A DNA stretch of 64,000 nucleotides, from assembly GCF_900113045.1 (NCBI RefSeq), contig NZ_FONY01000009.1, positions 1-64,000 on the forward strand. The letters are read 5' to 3'. The notes below the pieces were generated by a model that saw only the letters and a program-made list of their open reading frames with translations, did no database searches and had not been told where the DNA came from. Of the stretch, positions 1 through 64,000 are shown piece by piece. Both the position numbers and the translations under genes were made by a program. Every line of letters begins with the position of its first letter. Positions within the stretch are counted from its first letter, which is position 1. The stretch is from Thermoflexibacter ruber. GTDB taxonomy: Bacteria > Bacteroidota > Bacteroidia > Cytophagales > Thermoflexibacteraceae.

Positions 1-38
1 CTTATTTCCATATAATTACGCTTAAATGCAAAGCCAAA

Positions 39-728
39 TTAAAAAATTTCTCCTGTATTTATTACTAAACCTTCTATGACCTTACTTTGAATAGGGCTGC
101 CTTTTGCTACTTGCTCGGCTAATTGCATTACACCGTTTTCATTGTGATAAATCTCTATACTTGCTTTTTCTACATTCACTATCCAATACTCTATTACTCC
201 ATAGTTGCCGTAAACTTTCATTTTTTCTTCATAATCTTGGTGCATAGTACTTTCTGAAAGAATTTCTATCACTAAATCAGGCGCACCGTATGTGTATTTA
301 TCCGTAACGATGTGTTTTCTTTGCTCTGAAACAAAAAATAAATCTGGCTGATAGACATTGCCCTCATCAAAATATACATCAGCAGGAGCATATAAAAGTC
401 TGCCTCCCAATTTAGCATTTTTTATATATGCTTTAATAAGAAAATGAAGTTCTCCTGAAACTTCTTGGTGTTTGTTAAATGGTGAAGGCATATAAACGAG
501 TTGATAGTTAATGAGTTGATAAGGAGCATTTTCAGGAAGTTGCTCATAGTCTGCTTGTGTGTAGCGTTTTTTGGGGTCTATCTTGCCCACTACATAGCTT
601 TGCTCTTTTTCATGCCAAAAAAGAATTGCTTGCTCACTGAGCAAAAGGTAGTTTTTCCCTTTGATGAGTTTTTCTAAATCTACTTTTTCATAAAACTTTT
701 TTGTGTTTATTTCCATATGTATTGGCAT
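39..728 (-). CDS. Uma2 (DUF820) family protein
   Basis: Belongs to the Uma2/DUF820 family, which has a PD-(D/E)XK restriction-nuclease-like fold but no settled biological role. Visible family marks are PD at residues 128-129, the core strand LVIEILSES at 152-160, lysines K169/K171 just after it, and the YWIV strand at 181-184. About 45 residues precede the usual domain. M5 (position 716) may be the true start, because a TAAATTTG promoter-like box on this strand at 738-745 leaves almost no leader for M1. A second Uma2 gene lies at 4869-5540. No linked partner gene suggests a function. Family assignment is firm; activity as a nuclease is only inferred from the fold. Confidence 0.85.
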   Translation of the reverse strand: MPIHMEINTKKFYEKVDLEKLIKGKNYLLLSEQAILFWHEKEQSYVVGKIDPKKRYTQADYEQLPENAPYQLINYQLVYMPSPFNKHQEVSGELHFLIKAYIKNAKLGGRLLYAPADVYFDEGNVYQPDLFFVSEQRKHIVTDKYTYGAPDLVIEILSESTMHQDYEEKMKVYGNYGVIEYWIVNVEKASIEIYHNENGVMQLAEQVAKGSPIQSKVIEGLVINTGEIF

Positions 729-830
729 TGTCTTTTACAAATTTAGCAATTTTATTGACTAATTGAAAGTCTTGTGTCCAAAGAAAATATCTCTATACAA
801 AAGTTAAAAAAATATCACCAATGTCTAAAA

Positions 831-862
831 TTTGCGTCAAATAAATAAAGCTATTACTTTTG
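831..862 (+). promoter_or_regulatory. Bacteroidota-type promoter of the CapA-like gene
   Basis: TTTG at 831-834 and TACTTTTG at 855-862, separated by 20 bases, match the Bacteroidota housekeeping promoter (TTTG, about 19-21 bases, TAnnTTTG). Transcription would begin near 869. This makes the in-frame TTG start at 860 impossible and supports ATG 905 as the start. Confidence 0.6.
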
Positions 863-904
863 GGAGAAATCAAATTTGAAACTACTCATTTAAAACTTAA
901 TAAG

Positions 905-1942
905 ATGAGAAAAATAATACTCGCCTTTTTTACATTTTTACATCTTCATTTTCAAGGCTTTGCCCAGGTAGATACAGTTACAGTCATAGGTGTAGGCGAC
1001 ATTATGCTCGGCTCTAATTATCCTTCGGAAGCCTATCTTCCTGCTAATCAAGGAAAAGATTTGTTAGCCGAAGTCAATGATATTTTGCGAAACGCCACAG
1101 TTACTTTTGGAAACTTAGAAGGGACTATCCTTAATAGCGGTGGGACAATCAAAAAATGCTCTAATCCAAATATTTGCTATGCTTTTAGAATGTCTGAGTA
1201 TCTGATAGATAACTTGGTAACTGCGGGATTTGATGTACTCAGCATTGCTAATAATCACGTAGGCGATTTTGGAGAGGAAGGAAAAAGAAATGCAGTAAAG
1301 GTATTAAAAGAAAAAGGCTTGTACTATGCAGGGCTAACCTCTTGCCCTACCGTAGTTTTTGAGAAAAATGGAATAAAATTTGGCATGGTTGCCTTTGCTC
1401 CTAACAACGGCACGGTGAATATCAATGACCTCCCCAATGCCATTAGCTTAGTCAAGCAACTTACTCAACAAGCTGATATTGTGATAGTTTCTTTTCATGG
1501 GGGAGCAGAAGGCACGAATCATCAAAGAGTTACTCGTAAAACAGAAACTTTTTTTGGGGAGAACAGAGGCAATGTCTATGAGTTTGCTCACCAAATGATT
1601 GATGCAGGAGCAGACATTGTTTTTGGACACGGTCCTCACGTTACTCGTGCTGTGGAGATATATAAAGACCGATTCATTGCGTATAGCTTAGGTAATTTCT
1701 GTACTTACAAGCAGTTTAACCTCAAAGGAGTAAGTGGCTTAGCTCCTATTGTCAAGGTTTTTACTGACACACAAGGTAAGTTTTTCAAAGCCCATATTAC
1801 CCCTATCTACCAACCACATCCAGGGGGGGTAGCTCTTGATAAAGAAAAAAGAGTTATTGATATTATTAGGAATCTTACTAAGTTGGATTTTCCAGAAGTT
1901 CCTATTCAAATAGATGCCAATGGGTGGATTACAAAGAAATAA
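905..1942 (+). CDS. CapA-family (PGA_cap) metallophosphatase-like protein, secreted
   Basis: CapA/PGA_cap family, a calcineurin-like metallophosphoesterase fold found in poly-gamma-glutamate synthesis proteins and in many secreted enzymes of unknown substrate. The product starts with a signal peptide (MRKIILAFFTFLHLHFQGFAQ) and is exported. Family motifs follow in order: GVGDIMLGS, GNLEGTI, ANNHVGDFGEEG, SFHGGAEG, FGHGPHV and SLGNF. These hold the Asp, Asn and His residues expected to bind metal. An earlier in-frame TTG at 860 would add 15 residues ahead of the signal peptide and lies within the promoter, so I reject it. No capB or capC lies nearby, so true capsule synthesis is unlikely; the substrate is unknown. 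Confidence 0.88.
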   Translation: MRKIILAFFTFLHLHFQGFAQVDTVTVIGVGDIMLGSNYPSEAYLPANQGKDLLAEVNDILRNATVTFGNLEGTILNSGGTIKKCSNPNICYAFRMSEYLIDNLVTAGFDVLSIANNHVGDFGEEGKRNAVKVLKEKGLYYAGLTSCPTVVFEKNGIKFGMVAFAPNNGTVNINDLPNAISLVKQLTQQADIVIVSFHGGAEGTNHQRVTRKTETFFGENRGNVYEFAHQMIDAGADIVFGHGPHVTRAVEIYKDRFIAYSLGNFCTYKQFNLKGVSGLAPIVKVFTDTQGKFFKAHITPIYQPHPGGVALDKEKRVIDIIRNLTKLDFPEVPIQIDANGWITKK

Positions 1943-1948
1943 CAAGGT

Positions 1949-2377
1949 TCATTGGCATTGTCTAAGTCTTTCTTTGACCTCCTCGTCTTTCACTCTTTCT
2001 TGGCTACCTGCCCACTTACTGTTGATATAAGTAAGAATTTGGGCAATATGTCGGTCTGAGAGTCCTTCGTTGGCAGGCATTGAAAGGTTGTATTTTTGTC
2101 CATTGACCTCTATTTCGCCTGTTAGTCCGTACTTAACAATGCAAGCTAAGCTATTTTTGTATTTTATTAGATAATCCGCCCCTGCCAAAGGAGGAATCAG
2201 TTTGCGCAGTCCTGTGCCATCTCTTTGGTGGCAGTTCGCACACTTCTGCTCGTAAAGCCTCTGCCCTTCTGAAATATATACTTGCAACTTTACTGTTTCT
2301 GCATCTTGACAGGAAGTAAAAAGTAGTGCAATTAGTAAAATAAAAAAGAAGAACTTTAAATAACAAGCCTGCCTCAT
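1949..2377 (-). CDS. Cytochrome c lipoprotein (mono-haem)
   Basis: Small class I cytochrome c, probably an electron carrier on the periplasmic face. A lipoprotein signal ends in LLFTSC with the lipidated cysteine at C23. The haem site is C46-A-N-C49-H50, and M100 in the SMPANEGLSD segment is the likely distal ligand, as in other C-type carriers with an MPA motif. At 142 aa it is normal for a single-domain carrier. It converges with the CapA-like gene, with only six bases between them. No oxidase or dehydrogenase gene is adjacent, so its redox partner cannot be named. A shadow frame inside it was rejected. Confidence 0.88.
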   Translation of the reverse strand: MRQACYLKFFFFILLIALLFTSCQDAETVKLQVYISEGQRLYEQKCANCHQRDGTGLRKLIPPLAGADYLIKYKNSLACIVKYGLTGEIEVNGQKYNLSMPANEGLSDRHIAQILTYINSKWAGSQERVKDEEVKERLRQCQ

Positions 2378-2493
2378 AAGCCTAACTTATCGAAGATTGT
2401 TTGGAAAAAATATAATTTTGTAAAGTAAATAACGACAAAACAAATATACTTGCAAAAGAATCTACATTTTTGACAATGATATTGTTTTAAAAA

Positions 2494-3195
2494 ATGCAAA
2501 CCAACAGAATAAAAATACTTTTTGCTGAGGATGACCTAAGTCTGGGTTTTGTAACCAAAGATAATTTAGAGTTACAAGGCTATGAGGTAGTTCACTGTGA
2601 AAATGGACAAATTGCTTGGGAAACCTTCCAAAAAGACAGTTTTGATATATGTATTTTAGATGTGATGTTGCCTAAATTAGATGGATTTAATTTAGCAAAA
2701 CAGATACGTGCAGTTAATCAAGATGTACCTATCTTATTTCTTACTGCCAAATCCTTGAAAGAAGACAAACTTACAGGACTTAGAATTGGGGCAGATGACT
2801 ACATTACTAAGCCTTTTAGTATAGAAGAGTTAGTGCTGAAAATAGAAGTTTTCTTAAAGCGAAGTAAAGTTATTTCAAGTGAAAAAAACCACAATACTAC
2901 TTTTTACCTTGGTAATTATATTTTTGATTATGCTAATCTTACGCTTATTCATGGTCAAGAAAAACAACAACTTACCCAGCGAGAAGCAGATATATTGAAC
3001 TATTTTTGCCAAAATTCAGGAAAAGTGCTGCGTAGAGATGAGATTCTGATGAATATTTGGGGCGATGATGATTATTTCATAGGTAGAAGTCTGGACGTTT
3101 TTATTTCTCGCCTTCGTAAATACCTCAAAAATGACCCGCGTATCAGCATTGAGAATATACACAGTGTAGGGTTTAAGATGTTAGTAAAAGAGTAA
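2494..3195 (+). CDS. OmpR/PhoB-family response regulator (orphan)
   Basis: Two-domain response regulator: an N-terminal receiver domain (about 1-125) and a C-terminal winged-helix DNA-binding domain (about 135-233). The acidic pair EDD (12-14), the phosphoacceptor D56 in CILDVMLPK, the switch Thr in FLTAKS and the Lys in DDYITKPF are all present, so phosphorylation should work. The C-terminal part has the OmpR recognition region (DVFISRLRKYLKND) and the closing hairpin (IHSVGFKM). No histidine kinase is next to it, so its partner must be elsewhere. It converges with the outer-membrane gene downstream, leaving only seven bases between stop codons and no room for a separate terminator. Confidence 0.93.
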   Translation: MQTNRIKILFAEDDLSLGFVTKDNLELQGYEVVHCENGQIAWETFQKDSFDICILDVMLPKLDGFNLAKQIRAVNQDVPILFLTAKSLKEDKLTGLRIGADDYITKPFSIEELVLKIEVFLKRSKVISSEKNHNTTFYLGNYIFDYANLTLIHGQEKQQLTQREADILNYFCQNSGKVLRRDEILMNIWGDDDYFIGRSLDVFISRLRKYLKNDPRISIENIHSVGFKMLVKE

Positions 3196-3202
3196 CAAAC
3201 AA

Positions 3203-4663
3203 TTAAAAATCTGCTTCAAAGCCAAAGAAGAATCCCCACTCGCCTTGCCTATTGCGAGAATACTCAAATCTCCAAAGTAAACTGTTGTAAATCAATACGT
3301 CCAAACCTATTCCCTTGCCCCAGAGCATAGTATTAGTTAGTCTTTTGTTACTTTCTGCTACAAAGTCATTTTTAATGTAACCCACATCTGAATAGGTTTT
3401 CAGATAGGCGGCTATGGGTAAGGTACTGAACTGCTCCAAAGGCATAAATTTTCTTAGGTTTGCTCTTATAGAAAAAAGTCGCCAGCGCAAAGTATTTTTC
3501 CAGATACCAAAATGTTGCCCATCAACTACATATAGCTCATATCCTCTTACAAAATCTCCTCTATAACCAAAACCTTGCAACTCACTGTAAGGACGATAAG
3601 AAGGGAAGGAAATAAAACCTCTTACACTTGTAGCAAAAAACAAAGGCATGGAAGCTGTAGATTTGCTAAGATGAAAAAATTTTGCCCCAACAAACTTTAT
3701 TTCAAACTGATGCAAGTCGTCAAAATTACTTAATCCTTTCTGAGCCACCGAAAAATTTAGATAAGAACCATTGAGCGGATAGGTAGCCATGTCGCGACTA
3801 TCATGGTTAAAAATGTAATTGAGATAGAAATATCGCTGACTTCGTCCTTGGTTATTCAAATAATCTGGATTAAGCGCATAAATACTATCACTAATAGACT
3901 GATAATCAAAGCCTGCAATGAAATGATGCGTATTGTAAAATGCTTTTCTTTTTGAAAAGCCCAAAGAAGTCCAAAATCTTTCTCGTAAAACATCTTCACT
4001 TCGCAGGAAGGAAAGTTTGTTATCATCGGTGCGGTATGCCAAATTTTTATTTTGAGCAAAATCTATTTTAAAAACAAGCCCTGTGGTTTGGTCGCGATTG
4101 ATATAGGGAATTTTGTATTCTATGCCGTATCTTTCCACAAAACCCAACTGCACCAACAGCTTCAAGGTTTCATTTCTCCCTCTTACATTTTCTTGGGTAA
4201 GCCTAAGTCCATAGTTTACCCTGCTCATATCCCGATTGCGTTGTTTCCACCATTCATTGAAATTACGGTCTGCCAGCTCAAAAATAGGAATAGGGTATAG
4301 ATACCACCGCTCTACCAAACTTACTAAAAGGTTGATGGTATCTCCTTTTACAGGAATCGGGTACACATCTACCACCACGAATAGCCTTGTATTGAATATT
4401 TTATTGGCTTCTTTTTGCAAAACCGAGTCTATATTAGCCTTAGCAATTCTATCCCCCTTCTTGTATGCCATTTCTCGCAGAATGATGCGGTCTATCGTCT
4501 TTTGATGACATTCTATCAATACATCTTTAATGTAAAAACTATCCGTCTTGACGATATTGGACTGGGCAAGTGCTTGCTGTTCTAAAGCCAAGTAAGTAAA
4601 AATACAAAAGGTCGATACAATCAAGGCTAATAAATTCCTTAATTTTTGATTTGTTAGTAGCAT
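3203..4663 (-). CDS. BamA/TamA-like outer-membrane beta-barrel protein
   Basis: Predicted outer-membrane protein of the BamA/TamA (surface antigen D15) superfamily. An N-terminal hydrophobic stretch of about 34 residues ending in ALAQ acts as a signal peptide. One POTRA-like segment follows (about 40-120). The rest is rich in alternating beta strands, with a FGYRGDFVRGYELYVVDG segment typical of the barrel lid and a C-terminal phenylalanine (FEADF) of the kind used as a barrel-insertion signal. At 486 aa it is much shorter than BamA, which has five POTRA domains, so it is a short paralogue rather than the essential assembly factor. Its cargo is unknown. A TAGTTTTG box on this strand at 4708-4715 could be its promoter. 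Confidence 0.82.
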   Translation of the reverse strand: MLLTNQKLRNLLALIVSTFCIFTYLALEQQALAQSNIVKTDSFYIKDVLIECHQKTIDRIILREMAYKKGDRIAKANIDSVLQKEANKIFNTRLFVVVDVYPIPVKGDTINLLVSLVERWYLYPIPIFELADRNFNEWWKQRNRDMSRVNYGLRLTQENVRGRNETLKLLVQLGFVERYGIEYKIPYINRDQTTGLVFKIDFAQNKNLAYRTDDNKLSFLRSEDVLRERFWTSLGFSKRKAFYNTHHFIAGFDYQSISDSIYALNPDYLNNQGRSQRYFYLNYIFNHDSRDMATYPLNGSYLNFSVAQKGLSNFDDLHQFEIKFVGAKFFHLSKSTASMPLFFATSVRGFISFPSYRPYSELQGFGYRGDFVRGYELYVVDGQHFGIWKNTLRWRLFSIRANLRKFMPLEQFSTLPIAAYLKTYSDVGYIKNDFVAESNKRLTNTMLWGKGIGLDVLIYNSLLWRFEYSRNRQGEWGFFFGFEADF

Positions 4664-4868
4664 ACTTATATGGAGAGGGCAATTAGCCCTAAATTTTCAA
4701 TTTTCTACAAAACTAAGGCAAATGCTTGGAAATAAAGAAGTGTTTAAGAAGACTTAACACTGTTAAAGTGAGTTAATTACGTAGATGAAAGTGAACGATT
4801 GGATGGGCAGGATTTGCTGTATAAGTTCTTGGCAGTTTATAAAATCAAGTAAATTTTTATGCTGGCTC

Positions 4869-5540
4869 TTATTCGCTTTCACTAAACTCTACACCCTCAT
4901 AAATTTCCTTTAAACTTACTTGGAAACCAATGCTTTGAATAGAGAGTAATTTATCTAAACCTTTTAAAATTTCTTGCTGCCAAAGATTTTCACTTAGGCG
5001 AGAGTAAGCTACTACGAGCGGCTGGTCTTGGGAAATCAGGATATAAGATTGTAAGCTATCTATGCTTTGGTACTCGTCTAATTTTTCGTTCTTATCCTTA
5101 GATTGTGTAGATTTTGACAACACCTCTACCACTACCACTGGTGTAAGCACACGATGCAGTTCATCTCTGCGATTATTGCTTTTATCGACTACTATTACAT
5201 CAGGAATGCGAGTTTTGCCATTCAGAGGAATATAAACCATTGTGCCTTGTGCAAAGATATGAAATTTTTTATTTTGCAAGGCATAGAGAAACATTCTGCC
5301 GTTGGTATTTTCTATGATAATATCATGTTTTTCGGTTGCCATAGGGAAAGGGAAGGTTAGTTCTTTTTCATCAAAATCATCACTCAAAATATAATCTACA
5401 AGGTCAGCAGGGAGGGGCTTTGTCCCATGAACAGGGATAAACTGCCCGTCTGCAAACTCCACTTTCTGTTCAGTGATTTTCTCGATAAACTTAGCAAAAT
5501 CTGCTTCTGTATAAGTCTTTTCTTTAATTTTTGTCAGCAT
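4869..5540 (-). CDS. Uma2 (DUF820) family protein
   Basis: Second Uma2/DUF820 gene of the window, only distantly similar to the one at 39-728. The PD-(D/E)XK-like core is visible as PDVIVVDKS, PVVVVEVLSKST, KNEKLDEY and SLQSYILISQ. The N-terminus (MLTKIKEKTYTEADF) resembles the usual Uma2 lead-in helix. It is a single gene whose start is supported by a TAACTTTG box on the same strand about 20 bases upstream. Such genes are often numerous in Cytophagales and cyanobacteria, and their role is not established. No toxin, methylase or transposase sits beside it. Confidence 0.85.
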   Translation of the reverse strand: MLTKIKEKTYTEADFAKFIEKITEQKVEFADGQFIPVHGTKPLPADLVDYILSDDFDEKELTFPFPMATEKHDIIIENTNGRMFLYALQNKKFHIFAQGTMVYIPLNGKTRIPDVIVVDKSNNRRDELHRVLTPVVVVEVLSKSTQSKDKNEKLDEYQSIDSLQSYILISQDQPLVVAYSRLSENLWQQEILKGLDKLLSIQSIGFQVSLKEIYEGVEFSESE

Positions 5541-5560
5541 AAACTTTTAGTCATTTAAGT

Positions 5561-5568
5561 CAAAGTTA
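5561..5568 (-). promoter_or_regulatory. -7 box (TAACTTTG) of the Uma2 gene
   Basis: The complement reads TAACTTTG, a full match to TAnnTTTG, 20 bases before the ATG at 5540. The only -33 candidate with near-correct spacing is a bare TTG (complement of 5591-5593, 22 bases away), so the call rests on the -7 box. Confidence 0.4.
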
Positions 5569-5607
5569 CATTTTTTTCTGAACAAATAGTCAATCTCTCT
5601 TACTTTT

Positions 5608-6897
5608 TTAATACCCATACTTTTCTTTCCAAAGTTGTTTAAGTCTTGCTCTCATTTCATTTTCTCTTGGGTTATTAGCAGGTTCGTAGAGTTTTGTTCC
5701 TGCCATTTTCTCAGGTAAATACTCTTGCAGGGCAAAGTTTAGAGGATAGTCGTGTGCATACTGATACCCTTTGCCATATCCTTCATTTTTCATGAGTTTG
5801 GTAGGGGCATTTCGGAGGTGCATAGGAACGGGCAAATCGCCTGTCTGCCTTACTACCTCGAGGGCTTTCTCTATAGCTACGTAGCTGGTATTGCTTTTGG
5901 GAGAGTTTGCCAAATAGATAGCGGTTTGAGAAAGAATAATTCGTGCTTCTGGATACCCTACATAAGATACAGCTTGAAAACAGTTGGTCGCCAACGCCAA
6001 AGCGGTAGGATTAGCATTCCCAATGTCTTCCGAAGCCAAGATAAGCATTCTGCGGGCAATAAAAAGAGGGTCTTCGCCACCTTCTATCATGCGCGCCAGC
6101 CAATATACTGAGGCATTGGGGTCGCTTCCACGCATAGATTTGATGAAAGCAGAGATAATGTCGTAGTGCTGCTCGCCACTTTTGTCGTACAAGACTGTTT
6201 TTTGTTGAACTGCTTGTTGCACAAGTTCATCAGTCAAAACAATATTCTCGTCAGTAGAATTTTCAAAGGCAAAGTTTACTGCTGTTTCTAAAATATTGAG
6301 CAATTTGCGTCCATCGCCTCCCGAGAGTCTAAGCAGGGCTTCGGTTTCTTTCAGTAAGATTTTTCTCTGTTGATGAATATGCTCTCTTTCCAAAAACTTA
6401 ATAGCATTGCTTAAAAGCTGGTTTAAGTCATTGGTTTCTAATGGATACAGACGATACACATGACAACGAGAAAGCAAGGCGGAATTGACCTCGAAAGAAG
6501 GATTTTCCGTAGTCGCTCCTATGAGGGTAATGATGCCTTTTTCCACTGCACCAAGCAGGGCATCTTGTTGGGATTTATTAAAGCGATGAATTTCATCTAT
6601 AAAAAGGATAGTAGCTGCCTGAGAATGTGCTTTTTCTATGACTTCTCTCACTTCTTTTACGCCTGAGCTAATGGCACTCAAAGTAAAAAAAGGTTTGGCT
6701 AAGGTCTTGGCAATCAGCATAGCCAAAGTGGTTTTGCCTACGCCAGCTTGTCCCCAAAAAATCATAGAACTGATTTTCTGATTAGCAAGCATTTTTCTGA
6801 TGACTCCACTTTGCCCAACCAAATGCTTTTGCCCTATGAAGTCATCTAAGGTTTGAGGTCTAAGTCGCTCTGCCAGAGGGATATATGTATTTTGCAT
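5608..6897 (-). CDS. rarA: Replication-associated recombination protein A (RarA/MgsA), AAA+ ATPase
   Basis: Clamp-loader-like AAA+ ATPase that acts at stalled replication forks together with SSB and RecA. The sequence shows the family start [17 protein letters not shown], Walker [10 protein letters not shown] (about 49-57), Walker [15 protein letters not shown] (about 97-110), sensor 1 [14 protein letters not shown] and arginine finger LLSRC. The C-terminal MgsA part includes [21 protein letters not shown] and [11 protein letters not shown]. At 429 aa the length is normal for RarA and the gene is complete. It stands alone, with divergent or convergent flanks too loose to suggest an operon. 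Confidence 0.97.
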
Positions 6898-6934
6898 AAG
6901 TAATGACAGTACAATTTTATATCAGCAAGGCTAC

Positions 6935-8353
6935 TTACAACTTTTTAGTAATCAAACTATCCAAAGTAGCTTTGTCCATTCCTGTATCTATTTTGAGCAA
7001 AGGTTTGGCTTTTTGCAAATCAGCTACGCCAGCGTGAGTTACAGCAGTCTGCCAAAGATAAAGACTTCTCAAGTAAGGTAGTTTTTCCAAAGATTTTAAA
7101 CCTACATCACTTACTTTTGTGCCGTACAGATTGAGGTATTGGAGATTAGTTAGCGATGCTAAATGTTTTAGCCCTTCATCAGAGATATTGGTAAGTTCTA
7201 AGCGCAACTCGGTTAAGTTTTTAAAATTAGAGAGCTTACTTAACTGATTATCTGTTATATTAGTTCTTTTCAAGTCCAGCCAAGTGGTTTGCTCGGCTAT
7301 TTTTTGTAAAGCCTCTAACTGAGCATCGCTTATATCTTGGCTGATTTTTACTTGCAAAAATGGTGAATTGTGGGCAATAGGGTTAATGTCTATTTTTAGT
7401 TTTCTAAGTGACTCTATGACCGTACTCTCGGCGGGACTTGCCTTTAAGTTAGGAAGTACATCTGCAATACTTGCTTTAGCGAGATTGTCTTTACCAACTT
7501 TTAAAATGCTGGCTACTTCTTCCGTAATTTTCAGTTCACGAACTTTTTTATTGAAGTCTGCTCCTTCATCTATCCACCAAGCCAATAGTTTGGTTTCTTC
7601 TTCTGTCATTGGCTCTTTGCCCTCTGGAGGCATAGCATACTCATCGGTTCTTGGCAAGGTAACAGCGATGTAAATACCGCTTTCTTTGGCATTTCCTGCT
7701 TTGAAAATCGCTCCATGCTCACCTCCTTTGAGAAAATGCTCAGCATCAGCCAAAATCAAATCCCCTTTTTTCTTCTCTACATTATGACAACTCACGCATT
7801 TTTTTTCTAAAATAGGCAGAATTACATCCTCGAAAACAACTGCTTCCTTCATGTCGGTAGGTTTTACTCTTTTTTTCTTTACATCGCTGATGCCTACTAA
7901 CTGCTTGAGGGGAGCAGGCATATATTCGGTTAAGTAATTTTCTCCATGTGTAAGCGAACCGCCATAATGCCCTGCCAAAGTTAAAGTAGCTAATAAGATA
8001 AACCAGAGAAAAAGGTATGCCTTAGAAAAAGTCAAATTACCTCTGTTGGTAATACGCCACCTTAGCAGCCATAAGAGCAGGGTCATTACTGCCGTGCCTA
8101 TGCCAAACCATTGGTGAACAAGGAGTAATTCTTCATTGTACCCTCCCTCTTGTGCTAAAAAGTAGCCCATGGTAGCGGTAATAACTGCGGTCAATGAACC
8201 AAAGAAAAGTACAAAATTGACTGAGGTACTTAAATACCTAAAAGGCTTAAAGCGGGAGAAAATCTCCATGAAGAAAGCTATTAGTACCATGCCAATAGGC
8301 AGGTGCAGAAAGGTAGGGTGGAAGCGTCCAAAGAAAAGAGCAAGGTCAGTCAT
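6935..8353 (-). CDS. DUF2231 membrane domain - cytochrome c - leucine-rich repeat fusion
   Basis: Three-part membrane protein. Residues 1-150 hold four or five hydrophobic helices of the DUF2231 type (FGRFHPTFLHLPIG start, with His residues that may bind haem). Residues about 175-265 are a planctomycete-type cytochrome domain with the haem motif CVSCH and the partner motif YAMPPEGKEPMT. Residues about 340-472 are leucine-rich repeats (TELRLELTNISDEGLKHLA and similar). I start at M 8353, because the upstream 16 residues of the longer frame are unlike the family and MTDLALFFGRFHP fits it. Likely a c-type electron-transfer protein with an extracytoplasmic recognition domain; no redox partner is adjacent. 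Confidence 0.8.
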   Translation of the reverse strand: MTDLALFFGRFHPTFLHLPIGMVLIAFFMEIFSRFKPFRYLSTSVNFVLFFGSLTAVITATMGYFLAQEGGYNEELLLVHQWFGIGTAVMTLLLWLLRWRITNRGNLTFSKAYLFLWFILLATLTLAGHYGGSLTHGENYLTEYMPAPLKQLVGISDVKKKRVKPTDMKEAVVFEDVILPILEKKCVSCHNVEKKKGDLILADAEHFLKGGEHGAIFKAGNAKESGIYIAVTLPRTDEYAMPPEGKEPMTEEETKLLAWWIDEGADFNKKVRELKITEEVASILKVGKDNLAKASIADVLPNLKASPAESTVIESLRKLKIDINPIAHNSPFLQVKISQDISDAQLEALQKIAEQTTWLDLKRTNITDNQLSKLSNFKNLTELRLELTNISDEGLKHLASLTNLQYLNLYGTKVSDVGLKSLEKLPYLRSLYLWQTAVTHAGVADLQKAKPLLKIDTGMDKATLDSLITKKL

Positions 8354-8538
8354 AATCAATTTACTAAATAATATTTTGATAACAAAGCAGTTCAAGTGCA
8401 AGTTAAAAAATATTTGTTTGAGTATGAAAATTAAAGTGTTATATTTTGTATGTATTTATCAAGGAGAATTTTAGAAAATAAACTTCTATCTGTAAACCTG
8501 TTGGGCTGCTTTTTTAGGTTTAACGTGATTTATTTATT

Positions 8539-8624
8539 AGACTTCTTGCGAAAGTGTTTTTTTATCGCTTCACCCCTGCCCCTCTCCTTCTGAGAGGGAA
8601 AATAGGCACTTTTGCAAGAACTCT
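8539..8624. repeat. Imperfect inverted repeat with inner hairpin, MITE-like
   Basis: Ends 8539-8556 and 8607-8624 are inverted copies of each other, matching at 15 of 18 positions (one arm contains TTCTTGCGAAAGTG, the other CACTTTTGCAAGAA). Between them lies a G+C-rich block with a perfect 7-base hairpin (8580-8586 with 8592-8598, loop of five). The block differs in composition from its surroundings. It sits in the 333-base gap between two minus-strand genes. No target-site duplication is obvious. It may be a miniature mobile element or a repetitive hairpin. Confidence 0.45.
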
Positions 8625-8686
8625 GTTGACAAAATTGTGTCAGCTATTTTGAAGCTAAGAGAGAGAGAGTAACTTTTCCTATCATT

Positions 8687-11428
8687 TTATATACTCAACC
8701 CCATTACTAAAATATCATCTATTTGCTTATATTTTTCATTTAACCAACCTCTTAGTACTTTTTCTAAGGTGCTATGCTGCTCTTGAGCAGAGAGATGGTG
8801 AATTTGGAAAAGTAATTCTCTGAATTGTTTAGACATAAATTTTCTACCTTCGTTACCGCCAAATTGGTCTTGAAAACCGTCTGAGTACAGGTAAATGGTA
8901 GTAGGCTTGTCCAAATTGATTTGATGTACAGAAAAAATCTGGTTTTTGTATGCCATAAAGCCTCCTCCAATAGGTCTTTTATCTCCTTTAATAAGGTGTA
9001 GTTGGTTTTCTTGTATATACACAAGAGGATGGATAGCTCCAGAGAAATACAGTATTTGCTTTTCTCGGTCTAAACAACAAAGGCTAATGTCCATGCCATC
9101 GCGAAGGGTTTGAGAGTGTTGTCCGTACTTACTCATTGCGGTATGCACCTCTTCGTTAAGTATTCGCAAAATATCTCCTGTGTTAATAATTTCTTGCTCT
9201 TTAACTATTTGATTGAGTTTGCTAATACCAATCATACTCATAAAGGCACCTGGTACACCATGACCTGTGCAGTCTGCTACTGCAAAAAAGCAATATCTCT
9301 TTTTGTTTTCAAAATCTTTGTGCGTGTTAAGATAGTCCACAGAGTATTCTCCGCTTTCTGCGACCCAGTAAAAATCTCCGCTTACTATATCGCGAGGCTG
9401 GTAAAAAATAAAATAGTCCAGCATTAACTCCTCAAGTTCCTCAGGAGTTGGGAGCATAGCTTCTTGGATACGTTTTGCATAGCGAATACTACTTTCTATC
9501 TCATTTTTTTTGTGTTCTATCTCTGCTTTTTGTAAAGAAATTTCTTGTGTACGTAGCAGTACTTTCTCCTCCAAACCCTCATTAGCTTCTTTAAGTTGTG
9601 TCTGCGTCGTGAGTAGTTCTGCATTAATTCGAGTTAGTTCAGTTTCTTTTATTTTTAAAGCCTTATTTATTTCTAAAGATTCAAAAAGCAACTGTTCTAT
9701 TTGCTTAGCTTGGCGTACTTGCTCAGTAATATCAAAACGCACGCTGATGTACTTGATAGGTAAGCCTTTTTCATCTAAAATAGGAGCAATAGTAGTATCT
9801 ACCCAATAGGCATTCCCATCTTTGGCTCTATTTTTAAGTATTCCCTTGAAAGTACCTCCATTTTTTATAGTTTTCCACATTTCTTGGAAGACTTCTTTGG
9901 GGGTATCAGGGTGTCTGACGATACTGTGCGGTTTGCCTATACACTCTTCTAAAGAGTATTTTGAAGTTTCGCAGAAGCGTCTGTTGGCATAAATAATAGT
10001 TCCGTAAAGGTCTGCTTCTGTAACGATAGCAGATTGATTAAGCACATTAATTCTTGCGGCAAGTTCATTTTTTATCTTTTCATTTTCTTTCATTTGCTTT
10101 TGTAAAGCCTCACCTTGTACTTGCAACTGCTCTGTTTTTTCTTCTGACTCTGCCAATAAATGTTCTACTCTCTCCAAATACTCCATGCGTTCAGTAACAT
10201 CAAACCTTACCCCAATATATCGGGTCACTCTTCCATTCGCATCTAAAACGGGCGCAATGTTGGTTTCTACCCAGTAAGCACTACCATCTTTGCGTTTATT
10301 TTTAAAGGTAGCATGAAAAACTTTTCCTGCTTTAATGGTCTGCCACATTTCTCGGAAAAGCTCTTTGGGCGTATCAGGGTGTCTAATAATATTATGTGGT
10401 TTGCCTATACATTCTTCTATACTATATTGAGACACCTCACAAAATTTCTCATTGGCATAGGTAATATTTCCAAAAATATCTGATTCTGTTACTAAAGCAG
10501 CAATATTGAGTACTTTATCTCTTGCGGCTAATTCATTTTTGATAAGTTCAGTCTGTTCCATTTTCTCTTTAAGTTGTTCTTGCACAGCCCGAATCTCCTC
10601 AAAATTCTGACGCAGTTCTTCTTCTTGGGCTCTAAGGTTTTCTGTAAGCATTTGCGATTCAGCGAGTAGCCGTGAGTTTTCTTGGTTTTGTTTTATTTCT
10701 ATGATGGTAGCCGCAATGCTCTCAGCAATTTTTTCTAAAAATGCTAATTGATAATCAGCCATTTTTTCTATAAATACACCCTCAACTACTCCAGCTAATT
10801 TATGGTTAAAGTATAAAGGCAAAATCACCACATTCTGAGGCTGGATATTCAAAAAGGCAGACTTGACTAAATATTTTTCTTGTGTTGTTTCTTGAATATT
10901 TTGGATAACGAGGGCTTGCTCTTTGTGAAGAATATGCCCGTATAAACCTTGCCTTACACTGATACGTTGGGGGAAAGACAAGTCAAAACCTAAAGAAGTA
11001 ATTAATTCTAATTCTTCTTTGGATTCGGTAGTAACAAAGAACCCTACTGCTGTCATGCCTGCATAACCGCACAAAAATTTAGTAAGCTTACTGCCTAAAT
11101 CAGTTAAATTCTCATCATGCTCGTGCAAAATATCCATTACTTGCGTAATGCCTTCTGTTTGCCAAGCAGCTTCTTGTTGCTTTCTATCCAAAGCATGCAA
11201 CTGCTTGGCATTGTTGCGAAAGTGTTTAAAAAGTCGCCCTACAGCAAAACTAATAAGTATGAAAGTTAAAATGTTGCTTACCAGAGAAATATGGGGTAAG
11301 TAATCCACAAAAAAACCTTGGTAGTGTAGCCAAAGTATAATAAGCGTAAGTAGCACATCTCCTACTAATAAAGTCCCTGCCAAAAACAACATTAAGAGAA
11401 GGCTATTTTTGTTAGTAATATACTTCAT
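8687..11428 (-). CDS. GAF-PAS-PAS-SpoIIE (PP2C) signalling phosphatase, membrane-anchored
   Basis: Sensor-phosphatase of 913 aa. Two transmembrane helices (about 10-65) are followed by a GAF domain (about 100-245), a coiled coil, two PAS domains with PAC segments (about 305-415 and 465-575), a second coiled coil, and a SpoIIE-type PP2C phosphatase (about 646-913). The two PAS domains are close duplicates (both have YSIEECIGKPH or YSLEECIGKPH, then RHPDTPKE). The phosphatase keeps DIVSGDFYW, VADCTGHGVPGAF and YSDGFQDQFGG, with the metal-binding aspartates. Such enzymes typically dephosphorylate STAS-type anti-anti-sigma factors, but none is nearby. The output domain closely matches those of the genes at 39850 and 53885. 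Confidence 0.92.
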   Translation of the reverse strand: MKYITNKNSLLLMLFLAGTLLVGDVLLTLIILWLHYQGFFVDYLPHISLVSNILTFILISFAVGRLFKHFRNNAKQLHALDRKQQEAAWQTEGITQVMDILHEHDENLTDLGSKLTKFLCGYAGMTAVGFFVTTESKEELELITSLGFDLSFPQRISVRQGLYGHILHKEQALVIQNIQETTQEKYLVKSAFLNIQPQNVVILPLYFNHKLAGVVEGVFIEKMADYQLAFLEKIAESIAATIIEIKQNQENSRLLAESQMLTENLRAQEEELRQNFEEIRAVQEQLKEKMEQTELIKNELAARDKVLNIAALVTESDIFGNITYANEKFCEVSQYSIEECIGKPHNIIRHPDTPKELFREMWQTIKAGKVFHATFKNKRKDGSAYWVETNIAPVLDANGRVTRYIGVRFDVTERMEYLERVEHLLAESEEKTEQLQVQGEALQKQMKENEKIKNELAARINVLNQSAIVTEADLYGTIIYANRRFCETSKYSLEECIGKPHSIVRHPDTPKEVFQEMWKTIKNGGTFKGILKNRAKDGNAYWVDTTIAPILDEKGLPIKYISVRFDITEQVRQAKQIEQLLFESLEINKALKIKETELTRINAELLTTQTQLKEANEGLEEKVLLRTQEISLQKAEIEHKKNEIESSIRYAKRIQEAMLPTPEELEELMLDYFIFYQPRDIVSGDFYWVAESGEYSVDYLNTHKDFENKKRYCFFAVADCTGHGVPGAFMSMIGISKLNQIVKEQEIINTGDILRILNEEVHTAMSKYGQHSQTLRDGMDISLCCLDREKQILYFSGAIHPLVYIQENQLHLIKGDKRPIGGGFMAYKNQIFSVHQINLDKPTTIYLYSDGFQDQFGGNEGRKFMSKQFRELLFQIHHLSAQEQHSTLEKVLRGWLNEKYKQIDDILVMGLSI

Positions 11429-11905
11429 TCAAAATAGTTTAGAATTTGATTACACATACTTAAAAAGGACATTTAATAAAGGTGTAATAATGTTGATAGT
11501 GTTAAAGATATAACGCTTTGTTGCTGTTAATAATATCTCGCAACAGTATGTTAGCATTACTTGTTGCCCTCTATACTATTCTTTACATGCAAAGATAACC
11601 TTTCCTACATAGACAGAACAATGATAAATATCACTATTTTATGCTCAAATCATCAGTACTTATGAAATAACTTTATCATTACTTGATTTTTATACTAAAA
11701 ACTTTGTAATTTTCTCTAAAATATGATAGCATTTCTTATTACATGATTAGGTTACATAACTGTTATGAATACATGAATTAAATTCTATTGGTGAATTTGT
11801 AGCCGTTATAGAACTAAGAATTTTATAAGAAAAGATTATTTATCATACATCTGAAAATATCACCCATATTTTAATCTTAAACATAATTTTCAAATTGCAA
11901 TTTCT
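11429..11905. other. 477-base gap without a gene
   Basis: Divergent upstream region of the SpoIIE gene (minus) and the M20 gene (plus). I find no open frame with coding character on either strand. Apart from a promoter-like site for the minus gene at 11590-11621, I see only A+T-rich sequence and no strong hairpin. Confidence 0.6.
11590..11621 (-). promoter_or_regulatory. Promoter of the GAF-PAS-SpoIIE gene
   Basis: The complement carries TATCTTTG (11590-11597), and 21 bases further upstream a TTG (11619-11621), matching the Bacteroidota promoter layout. Transcripts would have a leader of about 155 bases before the ATG at 11428. Confidence 0.45.
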
Positions 11906-13246
11906 ATGAAAATACCGAGCCTGATTTGTATCATCTTGCTGAGTGTCTTTTCCCCAAACTTCGCCCAAAAAGATATTTCCTCGCAAATCTCAGTCATCGC
12001 AGAGAAGGAATATCCACGTTTAGATGAACTTTATAAGTACCTACACGCCAATCCTGAACTATCCAACATGGAGAAAAATACCTCTGCCAGAGTAGCTAAA
12101 GAATTGAGAGAGGCAGGCTTTGAGGTAACTGAAAACGTAGGAGGCTATGGGGTAGTAGGTGTACTAAAAAATGGAGAAGGAAAAACCATCTTGGTCAGAG
12201 CGGACATGGACGGCTTACCTATCAAAGAGGAAACGGGCTTGCCCTATGCAAGTAAAATCACGACCAAAGACGACAAAGGTACAGACCAGCCCGCTATGCA
12301 CGCTTGCGGGCATGATATACACATAAGCGTGCTAATCGGTACTGCCAGAGCCATGAGCCAGCTCAAAAATCAGTGGAAAGGAACAATTGTGTTCATAGGA
12401 CAGCCTGCGGAGGAGAAAGTACAAGGGGCTTATGCCATGCTCAAAGACGGTCTTTATACACGCTTCCCGCGCCCCGATTATATACTTGGCTTGCACGCAA
12501 GTGCTTCTCTGCCTGCGGGAAAGGTAGGTTACTGTCCTGAATATGCTTTAGCAAATGTGAACTCCGTCAATATCACTGTCTATGGTGAGGGAGGACATGG
12601 AGCGTATCCGCATACTACCAAAGACCCCATAGTCCTTTCTGCTTACCTGATTACCCAGATACAGACCATTGTAAGTCGCCAAACTTCCCCGCTTGAGCCT
12701 TGTGTAGTTACCGTTGGTTCGATTCATGGAGGGAGCAAACACAATATTATTCCTAACGAAGTCAAGTTACAGCTTACACTTCGCTCTTATTCTGAAAAAG
12801 TACGCCAAAATACCATTGAAAGCATTAAACAAATATGTAAGGGGTTGGCTATAGCCGCAGGCTTGCCTGAAAGTAAGTTCCCCAAAGTAGAAATAGAGAA
12901 CGAAACAGGCTTTGCCCTATACAACAATCCTGAACTAACGGAAAAAGTAGTGAAATCTTTGAAAAGTGCTATTGGTGAAAATAATGTAGAGAAAGTTCCT
13001 CCCGTCATGGCGGCAGAAGATTTTGGAGAATTAGGTAAGGTAGAACCACCGATTCCTGTATGCCTGTATTGGTTAGGTACAGTGGCACAGGAAAAATACA
13101 ATGAGAGCCAAGCTACAGGTTTGCAACTGCCACCGTTGCACTCTTCCTTATACGCACCCTTGCCAGAGCCAAGCATCAAAACAGGAGTAAAAACCATGAC
13201 TAAGGCAGTCATAGACCTATTGGCAGATGGAAGCAAGAAAAAATAA
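11906..13246 (+). CDS. M20-family amidohydrolase/peptidase, secreted (hippurate or IAA-amino-acid hydrolase type)
   Basis: Zinc-dependent M20D-type hydrolase that cleaves amide bonds of N-acyl amino acids or short peptides. The signal peptide (MKIPSLICIILLSVFSPNFAQ) puts it in the periplasm or outside. Metal and catalytic motifs are present: RADMDGLPIKEETGL, HACGHDIHISVLIGTA, IGQPAEEKVQGA, GLHAS, and MAAEDFGEL near the C-terminus. The lid/dimerisation domain includes GEGGHGAYPH. At 446 aa with a signal sequence the length is normal. Its exact substrate cannot be told from sequence; the family is often annotated as amidohydrolase. It stands alone, followed by the MazEF pair after 250 bases. 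Confidence 0.92.
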   Translation: MKIPSLICIILLSVFSPNFAQKDISSQISVIAEKEYPRLDELYKYLHANPELSNMEKNTSARVAKELREAGFEVTENVGGYGVVGVLKNGEGKTILVRADMDGLPIKEETGLPYASKITTKDDKGTDQPAMHACGHDIHISVLIGTARAMSQLKNQWKGTIVFIGQPAEEKVQGAYAMLKDGLYTRFPRPDYILGLHASASLPAGKVGYCPEYALANVNSVNITVYGEGGHGAYPHTTKDPIVLSAYLITQIQTIVSRQTSPLEPCVVTVGSIHGGSKHNIIPNEVKLQLTLRSYSEKVRQNTIESIKQICKGLAIAAGLPESKFPKVEIENETGFALYNNPELTEKVVKSLKSAIGENNVEKVPPVMAAEDFGELGKVEPPIPVCLYWLGTVAQEKYNESQATGLQLPPLHSSLYAPLPEPSIKTGVKTMTKAVIDLLADGSKKK

Positions 13247-13499
13247 AATCTTAGAAAAAATTTTGCACCTATTTTCAACTATCTTCGTTTAACTAATGGG
13301 CTTCTTTCAAAAAAATTATTTATTAGCAAATGTTTGAAAGGTAGATTTTATAGATTAAATCTGCGTTTTATTGACTGGCTTACATATATTTTGGATATGG
13401 AATTAAGTCTGATAAATTTCCTTATCAAAGGAAAAGAGTAAGGAGTTGAAACTAAGATGGCAGTAAATACGTTGTAATTACAAAAACATCTAAATCTCG

Positions 13500-13742
13500 A
13501 TGACTATGCAAGTTTCAGTAGTACAAATTGGTAATTCAAAAGGTATTCGCCTTAGTAAGACCTTATTAGAGAAATATCATATCACTGATAAGGTTGAGCT
13601 TATTTTAGAAAATGACCATATTGTTTTAAAAGCGATTGCCGAGCCGCGAAAAAATTGGGAAGAAGCATTTGCAGAAATGCACCAAAACGGTGATGATAAA
13701 TTATTGATAGACAGTGTTTTTGAGGACGAGAATTGGGACTAA
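13500..13742 (+). CDS. MazE-like antitoxin (AbrB/SpoVT fold)
   Basis: An 80-aa protein with an N-terminal swapped-hairpin DNA-binding domain of the MazE/AbrB type (VVQIGNSKGIRLSKTLLEKY, then KVELILENDHIVLKA). Its acidic, probably disordered tail (residues about 55-80, ending DSVFEDENWD) is of the sort that wraps around MazF. The adjacent toxin gene starts four bases after its stop, so the two form an operon. Typically the antitoxin and the complex repress their own promoter; I found no clear operator palindrome in the 250 bases upstream. Start at 13500 or the Met at 13506 (MQVSVVQ) are both possible. Confidence 0.88.
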   Translation: MTMQVSVVQIGNSKGIRLSKTLLEKYHITDKVELILENDHIVLKAIAEPRKNWEEAFAEMHQNGDDKLLIDSVFEDENWD

Positions 13743-13745
13743 GTA

Positions 13746-14072
13746 ATGATGACTTATTTACAGTATGAAATTGTTGTTGTCAATTTAGACCCAACAATAG
13801 GTAGCGAAATTAAGAAGAAACGTCCTTGCCTAATTGTTTCTCCCAATGAGATGAATAAGCACTTAGCAACTATTATTGTTTGTCCAATTACTTCACAATC
13901 AAAAAACTATCCGACAAGAGTAAGTTTTAACTTAGACGGGCAGAAAAATTGGATAGTCATAGACCAAATTCGCACCATAGACAAGAGTCGAGTAACGAAA
14001 GCAATTGGCAATTTAGATGAGGAAACGACAGAACAAGTAAAAGCTGTTATTAAAGAAACTTTTGTAGATTAA
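13746..14072 (+). CDS. MazF-like mRNA interferase toxin (PemK/MazF family)
   Basis: A 108-aa endoribonuclease toxin of the MazF/PemK family, expected to cut mRNA at short specific sequences when not bound by MazE. Core motifs are visible: GSEIKKKRPCLIVSP and IIVCPITSQ, whose R26 and T49 correspond to the catalytic Arg and Thr of the family (numbered 25 and 48 if M2 is the start). WIVIDQIRTIDKSRV and the C-terminal helix follow. It is intact with no frameshift. Cleavage specificity cannot be predicted. It follows its antitoxin directly, and both have ordinary base composition, so recent transfer is not evident. Confidence 0.92.
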   Translation: MMTYLQYEIVVVNLDPTIGSEIKKKRPCLIVSPNEMNKHLATIIVCPITSQSKNYPTRVSFNLDGQKNWIVIDQIRTIDKSRVTKAIGNLDEETTEQVKAVIKETFVD

Positions 14073-14122
14073 AAAAATAGCAAAAGGATTGACTTAACAA
14101 AAAATCATTTTAAATTTATTAC

Positions 14123-14136
14123 AATAACTCATAACT
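14123..14136. repeat. Two 7-base tandem units (AATAACT, CATAACT)
   Basis: Two tandem heptamers immediately before the start of the DUF697-SHOCT gene at 14142. They match the minus-strand form of the AGTTATN units seen at 35276-35296. They are too few to carry weight alone and are listed because of the wider pattern. Confidence 0.35.
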
Positions 14137-14141
14137 CCAAC

Positions 14142-14861
14142 ATGATAGACTACATTTTTGGCAAAATCAAAGAAAAATTTGAAGATATAGCCAATGAAAT
14201 TAATCAAAATAAAAGAGCCAAAGCAGATAAAATCGTACAGAATAGCGTACTTTGGACAATAGGAGCAGGTTTTATTCCTATTCCTATCGCAGATATGGTC
14301 GCTGTTACTGCTATCCAAGTAGATATGATTAAAAAAATAGGAGAGGTTTACGAAATGAAATCCTCAGAGGCAAATCTCAAATCTTGGATTTCTACCCTTT
14401 CAGGTAGCGTTATTTCTCGCTTTGGGGCTGATGCGATAAAGTTTATTCCGGGCATAGGCACTGTGATTGGGGGAATCAGTGTGGCGGTTTTATCAGGAGC
14501 ATCTACTTATGCAGTAGGGCAGGTTTTCATAGAGCATTTTGAAAATGGAGGCGATTTCACCAATTTCGAAGTAGATAAATTTGTAGATTTCTATAAAAAG
14601 CAATTTGAAAGAGGCAAGGCATTTGTAGAGGACTTGCAAAAGAAAAAAGACAACAGCGAGGAAGTTCCCTTTGAGGAGGTCAAAGACGAAAGCAAAACTA
14701 CTACCTCCGAGCAACCTCCTAAATCTGCTACTAACAGTACCTCCTCGCCTAACGATGAGATAGTAAGGCGTTTGAAAGAACTTTCAGAGCTTCGCCAGCA
14801 AGGCATCATCACCGAAGATGAGTTTAAAATGTTGAAAGAAAGACTGTTGAAAGAAGTGTAA
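14142..14861 (+). CDS. DUF697-like membrane protein with C-terminal SHOCT domain
   Basis: A 239-aa protein of unknown function. Residues about 25-130 match the DUF697 pattern, with two hydrophobic segments (around VLWTIGAGFIPIPIADMVAV and KFIPGIGTVIGGISVAVLSG) that are likely membrane-inserted. A linker rich in Lys, Glu, Ser and Thr follows (150-205). The last 32 residues form a SHOCT domain (RLKELSELRQQGIITEDEF), a short helical pair common at protein ends in stress or envelope proteins. It lies 70 bases after MazF but probably has its own start. A strong terminator follows it. Related proteins have been proposed to sense or remodel membranes; that is inference. Confidence 0.7.
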   Translation: MIDYIFGKIKEKFEDIANEINQNKRAKADKIVQNSVLWTIGAGFIPIPIADMVAVTAIQVDMIKKIGEVYEMKSSEANLKSWISTLSGSVISRFGADAIKFIPGIGTVIGGISVAVLSGASTYAVGQVFIEHFENGGDFTNFEVDKFVDFYKKQFERGKAFVEDLQKKKDNSEEVPFEEVKDESKTTTSEQPPKSATNSTSSPNDEIVRRLKELSELRQQGIITEDEFKMLKERLLKEV

Positions 14862-14897
14862 AAATGATATTAAGCTGATTTTAACTACTAAATTCAT

Positions 14898-14938
14898 AAA
14901 CAAAAGAGGCTAACTTTTTCAAGTAGCCTCTTTTGTTT
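14898..14938. terminator. Bidirectional terminator
   Basis: Perfect 15-base stem (14898-14912 with 14924-14938, core AAAAGAGGCTA/TAGCCTCTTTT) with an 11-base loop. The A-rich and T-rich flanks let it work in both directions, between the convergent DUF697-SHOCT and kinase genes. Confidence 0.85.
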
Positions 14939-14964
14939 GACTTTGATATGAGTTGTTTTAACTT

Positions 14965-17139
14965 TCACCAAATTTCCTCAAAATACTGATTATAGACAAA
15001 TTTGGTCTTAGTATTCGCCAGTGGAACAGGCTCATATTTGCCTTTGTAATTGCGGCGAACTACCTCTAAGATGTCTATTTGCCACTTGTCCAATGCTCTA
15101 TCCTGTTCGTTTCCATACAAAGTTTTAAATTCGTAGGAATTGACGGTAGGATTGGTAAAAATTTTGGTATAGAGTGTCTTATCTTCTCTAAGAATAGAAA
15201 ATTTCCACTTGCTAACTTTATAAGCGGCATCGGCATTGTAGTAGGCGGAAAAATTAGTATGAGGAGCTGCACTGATGCTTAGAAAAGGACTTTCAAACTT
15301 GTCTTTCCAAAACGGGGTAATATTAATCTTGGGAAGAGGAGGCTGTACTACCTCAAAATCAATTACCTCTACTATCATTCCTCTGTTTTTTAACTTAAAA
15401 GTTACTTTCTCAGCGCGGGGAATAAGCGTAACTCTTCCTTTTTGTGCTTTTTCTATGAGTTCTGCTCCCTCTACCTCATAGCTTGGTTGGAAGTGATGCC
15501 CTAAATCATGAGCAGAGATAAATAGCTCATTGGCACAGTTGGCATAAAGATAATTAGGTAACTTTTTGATTTTGAGTTTTATATCAAAATAAGAGGCTAT
15601 TTCCCCGCTTTCTACGGCATGGGCAAATACGGCATCGGCTCGCCTTGCCAAAGTTAAGCTATCATAGGGAATTTCTTGGAGGGCATAGTCGTACTGACTA
15701 ACCGCCTCTACATATTTTCTTTCTGAAAAGAGTTTTTCCCCAACTTTCAGGAACTTTTGCTTTTTTAAAATTCGCAATTTCCCATCGGCAAATCTGTCTT
15801 TGGGTTTGTATCTCAGTGCATAGGCAAAAGAGGAGATAGCACTTTCCGCATCGTCTTTTTCTAAGAAATGAATAGCTTTTTTCACAAAAATCTCATACTG
15901 CCTTTGGTTTTCTACCTCTCGTATTTCTTGGATTTTCTGAGAAATGTAAGTTGCCGAAGTACCTATCAAACCGCCTGCAAAAAGCAAAAACAGCATGATG
16001 AACTCAGGAGTAATACGTTCTTGGATTTGCACAAATTTTTTCCACCAAGAAACTTTCCTACCTTGAAAAGGCAGTTGTCTTTTATGCTTTTTCCGAGAAA
16101 ATGTAATCCAACTTTTCTTCTTATCTACTTGTTTATCAACTTTTTCTTTAACAATAATCAGCTTTTTCTTAGGTTTTTCTTCTTCTATTTTGGGAGCATT
16201 CAAAACCATGCGAGCATAAGGCAATAAGGCTTCGCACCAATCCATAGCTGTAGGTCTGTCCTCTGGCTTAGTATTGGTATCAAAACATTTTCTAAATAAG
16301 AGCTGGATTTCTAAGTCGCTCTGCAAGAATCTTTTATGCGGAGGTGGTACCACTTCAAAATGCTCGCTTTTAGTAAACGGAAACAAGCCGTGCTGAATCA
16401 ACTGCTCTACATTGTTACAATTTTCGTAAGGTGGCTTACAAGTACCCGTAAAAGGGTGAATGCCAAAAAGAAGTTTGTAAATATTTACTGCCAAGCTAAA
16501 CCTGTCCCAACTCTCAGGGATTAAATCCTTGTCTATTTTCAGGCTCTCGGAAGGAGAAAACTCAGGTGTATGGGCAGAGGCAGGGTACAAAACTTTTTCA
16601 TTCTCAACTATTTCAATAGAGTCCATGTCTATCAAAGCAATTTTTCCGTTCGCCTGCACTATTACGTTATCAGGTTTTAAATCTACCATGACATACTTAC
16701 CCGTTTTGTGGAGTTGGACTACCGCTACTGCCAAGTTAAAAGCCAATTTTAATCGCCAAAAATAGGCTTCTTTGTACTTAAAATCATATTTTTGAAAATC
16801 CTTCCCTATGCTTTTAGCCACCTTGCTCCCACACAAATATTCTAACTTTACCCCGTAAGCCATATTCATGGTATAGCCGACAAACTTTCCTTCCTCATAC
16901 ACCAAATCTTTTACCCAAACTATGGCGTTGCTTGCATTACTTAGGTAAGCTGGGGGGTGAGCGAGCATATATTGTATTTTTGCCTCTCGTTCTGCGGTGC
17001 GTTTAGAGGGCTTAAAAATTTTAACAATTTGCTTAGAAAAATTTTTTGGGGAAGTAATGTTATATACTTCTCCCTCGCCCCCACTTGCAAACGGCTTGGA
17101 GGCGATTTGGATTGGCACATTTTTATCGGTAATTAGCAT
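14965..17139 (-). CDS. YegI-like Ser/Thr protein kinase with transmembrane and TPR regions
   Basis: Protein kinase of 724 aa. The kinase domain (about 1-310) has a glycine-rich loop (ASGGEGEVY), an ATP-binding Lys in QIVKIFK, catalytic loop YVMVDLKPDN (an HRD variant without His) and DMD in place of DFG (IALIDMDSIEIV). These variants are typical of the YegI/helix-hairpin-helix kinase group. A basic linker, one transmembrane helix (about 377-398), TPR-like helices (about 410-510) and a beta-rich C-terminal domain follow. In other genomes such kinases sit with a PP2C phosphatase and a von Willebrand factor A (vWA) protein; here neither is adjacent. Terminators and a divergent radical SAM gene isolate it. 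A TATATTTG box at 17177-17184 may be its promoter. Confidence 0.85.
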   Translation of the reverse strand: MLITDKNVPIQIASKPFASGGEGEVYNITSPKNFSKQIVKIFKPSKRTAEREAKIQYMLAHPPAYLSNASNAIVWVKDLVYEEGKFVGYTMNMAYGVKLEYLCGSKVAKSIGKDFQKYDFKYKEAYFWRLKLAFNLAVAVVQLHKTGKYVMVDLKPDNVIVQANGKIALIDMDSIEIVENEKVLYPASAHTPEFSPSESLKIDKDLIPESWDRFSLAVNIYKLLFGIHPFTGTCKPPYENCNNVEQLIQHGLFPFTKSEHFEVVPPPHKRFLQSDLEIQLLFRKCFDTNTKPEDRPTAMDWCEALLPYARMVLNAPKIEEEKPKKKLIIVKEKVDKQVDKKKSWITFSRKKHKRQLPFQGRKVSWWKKFVQIQERITPEFIMLFLLFAGGLIGTSATYISQKIQEIREVENQRQYEIFVKKAIHFLEKDDAESAISSFAYALRYKPKDRFADGKLRILKKQKFLKVGEKLFSERKYVEAVSQYDYALQEIPYDSLTLARRADAVFAHAVESGEIASYFDIKLKIKKLPNYLYANCANELFISAHDLGHHFQPSYEVEGAELIEKAQKGRVTLIPRAEKVTFKLKNRGMIVEVIDFEVVQPPLPKINITPFWKDKFESPFLSISAAPHTNFSAYYNADAAYKVSKWKFSILREDKTLYTKIFTNPTVNSYEFKTLYGNEQDRALDKWQIDILEVVRRNYKGKYEPVPLANTKTKFVYNQYFEEIW

Positions 17140-17245
17140 GGAGGAATGGGTAGTTAAGAGATTTTAGCTTTATTACCAAATATACGAAAAATGATTCTGA
17201 CAGTTCCTCAAAAAAGTATAATAATTTTGATAAAATTTTACGCTA

Positions 17246-18268
17246 ATGCTTTTTAAAATATACGATGCTTTCAACTTGTTTTCAAAACTCACTTTCAAAA
17301 AAAGCCTCAATGCTTTTCAAATATTGGCTTCTTATTGGTATTCAAAAATGTTAAAAAAACCGAATCTCAAAGGTTTACCTATAAGTTTAGCTATAGAGCC
17401 TACTACTTCTTGCAACCTTCGCTGTCCCGAATGTCCAAGTGGTTTGCGGTCTTTTACCCGCCCAACCGGAATGTTGCAAGAAGATTTGTTTAAAAAAGTT
17501 ATAGACGAACTCCAAGATACCTTGATTTATTTGACTTTTTATTTCCAAGGCGAGCCATACCTACACCCTCGTTTTACGGAATTGGTCAGATATGCCACAG
17601 AAAGAGGAATCTATACGGCAACTTCTACCAATGCTCATTTTTTGAATGAGGAAAATGCCAAAAAAACGATTCTTTCAGGTTTGGACAGACTCATTATCTC
17701 GATTGATGGCACAACGCAAGAAACTTATGAAGCCTATCGGGTAGGTGGGAAACTTTCCAAAGTGATAGAAGGGACAAAAAATATCATCGCTTGGAAGAAA
17801 AAATTGCGTTCTAAGACGCCTTATGTTATTTTCCAATTTTTAGTAGTTAGACCTAATGAGCACCAAATCAACGAAGTACAGCAGTTAGGCAAAGAGTTAG
17901 GGGTAGATGAGGTAAAACTCAAAACTGCCCAAATCTATGACTATGAGCATGGCTCGCCGCTTATTCCCACTCTGCCCCAGTACGCTCGCTACCAACAAAC
18001 AAAAGACGGAAAATATGTCATTAAAAGTAGCATGGCAAATTCTTGTTGGCGAATGTGGCACTCTTGCGTTATTACTTGGAATGGGGCAGTAGTTCCCTGT
18101 TGCTTTGACAAAGATGCTCATTACCAACTTGGGCAAGTGGAGCATCTGAGTTTTAAAGCAATATGGCAAGGAGCAGCCTACAAAAATTTCAGAAAAATGC
18201 TTTTAAAATCTCGCTCGGAAATAGAAATTTGTAAGAACTGCACCGAAGGCACAAAAGTTTGGGCATAA
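17246..18268 (+). CDS. Radical SAM protein with SPASM-type C-terminal cysteines
   Basis: A 340-aa radical S-adenosylmethionine enzyme. The [4Fe-4S]-AdoMet motif is C56-N-L-R-C60-P-E-C63, within a TIM-barrel showing FQGEPYLHP and LIISIDGTTQETYEAYR. C-terminal cysteines (CWRMWHSC, VPCCFDKD, ICKNC) form an auxiliary-cluster SPASM region. Members modify peptides or small metabolites; no precursor peptide or partner enzyme is visible next to it, so the substrate is unknown. The similar spacing to sugar-related or peptide-maturation enzymes cannot discriminate. The start is close to a TAATTTTG box at 17222-17229. tRNA-Cys follows after about 64 bases with its own promoter. Confidence 0.9.
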   Translation: MLFKIYDAFNLFSKLTFKKSLNAFQILASYWYSKMLKKPNLKGLPISLAIEPTTSCNLRCPECPSGLRSFTRPTGMLQEDLFKKVIDELQDTLIYLTFYFQGEPYLHPRFTELVRYATERGIYTATSTNAHFLNEENAKKTILSGLDRLIISIDGTTQETYEAYRVGGKLSKVIEGTKNIIAWKKKLRSKTPYVIFQFLVVRPNEHQINEVQQLGKELGVDEVKLKTAQIYDYEHGSPLIPTLPQYARYQQTKDGKYVIKSSMANSCWRMWHSCVITWNGAVVPCCFDKDAHYQLGQVEHLSFKAIWQGAAYKNFRKMLLKSRSEIEICKNCTEGTKVWA

Positions 18269-18285
18269 GAAAAACCCTAAAAACA

Positions 18286-18316
18286 TTTGTAGTATTAGAA
18301 TATTTGCCTAACTTTG
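18286..18316 (+). promoter_or_regulatory. Promoter of tRNA-Cys
   Basis: TTTG at 18286-18289 and TAACTTTG at 18309-18316 with exactly 19 bases between them. The tRNA begins 17 bases after the -7 box. This is the clearest promoter in the window. Confidence 0.7.
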
Positions 18317-18332
18317 CAGTCCAAAACAAAAA

Positions 18333-18406
18333 GGTCTCGTGGCCGAGTGGCTAGGCAGAGGTCTGCAAAACCTTCTACAGCGGTTCGAATCCGCTCGAGA
18401 CCTCCA
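18333..18406 (+). tRNA. tRNA-Cys (anticodon GCA), CCA encoded
   Basis: A full cloverleaf can be folded: acceptor stem GGTCTCG/CGAGACC, D arm, anticodon stem GAGGT/ACCTT with loop CTGCAAA (anticodon GCA), T arm AGCGG-TTCGAAT-CCGCT. The discriminator base is T, as expected for tRNA-Cys, and CCA is encoded at 18404-18406. The D stem is short and the variable loop has four bases. Confidence 0.97.
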
Positions 18407-18424
18407 ATCCAAGATTATGCAAAA

Positions 18425-18460
18425 AAAAACTCTTGAATAAAGTAATTCAAGAGTTTTTTG
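18425..18460 (+). terminator. Terminator after tRNA-Cys
   Basis: Stem ACTCTTGAAT/ATTCAAGAGT (18429-18438 with 18445-18454), extended by A-T pairs, followed by a T-run. A-rich bases on the left allow it to serve the converging minus-strand gene at 18507-18800 as well. Confidence 0.85.
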
Positions 18461-18506
18461 TTTATAAGTAAATTTAGACCTTACAAGTCTTATACAAAGG
18501 CGTTAC

Positions 18507-18800
18507 CTAAGCATATACTTCTTCTAATTCCTCAGCCCCGACTTTGATAGGGTCAGAAAGTAATGCAAAGCGAGAAGCATTAAAGCCCGGCTCCACTTTT
18601 CCCTTTACCAAGTCTATGTAAACGGGAGGATTCTCAATTTCTTCCAAGAGAACTCTATACCCATGACCTTGAATAAATTGCTTAGCACGAATGGTATATA
18701 CCTGATGCAATTTAGGTAATTCGCGATAAACCTCTAAAAGTTGAGGATACATAGAGAAATCTGCATCAACACAAACGACTTTATCTCCAATACTGAACAT
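18507..18800 (-). CDS. Small conserved hypothetical protein
   Basis: A 97-aa soluble acidic protein that I do not recognise with confidence. The N-terminus (MFSIGDKVVCVDADF), a middle VYTIRAKQF and the segment YRVLLEEIENPPVYID resemble small beta-barrel proteins of the phage or SH3-like type that begin with a GDKVVCVD strand. No membrane helix or signal peptide. It is a single gene between the tRNA-Cys terminator and the amidohydrolase-like gene, 65 bases from the latter's end. A TAAATTTG box on this strand at 18851-18858 would place transcription about 45 bases upstream of the start. Confidence 0.6.
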   Translation of the reverse strand: MFSIGDKVVCVDADFSMYPQLLEVYRELPKLHQVYTIRAKQFIQGHGYRVLLEEIENPPVYIDLVKGKVEPGFNASRFALLSDPIKVGAEELEEVYA

Positions 18801-18865
18801 ATAACAATCACAAATTAGGCTACTTTTAAAACGAATACAAAAAACAAGTGCAAATTTACAAAAAT

Positions 18866-20170
18866 CTACTTATTATTTTCGTATTTGTCTTTGAATTTCT
18901 TGTATAAACGCTTATGCCTATCATCTAAGTTCAGTTTTCTTCCTTGAATCAAAGCGTGGGTTATATTGCTGGTGCGCATATCTAAAATGTCGCCTTCACA
19001 AATCACCAAAGAACCGTCTTTGCCTACTTCCAAAGAACCTATTTGCTTTTCTACCCCTAAAATTTTGGCAGCGTTGAGTGTGATACTCATGAGTGCTTCT
19101 TCCTTAGTCAGTCCATAGCCTGCGGCTACACCTGCCGCGAAAGGTAAGTTGCGCGCTCTTGTATGGTTTTCCTCATAACCAATAGCATAGCTTACACCTG
19201 CTTTGTGAAGCAAATAAGGCAGTTTATAGGGCAAATCCACATCGTCATCGTTATAAGAAGGCAAGTTAAAAGTATGGTTTAAAATAACTGCCACATTATT
19301 ATTTTTGAGAAAATCAGTAATCATGTAGCTTTCTGTACCGCCCACAACAACGATATTTTTTACCTTATTTTCTTGGGCAAACTCAACTGCTTCCATGATT
19401 TCTTTAGCATTATCGACATGAATGAACAACTTTTTACTTCCGTCAAAAAGTCCTTTCATTGCTTCAAAACGTAAGTTAATGGGGTTAGGGTTAGCTATTT
19501 GGCTATAAGCAAAAGCATCTTTCATGAACTTATCTGCTTGCTGCAACTGCTCTTTGCGTCTTTCATTTTTTCTAAAAGCAGTTTCCCCTAAAAAGAAGTT
19601 AGGTCGCTGGTACATGGAAATCCAATTGATATGAATACCTACATCAGTTTTTACGGCGGCATCTTCCCAATTCCAAGCGTCTAAGTGTACTACGGAAGAA
19701 GAACCTTTGACAAAGCTGCCTTGCGGAGTTACCTGAGCAAAAAGTATCCCATTAGAGCGAGTAGGATAAATCATCTCAGAATCAGTATTATAGGCAATGA
19801 TAGACCTTACATGAGGATTGAGATTGCCTGTTTCATCGTCATCTACCGTAGCAGGTATAGCCGCAATTTCTACTAAGCCTAAGGAGGTATTTAGCAGGAT
19901 AAGTCCCGGATAAACATGCTTGCCCTCAGCCCTAATGACTTCTGCGTCAGTAGTACTTACTGCTTGCGAAGCCCCTACATAGGTAATTTTCCCGTTTTCT
20001 ATCCGAATGTCGCCTTTTTCAATCACTTGCCCATTGCCTATATGAATGGTTGCTCCTTGAATAAGGATAGGCATTTTCTGAGCGGGAGCTGGCGAAGGCA
20101 CTTGTGCAAATACATTACTTGCTAAAAGCAAGCAAAAAAATGAGTAAAGTATTGTTTTTTTCATAAGCAA
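18866..20170 (-). CDS. Amidohydrolase-superfamily protein lacking the HxH metal motif, secreted
   Basis: Exported (signal MKKTILYSFFCLLLASNVFAQ; start may be Met 20164) and clearly related to imidazolonepropionase-like amidohydrolases: the beta-sandwich flank (ILIQGATIHIGNGQVIEKGDIRI), the NAAKILG and GSLEVGKDGSLVI regions and the TIM-barrel are present. Where active members have PGLID-x-HxH, this one has YPGLILLNTSLGLVEI, so both first-metal histidines are missing. A later His (KLFIHVDN) and NHTF remain. From memory, such degenerate members occur in Bacteroidota beside an active paralogue. No paralogue is adjacent here. It is either non-catalytic or uses another mechanism. Confidence 0.85.
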   Translation of the reverse strand: MLMKKTILYSFFCLLLASNVFAQVPSPAPAQKMPILIQGATIHIGNGQVIEKGDIRIENGKITYVGASQAVSTTDAEVIRAEGKHVYPGLILLNTSLGLVEIAAIPATVDDDETGNLNPHVRSIIAYNTDSEMIYPTRSNGILFAQVTPQGSFVKGSSSVVHLDAWNWEDAAVKTDVGIHINWISMYQRPNFFLGETAFRKNERRKEQLQQADKFMKDAFAYSQIANPNPINLRFEAMKGLFDGSKKLFIHVDNAKEIMEAVEFAQENKVKNIVVVGGTESYMITDFLKNNNVAVILNHTFNLPSYNDDDVDLPYKLPYLLHKAGVSYAIGYEENHTRARNLPFAAGVAAGYGLTKEEALMSITLNAAKILGVEKQIGSLEVGKDGSLVICEGDILDMRTSNITHALIQGRKLNLDDRHKRLYKKFKDKYENNK

Positions 20171-20245
20171 GACTAAGTTTGAGGTAATCTTAATAAAAAT
20201 TGGCTTAAAGCTATTTAATTTTAAAATAAAAACCTACTTTATCGT

Positions 20246-20611
20246 ATGAAATTCTTAGCACTTAATCACATTGCCTTGCATGTGGTAGATTTAGAAAAGA
20301 GCATTTTCTTTTATCAACATATTTTAGAATTGCCTACGCTACCTCGTCCTGCTTTTGACTTTGCAGGGGCTTGGTTTAGCCTTGGTAAAGACCAAGAACT
20401 TCACCTGATTGCAGGGAGGAAAGCGGAAGTAAATGCCCATAGCAGAGGAAACCACTTTGCTCTATCTGTCAGTTCTATCCAAGAGGCAGAGGAATTTCTT
20501 CTTGCCAAAGAAGTACGCTATCAAGCCCCCAAACAAAGACCTGACGGTGTGTGGCAAATTTTTCTACAAGACCCAGACGGTTACTACATAGAAATTTGTG
20601 AAACAAGATAA
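20246..20611 (+). CDS. VOC-family (glyoxalase-like) protein
   Basis: A 121-aa vicinal-oxygen-chelate domain protein. Two beta-alpha-beta-beta-beta modules are visible: LNHIALHVVDLEKSIFFYQ with metal His near residue 8, ELHLIAG, then NHFALSVSSIQEAEEF and the final IFLQDPDGYYIEICE with the metal Glu. This is the pattern of lyases and dioxygenases such as glyoxalase I or fosfomycin-type enzymes. The reaction cannot be told from sequence alone. It converges with the glycosyltransferase gene, seven bases apart, and follows the divergent amidohydrolase-like gene. Confidence 0.88.
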   Translation: MKFLALNHIALHVVDLEKSIFFYQHILELPTLPRPAFDFAGAWFSLGKDQELHLIAGRKAEVNAHSRGNHFALSVSSIQEAEEFLLAKEVRYQAPKQRPDGVWQIFLQDPDGYYIEICETR

Positions 20612-20618
20612 GGAAAAA

Positions 20619-21614
20619 TTATTCTATATTCACTTTTTCTGCTATCAAATAATCATTTCTTTGAGGAGCATTGAGAGCCACTAACTCTCCTATGAAACCC
20701 GCTAAGAAAAGTTGCATACCGATAATAACGGCAGTCAAAGCAATGAAAAACAGAGGCTGGTCGACTATATCTCTGATTTCTTTGAAAGGAATGTTATAAA
20801 TATAGAGTTTTATCTGCTTTTCTATAAGCAACCAGACTGTAATAAGTCCACCTATGAGCCAAGAGAGCATTCCCAAGAAGCCAAAAAAGTGCATGGGCTG
20901 CTTACGGAACTTGCCTACAAAAATAATAGAAAGTAAATCTAAAAAACCTGTAATAAAGCGTTTTAAACCATACTTTGTTACGCCATATTTTCTCGGACGA
21001 TGCTCCACTACTTTTTCTCCTATTTTTTTAAACCCACTCCACTTGGCTATGACAGGAATATAGCGGTGCATTTCCCCATAGACTTCTATGCTTTTCACTA
21101 CCTTGCTTTGATAGGCTTTGAGTCCACAATTAAAGTCATTTAAAGGAATTCCTGTAAGAAGTCGCGTAACTCCATTGAAAATCTTACTCGGAATAGTCTT
21201 GTTAAGAGGGTCATGCCTTTTCTTTTTCCAGCCCGAAACCAAGTGGAATTTTTCTTCTTTTATCATTCTGTACAGTTCAGGCACCTCATCAGGGCTGTCT
21301 TGGAGGTCTGCGTCCATAGTAATCACTACTTCGCCCTGTGCTGCTCTGAAACCTGTGTCCAAAGCGGCAGATTTTCCGTAATTTCTATTGAACTTGATGC
21401 CTTTGAGCGATGGATTTCTCTCTGCCAACTGATTGATGACTTCCCAAGAATTGTCCTCACTTCCATCATCTATCATAATAACTTCATACTGCCAATCCGC
21501 ATTAGTTTCCATTATTTTGTCCATCACTGTTTGTATCCAATGGCAAAGCTCGGGTAAAGACTCCTCCTCTTCGTAAACAGGAATGACTATAGAAACATCA
21601 ATTTTTTTATCCAT
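20619..21614 (-). CDS. GtrB/DPM1-like family 2 glycosyltransferase with two membrane helices
   Basis: A 331-aa GT2 enzyme of the polyprenyl-phosphate-sugar synthase type (GtrB, ArnC or DPM1-like). It has the nucleotide-sugar site VIPVYEEEESLPEL, DDGSEDNSW, the MDADLQDSP metal motif and NDFNCGLKAY. Two transmembrane helices (about 240-262 and 285-310) anchor it. Such enzymes load a sugar onto undecaprenyl phosphate for envelope glycan modification. In Bacteroidota a DUF4199 gene typically lies just upstream, as here (21707-22216). A strong hairpin at 21636-21671 separates the two. Confidence 0.92.
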   Translation of the reverse strand: MDKKIDVSIVIPVYEEEESLPELCHWIQTVMDKIMETNADWQYEVIMIDDGSEDNSWEVINQLAERNPSLKGIKFNRNYGKSAALDTGFRAAQGEVVITMDADLQDSPDEVPELYRMIKEEKFHLVSGWKKKRHDPLNKTIPSKIFNGVTRLLTGIPLNDFNCGLKAYQSKVVKSIEVYGEMHRYIPVIAKWSGFKKIGEKVVEHRPRKYGVTKYGLKRFITGFLDLLSIIFVGKFRKQPMHFFGFLGMLSWLIGGLITVWLLIEKQIKLYIYNIPFKEIRDIVDQPLFFIALTAVIIGMQLFLAGFIGELVALNAPQRNDYLIAEKVNIE

Positions 21615-21628
21615 AAATCATTGATTAT

Positions 21629-21671
21629 AAAAAAACTAAACTTTTCAAGTAAACATACTTGAAAAGTTTAG
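21629..21671 (-). terminator. Strong terminator or leader hairpin
   Basis: Perfect 16-base stem (21636-21651 with 21656-21671) with a four-base AACA loop. On the minus strand it is followed by a run of T residues (A-run 21629-21635). It ends the DUF4199 transcript. A TACCTTTG box on the same strand at 21675-21682 sits immediately upstream and would start transcription at or within the hairpin, so it may instead form the 5' end of the glycosyltransferase mRNA. Confidence 0.8.
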
Positions 21672-21706
21672 CTACAAAGGTAAGTATTCTATTTTTGATG
21701 ATAAAA

Positions 21707-22216
21707 TTAAAAGTTCTCGGGGTCTTTTTTCATTACTGCAGCCACTATTACCGCTACAATCATTCCGACGATGATGCCACCAATCAAGGTACTACCTGCC
21801 AAAAACTCAGGACTTAAAAACCAGTCCATCATCTTCATTGCCTGCTCCAACTGCTCCTCTGGAAGTTTTTGCTTTTCCAAGTCAAACATGGCTTGCTCTC
21901 TCATTGCCTCAAGCAGTTCTTTGTCAAATTCAATGTAGATATAAGTAAATATAGCAGAGATGATGGTGGAAAGTAGTACTACCCAAAAACCTACTGATAT
22001 ACCCTGCTTGAGCGTCATAGTATTATAGAAGCCTGCCCTAAACTCTCTGCAAGCAAATACTAAACCTGCTATCAGTATTAGATTGCTTAACCAACCTAAT
22101 GAGTTATTGGTGTAAGCGTGAGTAAGAAAAAGTACTAATGAATATGCTACATATCCTAAACCTGTAATAAGCCCATATTTGAGTCCTACTTGCCTTGGTG
22201 TAATTTCCTGTTCCAT
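21707..22216 (-). CDS. DUF4199 membrane protein
   Basis: A 169-aa integral membrane protein matching DUF4199, a family found mainly in Bacteroidota and of unknown function. Four hydrophobic helices can be seen (about 13-33, 38-55, 68-95 and 135-160); the loop between the third and fourth is charged (DKELLEAMREQAMFDLEKQKLPEE). It lies directly upstream of a GtrB-like glycosyltransferase on the same strand, a common arrangement in the phylum that hints at lipid-linked sugar metabolism. Downstream of lolA by 105 bases. Confidence 0.85.
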   Translation of the reverse strand: MEQEITPRQVGLKYGLITGLGYVAYSLVLFLTHAYTNNSLGWLSNLILIAGLVFACREFRAGFYNTMTLKQGISVGFWVVLLSTIISAIFTYIYIEFDKELLEAMREQAMFDLEKQKLPEEQLEQAMKMMDWFLSPEFLAGSTLIGGIIVGMIVAVIVAAVMKKDPENF

Positions 22217-22321
22217 ATTGATTTCAGTGGATTATTTGGTAATTTGATTTTAATTCTCAAATAAAACAAAAAATTACTGTTTAGGAAAAGAAAATACACA
22301 TAAAAAATTAAATATAAGCAA

Positions 22322-22975
22322 TTATCTCAAATCTACTATCTTTACTTTGGGATATTTGGTTTTATCAAAGGTAAAATCGCTGTCTTTTACGGCTACATTG
22401 GGCGTGAACTTAACGATAGTATATAAAAATCTGCGACCATTTTTTTCAAAAACTTTCCAACTTTTTAAGTCTTTCGTTTTTTTATCTATCACTAAGCGTA
22501 CTTTGAAATAGTTGAGGTTTCTGTCTTCTGGAACCAAATCCACTACATCGTATAGCCTGGTATCTGCCTCACCTGCTTCATCGGCAAAAGTATATTTAAA
22601 GCCTTTTTTATACATATTATAAACTTCGGCAGGAGTAATATCGCCACTATCAGGGTCATAGTCTGTAATGGTTACTTCATTTTCTCCTTTTAGATAAGTC
22701 CAGACGGTATTCATATTGTTAAACACTTCTTGGTCACCTATCCTGAGTCTGAACTTTTCTCCTTTTACGATGATATTCCCCTCTTGGGAATCCTTGATTT
22801 TTTCTTGGGTACTCTCTATTGCATAAGTGAAATCTGCTTCAAAAGATTTAAAACTTTTGTATCTTTCACTCATGCCATTCAGTACAGTTTCTACTTTGGA
22901 ATCTTTGGTAGATTGAGCTGATGTACTTCCTATCATGCTGATTAGCACAACTAAGGGAAAAAATAACTTTCTCAT
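22322..22975 (-). CDS. lolA: Outer-membrane lipoprotein carrier protein LolA-like
   Basis: Periplasmic carrier that ferries lipoproteins from LolCDE to the outer membrane. A signal peptide (ending STSAQ) is followed by the open-barrel LolA domain: SFEADFTYAIES, GNIIVKGEKFRLRIG, VWTYLKGENEVTITDYD and a C-terminal NVAVKDSDFTFDKTKYP. Length 217 aa is normal. Bacteroidota LolA homologues differ from E. coli in detail, so the symbol rests on fold and pattern. Divergent from the M28 peptidase gene, with 195 bases between them. Confidence 0.85.
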   Translation of the reverse strand: MRKLFFPLVVLISMIGSTSAQSTKDSKVETVLNGMSERYKSFKSFEADFTYAIESTQEKIKDSQEGNIIVKGEKFRLRIGDQEVFNNMNTVWTYLKGENEVTITDYDPDSGDITPAEVYNMYKKGFKYTFADEAGEADTRLYDVVDLVPEDRNLNYFKVRLVIDKKTKDLKSWKVFEKNGRRFLYTIVKFTPNVAVKDSDFTFDKTKYPKVKIVDLR

Positions 22976-23171
22976 TGATAAAAATTTGGGTAAATTTTAA
23001 ATTCACATATAAACCAAATTATGTTTAAAAACAAACTACATTAATCAATAATTGTTCCATAGCAGATGCTTTGTTTTTAAAATATCTTATTTTTTGTGAT
23101 TAAACCTGATTTATTAGGCTTTTTTTCTTAATTCTTATTTTTGCTAAATAATCATCTTAAATACTAAAGTC

Positions 23172-24565
23172 ATGAACAAATTTTTGTTAGTTGTCTATAC
23201 CATTTTCGCATCATTCAATATTCTACTTTGTTCTTTTTCAGGTAGTTTTGCCCAGAAAAAAGATTCTGTAGTTATTCGCCAAGTCTATGATGAGGCTCTC
23301 CTTAGAGGGCAAGCATACGCACAATTAGCATATCTGTGCAAGAAAATAGGCGCGAGACTGAGTGGCTCGCCTCAGGCCGCCGCCGCAGTGGAGTTTACCC
23401 GTTACATCATGGATACCATGAAATTAGATAGGGTTTACCTCCAACCTGTCATGGTACCTCATTGGGTTAGAGGCGCAAAGGAGATAGGTAAAATATTAAA
23501 TTCTAAGCATATAGGAGAGCAAGAAGTAAGGGTAGTTGCTTTGGGAAACTCTGTAGGCACAGGGAAAGGAGGTATTACGGCTAAGGTAGTGGAAGTCAAA
23601 AGTTTTGAGGAATTAAAAGCACTTGGTAAAGCCAAAGTAAATGGTAAAATAGTATTTTTTAATCGCCCTATGGACGCTACAAAATTTAATACTTTTGAGG
23701 CGTATGCAGGGGCTTCAGACCAGCGAGGTGCCGGACCTTCTGAGGCAGCAAAATTAGGTGCGGTGGGCGTAGTTGTTCGGTCTTTGGCTTCTAATATAGA
23801 TGACTTTCCGCATACGGGTAGCACACGCTATCAATTTGTCCGTCAGATTCCTGCGGTAGCTATCAGCACCAAAGGAGCAGAACTGCTAAGTGAGTTATTG
23901 AAAAATGATACCACTTTACTTTTCCACTTCGAAACACACTGCCAAATGCTACCTGATGTGCTTTCTTATAATGTAATTGGGGAAATCAAGGGAAGCGAAA
24001 AACCAGAGGAGATTATCGCAGTAGGGGGACATCTGGACTCTTGGGACTTAGCAGAGGGAGCGCATGATGATGGGACAGGCTGTATGCAGGCTATTGAAGT
24101 CTTGAGAATATTTAAAGTCCTGAATATCAAACCTAAAAGAACTATTCGTGCTGTGATGTTTATGAATGAAGAAAATGGGTTGAGAGGGGGGCTGGAATAT
24201 GCCAAACTGGCTTTGGAACAGAATGAGAAACACATCGCCGCTATAGAGTCAGATAGGGGAGGTTTTACCCCAAGAGAATTTGGTACGGAAGCCCCCCAGA
24301 TATTTTGCAAAAAATGCAAACTTGGGTGCCTCTATTAGAACCTTACGGCATTACTGCTATCAAAAAAGGTGGTGGTGGAGCAGACATTAGCCCTCTAAGA
24401 AATCAAAATACTGTACTTATTGGCTATGTCCCTGATTCACAACGTTATTTTGACTTGCACCATACCGAGCAGGACACTTTTGACAAAGTAAATCCCAGAG
24501 AGCTTGCTTTGGGAGCAGGAGCGATGGCAGCTTTGGTATATTTGATAAGTGAGTATGGATTTTAA
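23172..24565 (+). pseudogene. M28-family zinc peptidase, interrupted by a frameshift near 24297-24314
   Basis: Secreted M28 (aminopeptidase-like) enzyme with a protease-associated insert. The first frame (to 24338) has a signal peptide, then metal motifs H287-L-D289, EGAHDDGTG, MFMNEENGLRGG and ESDRGG. It then runs into CKKCKLGCLY and stops. The second frame continues from about 24305 with LEPYGITAIKKGGGGADI and FDLHHTEQDTFD, which holds the likely last zinc His. A missing base in the C6 run at 24292-24297, or slippage at the A6 run 24309-24314, would restore one protein of about 464 aa. I list both parts as one gene. It may be an assembly error, a real mutation or programmed -1 shifting. Confidence 0.8.
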
Positions 24566-24643
24566 GCGAGTCAATGATTAGGCTGTCCAAAAAGTCATTT
24601 CTTGCAAAAAACAAAAACTAATTCTTGATTAGTTATTAGAGAG

Positions 24644-24679
24644 AAAACTTGTCAGACTTTCATAATCTGACAAGTTTTT
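24644..24679. terminator. Bidirectional terminator after the M28 gene
   Basis: Perfect 13-base stem AAAACTTGTCAGA/TCTGACAAGTTTT (24644-24656 with 24666-24678), nine-base loop, A-rich on the left and T-rich on the right. It separates the M28 gene from the converging gene at 24718-24984. Confidence 0.85.
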
Positions 24680-24717
24680 AGGCAAATTTTGTAGAGTTCT
24701 CAAAATAAATCGTTCCT

Positions 24718-24984
24718 CTATGCCATCGCATCAAGGTAGTTTTGGATTACTTTGAAACGCTCTTCCGTAATTTCGTCAATTTCCATGTTATTTTTTACTG
24801 CTTTTGCAGTAGCATGACCGTAAATGCCATGTTCTGTCAATTTGGCTTGGTAAACCATATTCAGATACTTTTGTACCTTCAGAGAATTTTCTCCATACAT
24901 AAAAGGAGATTTCAGACTGAGAGGGAAGTACTCGTCTTGGATAGGGTACTTATGTCCATCAATTTCAATATGCCTGTCTTCCAT
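24718..24984 (-). CDS. Small protein with a peptidoglycan-binding-like helical motif
   Basis: An 88-aa soluble protein I do not recognise by name. Residues about 33-70 (SLKVQKYLNMVYQAKLTEHG, then IYGHATAKAV) resemble one unit of the PG_binding_1 helical domain, in which a VxxLQxxLN helix is followed by a G-x-Y/F-G-x-x-T-x-x-A-V loop. There is no signal peptide, so binding to the wall is doubtful. Divergent from gyrB, with 279 bases between the starts. A terminator lies just beyond its end. Confidence 0.55.
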   Translation of the reverse strand: MEDRHIEIDGHKYPIQDEYFPLSLKSPFMYGENSLKVQKYLNMVYQAKLTEHGIYGHATAKAVKNNMEIDEITEERFKVIQNYLDAMA

Positions 24985-25118
24985 AATTTTAAATTTTTAT
25001 TTTAATCGATATGTTAAAGAATAGTAACTATGCAAGTTATAAACGAATCTGTATTTGATATTGGAAAATAGATAATTTTTTTATGAATTTTTATATAAGT
25101 ACCTCATACGCCAAATAA

Positions 25119-25150
25119 TTTGCTATCTAAATAAAAAATGCCTACCTTTG
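25119..25150 (+). promoter_or_regulatory. Promoter of gyrB
   Basis: TTTG at 25119-25122 and TACCTTTG at 25143-25150 with 20 bases between. Transcription would begin near 25157, giving a leader of about 105 bases that consists mostly of the heptamer repeats at 25174-25257. Confidence 0.65.
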
Positions 25151-25173
25151 CATCTTGGTAATTCACTATTTTT

Positions 25174-27222
<2,049 letters not shown>

Positions 27223-27247
27223 TTGCTAACTTTCAAACATTTTATAA

Positions 27248-27823
27248 ATGTCTGATTTCCAACTTTATTTGAGGGTCGGCTTTGACCATATCACCGACCC
27301 TAATGGATATGACCATATCTTGTTTGTCATGGCTTTGTGTGCCGTTTACCAGCTCAAAGACTGGAAAAAATTACTTATTTTGGTAACTGCTTTCACCGTA
27401 GGTCATTCTATTACCTTAGCTTTGGCAACGCTTAAAATTGTCCGTTTTAATACTGACTTGATAGAGTTTTTGATTCCGATTACTATTTTATTTACGTGTT
27501 TACTCAATTTTTTTCGTAAGACAGAAATCAAGAAAGACAATTTACGCTACTTTTTTGCTGTCTTTTTTGGATTGATTCATGGCTTGGGCTTTTCCAACTA
27601 CCTTACTGCTCTCTTAGGGCAAGCAGAAAATATTACCTTACCTTTATTTGCTTTCAATGTGGGGTTAGAAATAGGTCAATTAGCTATTGTGGCGGCGACT
27701 TTGTTGATTTCTTTCATTTTGATTTCATTTTTAAAAGTAAAAAGTAGAGAGTGGAATCTCATACTCTCAGGGGCAGTAGCTGGAGTAGCTTTGACTTTGG
27801 TGGCAGATAAATGGATTTTTTAG
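27248..27823 (+). CDS. HupE/UreJ-like membrane protein
   Basis: A 191-aa protein with about six hydrophobic helices, matching the HupE/UreJ family, some members of which transport nickel. The family start is visible (FDHITDPNGYDHILFVMAL), with acidic and His residues that could bind metal, followed by VTAFTVGHSITLALA and FGLIHGLGFSNYL, whose His residues are conserved in the family. Its stop codon directly abuts the start of the flippase gene, with no gap, so translation is likely coupled. No urease or hydrogenase genes are here, so the substrate is uncertain. 25 bases after gyrB, possibly co-transcribed with it. Confidence 0.85.
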   Translation: MSDFQLYLRVGFDHITDPNGYDHILFVMALCAVYQLKDWKKLLILVTAFTVGHSITLALATLKIVRFNTDLIEFLIPITILFTCLLNFFRKTEIKKDNLRYFFAVFFGLIHGLGFSNYLTALLGQAENITLPLFAFNVGLEIGQLAIVAATLLISFILISFLKVKSREWNLILSGAVAGVALTLVADKWIF

Positions 27824-29329
27824 ATGCAAATTTTAAAGAAACTTGCCTCAGACACAGCCTATTATGGTCTAAGTAGCATTGTAGGCAGAGTATTGAACTA
27901 TTTACTTGTTCCATTTTATACGGCGGTCTTCGTAGCCAAAGACTATGGCATCATGTCCGATTTTTATGCCAAAGCCGCTATTTTTAATGTGATTTATCTT
28001 TTTGGTATGGAAACAGCCTATTTCCGCTTTGCCTCCAAAAAAGAAAACTCACCCCAAGAAATCTATCAAACCACTTTAAGTGCTATTTGCCTAAGTTCTC
28101 TGCTTTTCTCTTCCTCGCTGATACTTTTTTCTAAGTCCTTAGCAAATCTAATGCAATACCCTGATAGGCAAATAGATGTAATTATTTTTGCCTTACTTTT
28201 TGGCGTTGATGCGATAGTAGCTATTCCCTTTGCTCGCTTGCGACAAGAAAACAAAGCCAAGCAATTTGCCCTCATCAAAATCAGCAATATTTTGATGAAT
28301 ATTCTCCTCAATATTTTTTTCTTGTATTTCTGCCATCATATTTTAACTGATTCTTCTGATTTTTGGTTTGGCTTCTCCAACTTAAAACCCACAATTGCCC
28401 ATATTTACCAGCCTGAAAACGCCTTGACTTATGTTTTTGGCATCAATCTTTTTGTTAATTTTTTACAATTATTTTTCCTCCGCCAAACCTTCAAAGGATT
28501 TAAGTTTCAGTTCCCTTCTGCTCGCCTCAAAGAAATGTTGGTGTATGCTTATCCTTTGCTTTTCACGGGCTTAGCAGGAGCAGTGAACGAGGTTTTGGAC
28601 AGGGATTTGCTCAAATATTGGCTTCCTGTGGGATTTTATGCAGGAAAAACAAGTTTAGATGCTTTGGGCATTTACTCGGCTTGTTATAAATTGTCGATTT
28701 TTATTTCTTTGGCAGTGCAGGCATTCCGATACGCAGGCGAGCCTTTTTTCTTTTCCAAAGCCGAGGACAAAAACTCGCCAGAACTTTTTGCCAAAGTAAT
28801 GCACTACTTTATTATTGTCTTGTCTTTCATGTACTTAGCTGTTAGCGTAAACTTGGACATATTGCAATTTTTTCTTAGGAAAGAAGAATACAGAGAAGGC
28901 ATTAATATTGTGCCGTTCTTGCTCTTGGCTAATCTTTTTTTAGGGGTTTACTATAACCTGACTGTTTGGTTCAAAGTTACAGATAAAACCTACTTTAGCC
29001 TGATATTCAGTGGAGTAGGTTCGTTGATTACAGTAGTTGGGAACTTGTTACTGATTCCAATGTTGGGGTACATGGGCAGTGCCTTAGTAACATTGCTTTG
29101 TTATTTCAGTATGAGTGCTTTGTGCTACGGTTATGGGCAAAAATATTATCCTATTCCGTACAGTTTAAAGTCGGCTTTGGGGTATATCGGCTTAGCAAGT
29201 GTGTTGATATTGATTCATTATCAGATAGATTTTGGGAGTCTTATTCCTAACTTTTTATTTCATAACTTTTTGATAGTGTTATTTTTAGGGGTGGTGTATT
29301 GGCTGGAGGTCAAAACTGTAAAGCAATAA
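27824..29329 (+). CDS. Oligosaccharide flippase (Wzx/MATE-like polysaccharide biosynthesis protein)
   Basis: A 501-aa inner-membrane protein with 12-14 hydrophobic helices of the polysaccharide biosynthesis/flippase (MOP exporter) superfamily. The N-terminus (KLASDTAYYGLSSIVGRVLN) is typical. Members flip lipid-linked glycans or lipid II-like substrates. There is no adjacent capsule or O-antigen cluster, so a general role in envelope glycans is the best guess. Its ATG follows the stop of the HupE-like gene with no space. It converges with tsf, and the terminator at 29328-29360 stands between them. Confidence 0.88.
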   Translation: MQILKKLASDTAYYGLSSIVGRVLNYLLVPFYTAVFVAKDYGIMSDFYAKAAIFNVIYLFGMETAYFRFASKKENSPQEIYQTTLSAICLSSLLFSSSLILFSKSLANLMQYPDRQIDVIIFALLFGVDAIVAIPFARLRQENKAKQFALIKISNILMNILLNIFFLYFCHHILTDSSDFWFGFSNLKPTIAHIYQPENALTYVFGINLFVNFLQLFFLRQTFKGFKFQFPSARLKEMLVYAYPLLFTGLAGAVNEVLDRDLLKYWLPVGFYAGKTSLDALGIYSACYKLSIFISLAVQAFRYAGEPFFFSKAEDKNSPELFAKVMHYFIIVLSFMYLAVSVNLDILQFFLRKEEYREGINIVPFLLLANLFLGVYYNLTVWFKVTDKTYFSLIFSGVGSLITVVGNLLLIPMLGYMGSALVTLLCYFSMSALCYGYGQKYYPIPYSLKSALGYIGLASVLILIHYQIDFGSLIPNFLFHNFLIVLFLGVVYWLEVKTVKQ

Positions 29330-29360
29330 AAAAACAGGATTAGAATTTCTCTAATCCTGT
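29328..29360 (-). terminator. Terminator of tsf
   Basis: Stem ACAGGATTAGA/TCTAATCCTGT (29334-29344 with 29350-29360), five-base loop. On the minus strand it is followed by a run of T (A-run at 29328-29334), so it ends the tsf transcript; it lacks a T-run in the plus direction. Confidence 0.8.
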
Positions 29361-29385
29361 ATGTAAAGAAAGAAATATCTATTTA

Positions 29386-30216
29386 CTAAGCACCTACAGC
29401 TACTCTCTTGAAAGCGGATACTGTCAAGCCTTTTTGTACGCCTTCCAAATATTGAGCGATAGATTTAGTATTGTCTTTGACAAACTCTTGGTTCAGCAAA
29501 GTATTGTCTTTGTAAAACTTATTGAGTTTTCCCAAAGCAATTTTTTCTAACATAGCTTCTGGCTTGCCTTCTTGTCTTGCCTGCTCCTTGCCAATTTCTA
29601 TTTCTCTCTCGATAATCGTAGGGGCGACATCGTCTTTATCTACTGCAACAGGCTTCATTGCTGCTATTTGCATAGCTACATCTTTACCCGCTTCTTCTAC
29701 GCTTCCTCCATTGACATTTTTCAAGGCTACTAATACCCCTACTCTTGTTCCATGCAAATAAGAAACTATTTTTTCACCAGAGATGGTTTCATAAGCACCT
29801 ACCTCGATTTTCTCCCCAATTTTACCAATAATCTCAGTCAAGAGTTCGCTTACTGTTTTTCCTTCTATAGACAATCCGTTAATTTCCTCAATAGAAGCAG
29901 GTTTCGTTTCGAATACCTTGTCCAAAATCTTGTTTCCAAGAGCCACAAAGTCCTCATTCTTAGCTACGAAGTCTGTTTCACAGTTCAAAGAAATAATGAC
30001 TCCTTCTGTTTTTGCTTCGTTTGTTTTGATGAAGATAGCTCCTTCGCTTGCTGTACGGTCAGCACGTGCGGCGGAGATTTTTTGACCTTTTTTGCGGAGA
30101 ATGTCGATGGCTTTCTCAAAATCGCCTTCGGCTTCTGTCAAGGCTTTTTTGCAATCCATCATGCCTGCCCCTGTCAGTTGCCTTAATTTATTTACGTCTT
30201 GTGCTTTGATTTCCAT
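29386..30216 (-). CDS. tsf: Translation elongation factor Ts
   Basis: Guanine-nucleotide exchange factor for EF-Tu. The N-terminal helix-turn-helix (DVNKLRQLTGAGMMDCKKAL) and the TDFVAKNEDF exchange motif in NCETDFVAKN are intact; the two core domains follow to residue 276. Length is normal. rpsB, usually directly upstream in bacteria, is not here. Instead a 56-codon frame (30321-30491) and then an SDR gene lie upstream on the same strand. Confidence 0.97.
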   Translation of the reverse strand: MEIKAQDVNKLRQLTGAGMMDCKKALTEAEGDFEKAIDILRKKGQKISAARADRTASEGAIFIKTNEAKTEGVIISLNCETDFVAKNEDFVALGNKILDKVFETKPASIEEINGLSIEGKTVSELLTEIIGKIGEKIEVGAYETISGEKIVSYLHGTRVGVLVALKNVNGGSVEEAGKDVAMQIAAMKPVAVDKDDVAPTIIEREIEIGKEQARQEGKPEAMLEKIALGKLNKFYKDNTLLNQEFVKDNTKSIAQYLEGVQKGLTVSAFKRVAVGA

Positions 30217-30320
30217 TGGTTTGATTCAATTAAAAAAACTGTAATGTTGCTTATTTTGTCAGATAAAATATTTTTCAAAAACGAAAAAATCTGAGTAGTA
30301 CGCTATTTTTTAAGATAAAA

Positions 30321-30491
30321 TTATTTCTTCTTACCTTTATAAATAGCAGTAGCTTCTTCTTTTAACTTGTTCATCTCCTCACGGATAGCAGACAAAGCGG
30401 TATTGTCGCGTTCTGCTTTTTTCTTTTTAAACTGCTCTGCTTGTTGAATTTTTAAGCTATTCAACTTGCTCTCGATTTCTGCGATATTCAT
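30321..30491 (-). CDS. Small lysine/glutamate-rich protein (56 aa), probably coiled coil
   Basis: A 56-codon frame on the minus strand, ATG at 30491, stop at 30321. Start MNIAEIESKLNSLKIQQAEQ; end EEATAIYKGKKK. It is charged, has heptad-like spacing of Leu and Ile, and is probably one or two helices. The frame is well defined and the flanks are non-coding, so I think it is real. It lies 104 bases upstream of tsf on the same strand, where rpsB would be expected. A TAATTTTG box at 30567-30574 may start a shared transcript. Function unknown. Confidence 0.65.
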   Translation of the reverse strand: MNIAEIESKLNSLKIQQAEQFKKKKAERDNTALSAIREEMNKLKEEATAIYKGKKK

Positions 30492-30651
30492 TGTTTATCT
30501 TGGATTAAATGTTGCCAACTTATTACTACAAAAAGAGATTTTCACCACCTCTTTCAAATTGAGGTGCAAAATTATGAAATTCTATTCATATTTGCTAAAA
30601 TTTTTGTTAATTAAATTGTGAATTAAAGTTGTATTTTATGGGAATTCTCTC

Positions 30652-31434
30652 TCAGCTATTGAGTTTTACAAACCCTCCGTCAATTGGATAATCACAACCT
30701 GTAATAAAACCTGCCTCGTCAGAACACAGAAATAAAGCTAAGGCAGCTACTTCCTCTGGCTTACCCATACGTCCAATGGGTTGAGATTGGGATAGTTTCT
30801 CAAAAACTTCTTTTTCCTTACCTACGTAATTTTTAGCGATAAACCCATCTACAAAGGGAGTATGTACCCTTGCTGGGGAAATACTATTACAGCGTATATG
30901 ATAGGGCAGGTAATCTTTGGCTACTGACAGGGTCATGCTTATCACTGCTCCTTTGCTCATAGAATAAGCAAAACGGTCTGCTATGCCCACCAAAGCCGCT
31001 ACAGAAGCCATGTTTAGTATTACCCCGCCGCCTTGATTTTTCATTTGGGGTACGACTGCATACAGCATATTGTAAACCCCTTTGATATTTACATTTACAA
31101 TACGCTCAAAATCTGCTTCTGAAGTATTCTCTAAGTTCCCCACATGTGCAATCCCTGCATTATTCACCAATATATGAATATCTCCTATTTCTTGCTTAAT
31201 TTTGTGAATTGTGCTAAATACTTCCTGCTGATTGGCTACATTACAAGCAAAACACTGCGCTTCCCCACCTTGCCTACGAATTTCATCTACTGTGTCTTGC
31301 GCACTATCTTGATGAATGTCGATGATACAGACCTGTGCACCCTGCTGAGAAAAAAGCAAGGCGATGCTCTTCCCTATTCCACTGCCCGCTCCAGTGATAA
31401 CGGCATTCTTACCTGAAAAATCAAATAATGGCAT
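30652..31434 (-). CDS. SDR-family oxidoreductase
   Basis: Classical short-chain dehydrogenase/reductase, 260 aa. It has the dinucleotide-binding TGAGSGIGKS, the acidic NAD-selecting IIDIHQ after strand 2, NNAGIAHVG, the catalytic Ser in NMASVAAL, and Y-S-M-S-K at the active site, then PIGRMGKPEEVAALALFLCSDEA and FITGCDYPIDGG. The Asp after strand 2 suggests NAD rather than NADP. The substrate is unknown; the C-terminal pattern is that of 3-oxoacyl-ACP-reductase-like and alcohol/sugar dehydrogenases. It stands alone. Confidence 0.9.
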   Translation of the reverse strand: MPLFDFSGKNAVITGAGSGIGKSIALLFSQQGAQVCIIDIHQDSAQDTVDEIRRQGGEAQCFACNVANQQEVFSTIHKIKQEIGDIHILVNNAGIAHVGNLENTSEADFERIVNVNIKGVYNMLYAVVPQMKNQGGGVILNMASVAALVGIADRFAYSMSKGAVISMTLSVAKDYLPYHIRCNSISPARVHTPFVDGFIAKNYVGKEKEVFEKLSQSQPIGRMGKPEEVAALALFLCSDEAGFITGCDYPIDGGFVKLNS

Positions 31435-31624
31435 AATTTTTTAAAATTAGAATTTTCATTATTATCTGCAAAATTATTATTTTTGTAAGTTTAATTGATA
31501 TAAATACAAAACTTATCTTTTTTATTACAACATGCGTTTTTTAGTTTTTTCAATTATCGAGCAGCAAAGTAAGGAAAACCAACTGTCTGTTTAATATTTA
31601 TGAAACTTTCGCTTCCTATAATTC

Positions 31625-32416
31625 ATGACAAATGTAAAGAAAATTGCTTTGCTGGGATTTTGCTTATGTTTTTCGTTACGGCTCTTTGCAGAGGAGCTAA
31701 AAATAAACGGGGTATATAATGGCATTAATCTACACATACAAAATCCACATGATGGGAGCAGCAACTACTGCATTTCTGCTATTTATGTGAATGGGGTACA
31801 AATAAAAACACCTTCTTCTACTGTTATAACGCTTGATTTAGGGAGCATGAATTTCAAAATAGGAGATAAAATAGAAGTAAGGATTGTTCATCAAGACAAG
31901 TGCAAACCCAAGATAATGAACCCTAACGCACTTTTGGTAAGGGGAGAATTTCATTTTGGGAAGTTAAAAGTAGATGAAGAAGGACTTTACTGGGAAGGTA
32001 GAAGTGAAAGCGAAAATGGACAGTATTTTATAGAAACTTTTAAAAATAGTTCTTGGCAAGCAGAAAAAGCAATACTTGCCAAAGGCACAAGAGGAGTAAA
32101 TAATTATACTCAGCAAGTAAATCATACTGCTGGACTGAATAAATATAGAATCAAATACATAGATAGCCCTGAAAAGTTCTATTATTCTGATGAAATAGAA
32201 TTTATTTCTGACAAAGAAAAAGTATATTTCTATCCTAAAAATGTGTCCACTACCATATATTTTTCCAAAGTAGTTAAGTATGAGATATTAGACGCTAATC
32301 ATAAGTCCGTACTCAAAGGTAGTGGAAATGAAATAGACTGCTCTTCATTGCTATCAGGTACTTACTATCTACTTTACAACAACCGCACCGAACAGTTTTA
32401 TAAAAAGCCCAATTAG
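31625..32416 (+). CDS. Secreted protein with a degraded type IX-secretion-like C-terminal region
   Basis: A 263-aa exported protein (signal peptide to about residue 22, LCFSLRLFAEE). The N-terminal half (about 25-110) looks like a beta-sandwich (GVYNGINLHIQNPHDGSS and VYVNG-like strands). The last 65 residues resemble the type A sorting domain of type IX secretion: a YPKNVSTTIYF start in place of YPNP, VVKYEILDANHKSVLKGSG, IDCSSLLSGTYYLLY, ending in K. Several usual residues are changed, so it may be a vestigial or variant signal. No close family recognised. It converges with the PLP-enzyme gene, five bases apart. Confidence 0.65.
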   Translation: MTNVKKIALLGFCLCFSLRLFAEELKINGVYNGINLHIQNPHDGSSNYCISAIYVNGVQIKTPSSTVITLDLGSMNFKIGDKIEVRIVHQDKCKPKIMNPNALLVRGEFHFGKLKVDEEGLYWEGRSESENGQYFIETFKNSSWQAEKAILAKGTRGVNNYTQQVNHTAGLNKYRIKYIDSPEKFYYSDEIEFISDKEKVYFYPKNVSTTIYFSKVVKYEILDANHKSVLKGSGNEIDCSSLLSGTYYLLYNNRTEQFYKKPN

Positions 32417-32421
32417 ATATG

Positions 32422-33561
32422 CTATCCAAGTGCTTGGGCTAAGTCTGCTATCAAATCCTCAGCATCTTCTATGCCTATGCTTAGGCGAATCAAAGAATCC
32501 TTTAATCCTGCTTTTTCTCGTTCAGCTTTAGGGATACTGGCGTGTGTCATAGTCGCAGGGTGTCCACAAAGCGACTCTACTCCCCCCAAAGACTCTGCTA
32601 AGGAGAACAATTTGAAGTTTTCTAAAACCTTGATAGCAGTAGCTACGCTGTCATCTTTCAAGGTAAAAGACAACATTCCTCCAAATCCGCGCATTTGCTT
32701 TTTAGCAATGTCGTGATTGGGGTGTGAAGGAAGGCTTGGATGCCAAACTTTGTCTATTTTAGGGTGATTTTGTAGGAACTGTACTATTTTTTCTCCATTG
32801 GCGCAGTGTGCTTGCATACGCAAATGCAAGGTTTTGATGCCTCTTAAAACCAAAAAGCAATCTTGGGGTGCAGGTACCGCACCACACGCATTTTGCAAGA
32901 AGGCAAACTGCTGCGCTAAATCATCATGGTTTGTAACCAAAGCACCCATAACTACGTCAGAGTGTCCCGCTATGTATTTTGTAACAGAGTGCATCACTAT
33001 ATCTGCCCCCAAATCCAAAGGAGTTTGCAAATAAGGGGAAGCAAAAGTATTGTCCACTGCAAGCAAAGTTCCGTATTCGTGAGCGATTTTTGCTACTGCC
33101 TCTATGTCAATGATGTTCAGCAGAGGATTGGTAGGCGTTTCTATCCAAACTAATTTTGTTTGGGAGTTCATAAAAGTACGGATATTCTCTGCCTTGTCCA
33201 TTGGGACAAAGTGAAATTTGATGCCGTACTTTTCAAAAACACGCTTAAAAATGCGATAAGTGCCACCATATAAGTCATTACACGCTACTACTTCATCATT
33301 AGGATTTAAGAGTTTAATTACCGTATCTATTGCGCCCATGCCAGACGAGAAGCAAAAGCCATGCTTCCCATTTTCTAATGCTGCAATGCTTGCTTGGAGT
33401 GCGTTGCGCGTAGGGTTTTGAGTACGAGCGTACTCATAGCCTTTGTGGTTGCCGGGAGAGGCTTGTACGTAGGTAGAGGTTTGGTAGATAGGAGTCATAA
33501 TAGCCCCTGTCGATGGGTCTGGTTCTACTCCTGCATGAACTGCTTTGGTGGCAAATTTCAT
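32422..33561 (-). CDS. Trans-sulfuration PLP enzyme (cystathionine gamma-synthase/lyase family)
   Basis: PLP-dependent enzyme of 379 aa in the Cys/Met metabolism family. It shows GYEYARTQNPTRNALQ, the SSGMGAI site, WIETPTNPLLNI, and the PLP lysine in HSVTKYIAGHSDVVMG, then SLGGVESLCGHPATMTHASI. The motif set fits cystathionine gamma-synthase (metB) or cystathionine gamma-lyase; sequence alone does not separate them, so I give no symbol. It is 15 bases downstream of the OmpH-like gene on the same strand and probably shares its transcript, although the two are functionally unrelated. Confidence 0.93.
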   Translation of the reverse strand: MKFATKAVHAGVEPDPSTGAIMTPIYQTSTYVQASPGNHKGYEYARTQNPTRNALQASIAALENGKHGFCFSSGMGAIDTVIKLLNPNDEVVACNDLYGGTYRIFKRVFEKYGIKFHFVPMDKAENIRTFMNSQTKLVWIETPTNPLLNIIDIEAVAKIAHEYGTLLAVDNTFASPYLQTPLDLGADIVMHSVTKYIAGHSDVVMGALVTNHDDLAQQFAFLQNACGAVPAPQDCFLVLRGIKTLHLRMQAHCANGEKIVQFLQNHPKIDKVWHPSLPSHPNHDIAKKQMRGFGGMLSFTLKDDSVATAIKVLENFKLFSLAESLGGVESLCGHPATMTHASIPKAEREKAGLKDSLIRLSIGIEDAEDLIADLAQALG

Positions 33562-33576
33562 AAATTTTATACGTGG

Positions 33577-34206
33577 TTATTTATTTGGTTCGGTTTTAGA
33601 AGTAGTATTCTTTACTGCTTTATATCTATCATTCAATCCTTTTAAGACATCATTCGTAATATCTAATTTATCATTACTCAATAGGATAGTGCCTCCTTTT
33701 TGAAAGCCAAAGATAAATTGATAGTTTTTGTCTTTGTTATACTCTTTGAGGTAGGTAATCACAGAGTCAAGCCATTGAGCATTGAGCTTGCGTTCTGTTT
33801 CCATTAGCCCTGCCGCCAAGTTCTGCTCCTCTATTCTTAATGTTTGTTCTTTTTGCAAAAGAGAGGATTGCGTGTTTTTTGCCTCATTTTCAGTCATTAA
33901 ACCTGCACTGAATCTTTTTTGGAAACTTTCTGCCTCTTGTTGGAATTGTCTTTGTTTAAGCACCAGTTGTTTCTCTGCATTATTTCTACGTTCTTCCAAA
34001 TCTTTTTGTAAATCACTCACATAGTCATAGTTAAGTACTAAGCTATCTGTATTGATATACACCACTTGCTGACCAGCAGGTACGGAAGAGTTGCCTGTAC
34101 TTGATGAAGAAGTAGGCGAGGATGAGCTAAAATGTAAGTAGTACAATACAGCTACGGCGAAAAGTAAAACTATATTGAGAATAAGAGATATTTGATTAGT
34201 ATTCAC
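33577..34206 (-). CDS. Skp/OmpH-like periplasmic chaperone, membrane-anchored
   Basis: A 209-aa member of the Skp/OmpH family, which holds unfolded outer-membrane proteins in the periplasm. The N-terminal segment (ISLILNIVLLFAVAVLYYL) has no cleavage signature, so it is more likely a membrane anchor. After a Ser/Thr/Pro linker, residues 48-70 (VVYINTDSLVLNYDYV) match the strand region of Skp and a long charged coiled coil (75-150) forms the tentacles. The C-terminal part (YLKEYNKDKNYQFIFGFQKG, LDITNDVL) is also typical of the family. Likely co-transcribed with the PLP gene. Confidence 0.85.
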   Translation of the reverse strand: MNTNQISLILNIVLLFAVAVLYYLHFSSSSPTSSSSTGNSSVPAGQQVVYINTDSLVLNYDYVSDLQKDLEERRNNAEKQLVLKQRQFQQEAESFQKRFSAGLMTENEAKNTQSSLLQKEQTLRIEEQNLAAGLMETERKLNAQWLDSVITYLKEYNKDKNYQFIFGFQKGGTILLSNDKLDITNDVLKGLNDRYKAVKNTTSKTEPNK

Positions 34207-34338
34207 GATGTTATATGATTAATGTTTATTCTGATAAAATATAATTTTTTCAATACAAAGACTTACTGTCTTTTATAGAGTCGCAAAACTAAGGGAAATA
34301 CTTGAATATTCTACACCAAACAAGCGATTTTTTGATTT

Positions 34339-34776
34339 TCATGGTTTCCCTTTGACTTGCTTTTTAATTTTTTTCAGAAACTGTAAAAGTTTATCGTAGT
34401 CCGTATGCTCTTGCTGGCTAAAACTGACTTTTTGGTTTTCTAAAACCAAGTCTATTTGCTTAAAGACCTGATTATTAAATGTTTTAATTTCTATTTCTTC
34501 CCAAGAGGTAATAGCTTGAGCATCAAAAGTATAAGTACGAAAAAGATATTTTACAGAGATTTTTCCTTTGTCAATGAATAGACTTTTATGCCCTATGAGA
34601 ACTCGGATAGTAAACAAGAAAGTAACAATAAGGCTGATTAATACACCTCCATAGAGCCAAATAGATTGCTTTCCCTGAACTATGTAACCAATCAAGAGAA
34701 AGGAAATGCCATAGGTTACAGCAAGCAAGGCAAAAAGAACAAACTGAACGGCAGGTTTAGGTTTGCAAATAATCAT
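34339..34776 (-). CDS. Small membrane protein, PH-like C-terminal part
   Basis: A 145-aa protein with two transmembrane helices (about 12-32 and 40-60) and a C-terminal soluble part that looks like a bacterial PH-type beta domain (KISVKYLFRTYTFDAQAITS, WEEIEIKT). Such arrangements are common for membrane-associated small proteins of unknown function. It lies downstream of the bacilliredoxin gene, separated by a weak hairpin at 34799-34831. No specific function can be given. Confidence 0.6.
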   Translation of the reverse strand: MIICKPKPAVQFVLFALLAVTYGISFLLIGYIVQGKQSIWLYGGVLISLIVTFLFTIRVLIGHKSLFIDKGKISVKYLFRTYTFDAQAITSWEEIEIKTFNNQVFKQIDLVLENQKVSFSQQEHTDYDKLLQFLKKIKKQVKGKP

Positions 34777-34794
34777 CTAAATAGATTTAAAAAT

Positions 34795-34831
34795 AAAAGA
34801 CGTACCAAGCTGTTTCCCAACTTAATACGTC
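34795..34831 (-). terminator. Candidate terminator of the bacilliredoxin gene
   Basis: GACGTA/TACGTC (34799-34804 with 34826-34831) with inner AAG/CTT pairs after a two-base mismatch and an 11-base loop. On the minus strand it is followed by TTTTATTTTT. A modest terminator between the bacilliredoxin and the PH-like gene. Confidence 0.5.
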
Positions 34832-34848
34832 AAAGTAGAAAATAAAAT

Positions 34849-35271
34849 CTATGCTACTGAGCAAAATTCCTCAAAAGCCTCTTCTAAATGCTCAGCTATC
34901 ATTTCCGCATTTCTTCCCTCTATGTGATGACGCTCAATAAAATGCACTAAATCGCCATCTTTGAAAATAGCGATAGAAGGCGAGGAGGGAGGATAAGGCA
35001 AAAGGTGCTTTCTGGCAGTTTCTACGGCTTCCTTGTCCACCCCTGCGAAGACAGTAACTAAATGGTCTGGCTTTACCTCAGCATTTTTCAATGCCAATTT
35101 TACTCCCGGACGTGCCGCACCTGCCGCACAACCACAAACAGAATTTATTACCAAGAGTGTAATCCCATTTCTTTTCAGAGCTTCCTCTACCTGCTCTGGC
35201 GTAGTCAAATCTTCGAAACCTACTGAAGTCAAATCTTGCTTCATTGGCGTAGTCAAATATTCTGGATACAT
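34849..35271 (-). CDS. Bacilliredoxin (BrxA/BrxB, YphP/YqiW family)
   Basis: A 140-aa thiol-disulfide protein. The catalytic motif is C46-G-C48 (VINSVCGCAAGAARPG), the hallmark of BrxA/BrxB, which removes bacillithiol from mixed disulfides on proteins. LVTVFAGVDKEAV and SPSIAIFKDGDLVHFIERHHIEGR are further family segments. Its presence implies bacillithiol as the low-molecular-weight thiol, which fits Bacteroidota, but no biosynthesis genes are in the window. Its start is directly preceded by heptamer repeats (35276-35296). In Cytophagales it is widespread; I do not assign A or B. Confidence 0.93.
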   Translation of the reverse strand: MYPEYLTTPMKQDLTSVGFEDLTTPEQVEEALKRNGITLLVINSVCGCAAGAARPGVKLALKNAEVKPDHLVTVFAGVDKEAVETARKHLLPYPPSSPSIAIFKDGDLVHFIERHHIEGRNAEMIAEHLEEAFEEFCSVA

Positions 35272-35275
35272 TTTT

Positions 35276-35296
35276 AGTTATAAGTTATGAGTTATT
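35276..35296. repeat. Three 7-base tandem units (AGTTATN)
   Basis: AGTTATA, AGTTATG, AGTTATT in direct succession, four bases from the start codon of the bacilliredoxin gene (minus strand). On the coding strand this reads NATAACT, the same unit form seen just upstream of the gene at 14142. Confidence 0.5.
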
Positions 35297-35392
35297 AATT
35301 TTCTTAATACGGCATGAGGAATCGTTTATAAAATAACTGCTTTCTCAGACTGTATTTAACTATTTTCAAACAATTTTAAATCCTTAACACTT

Positions 35393-35743
35393 TTACATAA
35401 ATCCAAGTTCCAATCTTGCGGCTTCTGACATCATTTCCATCGTATAGGGTGGGTCAAAAGTCAGCTCTACCGTTACATCATTTACCCCTTCCATGTGCTT
35501 GACCTTATTCTCGACCTCTACGGGAATCTCCTCCGCAGAGGGACAGGCAGGAGAGGTCAAGGTCATGCGAATAAATACATTGTTTACAGGATAAACCGTC
35601 AGTTCGTATATCAAACCCAGTTCCCATATATCTACAGGAATTTCAGGGTCATAAATTGTTTTTAAGGTTTCCACTACTCTATCTCGTAAGTTTTCTTCTA
35701 CTGGTAGTGTTTGTTGTTCTACTACTAATTGTCCTTGTTCCAT
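35393..35743 (-). CDS. DUF59/MIP18-family Fe-S assembly protein (SufT-like)
   Basis: A 116-aa protein of the MIP18/DUF59 family, which assists late Fe-S cluster transfer (SufT-like) and multi-protein maturation. The typical segment is visible: LRDRVVETLKTIYDPEIPVDIWELGLIYEL, with the conserved Asp-Pro and the cysteine in TSPACPSAEEIP, then GVNDVTVELTFDPPYTM. Three bases after sufE, so the two form an operon and act in the SUF pathway. The rest of the SUF genes is not in the window. Confidence 0.9.
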   Translation of the reverse strand: MEQGQLVVEQQTLPVEENLRDRVVETLKTIYDPEIPVDIWELGLIYELTVYPVNNVFIRMTLTSPACPSAEEIPVEVENKVKHMEGVNDVTVELTFDPPYTMEMMSEAARLELGFM

Positions 35744-35746
35744 TGG

Positions 35747-36169
35747 CTAAACTTCTTGGGTTTGGTACGCAAAAGCGTAAAGTTTTACTTGCTTGACCAA
35801 AGAGGCAAATCCATTAGAGCGGTTCATGGAAAGCATCTGACGCAAGCCAATTTTATCTATGAAATACAAGTCAGCTTTGACGATGTCCTCTGCTTTTTGG
35901 TTAGAAAGTACGCGCACCACTAAGCTCACCAATCCTTTGACCAGCGTAGAATCGCTATCTCCATAAAATAGGACTTTGCCCTCTTGGATATAGGGATGTA
36001 CCCACACCTTGGATTGGCAACCTTTGATGAGTTTATCGTCTGTTCTAAACTGCTCAGGATAAGGAGGTAAGTTTTTCCCCAATTCAATGATATAGTTGTA
36101 ACTATCATTTCTATTGTCAAAAATGGAAAACTCCTCTATAATTTCGTCTTGTATTTCGTTAATGGTCAT
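35747..36169 (-). CDS. sufE: SufE-family cysteine-desulfurase activator
   Basis: SufE accepts sulfur from SufS and passes it to SufBCD. A 140-aa protein with the accepting cysteine C51 in LIKGCQSKVWV, a downstream GDSDSTLVKGLVSLVVRVLSN segment and a closing NRSNGFASLVKQVKLYA helix. Both the length and the motifs are normal for the family. It directly precedes the DUF59 gene. A TAAATTTG-type -7 box at 36273-36280 on the same strand may be the promoter. Start at 36169 fits the usual short N-terminal helix. Confidence 0.93.
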   Translation of the reverse strand: MTINEIQDEIIEEFSIFDNRNDSYNYIIELGKNLPPYPEQFRTDDKLIKGCQSKVWVHPYIQEGKVLFYGDSDSTLVKGLVSLVVRVLSNQKAEDIVKADLYFIDKIGLRQMLSMNRSNGFASLVKQVKLYAFAYQTQEV

Positions 36170-36600
36170 TAATATTTATTATTGATTGTTAGATAGTTAA
36201 TCTTTGTGTAAGTAAGTTTTGTTATTTATGCTTTAATGCGATTAGTTCTATTTTATCTTGCTAATTTTCCTGCAAATTTAGAATGATTTTAAATAAGAAC
36301 GATTGTTTTAATAACAATATTTATTGGGCTTTTGTTACAATCATTCGCTAAAAATTAAGTCTTGTTTAAGTATATTCACACCAATTTCTTAATAAATGAC
36401 GGCTATGTGGCTACATAATTCGATTTTTTCACAAAATCTTTTGAAGCCTAAAATAGAGGTATTCTTAGGTCAAATCTATAACTTTAAGAGACAAAATTAA
36501 AGGAGACAAAATCAAAGTCAGAGTTTTACTATTTGATTTTCAGTAGATTACTTTTTATTCTTAGATGATTAATTCATCTAAATTGTTACCAGCTATTTAT

Positions 36601-36697
36601 GGAACGCGGATAATGCTGATTTTACTTAATAAAACACAGATTTTGGGGCAGCCATTAGTGCCAGTCTGTCTAATCTGTAAAAATCTGTATTCTAAAA
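36601..36697. repeat. Block with repeated CTGATT/CAGATT/ATCTGTA words
   Basis: Contains GGATAATGCTGATTTT, then CACAGATTTTGG, and later TAATCTGTAAAAATCTGTATTC. Similar strings with repeated ACGGATT/ATCTGTGTAAT words are scattered in many bacterial genomes. It resembles a decayed intergenic repeat rather than a gene. Not confirmed here by a second copy in the window. Confidence 0.35.
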
Positions 36698-36982
36698 TTA
36701 TCATATAAAAAATTTATTCATTTATACATAAGTAAAAACTTTATTCATCATAAATAAGACATAATTAAGAACAATCATTATGAGGCTGTAGAGAAAAAAG
36801 CCAAGATAACAGAAAAAGAATGAAGAAGGTTTGTAGTCTTGACTTTTACTGTTAAATTTGAACGGCGAGTAATTTTTCAATATAAATAAAGAATACATGA
36901 TTTTGCCTTTTATTTTTTAATTACATTTACACAAAAATTTCTTAAACAATCTTTTATCACAAAAAGTAATTTAAGGGCTTTA

Positions 36983-37085
36983 AGTTAGGAATTATGAGTT
37001 TTGAATAACTTTATTTATTTTTATACGTCAATTCATATTTCATTGTTTTTAATTCATCATTAGTCAGTCATCATTTATAATTTAG
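36983..37085. repeat. Heptamer tandem repeats in opposed orientation, upstream of sdhA
   Basis: Left block 36983-37010: AGTTAGG, AATTATG, AGTTTTG, AATAACT. Right block 37030-37085 in phase: AATTCAT, ATTTCAT, TGTTTTT, AATTCAT, CATTAGT, CAGTCAT, CATTTAT, AATTTAG, ending four bases before ATG. AATTCAT is the complementary form of ATGAATT. About 19 bases separate the blocks. A 15-base string (ATCATTTATAATTTA, 37070-37084) also occurs at 25238-25252 before gyrB. Confidence 0.5.
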
Positions 37086-37089
37086 ATAT

Positions 37090-39003
37090 ATGAAGTTAGA
37101 TTCTAAAATTCCCGATGGACCGTTAGCGGAAAAGTGGTACAAACACAAATTTAACCTCAAATTGGTAAATCCCGCTAACAAGCGTAAATACGATATTATC
37201 GTGGTCGGTACAGGTTTAGCTGGGGCTTCTGCGGCGGCTTCTTTGGCGGAGTTGGGCTACAATGTCAAAGCTTTTTGTTTTCAAGATAGTCCTCGTAGGG
37301 CGCATAGCATTGCGGCTCAGGGCGGTATCAATGCAGCAAAAAACTATCAAAATGATGGAGATAGCGTTTTTCGCTTATTTTACGATACCATTAAGGGTGG
37401 AGATTTTAGAGCGAGAGAGGCAAATGTGTATCGCTTAGCAGAAGTAAGTGTAAATATCATAGACCAATGCGTTGCTCAGGGTGTTCCTTTTGCGCGTGAG
37501 TACGGCGGTTTGCTGTCTAACCGCTCTTTTGGTGGCTCGCAAGTGTCGCGTACTTTCTATGCCGCAGGGCAGACAGGTCAGCAGTTGCTTTTAGGAGCAT
37601 ACAGCGCACTCAGCCGCCAAGTAGCTACGGGCAAGGTACAAATGTTTACACGTACAGAAATGCTTGACGTAGTTATCATTGATGGGAAAGCCAGAGGCAT
37701 CGTTACAAGAAACTTAGTTACAGGAAAGATAGAATCCCACGCCGCACATGCAGTTTTACTTTGCACAGGGGGTTACGGGAACGTCTTTTACCTTTCTACC
37801 AATGCTATGGGAAGCAACGTAACTGCGGCTTGGAGAGCGCATAAGAAAGGGGCTTTCTTTGGGAATCCATGTTTTACGCAAATCCACCCTACTTGTATCC
37901 CTGTTTCTGGCGACCACCAATCTAAGCTAACATTGATGTCAGAATCTTTGAGAAATGACGGAAGAGTGTGGGTGCCAAAGGATAGTAATGATAAACGCAA
38001 AGCACAAGATATTCCAGAAGAGGATAGGGATTATTTCTTAGAAAGAAAATATCCTTCTTTTGGAAACTTAGTGCCAAGAGATATTGCTTCCAGAAGTGCC
38101 AAAGAAGTTTGCGACCAAGGCAGAGGCGTAGGGGCAAGCGGCTTAGCAGTATATTTGGACTTTGCAGATGCCATTAAAAGAGACGGCAGAAAGAAAATAG
38201 AAGAAAGGTACGGCAACCTTTTTGATATGTACCAGCAAATCACTGGAGAAAATCCTTATGAAACCCCTATGCGTATCTATCCTGCTGTTCACTATACTAT
38301 GGGAGGTTTATGGGTAGATTACAACCTCATGACTACTGTACCTGGTCTTTATGCACTTGGCGAAGCAAACTTCTCTGACCATGGGGCAAATCGCTTGGGC
38401 GCAAGTGCCTTGATGCAAGGACTGGCAGATGGTTACTTTGTGATTCCTTATACTATTGGAGACTATTTGGCAGGCATGCCCCCAACCAAGATAAGCACCG
38501 ACCACCCTGAGTTTAAGAAAGCAGAGGAAGACGTAAAAAATCAAATTAATAAGATATTGAGCATCAATGGGAATAAGACAGTTGACCAATTCCACAAAGA
38601 AATGGGCAAAATTATGTGGGACTATTGTGGAATGGCTCGCAATGCCGAGGGTTTGAAGTTTGCAAAAAAACGTATGCAAGAAATTCGCGAAGAGTTTTGG
38701 AGCAATGTAAAAGTAACAGGTACAAACGAAGAACTCAATATTACTTTGGAAAAAGCCTTGCGTGTAGCGGATTTCTTGGAATTAGGGGAACTAATGATAG
38801 ATGATGCCGCTCATAGAGAGGAGTCTTGTGGCGGACATTTCCGCGAGGAGTACCAAACTCCCGAGGGCGAAGCAGAGAGAAATGATGAGAAATTTGCTTA
38901 TGTAGCCGCTTGGGAATACAAGGGAGCAAATCAGCCTGAGGTATTGCACAAAGAAGAATTGCTATTTGAAAATGTAAAATTGACCAAAAGAAGCTATAAA
39001 TAA
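37090..39003 (+). CDS. sdhA: Succinate dehydrogenase/fumarate reductase flavoprotein subunit
   Basis: FAD-binding catalytic subunit. The FAD-binding fold is at 34-57 ([20 protein letters not shown]), the FAD-His region is [15 protein letters not shown], and active-site segments [11 protein letters not shown] and [17 protein letters not shown] are present. The C-terminal capping and helical domains extend to 637 aa, typical of the FrdA/SdhA type of Bacteroidota. It oxidises succinate or reduces fumarate together with SdhB at 39008. No SdhC anchor is upstream or downstream. Its start follows the heptamer repeat region, and no clear promoter is visible in the 920-base gap. Confidence 0.96.
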
Positions 39004-39007
39004 TACT

Positions 39008-39778
39008 ATGAAGATAACATTGAAAGTTTGGCGACAAAAAAACGCCCAAGATAAAGGAAGATTAGTTACTTACCAATTGAATGATGTTTCTCCTGATATG
39101 TCATTCTTGGAAATGTTTGACGTACTGAACGACGAGCTGCTTTTGAAAGGGGAAGACCCTATAGCTTTTGACCATGATTGTCGCGAAGGAATTTGCGGCG
39201 CATGTAGTATGTTTATCAATGGAAAGCCACACGGTCCCCTACAAACTACGACTTGTCAGTTGCACATGAGGTCTTTCAAAGATGGCGATACCATAGTAGT
39301 CGAACCTTGGAGAGCAAAGCCTTTTCCAGTATTAAAAGACCTAATAGTAGATAGAAGTGCCTTTGACCGCATCATGCAGGCGGGAGGTTATATTTCGGTG
39401 AATACAGGGGTAACTGTAGATGCAAACGAGATTCCTATTCCTAAAAATATTGCAGATGAGGCATTTAGCGCAGCTACTTGTATTGGTTGCGGGGCTTGCG
39501 TTGCCGCTTGTAAAAATGCTTCTGCCATGCTTTTTGTTGCTGCAAAGGTTTCTCAGTTGGCACTTTTACCACAAGGACAGGCAGAAAGAAAACGTAGGGT
39601 GCAAAAAATGGTAGCACAGATGGACGCAGAAGGCTTCGGTGCATGTACAAATACAGGGGCTTGCGAAGCAGAGTGTCCTAAGCATATTTCTATCACCAAT
39701 ATAGCTCGCTTGAATAGAGAATACCTGACTGCTAAGATAGCCTCAGAGGAAATGATAGAGGAGGAAGTAGTAGCATAG
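39008..39778 (+). CDS. sdhB: Succinate dehydrogenase/fumarate reductase iron-sulfur subunit
   Basis: Electron-transfer subunit that passes electrons between the flavoprotein and quinone. Cluster ligands are visible: C58, C63, C66 and C83 for the [2Fe-2S] (CREGICGAC...TTTCQ), C158, C161, C164 and C168 ([11 protein letters not shown]) and a later [15 protein letters not shown] for the [4Fe-4S] and [3Fe-4S] clusters. Length 256 aa is normal. It starts four bases after the sdhA stop, so the two are translated from one mRNA, and a strong terminator follows. Lack of a linked membrane-anchor gene is noted under sdhA. Confidence 0.96.
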
Positions 39779-39807
39779 TAGGCAAGTCATTTAATACTCA
39801 ATCGTTT

Positions 39808-39849
39808 AGACGTTCCATTTTCTTCTGTATGAAATGGAACGTCTTTTAT
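39808..39849 (+). terminator. Terminator of sdhAB
   Basis: Perfect 13-base stem AGACGTTCCATTT/AAATGGAACGTCT (39808-39820 with 39832-39844) followed by TTTTATT. The left side lacks a strong A-run, so it mainly serves the plus strand. Confidence 0.85.
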
Positions 39850-42510
39850 TCATACCCTAAACCCTACCACACATATATCGTCTATTTGGCGTGTTTTTCC
39901 TTGCCACTGAGCAAGATTTTCTGCCAAAAGCCGTTCTTGTTCTTGCATAGGCAAATAGTAAATTTGATGCAGAAACTCTCTGAATTTACGAATAGAAAAA
40001 CCTCTACCCTCCGTCCCTCCAAACTGGTCTTGGTAGCCGTCAGTAAAGAGGTAGAAAGTCGTTTTCTCGGATTCATCATTAGGCAAGGAGATTTGTTGCT
40101 TGGTATAATAAACGTCTTGTTTTGTAGTATTACCTCCTATTTCGTAGTGGTCGCCTTTGAGGTAGAATAGTTCTCCATTCTGCACATAAACAATAGGGTT
40201 CTTCGCACCTGCAAACTCTACTTTTCTATTTTCCTTGTCTATCAGCACTATGGCTAAGTCCATGCCGTCCCTATTAGCTGTTTTTTCCTGTTGGAGCGTG
40301 TATTTGATGCCTTTACTTAATTCATTCAAAATGAGTTCGGGGGAATAAATTTTTTTCTCATCTACAATTTCCTTGAGCAAGTTACTCCCAATCAATGACA
40401 TGAAAGCACCGGGTACGCCATGCCCCGTGCAATCCACTACTGAAAAAAGAATACGATTATCTGGAAGCATCCGCAGCCAATAAAAATCTCCACTGATAAT
40501 GTCTTTAGGTCGGAAAAGCAGGCAATACTCTCCAAAAGTAGCTTGCATTTGCTCTGGCAGAGGTAGAATGGAATGTTGTATGCGTTTAGCATAAGTGATG
40601 CTTGCTGTAATATCTCTATTTTTGGCAGCAATAATTTCATTCTGTATGCTTAGTTGGCGAAGGCTACTTTCTAATTGTTCATTAGTTACTAAAAGTTCTT
40701 CGGCATTTTGTCTGATTTCTTCCTCTGAGGTACGTAGCTCCTCGTTAATTTCTTGGATTTGCTTTTGTTGTTTCTCTAAGGTTTTATTTTTTTCTTGGAT
40801 AAGTTTACGTTGCCTATTGGAACGCCTAATCGCCCAAGCCATAATCAACATGATGAGCAGAGCGGCTAAACCTCCTAAATAGACAAAGCGTTCTCGCATC
40901 TTTTGCTCTTGCAATTCTTGCTTTAGCTGTAAATTCCTGATTTGATTTCTATTTCTCTCTAATTCTATCGCTTTTTGCTGTTCCTCTTGCGCTACTTTTT
41001 GCTTTTCTAAGGCTAATTCTTGCATGATTTTTTCCTGATTCAAGGTCAAAATTTGTTGTTTTTGACGCTCTGTTTCAAGGAGCTGCTCGGCAAGGCGAAG
41101 TTGTTGCTCGGCTCTTTCTTTGGCAAGGCGTTGGTTTTTCACGTTGGCTTCGTTCAGTTCACTTTCCTTTTTTAGCAAGGTTAGTTCTTGCTCTTTTTTC
41201 TCTGCCTCTAACAATGCCTGCCTGAGTGCGAGGCTTTGTTTTTCTTTTTCAGACAAAAGCAAGAGCAAATCACTTTCTCTTTCTTGTGCTTCTATACGTT
41301 TTTTCTGAAGATTCTCCTTAGATTTAGTTGCTTGATTTTCAATGATTTTACTATATTCATCTGCTTTTTTGAAAGCATCTTGTGCCGCTTTGAAATCATT
41401 TTGACGATTATACACCTCGCTCAAAATTAAATAGCTATCTTTCAGTTGCTTGTAAGCATTGGCGGGAGTGGCTATTTGGACAGCTTGGTTAGCATATTGG
41501 AGTGCTTGAAAGGGATTTTGACTTAGTAGGCTATTGGCTGCCACTAAATTGTACTTATCTGCCAAATCTTCTGGAATATTTCTTTTTTTCTCTATTTCAA
41601 TAGCTTGTAAGTGGTATTCTTGTGATTTAGTAAAGTTGCCAAGCATAGAGTAGGTTACAGCAATATTGCTTAGGATAGTGGCATCTTTCTGTTTAATTTT
41701 CTCAAAAGTAGCAATAGCAGATTGAAAATAAGCCTCTGATTGAGCCAAATCGCCTTTTTGTCGGTATAAGTAGCCTAAATTTTGTTGCGTAAATGCCAAC
41801 TGATTTATTTGCTTATTTTTCTCATAAATACTGCTTAATTCTTGGGTGTAGTGGATAGCTTCCTCATAGCGTTTTTCAGCGGTGCAAACTACTGCTATTT
41901 TTGTAAGTGCTTCTGTTTCTGTTTTTATGTCATTACTTGCATAGGCAAGATTGACCAATTCTGCATAGTTTTTCTCTGATTCTGCTAATTGCCCGTTTAG
42001 GTAGTAAGTTTCGGATAAAGAAGAAAGTACTTGCTTTTGAAGTTCTATGTTTTCACTTTGTCTGTAATATTGATAGGACTTTTGAAAATACTCTATAGCT
42101 TTTTCATATACTTGATTTTTTTTGTAGATAGAGCCAATATAGTGTTGTAAATCAGCCACTTTTTGATTGTTTTTGTCTTTTTCGTGAAGTGAAAGGGCTT
42201 GTAAGGCATACTCTACAGCCGTTTCATACTCTTGCTTTTGTAAATATAAGTCTGCTATTTTTTGGCACAAACTCCCTATTACGGTTACACTTCCACTCTC
42301 ATCGGTTAAGTCTAAGGCTTGTTTGAAATAAGAAATAGCATTGTCTATCTGGTTAGTTTGCTTGGAGATGGTAGCCAACTGTTCTAAAATCTGCACTTTT
42401 TCTGCTTGGGAGTTAGATTTTTGCAAACGCGCAAGTAACTCTCCTCTGTCTTGGGCATGACACAGGGAAAGGTATAAAATAAAAAACGCTATGAAAAAAA
42501 TATTTTTCAA
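39850..42510 (-). CDS. TPR-SpoIIE (PP2C) signalling phosphatase
   Basis: An 886-aa membrane protein. Signal peptide (ending SLCHAQ), then about 9-10 tetratricopeptide repeats (30-400), a long coiled coil (390-540), one transmembrane helix (about 546-566), another coiled coil, and a SpoIIE-type phosphatase (about 633-886). The catalytic motifs are DIISGDFYW, SVVDCTGHGVPGAF and TDGYQDQFGG. The TPRs face the periplasm if the helix crosses once, so the protein would relay an outside signal to a cytoplasmic phosphatase. Its output module is nearly the same as those at 8687 and 53885. No STAS or anti-sigma partner is adjacent. Confidence 0.92.
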   Translation of the reverse strand: MKNIFFIAFFILYLSLCHAQDRGELLARLQKSNSQAEKVQILEQLATISKQTNQIDNAISYFKQALDLTDESGSVTVIGSLCQKIADLYLQKQEYETAVEYALQALSLHEKDKNNQKVADLQHYIGSIYKKNQVYEKAIEYFQKSYQYYRQSENIELQKQVLSSLSETYYLNGQLAESEKNYAELVNLAYASNDIKTETEALTKIAVVCTAEKRYEEAIHYTQELSSIYEKNKQINQLAFTQQNLGYLYRQKGDLAQSEAYFQSAIATFEKIKQKDATILSNIAVTYSMLGNFTKSQEYHLQAIEIEKKRNIPEDLADKYNLVAANSLLSQNPFQALQYANQAVQIATPANAYKQLKDSYLILSEVYNRQNDFKAAQDAFKKADEYSKIIENQATKSKENLQKKRIEAQERESDLLLLLSEKEKQSLALRQALLEAEKKEQELTLLKKESELNEANVKNQRLAKERAEQQLRLAEQLLETERQKQQILTLNQEKIMQELALEKQKVAQEEQQKAIELERNRNQIRNLQLKQELQEQKMRERFVYLGGLAALLIMLIMAWAIRRSNRQRKLIQEKNKTLEKQQKQIQEINEELRTSEEEIRQNAEELLVTNEQLESSLRQLSIQNEIIAAKNRDITASITYAKRIQHSILPLPEQMQATFGEYCLLFRPKDIISGDFYWLRMLPDNRILFSVVDCTGHGVPGAFMSLIGSNLLKEIVDEKKIYSPELILNELSKGIKYTLQQEKTANRDGMDLAIVLIDKENRKVEFAGAKNPIVYVQNGELFYLKGDHYEIGGNTTKQDVYYTKQQISLPNDESEKTTFYLFTDGYQDQFGGTEGRGFSIRKFREFLHQIYYLPMQEQERLLAENLAQWQGKTRQIDDICVVGFRV

Positions 42511-42641
42511 CTAAGCAATAGTGTACTGAACAAACTCCTCATTTAGAAAAATTTATCTATTATTTATACTTTGAAAAGTGTGTGATAATAGATAAAATTA
42601 CGGTAAATTATCAATTATTCGCAAATTCTGAAAGGAAAAAA

Positions 42642-44180
42642 TTAGGTAAGCATCTTTATCTCATTACTAATTCTTTTTACTTGCTCAAAAAACATATAAC
42701 TTTCTAATATTTTATGATTTACCTTAATCTCAAATACATTTTCGCAATGAGAGCAAAGCCATATAAGTAGCTGATACTGGCACTTGCTCATACTCATTTT
42801 TTCTAATTCAAATTCTGAATCTAAGTTCTTGGCTGACTCCACTACCAAGATATGTTGATATTCTTTCAGTTTCAAAATGTCCTCTTTGAACTGAAAAAGG
42901 GCTTGGTGCTTAGTAGGGAGTTTTTTGCGTTCCTTCTTAGACATTTCTAAGTGATTATCTTGCCAATAGAGTTCGTTGTTCAGAAAATCAAAATCATAAT
43001 CTAAGTTTAAAGAATTTTTTTGGTATAACTCATTAGAAATCAGGTCTGCATTTAATAATTCAGATGTACAGTAGGCAAAATAACCTACCCCTGTATCTGC
43101 ACAGCTATTGGGTGTGATAATCAAGTGCTTACTATTCTCTCTGTCTATTCTTGCCCCATAAAGCGTAATATCCTGATAGGCATAGTGTTCTATTAGGTTC
43201 GTGTCCACATATTTTTCATCTTCCGCAGAGTGAACTGCTCTTACCCTGAATCCTTTTTTTCCTTCTAAAATGTTGAAAATATTATTTTCATGGATAAAAA
43301 GTGCATCTTTGAGCGTAAACAAGGTACGGGGTCTTTCAAAAACTTCTACACCAAGTATTTCATTGTGCTTTTTGCGGAAAGCCTCTTTGAGTTTTTGATA
43401 TTGTTTTTGCAATTTATTTTCATCTATGACCTCGATAAATCCCGTAGCGATAATGCCTGTTGGGATAACTACAATACCTATTTTGAGCAAGCCTATGATT
43501 GCCGCAATCAACTTACCCAAAGGAGTAACAGGCATCAGTCCATTTTCTATATGTCCTGTAGCATCATCTACAAAAACAGCAAAAGCCCAAGTCATGGCTG
43601 TAAAAATATCCTTAATTTTAGTTTGTTCACCTCCTACCCCATTGCCAAACTCGAAGTCATTTTCTACTTCATAAAGCAATACAGAAAGAAAAACAGTAGC
43701 TACTATGACGACCAGAGCGGATTTGACTAACTCAGTCTGTTTTTTTATAATTGCCCTAAGAATCAGCTCAATAGAATGGTCGTGCTGAAAAGCTTTGAAT
43801 ATGCGGAGTAAGCGTAGGGTCAGGAAATAATCGTGATGTGCTGTATTGCTCAGCAAGAAAATCATGGGGGGAATAACCGCCGCAAAATCTATAAGTAGGT
43901 AAAAAACAAGTAAAGTCCTCTCCCACTTGCGTCTGTGTCGAATAAAAAGAATATCCAATACAGATAGTTTAGAGAGCAACTCTACCAAAAAAATGATAGT
44001 AACAATGGTTTCAAATGCCTGAAGATTAGGCAAGTAATCCATCGGTAGGATAGTTTCTAAGGTAACTACCAAAGTACTTACCAAGATAGTAGCATAGATA
44101 AAGTTATCTATCTGCTTAGCAATTGGTGTAGTTTTTACGTTCAGGTCAAAAATCTCGGCAATGAGTTGTCTATTTACCAT
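42642..44180 (-). CDS. Ion-transport (VIC) family channel homologue with altered selectivity filter
   Basis: A 512-aa protein whose first 260 residues have the layout of a voltage-gated-type cation channel: six hydrophobic segments, an S4-like TLRLLRIFKAF helix, a pore helix (FTAMTWAFAVF) and S6 (GIVVIPTGIIATGF). In K+ channels the pore helix runs into TVGYGD. Here residues 202-215 are VFVDDATGHIENGL, with the canonical filter missing, while the surrounding VTPLGKLIAAIIGLL is kept. The C-terminal half (260-512) is cytoplasmic and unrecognised. It may conduct another ion or be a regulatory homologue. Confidence 0.75.
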   Translation of the reverse strand: MVNRQLIAEIFDLNVKTTPIAKQIDNFIYATILVSTLVVTLETILPMDYLPNLQAFETIVTIIFLVELLSKLSVLDILFIRHRRKWERTLLVFYLLIDFAAVIPPMIFLLSNTAHHDYFLTLRLLRIFKAFQHDHSIELILRAIIKKQTELVKSALVVIVATVFLSVLLYEVENDFEFGNGVGGEQTKIKDIFTAMTWAFAVFVDDATGHIENGLMPVTPLGKLIAAIIGLLKIGIVVIPTGIIATGFIEVIDENKLQKQYQKLKEAFRKKHNEILGVEVFERPRTLFTLKDALFIHENNIFNILEGKKGFRVRAVHSAEDEKYVDTNLIEHYAYQDITLYGARIDRENSKHLIITPNSCADTGVGYFAYCTSELLNADLISNELYQKNSLNLDYDFDFLNNELYWQDNHLEMSKKERKKLPTKHQALFQFKEDILKLKEYQHILVVESAKNLDSEFELEKMSMSKCQYQLLIWLCSHCENVFEIKVNHKILESYMFFEQVKRISNEIKMLT

Positions 44181-44202
44181 TAGAAATATTGGTTAAGTAA
44201 TT

Positions 44203-44658
44203 TTATAAAAGTCTTCTGTGATAATTGATTTGCCCTAAGTGATAGTCTAAGTGCATAGCCAAATGTATCAAAAAGTAAGAGGTAGGCATTGGGTAGCCAA
44301 AAACTTGTATAGGGTACTCTTGGGCAAGCTGCTCCTCAGTAAGTTGGGGAAGCACCTCTTTGACAACAACAATCGTGCTTTCTATGTCTTTGATAAGCTG
44401 ACTTTGTGGAATATTTTCTGAAGAAAACTCTGCTTCTCTATTTCTTACGAAGCCCGTTTTCCCCAAAATAGCCCCTATAAAATGCCTAAGATTGCCTGTG
44501 AGGTGCAAGCAAAGATTTCCTGCGGAATTATTAATACTTCCGCTTACTTGCCAAAGTTTTTCTTCGCTTTCATAGCTTTGGATTTCTTGTTTCAGTTTGC
44601 TCAAATCTCGCTCGTAGAGCGCAACGAGGTGCTTAATAAGTAGTTCCATGTATGCCAA
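44203..44658 (-). CDS. DinB-superfamily protein
   Basis: A 151-aa four-helix protein of the DinB/YfiT superfamily, often metal-binding thiol-transferases or of unknown function. Histidines at the ends of helices (NLCLHLTGNLRHFIGA near 50-60 and YFLIHLAMHLDYHLGQINYHRRL near the C-terminus) match the metal triad of the family. M4 (position 44649, MELLIKHLV) could be the start. It lies 22 bases downstream of the channel gene's start, with both on the minus strand, so it is upstream of the channel and possibly co-transcribed. The substrate is unknown. Confidence 0.82.
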   Translation of the reverse strand: MAYMELLIKHLVALYERDLSKLKQEIQSYESEEKLWQVSGSINNSAGNLCLHLTGNLRHFIGAILGKTGFVRNREAEFSSENIPQSQLIKDIESTIVVVKEVLPQLTEEQLAQEYPIQVFGYPMPTSYFLIHLAMHLDYHLGQINYHRRLL

Positions 44659-44705
44659 AAAAGATTAATTTAGATTTTACATATGTACGGGGTAAAAAAA
44701 TTGAG

Positions 44706-44761
44706 ATAATAGTCTTTTAAATCTTTTTAGCCATTGACATGATGGCTGAGTCGACTATTAT
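44706..44761. repeat. Nested inverted repeats between two minus-strand genes
   Basis: Outer arms ATAATAGTC (44706-44714) and GACTATTAT (44753-44761) are perfect complements. Inside, AGCCAT (44729-44734) and ATGGCT (44742-44747) form a second perfect stem with a seven-base loop. On the minus strand it lies between the end of the glycosyltransferase gene at 44796 and the start of DinB at 44658. It may be a terminator, an operator or a small structured RNA. Confidence 0.45.
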
Positions 44762-44795
44762 TATGTGTTTTACTTAGTCCAAAAGTAAATGAAAA

Positions 44796-45815
44796 TTAGG
44801 TAAAAAATCTTACTTTTAGCCAATATATGCTGTTTTTTAAATAGTAAAAAAATCTTTTTTCTTTTATGCAAAGGAAAAAAACTTGTAATAGCCCAATGAG
44901 TATGCTTCCTTTTTGTAGATTGGTAAAGGCACCCGACTCAGAGGAATTAGCCAACCAAAAATTTTTATTATAAAAGATTCTTTTAAATGCCTTTTTGAGA
45001 TTTTTATCCGTTTGAACTAAAGACTTGTATATAGAGTAAAACCCCAATCCGTAACTTAATACTTCACTTAGCCAGATTTTAATAAACTTTTTGCTATTAT
45101 CCGCTAAAATTTTTTTCTCATTATTTGTGCAGGTTTCAAAAATATGCTGAATAATCCTTACTCTTTCGTTACGGGTCAAATCGATATATTTGCTATCACT
45201 GCTTATTCCTGTGCCAGAGTAAGATGCAATAATTATATCCACATATAAATACTGAAAACCAAAGCGAAAAGCCTCATACTCCATTTTTGTGTCTGCACAG
45301 ATTTTATAGCTTTCATCAAAATTTCCTGCCACTTCAAACACTTTCTTGCTCATCAGTATTGCTTGGTGGTAAATAGACTCTCCTGCAAAGAAATATTTAT
45401 CAAATTTAGTGCTTTTATAAGAATGAGTGTGATTCGCAAAATTGATGATTATATCTCCTACAATGACACCAATATCTTCATTTATACTTTTTTCAAATAT
45501 ATCGCTTAATACACTATTGCCGTATAACCTATCATCTGCCCCCAAAAAATATAACCAATCTCCTTTGGAAAGGCTGATTCCTTTATTCATGGCATTGTAA
45601 ATGCCTGTGTCTTTTTCAGAAACATATTTTAAGTGAGTGTATTTTGAGGCGTATTCTTTTACTATTTCCATAGTATTATCCGTGGAAAGTCCGTCTATTA
45701 TCCAATGCTCAAAATAGGGATAGGTCTGTGAGGCAACACTTTCTATGCAGGCTATTAATGTTTGGGCGGCATTAAAAGTCGGAGTAATAACACTGATGAA
45801 AGGCGAATTATTCAT
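44796..45815 (-). CDS. Family 2 glycosyltransferase (WcaA/GT-A type)
   Basis: A 339-aa GT2 enzyme with the nucleotide-sugar site SVITPTFNAAQTLIACIES, IIDGLSTDNTMEIV, the donor region EKDTGIYNAMNKGIS and the metal motif LGADDRLYG (DD). A C-terminal hydrophobic region (about 290-325) may peripherally anchor it. It lies five bases after the other glycosyltransferase gene on the minus strand; the two form an operon and probably act on the same glycan. The sugar and acceptor are unknown. Confidence 0.9.
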   Translation of the reverse strand: MNNSPFISVITPTFNAAQTLIACIESVASQTYPYFEHWIIDGLSTDNTMEIVKEYASKYTHLKYVSEKDTGIYNAMNKGISLSKGDWLYFLGADDRLYGNSVLSDIFEKSINEDIGVIVGDIIINFANHTHSYKSTKFDKYFFAGESIYHQAILMSKKVFEVAGNFDESYKICADTKMEYEAFRFGFQYLYVDIIIASYSGTGISSDSKYIDLTRNERVRIIQHIFETCTNNEKKILADNSKKFIKIWLSEVLSYGLGFYSIYKSLVQTDKNLKKAFKRIFYNKNFWLANSSESGAFTNLQKGSILIGLLQVFFLCIKEKRFFYYLKNSIYWLKVRFFT

Positions 45816-45820
45816 GATTT

Positions 45821-46690
45821 TTATTTCAAGAAAAACTTTTGTGTAGCTCTATCAAAATCAAAGTTAGGGGGAAATCTGAATACTAAGCTATTGTAATAAA
45901 ACTTGTCTTGCAACCATTTCCAGTCCTTTAAAATAGGAATTTTTAGCAAGGTATTTTCTATCAAGCGTATCCTTCTTAGCTCCTTTTTCTCTTGTTCGTT
46001 TAGCTGATGCTTACTAAGGATAATTTCTGCTTCTTTGCAGTATGCCTCTAATTGTTCTAAGCTCTTTTGATTGGCTGAGCGCAAGCGGTAAGCCCCAATA
46101 AGCGTATTAATTGCGTATAATTCTGCATATTGGAAAAAACGCAACCATAGTTCTAAATCAGAAGCTAATAGGTAATCCGTGTTGATATAGCTTCCCGCTT
46201 TCTCCCACAAATTTCTATGCCAAAAAGTACCTTCTTGTTGGATAAACTTATAGTCATAGCGGTAGTAACGATACTTGTTCCACTTTGGCAGGGTGTGGAT
46301 ACGCACTGTTTTTCCATGCTCGTCTATGTGAGCAGGCATACCATGAATCCATTGAATTTGAGGAAAGTTTTGAAATAACTCAGCAATGATAAAAAGACTA
46401 TGGGGATAGAGCATGTCATCAGAGTTTAGATAAGTCATAATTTCCCCTGTACTTTTTTCGAATCCCTTTTGTACTGCATGATAATGCCCTTTGTCTTTTT
46501 TACTTTCAAAGTAAGCTAAGTATTTTTCATACTTCTTGATGATTTCCACACTATTATCTGTACTGTTTCCGTCTATGATGATATACTCCAAATTAGGGTA
46601 GTTTTGTTCTATGACAGAAAGAATCGTTTGTTCAAGGTATTGACCTTGATTGAAGGAAGGGGTTACGATAGATATTTTTGGATAGTACAT
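45821..46690 (-). CDS. Family 2 glycosyltransferase
   Basis: A 289-aa soluble GT2 enzyme: SIVTPSFNQGQYLEQTILSV, IIIDGNSTDNSVEI, DKGHYHAVQKGFEKSTGEI and the metal motif LNSDDMLYP. The pattern GxYxAxxxG is typical of enzymes transferring hexoses or amino sugars in surface polysaccharide synthesis. It is the first gene of a two-gene unit with the glycosyltransferase at 44796. No other glycan genes are next to it, so this small pair is probably a local addition to a pathway encoded elsewhere. Confidence 0.9.
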   Translation of the reverse strand: MYYPKISIVTPSFNQGQYLEQTILSVIEQNYPNLEYIIIDGNSTDNSVEIIKKYEKYLAYFESKKDKGHYHAVQKGFEKSTGEIMTYLNSDDMLYPHSLFIIAELFQNFPQIQWIHGMPAHIDEHGKTVRIHTLPKWNKYRYYRYDYKFIQQEGTFWHRNLWEKAGSYINTDYLLASDLELWLRFFQYAELYAINTLIGAYRLRSANQKSLEQLEAYCKEAEIILSKHQLNEQEKKELRRIRLIENTLLKIPILKDWKWLQDKFYYNSLVFRFPPNFDFDRATQKFFLK

Positions 46691-46734
46691 TTGCTAAAAA
46701 AATTTCTTACCAGCATGAAGTTTTTGAGGAATAA

Positions 46735-47805
46735 TTATTTTTTAAACAAATGACTAATAGGACTTTCTGCTTTTAAGATACTCAACATCTCTTTGAAAGG
46801 AATATAAATCTCCAAATCATTATCAGAATCAGGCAGCAAGTAAAAAAAGGTCATTCCCCCCGTAGTCATATAAAAATCAAAATCTATCATAGACGTGTCT
46901 AATTTATTACTCCCTGCTTCTTGCAAGTTATCTTTATCGATGCTTTTAATAATAGCTTGCAAGATAATTTTTCTGAGTTCTTCCTTGTAGTCTGCTTTAA
47001 AAATATCGTCCAGATGTATCAGTTTTCCCGTCTTCAGGTCCCAAGTATAAAACTTTTGTTCATTTATCTCTTCGCCGTCAGCATCTACTACTTCATTGAT
47101 ACGAATAGAAAGCAGATAGTTTTCATTAAGATACACCAGCATATCTATATCTATAGACTCTCGCTCCGCCGCCCCATCCAAGAGGTAGCTGTAATGTTTA
47201 TGTAATTTTTCAACAATTTGATTTTTAAATACTTCTATATTTAGATTATTGGGCATAGAGAGTTTGAAAGTACCTTTGCCTAAATCGCCGCGGACTGCCT
47301 CTAATACTTTGGCATCAGGAAATTGGGAGGGATAAAGAAAATGCACTTTGGTATCAAAAGGGGCGATAGTATCCTTGTTATTGTTGATATAGTACTGAGC
47401 AAATTGCATACTGCCTTTGGTGTAGTCTTCTTTAAGTTCAACAGGGACTTTGCGTTTGCCCTGCTCGGTTTCTCTAACTCCAATAAAACTTTTTTTAGTA
47501 ATTACCCCTTCAAAAATGCCTGTAATATGTCCGTTCGTATCGAGTTCCTCTAAGATATGTTTTGTGGAGTTGCTTTTAATTTCTTTAAGTTGGAAAGGTC
47601 TGCCGTTGGCATTGTAATAATACGTTCCTATATACTGGTTTTCATGGTTCATCAAGTCTGCAGTGATAGGCTGATTGTTTAGTTTTCCTGTAAAATGCGT
47701 ATAAAAACCAGAGGTAATGACTTCTATTTTATCATCTATTTTTTGTGCTTGGGCATAGGAAAGACAAATACATATCGATACAATAAAGCTATGAATCTTT
47801 TTCAT
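46735..47805 (-). CDS. Secreted DUF3298-like protein
   Basis: A 356-aa exported protein (signal ending SYAQAQ). The C-terminal half (about 200-350) matches the RsiV-like DUF3298 pattern: YLNENYLLSIRINEVVDADG, FYTWDLKTGKLIHLDDIF, and FYMTTGGMTFFYLLP followed by IYIPFKEM. The N-terminal half has beta strands around YIGTYYYNANGRPFQLKEI. RsiV binds lysozyme; whether this one does is not visible. Start at 47805 is supported by the signal peptide. The gene stands apart from the glycosyltransferases downstream by 44 bases. Confidence 0.72.
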   Translation of the reverse strand: MKKIHSFIVSICICLSYAQAQKIDDKIEVITSGFYTHFTGKLNNQPITADLMNHENQYIGTYYYNANGRPFQLKEIKSNSTKHILEELDTNGHITGIFEGVITKKSFIGVRETEQGKRKVPVELKEDYTKGSMQFAQYYINNNKDTIAPFDTKVHFLYPSQFPDAKVLEAVRGDLGKGTFKLSMPNNLNIEVFKNQIVEKLHKHYSYLLDGAAERESIDIDMLVYLNENYLLSIRINEVVDADGEEINEQKFYTWDLKTGKLIHLDDIFKADYKEELRKIILQAIIKSIDKDNLQEAGSNKLDTSMIDFDFYMTTGGMTFFYLLPDSDNDLEIYIPFKEMLSILKAESPISHLFKK

Positions 47806-47897
47806 TTTTTCAGTAGGTAAAAGTGAACGAATTAAATATAGAGCAAGGATTTTTTATGCTTACTCTTACCAAAATTTAGACCATTTCCTCAAAAATA

Positions 47898-48650
47898 CTA
47901 AACTCTATTTACTACTGTACTGCTTGCCTGAGCCGTAGGGAAAAGAATTACATCAGCAATATTGACATGGGCAGGGCGACTGACGGCAAAATAAATCACC
48001 TCTGCAACATCTTGGGCAGTAAGTGGAGTAATGCCTTTGTAAACATTTTTTGCCCTTTGCTCATCACCTTTGAAACGAACTAAGGAAAACTCCGTTTCTA
48101 CTAACCCCGGATTAATTGCGGTCACTTTGATGCCGTATTGCACCAAATCCAACCTCATGCCTGAGTTAAGCGCATCTACGGCGTATTTAGAAGCACAGTA
48201 GGCATTTCCGTTGGGATAAACCTCTTTACCCGCAATAGAGCCAATGTTGATGATATGCCCTGATTTTCTTTCTACCATGCTTGGAATCACTGCCTTAGAA
48301 ACATACATTAATCCTTTTACATTAATGTCTATCATCGCTTCCCAATCTACCAAGTCTGCCTTGTCCACAGGTGCAAGCCCGTGTGCATTGCCCGCATTGT
48401 TCACTAAAACATCAATTTGTTTCCAATCTGTGGGTAAGTTTTCTATTTGTCTAAAAACCTCCTCTTTGTCCCTTACATCAAAGCAAAGTGTATAGACTTT
48501 TACAGATTGGCTTAGCTGCATGGCTAATTCTGCCAAGCGTTCTTGTCGCCTTCCACACAGAATCAAGTCGATTTGGTGCTGAGCAAAAAGTTCTGCCGTA
48601 GCTTTTCCTATGCCCGAAGTGGCTCCTGTTATCAGGGCTATTTTTTTCAT
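47898..48650 (-). CDS. SDR-family oxidoreductase (YdfG-like)
   Basis: Classical SDR of 250 aa. It has TGATSGIGKAT, a Rossmann strand ending CGRRQERLAEL (Arg residues favouring NADPH), NNAGNAHGL, NIGSIAG, the active-site Y-C-A-S-K in GNAYCASKYAV, and NPGLVETEFSLVRF, typical of YdfG-like serine/3-hydroxy acid dehydrogenases. The substrate is not certain. A TACTTTTG-like box on this strand at 48687-48694 precedes the start by 36 bases. Single gene. Confidence 0.92.
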   Translation of the reverse strand: MKKIALITGATSGIGKATAELFAQHQIDLILCGRRQERLAELAMQLSQSVKVYTLCFDVRDKEEVFRQIENLPTDWKQIDVLVNNAGNAHGLAPVDKADLVDWEAMIDINVKGLMYVSKAVIPSMVERKSGHIINIGSIAGKEVYPNGNAYCASKYAVDALNSGMRLDLVQYGIKVTAINPGLVETEFSLVRFKGDEQRAKNVYKGITPLTAQDVAEVIYFAVSRPAHVNIADVILFPTAQASSTVVNRV

Positions 48651-48760
48651 AGATTTTTTGTAACTATGTAACTATTTAGGTACTTGCAAAAGTAAGAAAA
48701 AGTGTAATTATTTACTACTAAGACACAAAGCCACTAAAAAAATTTTAAAAAGATAATTTT

Positions 48761-49708
48761 ATGAAAACAACACTTTTTATTCTAATTTTTACTTTCCTAA
48801 TCATGGAAAATACTTTTTCCCAATCCAAAGAGGAAATCGTCAAAATCGACAAAATAGAAGGAACTTTGCTTATCCCTGACGCTAAAAAAACAGTTCCTGT
48901 CGTACTTATCATTGCAGGTTCGGGTCCCACTGACCGCAATGGGAATAGTGGAATTGGCATTACTGCCCAATCTTATAAACTCTTAGCAGAAGATTTGGCA
49001 AAAAATGGCATCGCATCTTTACGTTATGATAAAAGAGGCATAGGCAAAAGTGCAGAGGCAGGCATGAAAGAGGACAGTTTGCGCTTTGAGCATTACATTG
49101 ATGATGCAGTGGCGTGGGTAAATTTTTTAGGCAAAGATAAGAGATTCAACAAGATAGTTATTCTTGGGCATAGCGAAGGCTCGCTGATAGGCATGGTAGC
49201 AGCTCAAAAAAGCAAAGCAAATAGCTATATTTCCGTAGCGGGGGCTGGCAGACCAATTGACGAGATAATTTTGCAACAAGTCAAAGACCAAAAACAACCT
49301 GAAAATATCGTAAATGATATAAGCGGTCTGTTCGCACAACTCAAAGAAGGCAAACTCATTGAAAATCCTAACCCTCTGTACTTCAGCTTATTTCATCCAA
49401 GTGTGCAACGTTATATGATTTCTTGGCTCAAATACAACCCGCAAGCAGAAATCAAAAAACTAACAATTCCTACGCTGATAGTACAAGGCACGACTGATAT
49501 TCAAGTGGCTGAGAGCGAAGCAAAACTACTTAAAGATGCCAAACCAGATGCCCAATATTTGCTCATAGAAAAAATGAACCATATTTTGAAAACGAGTTCA
49601 ACAGATAGAGCAGAAAACATAGCCACTTATTCCAAAGCAGATTTGCCTTTGGCAGAAGGTTTGGTAAGTGGGTTGGTGCAGTTTATCAAAGAGAATGGAA
49701 AAAATTAA
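48761..49708 (+). CDS. Secreted alpha/beta-hydrolase
   Basis: A 315-aa protein with a signal peptide (MKTTLFILIFTFLIMENTFS) and an alpha/beta-hydrolase fold: LIIAGSGPTDRNG (oxyanion-side strand), GIASLRYDKRGIGKS, the nucleophile Ser in ILGHSEGSLIGM, a later Asp strand (LIVQGTTDIQV) and the catalytic His in EKMNHILK. Typical of esterases and acyl-peptide hydrolase-like enzymes; the substrate is unknown. Divergent from the SDR gene. It is 36 bases upstream of the metallopeptidase gene, so the two may form one unit. Confidence 0.88.
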   Translation: MKTTLFILIFTFLIMENTFSQSKEEIVKIDKIEGTLLIPDAKKTVPVVLIIAGSGPTDRNGNSGIGITAQSYKLLAEDLAKNGIASLRYDKRGIGKSAEAGMKEDSLRFEHYIDDAVAWVNFLGKDKRFNKIVILGHSEGSLIGMVAAQKSKANSYISVAGAGRPIDEIILQQVKDQKQPENIVNDISGLFAQLKEGKLIENPNPLYFSLFHPSVQRYMISWLKYNPQAEIKKLTIPTLIVQGTTDIQVAESEAKLLKDAKPDAQYLLIEKMNHILKTSSTDRAENIATYSKADLPLAEGLVSGLVQFIKENGKN

Positions 49709-49744
49709 TGATGTTTACCAACAAGCAAATATATACTACTAAAG

Positions 49745-50779
49745 ATGCGTAAGTTAATCAAAAGAATATTATTGATTTTTCTACTTTTATTACTTTTTCT
49801 TTGCATTTGGCAGTTTGAAATCATCAGCTATGGGCTAATGCAAGCAAAAGGACAGTTTACTATCTTGTTGAAAGCCAGACCCATTAGAGAAGTATTAGAA
49901 GATAAGAGCATCCCAGATTCTGTCAAAAGTAAATTACACCTTATTCAGGAAATAAAACAATTTGCTATTGATTCTTTGGGATTATCGCCATCGGGGAGCT
50001 ATGAAAAATTCTACGACCAACAGGATAAGCCCATTCTATGGACTATTACTGCTTGTGAACCTTACAGTTTGACTGCCAAAGAGTGGTTTTTCCCTTTTGT
50101 TGGGACTTTTTCTTATAAAGGATTTTTTGATAAGGGCAAATTAAAAAAAGAGGAGGAGAGATTGAAAAAACAAGGTTGGGATACTGAAATAGACGAAGTA
50201 AGCGCATGGTCGACTTTGGGCTACTTTGATGACCCTATTTTGTCGAGTATGCTCATGCGTAGCGAGGGAAGTTTGGCAAACTTAATTATCCACGAGCTTA
50301 CACACGGCACACTGTTTATCAATGATAACCTTACTTACAATGAAAATTTAGCCAACTTCGTAGGCAATCAAGGGGCTATCCTTTTCCTACAATTCAAGTA
50401 TGGAGAAAATTCTTTACCATTGGAAAAGTATCTTGCTCAGCAGCAGGATAGAGAAAAACTCAATGCTTTTTTGCTTAGTGCTACACAGAAATTGGATTCT
50501 CTTTATCGTTCGTTTGATAAAAAAACGTCACTGGAACAGAAGCAAACTCAAAAGGAAAAAATGATTCAACACATTATTTCTTCTGTGGATACTATTGCTT
50601 TCCGTGGAGAAACATATAAAGACTACTTTAAGGATTACACCCCTAATAATGCTTTTTTTGTAGGTTTTCTCACTTACAATGAAAAGCAAAACACCTTTGA
50701 GCAAGAATTCAAAAATCAGTTTAATGGTGATTTCAAGAAGTATTTTGCCTATTTGAGAGAGAAATATGCCCAAAACTGA
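49745..50779 (+). CDS. Putative zinc aminopeptidase (PF10023 type)
   Basis: A 344-aa protein with an N-terminal transmembrane helix (about 8-25) and a zincin motif LIIHELTHGTLFI (HExxH; residues about 180-190). The later glutamate in NENLANFVGNQGA is the likely third ligand. The family, called predicted aminopeptidase, occurs in many Gram-negative genomes and its natural substrate is not established. It probably faces the periplasm. It follows the hydrolase gene by 36 bases and precedes the caspase gene by 70, so it could belong to a proteolysis-linked neighbourhood. Confidence 0.82.
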   Translation: MRKLIKRILLIFLLLLLFLCIWQFEIISYGLMQAKGQFTILLKARPIREVLEDKSIPDSVKSKLHLIQEIKQFAIDSLGLSPSGSYEKFYDQQDKPILWTITACEPYSLTAKEWFFPFVGTFSYKGFFDKGKLKKEEERLKKQGWDTEIDEVSAWSTLGYFDDPILSSMLMRSEGSLANLIIHELTHGTLFINDNLTYNENLANFVGNQGAILFLQFKYGENSLPLEKYLAQQQDREKLNAFLLSATQKLDSLYRSFDKKTSLEQKQTQKEKMIQHIISSVDTIAFRGETYKDYFKDYTPNNAFFVGFLTYNEKQNTFEQEFKNQFNGDFKKYFAYLREKYAQN

Positions 50780-50849
50780 CTTTTCTCTCTAACTCTCATA
50801 AGTTTTTTACGTAAAATAATTAAAAAGTTATTTTACCCCTACAAAAACA

Positions 50850-52748
50850 ATGAAACGCTTTTTCTTATTTATAGCAATATTACTGCCTTTTTGCTGTTTT
50901 GCCCAAGAAGTACGTACTTTCTATCAAGCAAAAATGATTCGCTCCGTGGCTTTTTCACCTGACGGGAACTTTATCCTGACTGGAGGAGAGGATAAAACAG
51001 CAATTCTCTGGGATGTGCAAGGAAAGATTTGGCAAACGCTCAAAGGGCATCAAGGTATTATCCGCTCTGTAGCACTCTCTCCTGACGGCAATTATGCACT
51101 TACAGGTAGCGAAGACCAGACCGCAAGACTCTGGAATCTGCGTACAGGTACAGCTGTTGAGATTTTAGCCCACACCGACCCTGTGGGTGCAGTTGCTTTT
51201 TCTCCTGACGGAAAGTTTTTGCTGACTGGTTGCCATGACCATATTGTCCGTTTGTGGGATTATCAAGCCAACTTGATTCAAACTTTTTATCATGAAGCCA
51301 TCATTCGCTCAGTAGCTTTTGCACCAAATAGCAAACTAATTCTAACAGCAGGCATGGACGGTGTGGCTACTATTTGGAACTTACAAGGACAAGTCTTGCA
51401 AAAATACATAGGGCATACTAATCAAGTATTTGCAGCGGCTATTTCTCCTAAAACCCAGCACATCCTGACGGGTAGTTTTGATGAAACTGCCAAAATTTGG
51501 GATAGTAAAGGTAATGTGATTAAAACGTTCTCCAATCTTTATTGGGTAAGTGCCGTTGCCTTTTCCCCTGATAGCAAGTTTATCCTTACAGGTAGTTTTG
51601 ACCAGACTGCTAAACTTTGGAATCAGCAAGGAAAGATAGAACAAGAGTTTGGTGGTCATGGGAGTTGGATAAGTGCTGTGGCTTTTTCTCCTGATGGCAG
51701 ATACGTGCTTACCTCTGGGGGAAACTCCGCTAAACTTTGGGACATTTCAAATATCAAACCTAAAGCTCCGCCTCTACCTCCACAAATTACATGGAATAAT
51801 ACGCTACTCAAAAGTAAATCTAAAAATTATGTAGTAGATGCTTGTATCCAGACCTCTACTCCTCTGCAAAGTATGCAAGTATATGTGAATGAGGCTATAC
51901 AAATAGAAAATGCCACCAGAGGCATAGGAGTAGTACCCAGTGGGACTTGTGATGTCCAGCTTAAGCGCAATGTTACTTTGAAAGAAGGAAAAAATACTAT
52001 CAAAATTGTAGCAGCCAATGCAGGTGGTCTTACTACTTCAGAAATAGTAGAGGTAGCCTATCTACCTGAAAAAGAGGTTAGTATTACTACGGCAAAACGC
52101 ATAGCCTTAGTCATAGGTAATAAAGACTATAAAAACTCTCCACTAAAAAACCCTGTCAATGACGCAGAAGCAATAGCCATGGAGCTTAGTAAGCTGGGGT
52201 TTGAGGTACTCAAATATACCAATCTAAATCAAGATGAAATGAAAAATGCTATCTTGAAATTTGGACATAAACTAAGTAGCACAGGAGGAATTGGTTTATT
52301 TTACTTTGCAGGTCATGGCATAGAGCAGAACGGGGAAACTTACCTACTTCCGATAGAGGAGAGAAACGAGTTAAGTATAGAAGAATATACGCTCTCTGCG
52401 GTAGGTCTGAAAAAAGTACTTAGCGAAATGGAACAAGCAAACAATATAATGAATATACTCATCTTAGATGCTTGTAGGAATGAAAAAGGCAACCGCGGTA
52501 TCACAGGAACAGACATCGCTCCAAAGGGAACTTTCATAGCCTATGCCACCCAAGCAGGAGGAGTTGCCTTAGACGGTAATGGGAAAAATGGACTTTACAC
52601 CGAAGAGCTTATCAAAGCATTGCGACAACCTAATCTACGTTTAGAAGATATTTTTATGCAAGTAAGAAAAAATGTACGCTTGCGTTCCCAAGACCAACAA
52701 ATCCCAAGAGAATACTCCTCGATAGAGGAAAAGTTTTATTTTAAGTAA
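50850..52748 (+). CDS. Secreted WD40 - Ig-like - caspase (orthocaspase) protein
   Basis: A 632-aa exported protein (signal ending CCFAQE). Seven WD40 repeats (about 27-310; each SVAFSPDG...LTGxxDxTAKLWD) make one closed propeller. An Ig-like segment (310-400) leads to a C14 caspase-like domain (about 415-632). The catalytic pair is H489 in FYFAGHGIE and C542 in LDACRNE, both intact. Such proteases cut after basic residues in the orthocaspase/metacaspase group. A propeller usually recruits partners, here on the outside of the inner membrane. No substrate gene is obvious. Confidence 0.9.
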   Translation: MKRFFLFIAILLPFCCFAQEVRTFYQAKMIRSVAFSPDGNFILTGGEDKTAILWDVQGKIWQTLKGHQGIIRSVALSPDGNYALTGSEDQTARLWNLRTGTAVEILAHTDPVGAVAFSPDGKFLLTGCHDHIVRLWDYQANLIQTFYHEAIIRSVAFAPNSKLILTAGMDGVATIWNLQGQVLQKYIGHTNQVFAAAISPKTQHILTGSFDETAKIWDSKGNVIKTFSNLYWVSAVAFSPDSKFILTGSFDQTAKLWNQQGKIEQEFGGHGSWISAVAFSPDGRYVLTSGGNSAKLWDISNIKPKAPPLPPQITWNNTLLKSKSKNYVVDACIQTSTPLQSMQVYVNEAIQIENATRGIGVVPSGTCDVQLKRNVTLKEGKNTIKIVAANAGGLTTSEIVEVAYLPEKEVSITTAKRIALVIGNKDYKNSPLKNPVNDAEAIAMELSKLGFEVLKYTNLNQDEMKNAILKFGHKLSSTGGIGLFYFAGHGIEQNGETYLLPIEERNELSIEEYTLSAVGLKKVLSEMEQANNIMNILILDACRNEKGNRGITGTDIAPKGTFIAYATQAGGVALDGNGKNGLYTEELIKALRQPNLRLEDIFMQVRKNVRLRSQDQQIPREYSSIEEKFYFK

Positions 52749-52815
52749 TTAGCCAATAATTCGCTTAGGATTAATTAAATTTGGATAAATAAATATTCTA
52801 ACAAACGTACTTCTC

Positions 52816-53730
52816 ATGGATTTTGGCAAACTCCAAGACATTAGTCAAGTAGATTTTGGCTTACCCACTGACCACCCTCTAACTCCAAGCGTACTTGCAA
52901 AGAGTAAGAAATCTCCTTTGGAAGTGTATGTAGGCTGCCCTGTTTGGAGTTGTGAAGCATGGGTCGGTACTTGGTATCCACCGAAAACACAAAGTAGGGA
53001 TTTTCTAAAATATTATGCCCAGCAGTTCAACACTATTGAACTGAATACTACCCATTATCGAATCCCCGACCTCAGTACAATAGAGAAATGGAGAGAAAGT
53101 ACACCAACTTATTTCCGATTCTGCCCTAAAATTCCACAAGTCATTAGCCACGACCAACTTTTGCAAGATGTAGCCTTGCTCAATCAAACTTTCTGCGAAA
53201 ATGTGTATGCTTTAGGCAATAGGCTGGGAATTTGCTTTTTGCAACTTCCGCCTTATTTCGCTCCTGATAAGTTACCCATTTTAGAAAATTATGTCAAACA
53301 GTTCCCTTCCCAAGTTCCTCTTTCTGTGGAGTTTCGCCACGAGGCTTGGTTTGCCAAACGCAATGGTCTTATGCCTATAAGTGAAGCTACAGAAATGCTT
53401 GAAAGTTATGGTGTTAGTACTGTCATTTGCGATGTAGCAGGCAGGCGAGATGTACTTCACCAAAGGCTCACCACTACTACGGCAGTCATCAGATTTGTCG
53501 GCAACAATTTACACCCTACAGACTACAGTCGCATAGATGAGTGGACGCATCGTATCCAAAATTGGATAGATATGGGTTTAGAAAAATTGTATTTTTTTGT
53601 TCATGAACCTGATAATATACTTTCGCCCGACTTATCACTGTACTTTATAGAGAAAATAAACAAAGCGTGCAACCTAACTCTTAAAACACCTATCTCTTAT
53701 CAAAAACACTCGCAAATCAAGTTATTTTAA
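52816..53730 (+). CDS. DUF72-family protein
   Basis: A 304-aa protein of the DUF72 (YecE-like) family, a TIM-barrel of unknown biochemical role. It shows YVGCPVWSCEAWVGTWYPP, the NTIELNTTHYRIPDLSTIEKW and STPTYFRFCPKIPQ signatures and FLQLPPYFAPDKLPIL, then VEFRHEAWF. The length is normal. No signal peptide, so it is cytoplasmic. Sequence shows it intact. No operon partner. Confidence 0.9.
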   Translation: MDFGKLQDISQVDFGLPTDHPLTPSVLAKSKKSPLEVYVGCPVWSCEAWVGTWYPPKTQSRDFLKYYAQQFNTIELNTTHYRIPDLSTIEKWRESTPTYFRFCPKIPQVISHDQLLQDVALLNQTFCENVYALGNRLGICFLQLPPYFAPDKLPILENYVKQFPSQVPLSVEFRHEAWFAKRNGLMPISEATEMLESYGVSTVICDVAGRRDVLHQRLTTTTAVIRFVGNNLHPTDYSRIDEWTHRIQNWIDMGLEKLYFFVHEPDNILSPDLSLYFIEKINKACNLTLKTPISYQKHSQIKLF

Positions 53731-53768
53731 ATTTTAACTTACTTTTTCATTTTTTTGGTACTTATTTT

Positions 53769-53835
53769 GGGTAAACTTGTTTTATGTTTGCGTGAAGTTC
53801 TTATCTTAGCAGTTTAATATATAGTTTGTTTACCC
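53769..53835. promoter_or_regulatory. Promoter region of the propeller-SpoIIE gene
   Basis: A TATGTTTG -7 box lies at 53783-53790. An 8-base inverted repeat GGGTAAAC (53769-53776) and GTTTACCC (53828-53835) flanks it, with 51 bases between, and might bind a regulator. No matching -33 box at the correct distance. Confidence 0.35.
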
Positions 53836-53884
53836 TTACTTTACATCTATTGCCTAATAGTTAGTTATTGATGATAACGCCAAA

Positions 53885-56800
53885 ATGATAAAATACAAGG
53901 TTTTTATAATTCTTTTTTTTATTTTCTCCTTTCCAACTCTCTCAAAAGGACAAGCCGTTACTGAGCCTAATCAGATTGGTATGCCTTTTATTCGGAATTT
54001 TTCTCCTAAAGACTATAAAGCAGGTTTGGCAAATTGGGCAGTTGTGCAGGACAAAAGAGGTGTGATGTACTTTGGCAATGATAAGGGAGTACTTGAATAT
54101 GATGGGGTACATTGGCGACTAATAAAAACTTCTAATAATTCCTCAGTATTTTCTTTGGCAGTTGATAAAGACGGAAGAATATACGTAGGTGGCTTGCGTA
54201 CTTTTGGTATGCTTGTGCCCGATTCCACAGGATACTTACAATACCAAAGTCTTGCAAGTAAAATAGACTTTACTGAAAATGCTTTTGAGCAAGTTTGGTC
54301 TATTCGTTGTGTGAAAGAAGGCGTTATTTTCCAAACAGATGACAAACTTTTTATTCATAAAGAAAAAACTGATATAAAAATAATCAAGGCTAATTCTTAT
54401 TTCACTTTTGGATACGAAGCCCGAGGGAAATACTACGTTCAACAAAATAACATAGGTTTGACGGAACTTGTAGATAACAAGCTGCAATTAGTCAAAGGGA
54501 CAGAAAGATTTAAAAATACAATTATCGCCCAAGTATTGCCCTATGATAAGGATAAAATCATGCTTTGTATAGACGAAGAAGGACTTTTTATCTTAGATAA
54601 TGGTCGTCTTATCCCTTTTAAAACAGATGCAGATGTTTTTCTGAAAGAATACAGGGCTTATAGCGCACTCTTTTTAGATGATAATAAAATTGCTTTAGCA
54701 ACCTTAGGTATCGGTTTGGTAGTATTGGACAAAAAAGGTAAGATTATCCATATTTTTAACAAAAGAAATGGCTTGGGAGATGACTTAGTTACCTCTTTTT
54801 GCATGGACGGTCAAGGAGGAATTTGGTTAGGGCTTTACCACGGCATTTCTCGCTTAGAATATCCTTCTCCTTTATCTATTTTCACAGAAAACTCCCACAA
54901 AATCAGTGGAGCGGTAAATGCGATTGCTAAGCACAAAGGCGAAGTGTATATTGCTACTATGTCAGGCTTGTATGTACTCAAATCTCGTAATCTTACCAAA
55001 AGTTTTACAGAAGCAGAATTTAAAAAAATCAAGGATATTCCTGTAGATTGTTGGGGGCTTTTGTCTTTTGGCGACGAGCTAATTATTGCTACCTATTCAG
55101 GGCTAAAGAAATTAAAAGGCGAAGAATTAAGTGTGATTGGTGAGGTAAACCCTCAAACTTTTTGCATTACCCGCTCCGAAAAAGACCCTAACCGCATTTT
55201 TGTTGGCTCTGCTTATAGTGTACGTTCCTTAATCAAAGTAGGCAACGAATGGGTAGATAGTGGCAGGTTGGATAGCATCAGAGAAGAAGTGCAGTTCATC
55301 AAAGAAGATAAAGAAGGCAATTTATGGATAGGTACAAAAAATAAAGGCATTATCAAAGTAGTATTTGGTGAGTTTTTTTCTTTGAACCCCAAAGAAGCCA
55401 AAAGATATGGTATGAATGAAGGTTTGCCCTCTTTTAGTGGGAATCACTTATTTTTAATGAATGGAGAAATTAGAGTAGGTACGGAAAATGGTATTTATAA
55501 ATATAATAAGCAAACTGACAAGTTTATTTATGACCATGCCTTTGATGTACCTTTCAATAAGGGGAAATACAGTGTGCGTTATCCTACCTTAGACAGTCAA
55601 GGAAATTTGTGGTGTTTCTCTAACATTAATGAAGGAGAAATTTGCTTAGCCGTAAAGCAAACAGATGGCTCTTATAAATACAAACCCAAAGTTCTCAGCC
55701 GCCTCAATGACCTACAAGACATTCAATATATTTTTGCAGAAGAGAATGGAGTAATCTGGGTAAGTGATGTAGATGGAGTATATCGCTTTGATAGCCAAGA
55801 GGTAGGCAAAAGTGAATTTGAATTTAATACACTTATTAGGCAGATAAGCATTGGCAAAGACTCTGTGATATTCAAAGGTACTTACTTTGATGAAAAAAGG
55901 GTCAATTCGCTTGAGCAACCCAAAGAGCTGATGTACGACTTCCCTTACAAGTACAACACACTTCGCTTTGAAATGTCTGCGGTATCTTACAATGATGAAA
56001 GAGTAAATGTCTATCAAAGCTACTTAGAAAACTTTGATACAGGCTGGTCTAAGTGGACAGAAGATAACAACAAGGAATATACCAACCTTCCTGAGGGAAC
56101 TTATACCTACCGAGTTCGTTCTAAAGATGTTTATGGACAGATAAGCAAAGAGGCAGTATTCAAATTTTCTATCCAACCTCCTTGGTACAGAACCCCTTGG
56201 GCTTATATGCTTTACTCGGTGCTTTTAGGTAGTTTAGTATGGGGATTTATTCGTTGGAGGATTAGTGCTATACAAAAGGAAAAAGAAGTTTTAGCAATCA
56301 AAGTAACAGAACGTACCCAAGAGTTGGCAGACACGAATCAAAATTTAAAAAATACGCTTGAGCAACTCAAAGAGCAACATGATATTATTCAACAAAAATC
56401 AAATGAGTTGGCAGAGGCAAATCAACGACTGTTTGACTTAAATAAAGAACTGAGAAAAACAGTTTCTCAGGTGCAGTTAGCCCATAAGGAACTGGAGCGA
56501 AGCAGAGATGAACTCAGTAGGAAAAACGAAAATATAGAAAGTAGTATCCGATACGCTCGCCGTATCCAAGATGCTATGCTCCCTTATGCTGCCAAACTTA
56601 ATACTTGGTTTTCAGAATATTTTATATTTTACAAGCCAAGAGATATTGTCAGCGGCGACTTTTATTGGTTTACAGAAAGAGACGGAAAAATCATCGTTAC
56701 CGCAGTAGATTGTACAGGGCATGGTGTCCCCGGTGCCTTTATGAGCATGATAGGCTTTTCTATGCTCTCCCAAGTTGTAAACGAAAACAATATTTTAGAG

Positions 56801-57283
56801 GCTGATGAAATTTTAAATCATTTACATTTAGGAATTAGACATTCTTTAAAACAAGAGGAAACTGACAACCGCGATGGTATGGACATGGCACTCTGTGTGA
56901 TAGACAAACAGAAAAAAATATTGTCTTACAGTGGAGCGAAGAACCCACTTCTCATCTATCAAAATGGTAGTTTAGAGCAAATCAAAGCTGATAAAATGCC
57001 CATAGGAGGACTGCAGAAAGAAGGAAAACGCGCCTTTACCAAGCATACTTTTGACATAAGCCAGCCAACTACCGTCTATATGTTCACTGATGGCTATCAC
57101 GACCAATTTGGCGGCGAACAAGGCAAGAGATTTATGACCAACAACTTTTTCTTACTCATAGAACAGATTGCTCATAAACCTTTGCAAGAGCAAAAGCAAA
57201 TCATAGAAGATACCATGAACGAATGGATGCGTGGCTATGAACAGATAGACGATATGCTAATTATTGGTTTGAAAATTTCTTAA
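53885..57283 (+). CDS. Beta-propeller - Y_Y_Y - SpoIIE (PP2C) signalling phosphatase
   Basis: An 1132-aa membrane protein with signal peptide (to about residue 22), a two-component-regulator-type beta-propeller (about 40-660; motifs such as GGIWLGLYHGISRL and GNLWIGTKNKGII), a Y_Y_Y domain (about 695-765), one transmembrane helix (about 770-790), a coiled coil, and a SpoIIE-type phosphatase (about 885-1132) with DIVSGDFYW, AVDCTGHGVPGAF and TDGYHDQFGG. The input half resembles hybrid two-component sensors, yet the output is a phosphatase rather than a kinase. Nearly the same output module as at 8687 and 39850. Confidence 0.92.
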   Translation: MIKYKVFIILFFIFSFPTLSKGQAVTEPNQIGMPFIRNFSPKDYKAGLANWAVVQDKRGVMYFGNDKGVLEYDGVHWRLIKTSNNSSVFSLAVDKDGRIYVGGLRTFGMLVPDSTGYLQYQSLASKIDFTENAFEQVWSIRCVKEGVIFQTDDKLFIHKEKTDIKIIKANSYFTFGYEARGKYYVQQNNIGLTELVDNKLQLVKGTERFKNTIIAQVLPYDKDKIMLCIDEEGLFILDNGRLIPFKTDADVFLKEYRAYSALFLDDNKIALATLGIGLVVLDKKGKIIHIFNKRNGLGDDLVTSFCMDGQGGIWLGLYHGISRLEYPSPLSIFTENSHKISGAVNAIAKHKGEVYIATMSGLYVLKSRNLTKSFTEAEFKKIKDIPVDCWGLLSFGDELIIATYSGLKKLKGEELSVIGEVNPQTFCITRSEKDPNRIFVGSAYSVRSLIKVGNEWVDSGRLDSIREEVQFIKEDKEGNLWIGTKNKGIIKVVFGEFFSLNPKEAKRYGMNEGLPSFSGNHLFLMNGEIRVGTENGIYKYNKQTDKFIYDHAFDVPFNKGKYSVRYPTLDSQGNLWCFSNINEGEICLAVKQTDGSYKYKPKVLSRLNDLQDIQYIFAEENGVIWVSDVDGVYRFDSQEVGKSEFEFNTLIRQISIGKDSVIFKGTYFDEKRVNSLEQPKELMYDFPYKYNTLRFEMSAVSYNDERVNVYQSYLENFDTGWSKWTEDNNKEYTNLPEGTYTYRVRSKDVYGQISKEAVFKFSIQPPWYRTPWAYMLYSVLLGSLVWGFIRWRISAIQKEKEVLAIKVTERTQELADTNQNLKNTLEQLKEQHDIIQQKSNELAEANQRLFDLNKELRKTVSQVQLAHKELERSRDELSRKNENIESSIRYARRIQDAMLPYAAKLNTWFSEYFIFYKPRDIVSGDFYWFTERDGKIIVTAVDCTGHGVPGAFMSMIGFSMLSQVVNENNILEADEILNHLHLGIRHSLKQEETDNRDGMDMALCVIDKQKKILSYSGAKNPLLIYQNGSLEQIKADKMPIGGLQKEGKRAFTKHTFDISQPTTVYMFTDGYHDQFGGEQGKRFMTNNFFLLIEQIAHKPLQEQKQIIEDTMNEWMRGYEQIDDMLIIGLKIS

Positions 57284-57424
57284 TAAAGCGTAAATTTCTT
57301 TACCTACCTACGCAAGAGTATAAAACTTTTTATGCTTTGTTTGGTAAAACAAGTATTAAAAGCTAATTTTACGATTCTCTAAATTAATTATTTTTCTAAT
57401 CAAGATAATCCAATTAACATAGAT

Positions 57425-58648
57425 ATGGCTTGTGGCTCTTGTGGGTGTGGTTCGGGTGGATGCGGCACACGCACTAAAAATATAGATACTATTGGCTCGA
57501 AAATCAAAGGCTGTCGCAATAACGGTACTTGCGGTACTTCGGGCTGTAACAAACTCAACGTATTTGACTGGCTTAGCAACATGGAACTTCCTTCGCACCA
57601 AAGATACAATATCTTAGAAGTACGATTCAAAGGAGGAAGGAAGGAGTATTTTCGCAATAACGACCTGTTAGACCTTGAGATAGGCGATGCTGTTATTGTA
57701 GATGTTCCTAATGGTTATCATTTAGGACATGTTTCTTTGAGAGGGGAATTAGTCCGCTTACAAATCATCAAGAAAAAAATTACTAATGAAGAAATCCGAG
57801 ATATTTACCGCAAGGCATCTGCCAAAGATTTAGAAAAGTTTGCCGAAGTGCAAGCCAAAGAGATGACTACCATGTATCGCGCAAGAGAAATTATCCAAGA
57901 GATGCAACTGCAAATGAAACTCTCTGATGTAGAATACCAAGCAGATAATACTAAGGCTACTTTTTATTACTCAGCAGACGATAGGGTAGATTTTAGAGAA
58001 CTAATCAAAATCTTGGCAAGCGAGTTCAAAGTACGTATCGAGATGCGTCAAATTAGTCTAAGGCAGGAAGCAAGCCGCCTTGGTGGAATTGGCGTTTGTG
58101 GGCGAGAGTTGTGCTGCTCTACTTGGCTTACAGAGTTTAAGAGCGTTTCTACGGCTGCGGCGCGTTATCAAAACCTTTCTCTAAACCCCAGCAAACTTTC
58201 TGGACAGTGCGGGAGGCTGAAGTGTTGCCTGAACTATGAATTAGAAACCTACTTAGATGCCTTAGTAGATATTCCTAAAGTGGAAAAACCGCTCTTGACC
58301 GCACAGGGCGAAGCACATCTACAAAAAACAGACATTTTTAAGAAAATTATGTGGTTCAGCTACGATACCGAAAGTACATGGTACCCCCTCTCTACTGATA
58401 GAGTAAAACAAATCATGGAAATTAATGCCCAAGGGGGAGTAGTAGAAAGCTTGGCAGAGGAAACACCTGCAAAACCCACTTCTAAACCCAAAGAAACAGA
58501 TTTTCAACAAAATCTGGAGTTGGAAAATCCTGAAAAACTTGTGGATAGAGAAAAACGAAAGAAAGCAAACCGAAACAGGAAAAAGAAAAGAAGACCAGAA
58601 GCCAATAAAGACAGAACAAAAGAGCCTAAGAAAAATAAAGAAAAGTAG
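57425..58648 (+). CDS. RicT/PSP1-domain protein with Cys-rich N-terminus and basic tail
   Basis: A 407-aa cytosolic protein of the PSP1 (RicT/YaaT) family. The N-terminus is Cys-rich (C3, C6, C8, C13, C30, C36, C41), of unknown purpose. The PSP1 domain (about 60-280) includes VEVRF-like strands, DVEYQADNTKATFYYSADDRVDF, and cysteine motifs CGRELCCSTW and CGRLKCCLNYE, which in B. subtilis RicT bind Fe-S clusters. The C-terminus is basic (RKKANRNRKKKRRP). In Bacillus RicT affects mRNA processing with RicA/RicF; in Bacteroidota its role is not established. No holB or gldH neighbour is present. Confidence 0.82.
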   Translation: MACGSCGCGSGGCGTRTKNIDTIGSKIKGCRNNGTCGTSGCNKLNVFDWLSNMELPSHQRYNILEVRFKGGRKEYFRNNDLLDLEIGDAVIVDVPNGYHLGHVSLRGELVRLQIIKKKITNEEIRDIYRKASAKDLEKFAEVQAKEMTTMYRAREIIQEMQLQMKLSDVEYQADNTKATFYYSADDRVDFRELIKILASEFKVRIEMRQISLRQEASRLGGIGVCGRELCCSTWLTEFKSVSTAAARYQNLSLNPSKLSGQCGRLKCCLNYELETYLDALVDIPKVEKPLLTAQGEAHLQKTDIFKKIMWFSYDTESTWYPLSTDRVKQIMEINAQGGVVESLAEETPAKPTSKPKETDFQQNLELENPEKLVDREKRKKANRNRKKKRRPEANKDRTKEPKKNKEK

Positions 58649-58716
58649 TACTTAGGCTACCCTTTATCGGACTTATTTGAGCATATTACATATAATCCAT
58701 ACATAGTAAGAAGAAA

Positions 58717-60057
58717 ATGAAAAGACGCGACTTCCTCAAGACCAATGCTACAATAGGTCTGGGTGTAACCACTATAGGGCAAACTTTTGCTGACCCCAAT
58801 AAAGAAGAACTGTTTGCAGACAAAAAATTGCGATTAGGATTTATTGGGGTAGGTTTAAGAGGTACCAATCACTTGCAAAATGCACTATATAGAGATGATA
58901 TAGTGATTCCTGCTATTTGTGATATTGACCCTGAGAGAATCAAAATTGCAGAAGATTTGATAGTAAAAAAAGGCATGAAAAAGCCCGAATCCTATACACA
59001 GGGCGAGTTTGCTTTTTTGAAAATGTTGGAAAGGAATGACTTGGACGCAGTCGTGATTTCTACTCCTTGGGAATGGCATACGCCTATGGCAGTAGCGGCA
59101 ATGAAAGCAGGCAAATATGCTGGCGTAGAAGTATCCGCTGCAAATACCATAGAGGAGTGTTGGGATTTGGTGAATACCTCTGAGGCTACAGGTGTGCCTT
59201 GTATGATTTTAGAAAATGTATGTTATCGCAGAGATGTCATGGCAATACTCAATATGGTTAGGCAAGGCTTGTTTGGAGAGATGATTCATTGCCAATGTGG
59301 CTATCAACACGATTTAAGAGAAGTTAAGTTTGAGCCTAATGTAGAGTTTGGAGAAAAGGGATTACATGAAGCCAAATGGCGTACTACACACTCAGTTTAT
59401 AGAAATGGAGATTTGTACCCTACTCACGGAATAGGTCCTATTGCCACCTACTTAGACATCAACAGGGGCAATCGTTTTGTGTCCTTAGTTTCTACTGCCA
59501 CCAAAGCAAGAGGTTTGCATAATTATATTTTAGAAAAAGGTGGAGCGAATCACCCCAATGCCAAAGTAGAGTTCAAGTTAGGTGATGTAGTAAGCACCTT
59601 GATTACCACTTTTAGAGGGGAAACTATTTTAGTTACCCATGACACCAACCTCCCACGACCATACTCTTTAGGATTTAGAGTACAAGGGACAAAAGGGCTT
59701 TGGATGAACGATGGCAACACAATATATATAGAAGGAAAAAGCCAGCCACATCGCTGGGAAGAGTCTGCCAAGTACATCAAAGAATACGACCACCCTCTCT
59801 GGAAAAAATACCAAGACAAAGCAGAAGGCTCTGGACATGGAGGCATGGACTTCTTCGTTTTACATGCTTTTATCGAGGCTGCCAAGAGAAAAGCGCCTAC
59901 TCCCTTAGACGCATATGATGCCGCCGCATGGAGCGTAATTAGTCACCTTTCAGAGCAGTCTATATCCCAAGGAGGTACGCCCCAACTTTTCCCTGATTTT
60001 ACGCGTGGAAAATGGTTTTTAAGAAAACCAAACTTTGCCTTAGGAGATGAGTATTAA
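58717..60057 (+). CDS. Gfo/Idh/MocA-family oxidoreductase with Tat signal
   Basis: A 446-aa NAD(P)-dependent sugar-type oxidoreductase. The N-terminus carries a twin-arginine signal (RRDFLKTNATIGLGVTTIG), so the folded protein is exported. The dinucleotide-binding domain begins LRLGFIGVGLRGTNHL and continues with AICDIDPERIKIA and STPWEWHTPMAVAAMKAGKY; the central EVSAAN replaces the usual EKP-type motif. The C-terminal domain has GTKGLWMNDG. Secreted Gfo/Idh/MocA proteins are common in Bacteroidota and often act on glycans; the substrate is unknown. Confidence 0.88.
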   Translation: MKRRDFLKTNATIGLGVTTIGQTFADPNKEELFADKKLRLGFIGVGLRGTNHLQNALYRDDIVIPAICDIDPERIKIAEDLIVKKGMKKPESYTQGEFAFLKMLERNDLDAVVISTPWEWHTPMAVAAMKAGKYAGVEVSAANTIEECWDLVNTSEATGVPCMILENVCYRRDVMAILNMVRQGLFGEMIHCQCGYQHDLREVKFEPNVEFGEKGLHEAKWRTTHSVYRNGDLYPTHGIGPIATYLDINRGNRFVSLVSTATKARGLHNYILEKGGANHPNAKVEFKLGDVVSTLITTFRGETILVTHDTNLPRPYSLGFRVQGTKGLWMNDGNTIYIEGKSQPHRWEESAKYIKEYDHPLWKKYQDKAEGSGHGGMDFFVLHAFIEAAKRKAPTPLDAYDAAAWSVISHLSEQSISQGGTPQLFPDFTRGKWFLRKPNFALGDEY

Positions 60058-60094
60058 GTCTATGATAATAGTAGGAAAAATCCATAAAACTTCT

Positions 60095-60102
60095 TATCTT
60101 TG
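60095..60102 (+). promoter_or_regulatory. -7 box (TATCTTTG) of the secA transcript
   Basis: TATCTTTG fits TAnnTTTG exactly, but no clear -33 box is seen. Transcription from here would give a leader of about 315 bases before the secA ATG at 60424. Confidence 0.45.
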
Positions 60103-60110
60103 CACCCTAA

Positions 60111-60390
60111 ATTACCGACATTTTGTCAGGTAATAGTTCATTGGTATTATAATCGTTCAGAAGGTTCCAAGTTTATAACTAAATGTTTCTTGTTTTGCTG
60201 TGTTAGGTTTTGACTAAGTTGCTGGTGTATTTTACATCGTAAAATACGCTTTGCTAAGTTTTTAATCTTGGGTAGCTATTATGTTACCGACATAGAATTT
60301 GTAATGGAGTTTAAGAACACATAAAAAAGTAGTGTAATTCAAACTACCTCAAACTATAAACAAGAAACACTAAACCAGAAACTCAAAACT
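60111..60390 (+). promoter_or_regulatory. Structured leader of secA
   Basis: Between the -7 box and secA lie: a hairpin TTACCGACA with TGTC(A)GGTAA (60112-60133); a perfect 9-base stem GTATTTTAC/GTAAAATAC with a three-base loop (60227-60247); and a 12-base long-range match TGTTTCTTGTTT (60184-60195) with AAACAAGAAACA (60358-60369). Six heptamers with a central AAAC (60349-60390) run up to the start region. No gene-like frame is visible in the 366-base gap. It may be a regulatory leader or a small RNA. Confidence 0.45.
60349..60390. repeat. Six heptamer units (NNAAACN) before secA
   Basis: TCAAACT, ATAAACA, AGAAACA, CTAAACC, AGAAACT, CAAAACT in perfect phase. Their complement is of the AGTTTNN form seen in the left block of the gyrB leader. 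A partial opposite-orientation run is visible around 60167-60208 (AGTTTAT, then TGTTTCT and TGTTTTG). Confidence 0.5.
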
Positions 60391-60423
60391 ATTTATTTAA
60401 AAGGATAAGAAATTACTAAATAT

Positions 60424-63400
60424 ATGATAGATATTCTCACCAAAGGATTAGCCAAGATATTCGGTACAAAGTCAGAAAGAGATTTGAAACTCATCAGACC
60501 GTATGTTGATAAAATAAGCGCTGAATATCAGAAACTTGCCTCTATTTCTGATGATGCGCTCCGCTCAAAAACAGTAGAGTTCAAGCAAGAAATAGCCCAA
60601 GCTCTTCAAGCAATAGATACAAAAATTGCCGCCTTGCGTCAGCAGATTTTAGATAATCCAGAAATGGACATTACAGAAAAGGAGGTGGTTTTCAATGCCA
60701 TAGAAAAAGCAGAGAAAGAACGAGATGTGCAGTTAGATAGCATTTTGGAAGGACTAATTCCAAGAGCCTTTGCTGTAGTCAAAGAAACTGCAAGGCGATT
60801 GAAAGAAAATAAGCAGTTGGTGGTTTCTGTTACTCCTCACGACCATTTTATAGCCGCTCAAAGAAAAGGAGTAGTCATAGAAGGCGAAAAAGCTATTTGG
60901 CTCAACCAATGGATGGCGGCAGGAAATGAAGTTACGTGGGACATGTTGCACTACGACGTACAGCTAATAGGCGGCGTAGTCCTTTTCCAAGGAAAAATTG
61001 CAGAAATGGCGACAGGGGAAGGAAAAACTTTGGTGGCAACCTTGCCCGCTTACTTGCGTGCTTTGGCAGGAAATGGTGTACACATCGTTACCGTCAATGA
61101 CTATTTGGCAAAAAGGGACTCTGAGTGGATGGGACCTATTTTTGAGTTTCACGGCTTAAAAGTAGATTGCATCGACAAGCACCAGCCCAATACTCAGCAA
61201 AGGAGAAATGCCTACTTAGCTGATATTACCTATGGCACTAATAATGAATTTGGCTTTGATTATCTGAGAGATAACATGGTGCGTACCGTAGAGGAAATGG
61301 TACAACGCCGTCATTATTTTGCTATGGTGGACGAGGTGGATTCCGTTTTGATAGACGATGCCAGAACACCTTTGATTATCTCTGGACCCATAGGGGCAGG
61401 AAATGCCGAGGAGCAGGAATACCAAGAGCTAAAACCTCGCATAGAAAAATTGGTAGAGCGTCAAAAACGTTTAGTACAAGATTTACTGAATGAAGCAAAG
61501 AAAAAATTAGCAGAAGGCAATAAGCAAGAAGGAGGTTTAGCCTTATTCAGAGCATATAGAGGATTGCCCAAGTACAAACCTTTAATTAAATTCTTGGGCG
61601 AGACGGGTATCAAGCAAATTCTATTAGATACGGAAAATATTTACCTTCAAGACAATTCCCGAATGATGCCCGAAGCTGATAAACCCTTGTATTTCACCAT
61701 AGATGAAAAAAATAACTCTGTGGATTTAACCGGCAAAGGCATCGACTTGATTACTGAGCAAGGAGAAGACCCTAACTTTTTTATACTTCCAGATTTGGGA
61801 GCGGAATTAGCTGATTTTGAGAAAAGTAGTGAAGGACTTTCCGAAGATGAAAAATTAGCAGCCAAAGATAGAATTATACAAGACTACGCTGCAAAAACAC
61901 AAAGGATACACTGTATCAATCAGTTACTTAAAGCCTATACGCTTTTTGAAAAAGATGTAGAATACATCATAGATGAAGGGAAGGTAAAAATCGTAGATGA
62001 ACAAACAGGGCGTATTATGGATGGCAGACGTTATTCTGACGGCTTGCATCAGGCTTTGGAAGCAAAAGAAAATGTAAAAGTAGAGGAAGCTACTCAGACT
62101 TATGCTACTATTACCTTGCAAAACTATTTCAGAATGTATCACAAACTGGCAGGTATGACGGGTACAGCAGAAACAGAAGCAGGCGAGTTCATGGATATTT
62201 ATAAACTTGATGTAGTTGTTATCCCAACTAATAGACCTATTTCCCGTAAAGACCACGAGGATAAAGTGTATAAAACAGTTCGTGAAAAATACAATGCCGT
62301 AGTAGAGGAAATTCAAGATTTAGTTGCCAAAGGCAGACCTGTTTTAGTGGGGACTACTTCGGTGGAAAATTCTGAAATCCTCAGTAGAATGTTGAAAATC
62401 AGAAAAATAAACCATCAAGTTTTGAATGCAAAGTACCATGCCAAAGAAGCAGACATAGTCGCAGAAGCAGGAAAGCCCGGAACAGTAACAATTGCAACAA
62501 ACATGGCTGGTCGCGGGACTGACATCAAACTTACTCCAGAATCCAGAGCAGCAGGCGGTTTAGCTATTATTGGTACAGAAAGGCACGAAGCAAGACGCGT
62601 AGATAGGCAGTTGCGAGGTCGCTCAGGTCGTCAAGGCGACCCCGGAACTTCTCAATTTTTTGTTAGTTTGGAAGACAACCTCATGCGTCTGTTTGGTTCA
62701 GGCAAAATTGCCAGCATCATGGACAAATTAGGCTTACAAGAAGGCGAAGTTATCCAACACTCTATGATTACTTCCTCTATCGAGAGGGCGCAACGCAAAG
62801 TTGAGGAAAATAACTTTGCCATTAGAAAACGTCTTTTAGAGTATGACGAAGTGATGAACTTGCAAAGAAAAGTCATTTATTCTCGCCGTAGAAATGCACT
62901 TTTTGGCGATAAATTGGAATTGGACATCATGACCATGTTCTATGAAAATGCAAGGCAAGCCGTTGAAAATAACAAGGGTGATTATGACAATTTCCGCTTG
63001 CAAGTATTACATTTCTTTGGCTACTCTACGCATATAGACAAGCATCACTTTGATACAGCAAAGTCTGAAGATTTGATTGATGAACTTTATCATGAGGCAT
63101 ACAGTCATTACCAAGAGAAAAATGCCAAGATTGCAGAAACAGCTTTTCCTATTCTAAGCGATATTTACAAAACTCACGGAGCAACAGTCAAAGAAATCGG
63201 AGTTACTTTTACTGATGGCAAAAAAATGATAGGAGTAGTAACAGACCTTGCCAAATCTGTAGAAACCAAAGGGAAGGAATTGATAAAAAGCATGGAGCAG
63301 GGGTTAGTATTGGCACTCATAGACCAGTATTGGAAGGAGCATTTAAGGGAAATGGACGATTTGCGTCAGCAAGTACAGTTTGCAGTTTTAGAGCAAAAAG

Positions 63401-63816
63401 ACCCACTGATGGTATATAAATTTAGTGCCTTAGACTTATTCCAAGCCTTTATCGGGGAATTGAACGAAAACACCACTGCTTTCCTGTCCAGAGCGCATAT
63501 CAGAGAAGAAAAGCAGCAGGAAGTAGCAGTGCAAGATGCGGACACTATCCGCCGCCGAAACCAAAGCAGGCAAAGGTTACAAACACGCAAAGATGAAAGT
63601 GGCTCTATTCTTGGGAATCAGGACAATAGCGAGGTAATAAAAAATATTGCAAGGGAAAAAATAGAAGTTACTAAACCTATTATTGCCCAAAAAGAACCTG
63701 ACCGCAATGCCAAAGTTACTGTTCAGTATGCTGATGGTACGGTGAAAAAAGATGTAAAGTACAAAAATGTGATAGATGATGTCAAAAATGGAAAGTGTGT
63801 AGTGATAGAGGCTTAA
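60424..63816 (+). CDS. secA: Protein translocase subunit SecA
   Basis: Motor ATPase of the Sec translocon, acting at the inner membrane with SecYEG. It shows the nucleotide-binding Walker A ATGEGKT (K201), DEAD-type MVDEVDSVLIDDARTPLIISG, TVTIATNMAGRGTDIKL (motif V), RQLRGRSGRQGDPG (motif VI), and the helical scaffold QYWKEHLREMDDLRQQV. At 1130 aa it is longer than E. coli SecA (901) because of insertions typical of the phylum (about 320-470). The C-terminus ends VIDDVKNGKCVVIEA, with no CxCxSGxxxxxCHG zinc motif. Preceded by a long structured leader. Confidence 0.97.
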   Translation: MIDILTKGLAKIFGTKSERDLKLIRPYVDKISAEYQKLASISDDALRSKTVEFKQEIAQALQAIDTKIAALRQQILDNPEMDITEKEVVFNAIEKAEKERDVQLDSILEGLIPRAFAVVKETARRLKENKQLVVSVTPHDHFIAAQRKGVVIEGEKAIWLNQWMAAGNEVTWDMLHYDVQLIGGVVLFQGKIAEMATGEGKTLVATLPAYLRALAGNGVHIVTVNDYLAKRDSEWMGPIFEFHGLKVDCIDKHQPNTQQRRNAYLADITYGTNNEFGFDYLRDNMVRTVEEMVQRRHYFAMVDEVDSVLIDDARTPLIISGPIGAGNAEEQEYQELKPRIEKLVERQKRLVQDLLNEAKKKLAEGNKQEGGLALFRAYRGLPKYKPLIKFLGETGIKQILLDTENIYLQDNSRMMPEADKPLYFTIDEKNNSVDLTGKGIDLITEQGEDPNFFILPDLGAELADFEKSSEGLSEDEKLAAKDRIIQDYAAKTQRIHCINQLLKAYTLFEKDVEYIIDEGKVKIVDEQTGRIMDGRRYSDGLHQALEAKENVKVEEATQTYATITLQNYFRMYHKLAGMTGTAETEAGEFMDIYKLDVVVIPTNRPISRKDHEDKVYKTVREKYNAVVEEIQDLVAKGRPVLVGTTSVENSEILSRMLKIRKINHQVLNAKYHAKEADIVAEAGKPGTVTIATNMAGRGTDIKLTPESRAAGGLAIIGTERHEARRVDRQLRGRSGRQGDPGTSQFFVSLEDNLMRLFGSGKIASIMDKLGLQEGEVIQHSMITSSIERAQRKVEENNFAIRKRLLEYDEVMNLQRKVIYSRRRNALFGDKLELDIMTMFYENARQAVENNKGDYDNFRLQVLHFFGYSTHIDKHHFDTAKSEDLIDELYHEAYSHYQEKNAKIAETAFPILSDIYKTHGATVKEIGVTFTDGKKMIGVVTDLAKSVETKGKELIKSMEQGLVLALIDQYWKEHLREMDDLRQQVQFAVLEQKDPLMVYKFSALDLFQAFIGELNENTTAFLSRAHIREEKQQEVAVQDADTIRRRNQSRQRLQTRKDESGSILGNQDNSEVIKNIAREKIEVTKPIIAQKEPDRNAKVTVQYADGTVKKDVKYKNVIDDVKNGKCVVIEA

Positions 63817-63942
63817 AAGTACAAAATTTTAGTAACTATTTTCTTAAATACATCGTTTATTTAGCATAGATGTTCTAAACTAAAATTTCAGAAAATATTG
63901 AAAGAAATAGAGTCTTTACTAAGTCGAGCAATGACAGGTATA

Positions 63943-63968
63943 ACGGCAGAAAAATTGCTTTCTGCCGT
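63943..63968. terminator. Hairpin downstream of secA
   Basis: Stem ACGGCAGAAA/TTTCTGCCGT (63943-63952 with 63959-63968), 10 bases, six-base loop. No good T-run follows. It lies 126 bases after the secA stop. The remaining 64 bases to the window end hold nothing I can identify. Confidence 0.5.
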
Positions 63969-64000
63969 ATTTCATGTAGCATATCAGCAATATCTACCTA

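Follow-up and report, generated by a model that had tools for sequence, protein, structure and literature searches.

A bacterial clade of six-helix channel homologues with a replaced potassium selectivity filter

Few features of ion channels are as strongly conserved as potassium selectivity. The window analysed here, a stretch of 64,000 nucleotides from Thermoflexibacter ruber, encodes a six-helix channel homologue of Kv type in which the filter loop has been replaced, and so raises the question of what such a protein does: whether it still passes K+, passes other cations, or no longer conducts at all. The features on which the answer draws are as follows.

Positions 1 to 64,000, forward strand: source stretch, Thermoflexibacter ruber, GCF_900113045.1, NZ_FONY01000009.1
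42642..44180, minus strand: whole channel gene, 512 aa, ATG start, six-helix homologue with C-terminal domain
44055..44126, minus strand: S1, residues 19-42, AlphaFold2 model of residues 1-270
Residues 47-73, minus strand: S2, AlphaFold2 model
Residues 85-110, minus strand: S3, AlphaFold2 model
43779..43838, minus strand: S4, residues 115-134, HHDYFLTLRLLRIFKAFQHD (modelled S4 helix 116-133)
Residues 135-146, minus strand: linker, AlphaFold2 model
Residues 148-174, minus strand: S5, AlphaFold2 model
43569..43607, minus strand: pore helix, residues 192-204, AlphaFold2 model
43530..43568, minus strand: replaced selectivity-filter loop, residues 205-217, DDATGHIENGLMP
43431..43523, minus strand: membrane part of S6, residues 220-250 (modelled S6 helix 220-269)
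42645..43430, minus strand: C-terminal domain, residues 251-512, 262 aa

Architecture of the window protein

The open reading frame at 42642-44180 is intact, with no internal stops. Residues 24-223 of the window protein match Pfam Ion_trans (PF00520) at 62 bits (cut-off 25), and this six-helix core above the curated cut-off places the protein in the voltage-gated ion channel superfamily. By sequence, the solved structures closest to it are those of KCNQ and Kv channels (KCNQ3 with E 1.7e-6 by phmmer, among the matches listed), and the structural and sequence matches listed, among the best 50-60, are Kv, KCNQ and MloK1-type chains; no TRP chain appears among the best 60 of 73 chains in the PDB sequence search. 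Two marks of Kv channels are missing, since VDDATGHIENG sits in place of the TxGYGD/TxGFGN filter and the regular S4 basic residues do not extend to the outer ones (positions -9/-6/-3 are A/D/L). The Pfam scan of the window protein returned Ion_trans only, with no cyclic nucleotide-binding domain after S6 (13 C-terminal domain rows gave none either) and no Kir domain; the architecture is six-helix Kv-type and not that of NirBac/KirBac, and the TLESW-type BacNav filter motif is absent from the protein.

An AlphaFold2 model of residues 1-270 from 50 alignment rows (pLDDT 88.8, pTM 0.77) adopts the Kv fold, with pore helix, re-entrant loop and S6. Foldseek matches these residues to Kv4.3 (TM 0.70 by query length), and the best match by VIA is Kv4.2 (7uk5_A, Z 18.3, rmsd 3.6 over 240 aligned residues). 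The blocks covering the filter loop have pLDDT 70 and 76, and the turret ahead of it has 65. Canonical K+ channels make up 47 of the 50 rows and members of the clade described below the other three, so that the model supports the overall fold and not the detail of the loop. The 47 rows derive from 80 viral-contig loci, of which 52 were considered and five dropped for stops or unread letters, and their filters carry no evidence because the search patterns used to collect these loci included TVGYGD. A full-length prediction from three rows (window, L033 and L034) reached pLDDT 34.4 and was unusable. The original prediction was right in that the protein retains a six-helix core, a pore helix and S6.

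The replaced loop and the altered clade

In the phmmer alignment, TIGYGD..KTPKTWEG of KCNQ3 is faced by vddatghieng..mpvtplgk of the window protein; the TVGYGD filter is indeed gone, with VDDATGHIENG aligned over TIGYGD. Nine homologues share the altered loop and form with the window protein a clade of ten from three bacterial families, two in the order (f1 and f14) and one elsewhere in the phylum (f67). The ten loops read VDDATGHIENGL (window), VDDATGHIDGGL, VDDATGHIDAGL, VGDLAGFMESGF, VGDPAGYQENDM, VGDLAGYIESGF, VGDLAGYVEGGF, VNDAIGYQETGL, VNDAIGYQEAGL and FEEVSGFGNF. Measured between the pore-helix Trp and the Pro preceding the start of S6, the window loop is four residues longer than in canonical channels, as are the loops of nine members in all, and the tenth (L009) is two residues longer.

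Residue 206 is an acid in all ten members (D9 E1), and Gly209, W198 and P217 are likewise kept in 10/10. Both Thr at the canonical filter base are missing at the aligned places throughout the clade, and the second filter Gly is missing except in L009. Residue 210 is Y5 H3 F2, and residue 205 is variable (G4 D3 N2 E1), so that of the two aspartates that had been placed facing the pore, and of the DDATGH motif whose conservation had been proposed as a check, the acid at 206 and Gly209 hold across the clade and the acid at 205 does not. The two nearest species (74% and 72% identity to the window protein) have FVDDATGHI letter for letter. With acid 206 and Gly209 present in every member, the replacement is real and no sequencing error. 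Homologues with a normal filter, which had been named as a sign of such an error, do exist in 14 channels that share the C-terminal domain and carry T[IV]GYGD, but all of them lie outside the clade, within which 10/10 members are altered. The mean pairwise identity of the loop is 0.47 in the clade, versus 0.83 for the canonical filter in the canonical clade.

The changes extend to other elements of the membrane part. Counted from R123, S4 positions -9/-6/-3 are x/D/L in all ten members (A/D/L in the window protein), and the same positions are basic in 13 of the 14 canonical channels that carry this C-terminal domain. The inner residues R123, R126 and K129 are retained in 10/10, and among the regions compared S4 shows the strongest conservation within the clade, its mean pairwise identity being 0.87 versus 0.46 over the full protein. 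Every clade member lacks the first Trp of the pore-helix WW pair, which is present in all 23 canonical rows (14 with and nine without the C-terminal domain); residue 233 in S6, a Gly in the same 23 rows, is N6 K4 in the clade, with Lys in the window protein. These changes in S4, the first Trp and the S6 Gly, which the original prediction did not note, bear on gating as much as on selectivity. S6 as a whole remains under similar relative constraint in both groups (identities in S6 and in the full protein are 0.68 and 0.46 in the altered clade, 0.58 and 0.40 in the canonical one).

The loss of S4 charges is not strictly coupled to the odd filter: the outer charges are also missing in the canonical channel L055, and the odd-filter channel L064 retains two of the three basic residues, a K and an R. 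Within the clade, residue 233 tracks residue 205, K233 occurring with an acid at 205 (4/4) and N233 with G or N (6/6). This pairing may represent one evolutionary event, since the four K233 rows cluster in the whole-protein and membrane-part trees (not in the C-domain tree), and K233 may neutralise D205 in the window genus. H115 (10/10), H116 (9/10) and D117 (10/10) are expected at the outer end of S4, where an effect of pH or metal is a matter of speculation. A likeness of the S6 Asn to that of Nav and TRP channels was considered and dropped, as the Asn of L195, a further channel of the same genome, lies by eye several residues further down S6.

The ten altered channels fall on one side of a branch with support of 100/100 in each of three trees, namely the whole-protein tree without filter columns (38 rows), the membrane-part tree without filter columns (38 rows) and the C-domain tree (29 rows); nine of the 17 short channels L016-L032 are included in the first two. 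All ten frames, in three families, are open with no internal stops. Among the three nearest species, the only ones for which it was computed, dN is 0.14-0.20 versus a saturated dS of 1.9-2.6, a dN/dS of about 0.1 or less that indicates purifying selection. This selection in the nearest trio, together with the shared changes, argues that the altered channels gained a new function rather than decayed. A special constraint on the filter at the nucleotide level was also considered and dropped (codon-column shuffling, P 0.27 for 10 codons and 0.19 for 14 codons). In the nearest trio, the lowest synonymous change of any 10-codon stretch falls on the filter (0.12 vs a median of 0.78; codons ~192-211, within 42645-44180); the filter stretch is not the lowest in any of six further groups, two altered and four canonical.

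The C-terminal domain and its other carriers

Residues 251-512 give no convincing match in Pfam, NCBIfam or PDB sequences, and PADLOC returns none for the window protein, in agreement with the earlier description of an unrecognised cytoplasmic domain. PHROGs yields weak matches only, the window row hitting families of unknown function with a best E of 0.0088. No relatives of the domain were found in viral_contigs; the window's version is absent from plasmids and phages and that of L011 from plasmids. Across 21 rows, an R, an E and a G do not vary, and R-x-R, Y-G and S-x-E are almost invariant. A middle stretch present in canonical rows is missing in the window clade, and the canonical rows (nine aligned) exceed that of the window protein by some 35-65 residues.

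A whole-protein search of 98 relatives matched 53, and filters were read in 30 of the loci. Searches with profiles of the domain matched 24 of 390 genomes of the order, 4/395 of the phylum and 4/395 of the class, 10 of 15 in the family of G082 and 3/123 in the order of G661, and a broader profile matched 4/385 genomes of the phylum; these samples overlap, and those of the order, the phylum (395 and 385) and the class include the window's own genome. With L033 and L034 taken as the same loci as L004 and L005 and counted once, and L058 left out as a fragment (a 43-aa open frame with stops), there are 31 usable proteins with the domain, 29 with a channel pore and two without (L056 and L065). The 29 pores comprise 14 with T[IV]GYGD, ten with the window-type loop and five with other odd filters. 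Short channels of 246-330 residues, too short to hold the domain (L016-L032), have GYGD in 17/17.

The 14 canonical channels with the domain (L010-L015, L048, L050-L055 and L059) share with the window protein the six-helix core, an S6 bend of P-x-G type and the domain itself, but differ from it in having T[IV]GYGD (14/14), the WW pair and S6 Gly (14/14) and the three outer S4 basic residues (13/14). Since they have retained the canonical filter, the ancestor of the clade was probably a K+ channel.

Other odd filters occur on the same domain: L064, L086, L009 (inside the clade), L057, L062 and L063 read FIGEIGGYGDFAP, FINDIGGYGFNLP, FFEEVSGFGNFTP, YTGDYGAIAGAVP, LTGSTPQGFEP and YLTTLGGDVYP, respectively. 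Within longer, acid-bearing loops, L064 retains GYGD, L086 GYG and L009 GFG. Such filters are possibly intermediates, or possibly repeated losses. The membrane-part tree places the clade, L057, L063, L064 and L086 on one branch (98/96), the C-domain tree groups L086 with eight canonical channels (99/98), and the supports of the whole-protein tree on the origin of odd filters are 22/20 and 34/78. As the trees disagree and branches are long, domain exchange or convergence among the relatives is possible.

The domain also occurs in other settings. In L065 (G970:C70) it lies behind an HTH_3 domain (E 6.7e-15), in L056 (G177:C13) behind an N-terminus with no significant match and no channel pore, and in L063 and L086 behind S5-S6 alone; tblastn with three channels found no S1-S4 upstream of these two pore-only forms at E below 0.1. 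The domain is thus common to channels with and without a voltage sensor and to a putative DNA-binding regulator, which suggests that it is best read as a sensor of a small-molecule ligand. Its presence on the HTH_3 protein and on the S5-S6-only proteins fits a sensor able to gate without a voltage sensor.

What the altered channels may do

CNG, HCN and TRP channels are six-helix relatives that combine ligand gating with altered filters, those of TRP channels containing GD or GE, and the BacNav/BacCav channels have filters of TLESW/TLEDW type. Unlike CNG and HCN channels, the window protein has no cyclic-nucleotide domain by Pfam. It shares with BacNav/BacCav a bacterial origin, six helices and an acidic residue in the filter, and differs from them in the filter itself, a separate channel of that type (L195, TLEDWPD) being encoded in the same genome. 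Among altered filters in the Kir branch, the NirBac channels have replaced P-loops and conduct cations non-selectively, with TTGTD as the loop of NirBac2.1 (PMC4607889). They are like the altered clade in being K+ channel relatives with a replaced P-loop in an otherwise retained architecture, a likeness of kind and not of descent, and they differ in having a Kir architecture with a Kir C-terminal domain, no voltage sensor and another loop sequence (PMC4607889). TbIRK of Trypanosoma brucei also lacks the signature, as the window protein does, and retains a K+ over Na+ selectivity above 7; it is a eukaryotic Kir-type channel with a predicted GGYVG filter that still prefers K+ (PMC5429665). An altered filter goes with non-selective conduction in NirBac and with K+ selectivity in TbIRK, so the precedents point both ways. 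No account of this channel group was found in the open-licence literature among the matches listed, which is weak evidence of absence.

Our best reading, to which we give a probability of about 0.5, is that the window protein belongs to a Kv-derived bacterial clade of homomeric, ligand-gated, weakly voltage-sensitive cation channels that would have lost K+ selection. Four subunits would assemble as in other Kv-type channels, and a ring of four acids in the loop would attract cations in place of the K+ sites of TxGYG, giving a pore that may be non-selective among monovalent cations or may favour Na+ or Ca2+. With the inner R-R-K alone left in S4, the response to voltage would be weak or nil, and opening would be driven by a cytoplasmic ligand bound to the C-terminal domain. 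The observation made in the original prediction has held, and its interpretation as a channel of new selectivity is partly supported.

This reading is favoured by the ten-member clade at 100/100, purifying selection, the constraint on S6, the x/D/L pattern of S4 and the modelled Kv fold, by the lack of a canonical Kv-type partner in the window genome, and by the non-selective conduction of NirBac's replaced P-loops. Counting against it are a model that leans towards a K+ pore and has the loop among its less confident parts, the non-strict coupling of S4 and filter (L055, L064), the loop identity of 0.47 versus 0.83, the K+ preference of TbIRK without the signature, the possible neutralisation of D205 by K233 in the window genus, and neighbouring genes that are silent on ligand or ion.

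A more far-reaching form of the best reading, which we hold only tentatively, is that a voltage-gated K+ channel may have been independently converted into a ligand-gated Na+/Ca2+ or non-selective channel, by way of a novel filter of acid and glycine and a sensory domain that is likewise new, possible intermediates (FIGEIGGYGD, FINDIGGYGF, FFEEVSGFGN) and pore-only forms persisting in relatives. If true, the conversion would resemble the change seen in CNG and TRP channels, its path could be reconstructed from surviving relatives, and the sensory domain would be one that is also joined to a DNA-binding domain in another protein (L065). The clade has lost the filter and the outer voltage-sensor charges with the rest still selected, and so offers a natural experiment in the change of selectivity and gating; beside it stand the possible intermediates and relatives that share its regulatory domain and have retained filter and charges alike. 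It also brings to light a domain, so far uncharacterised, with a possible role as a sensor.

Among the alternatives, we consider it doubtful that the protein is a non-conducting transducer whose pore loop would be structural and whose membrane part would relay a membrane signal to the C-terminal domain or anchor it. The loop has no known conducting filter motif and shows lower identity in the clade (0.47) than the canonical filter does in its own (0.83), and the domain also sits on a helix-turn-helix protein; yet acid 206, G209, W198 and P217 are kept in 10/10 and S6 retains its constraint, and a voltage-sensing version is made unlikely by the loss of the outer S4 charges themselves. Replaced P-loops do conduct in NirBac (PMC4607889).

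Improbable, in our estimate, is a pore still selective for K+ through an unorthodox filter, in which the G-[HYF] pair and neighbouring carbonyls would stand in for GYG. TbIRK prefers K+ with no signature (PMC5429665), and GYGD in L064, GYG in L086 and GFG in L009 lie within longer acid-bearing loops; against this, the second Gly is gone in the clade except in L009, both filter-base Thr are gone in 10/10, and other residues stand in place of the canonical first Trp and S6 Gly.

We regard as very improbable a modifying subunit that would work only in heteromers with a canonical K+ channel. One genome, G143, does encode both an altered channel (L041) and a canonical one (L059) that share the C-terminal domain, and short canonical Kv channels lie 5.2 kb (G661) and 1.4 kb (G718) from the altered one, but a canonical channel with the same domain accompanies the altered one in only that one of the ten genomes (a count that includes G001, 62% complete), and searches with Ion_trans and Ion_trans_2 found no canonical Kv-type partner in G000, the window's own genome, or in G082. 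Since none was found in its own genome, a heteromer with such a subunit is unlikely for the window protein. The other Ion_trans/Ion_trans_2 matches in G000 are L195, L001 and L002. L195 (G000:C59:76494-77231) is a bacterial Nav/Cav-like channel of TLEDW type whose filter, TLEDWPD, is separated from S6 by a long loop, and L002 is a 199-aa protein with FGYGE. L001 (G000:C120:30419-30634) is an RCK-type two-helix channel with the odd filter STTGMNEV, which recurs in all three genomes of the window genus seen (L001, L179, L180); L177, L189 and L190 of other genera have TVGF[GQS]EV.

A degenerating gene or an error of sequencing or assembly, to which a filter that alone looks broken might point, has next to no probability given ten stop-free frames in three families, the same changed residues in 10/10 and a dN/dS of about 0.1 or less (with saturated dS) among the three nearest species.

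Across 23 stretches compared (the window, L033, L034 and 20 regions), neighbouring genes gave no hint of ligand or ion. A 281-aa gene lies 13 and 43 bases downstream of the channel in L033 and L034 of the window genus, and one gene directly downstream recurs in L070 and L071; neither is found beside the window gene. A DinB/DUF1572-like gene (44203-44658, minus strand) lies 22 bases upstream of the window channel on the same strand and is absent beside the channel in the other 22 stretches. In more than one genus, the channel has a single gene family as its immediate neighbour, coding for a TPR-repeat protein with a SpoIIE phosphatase domain, which adjoins it at two of the ten altered loci (window 39850-42510, minus strand; L066 9647-12232). 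It was set aside as a functional partner because the abundance of SpoIIE leaves chance possible, with 59 matches, strikingly many, in the window genome and 29 in that of L066.
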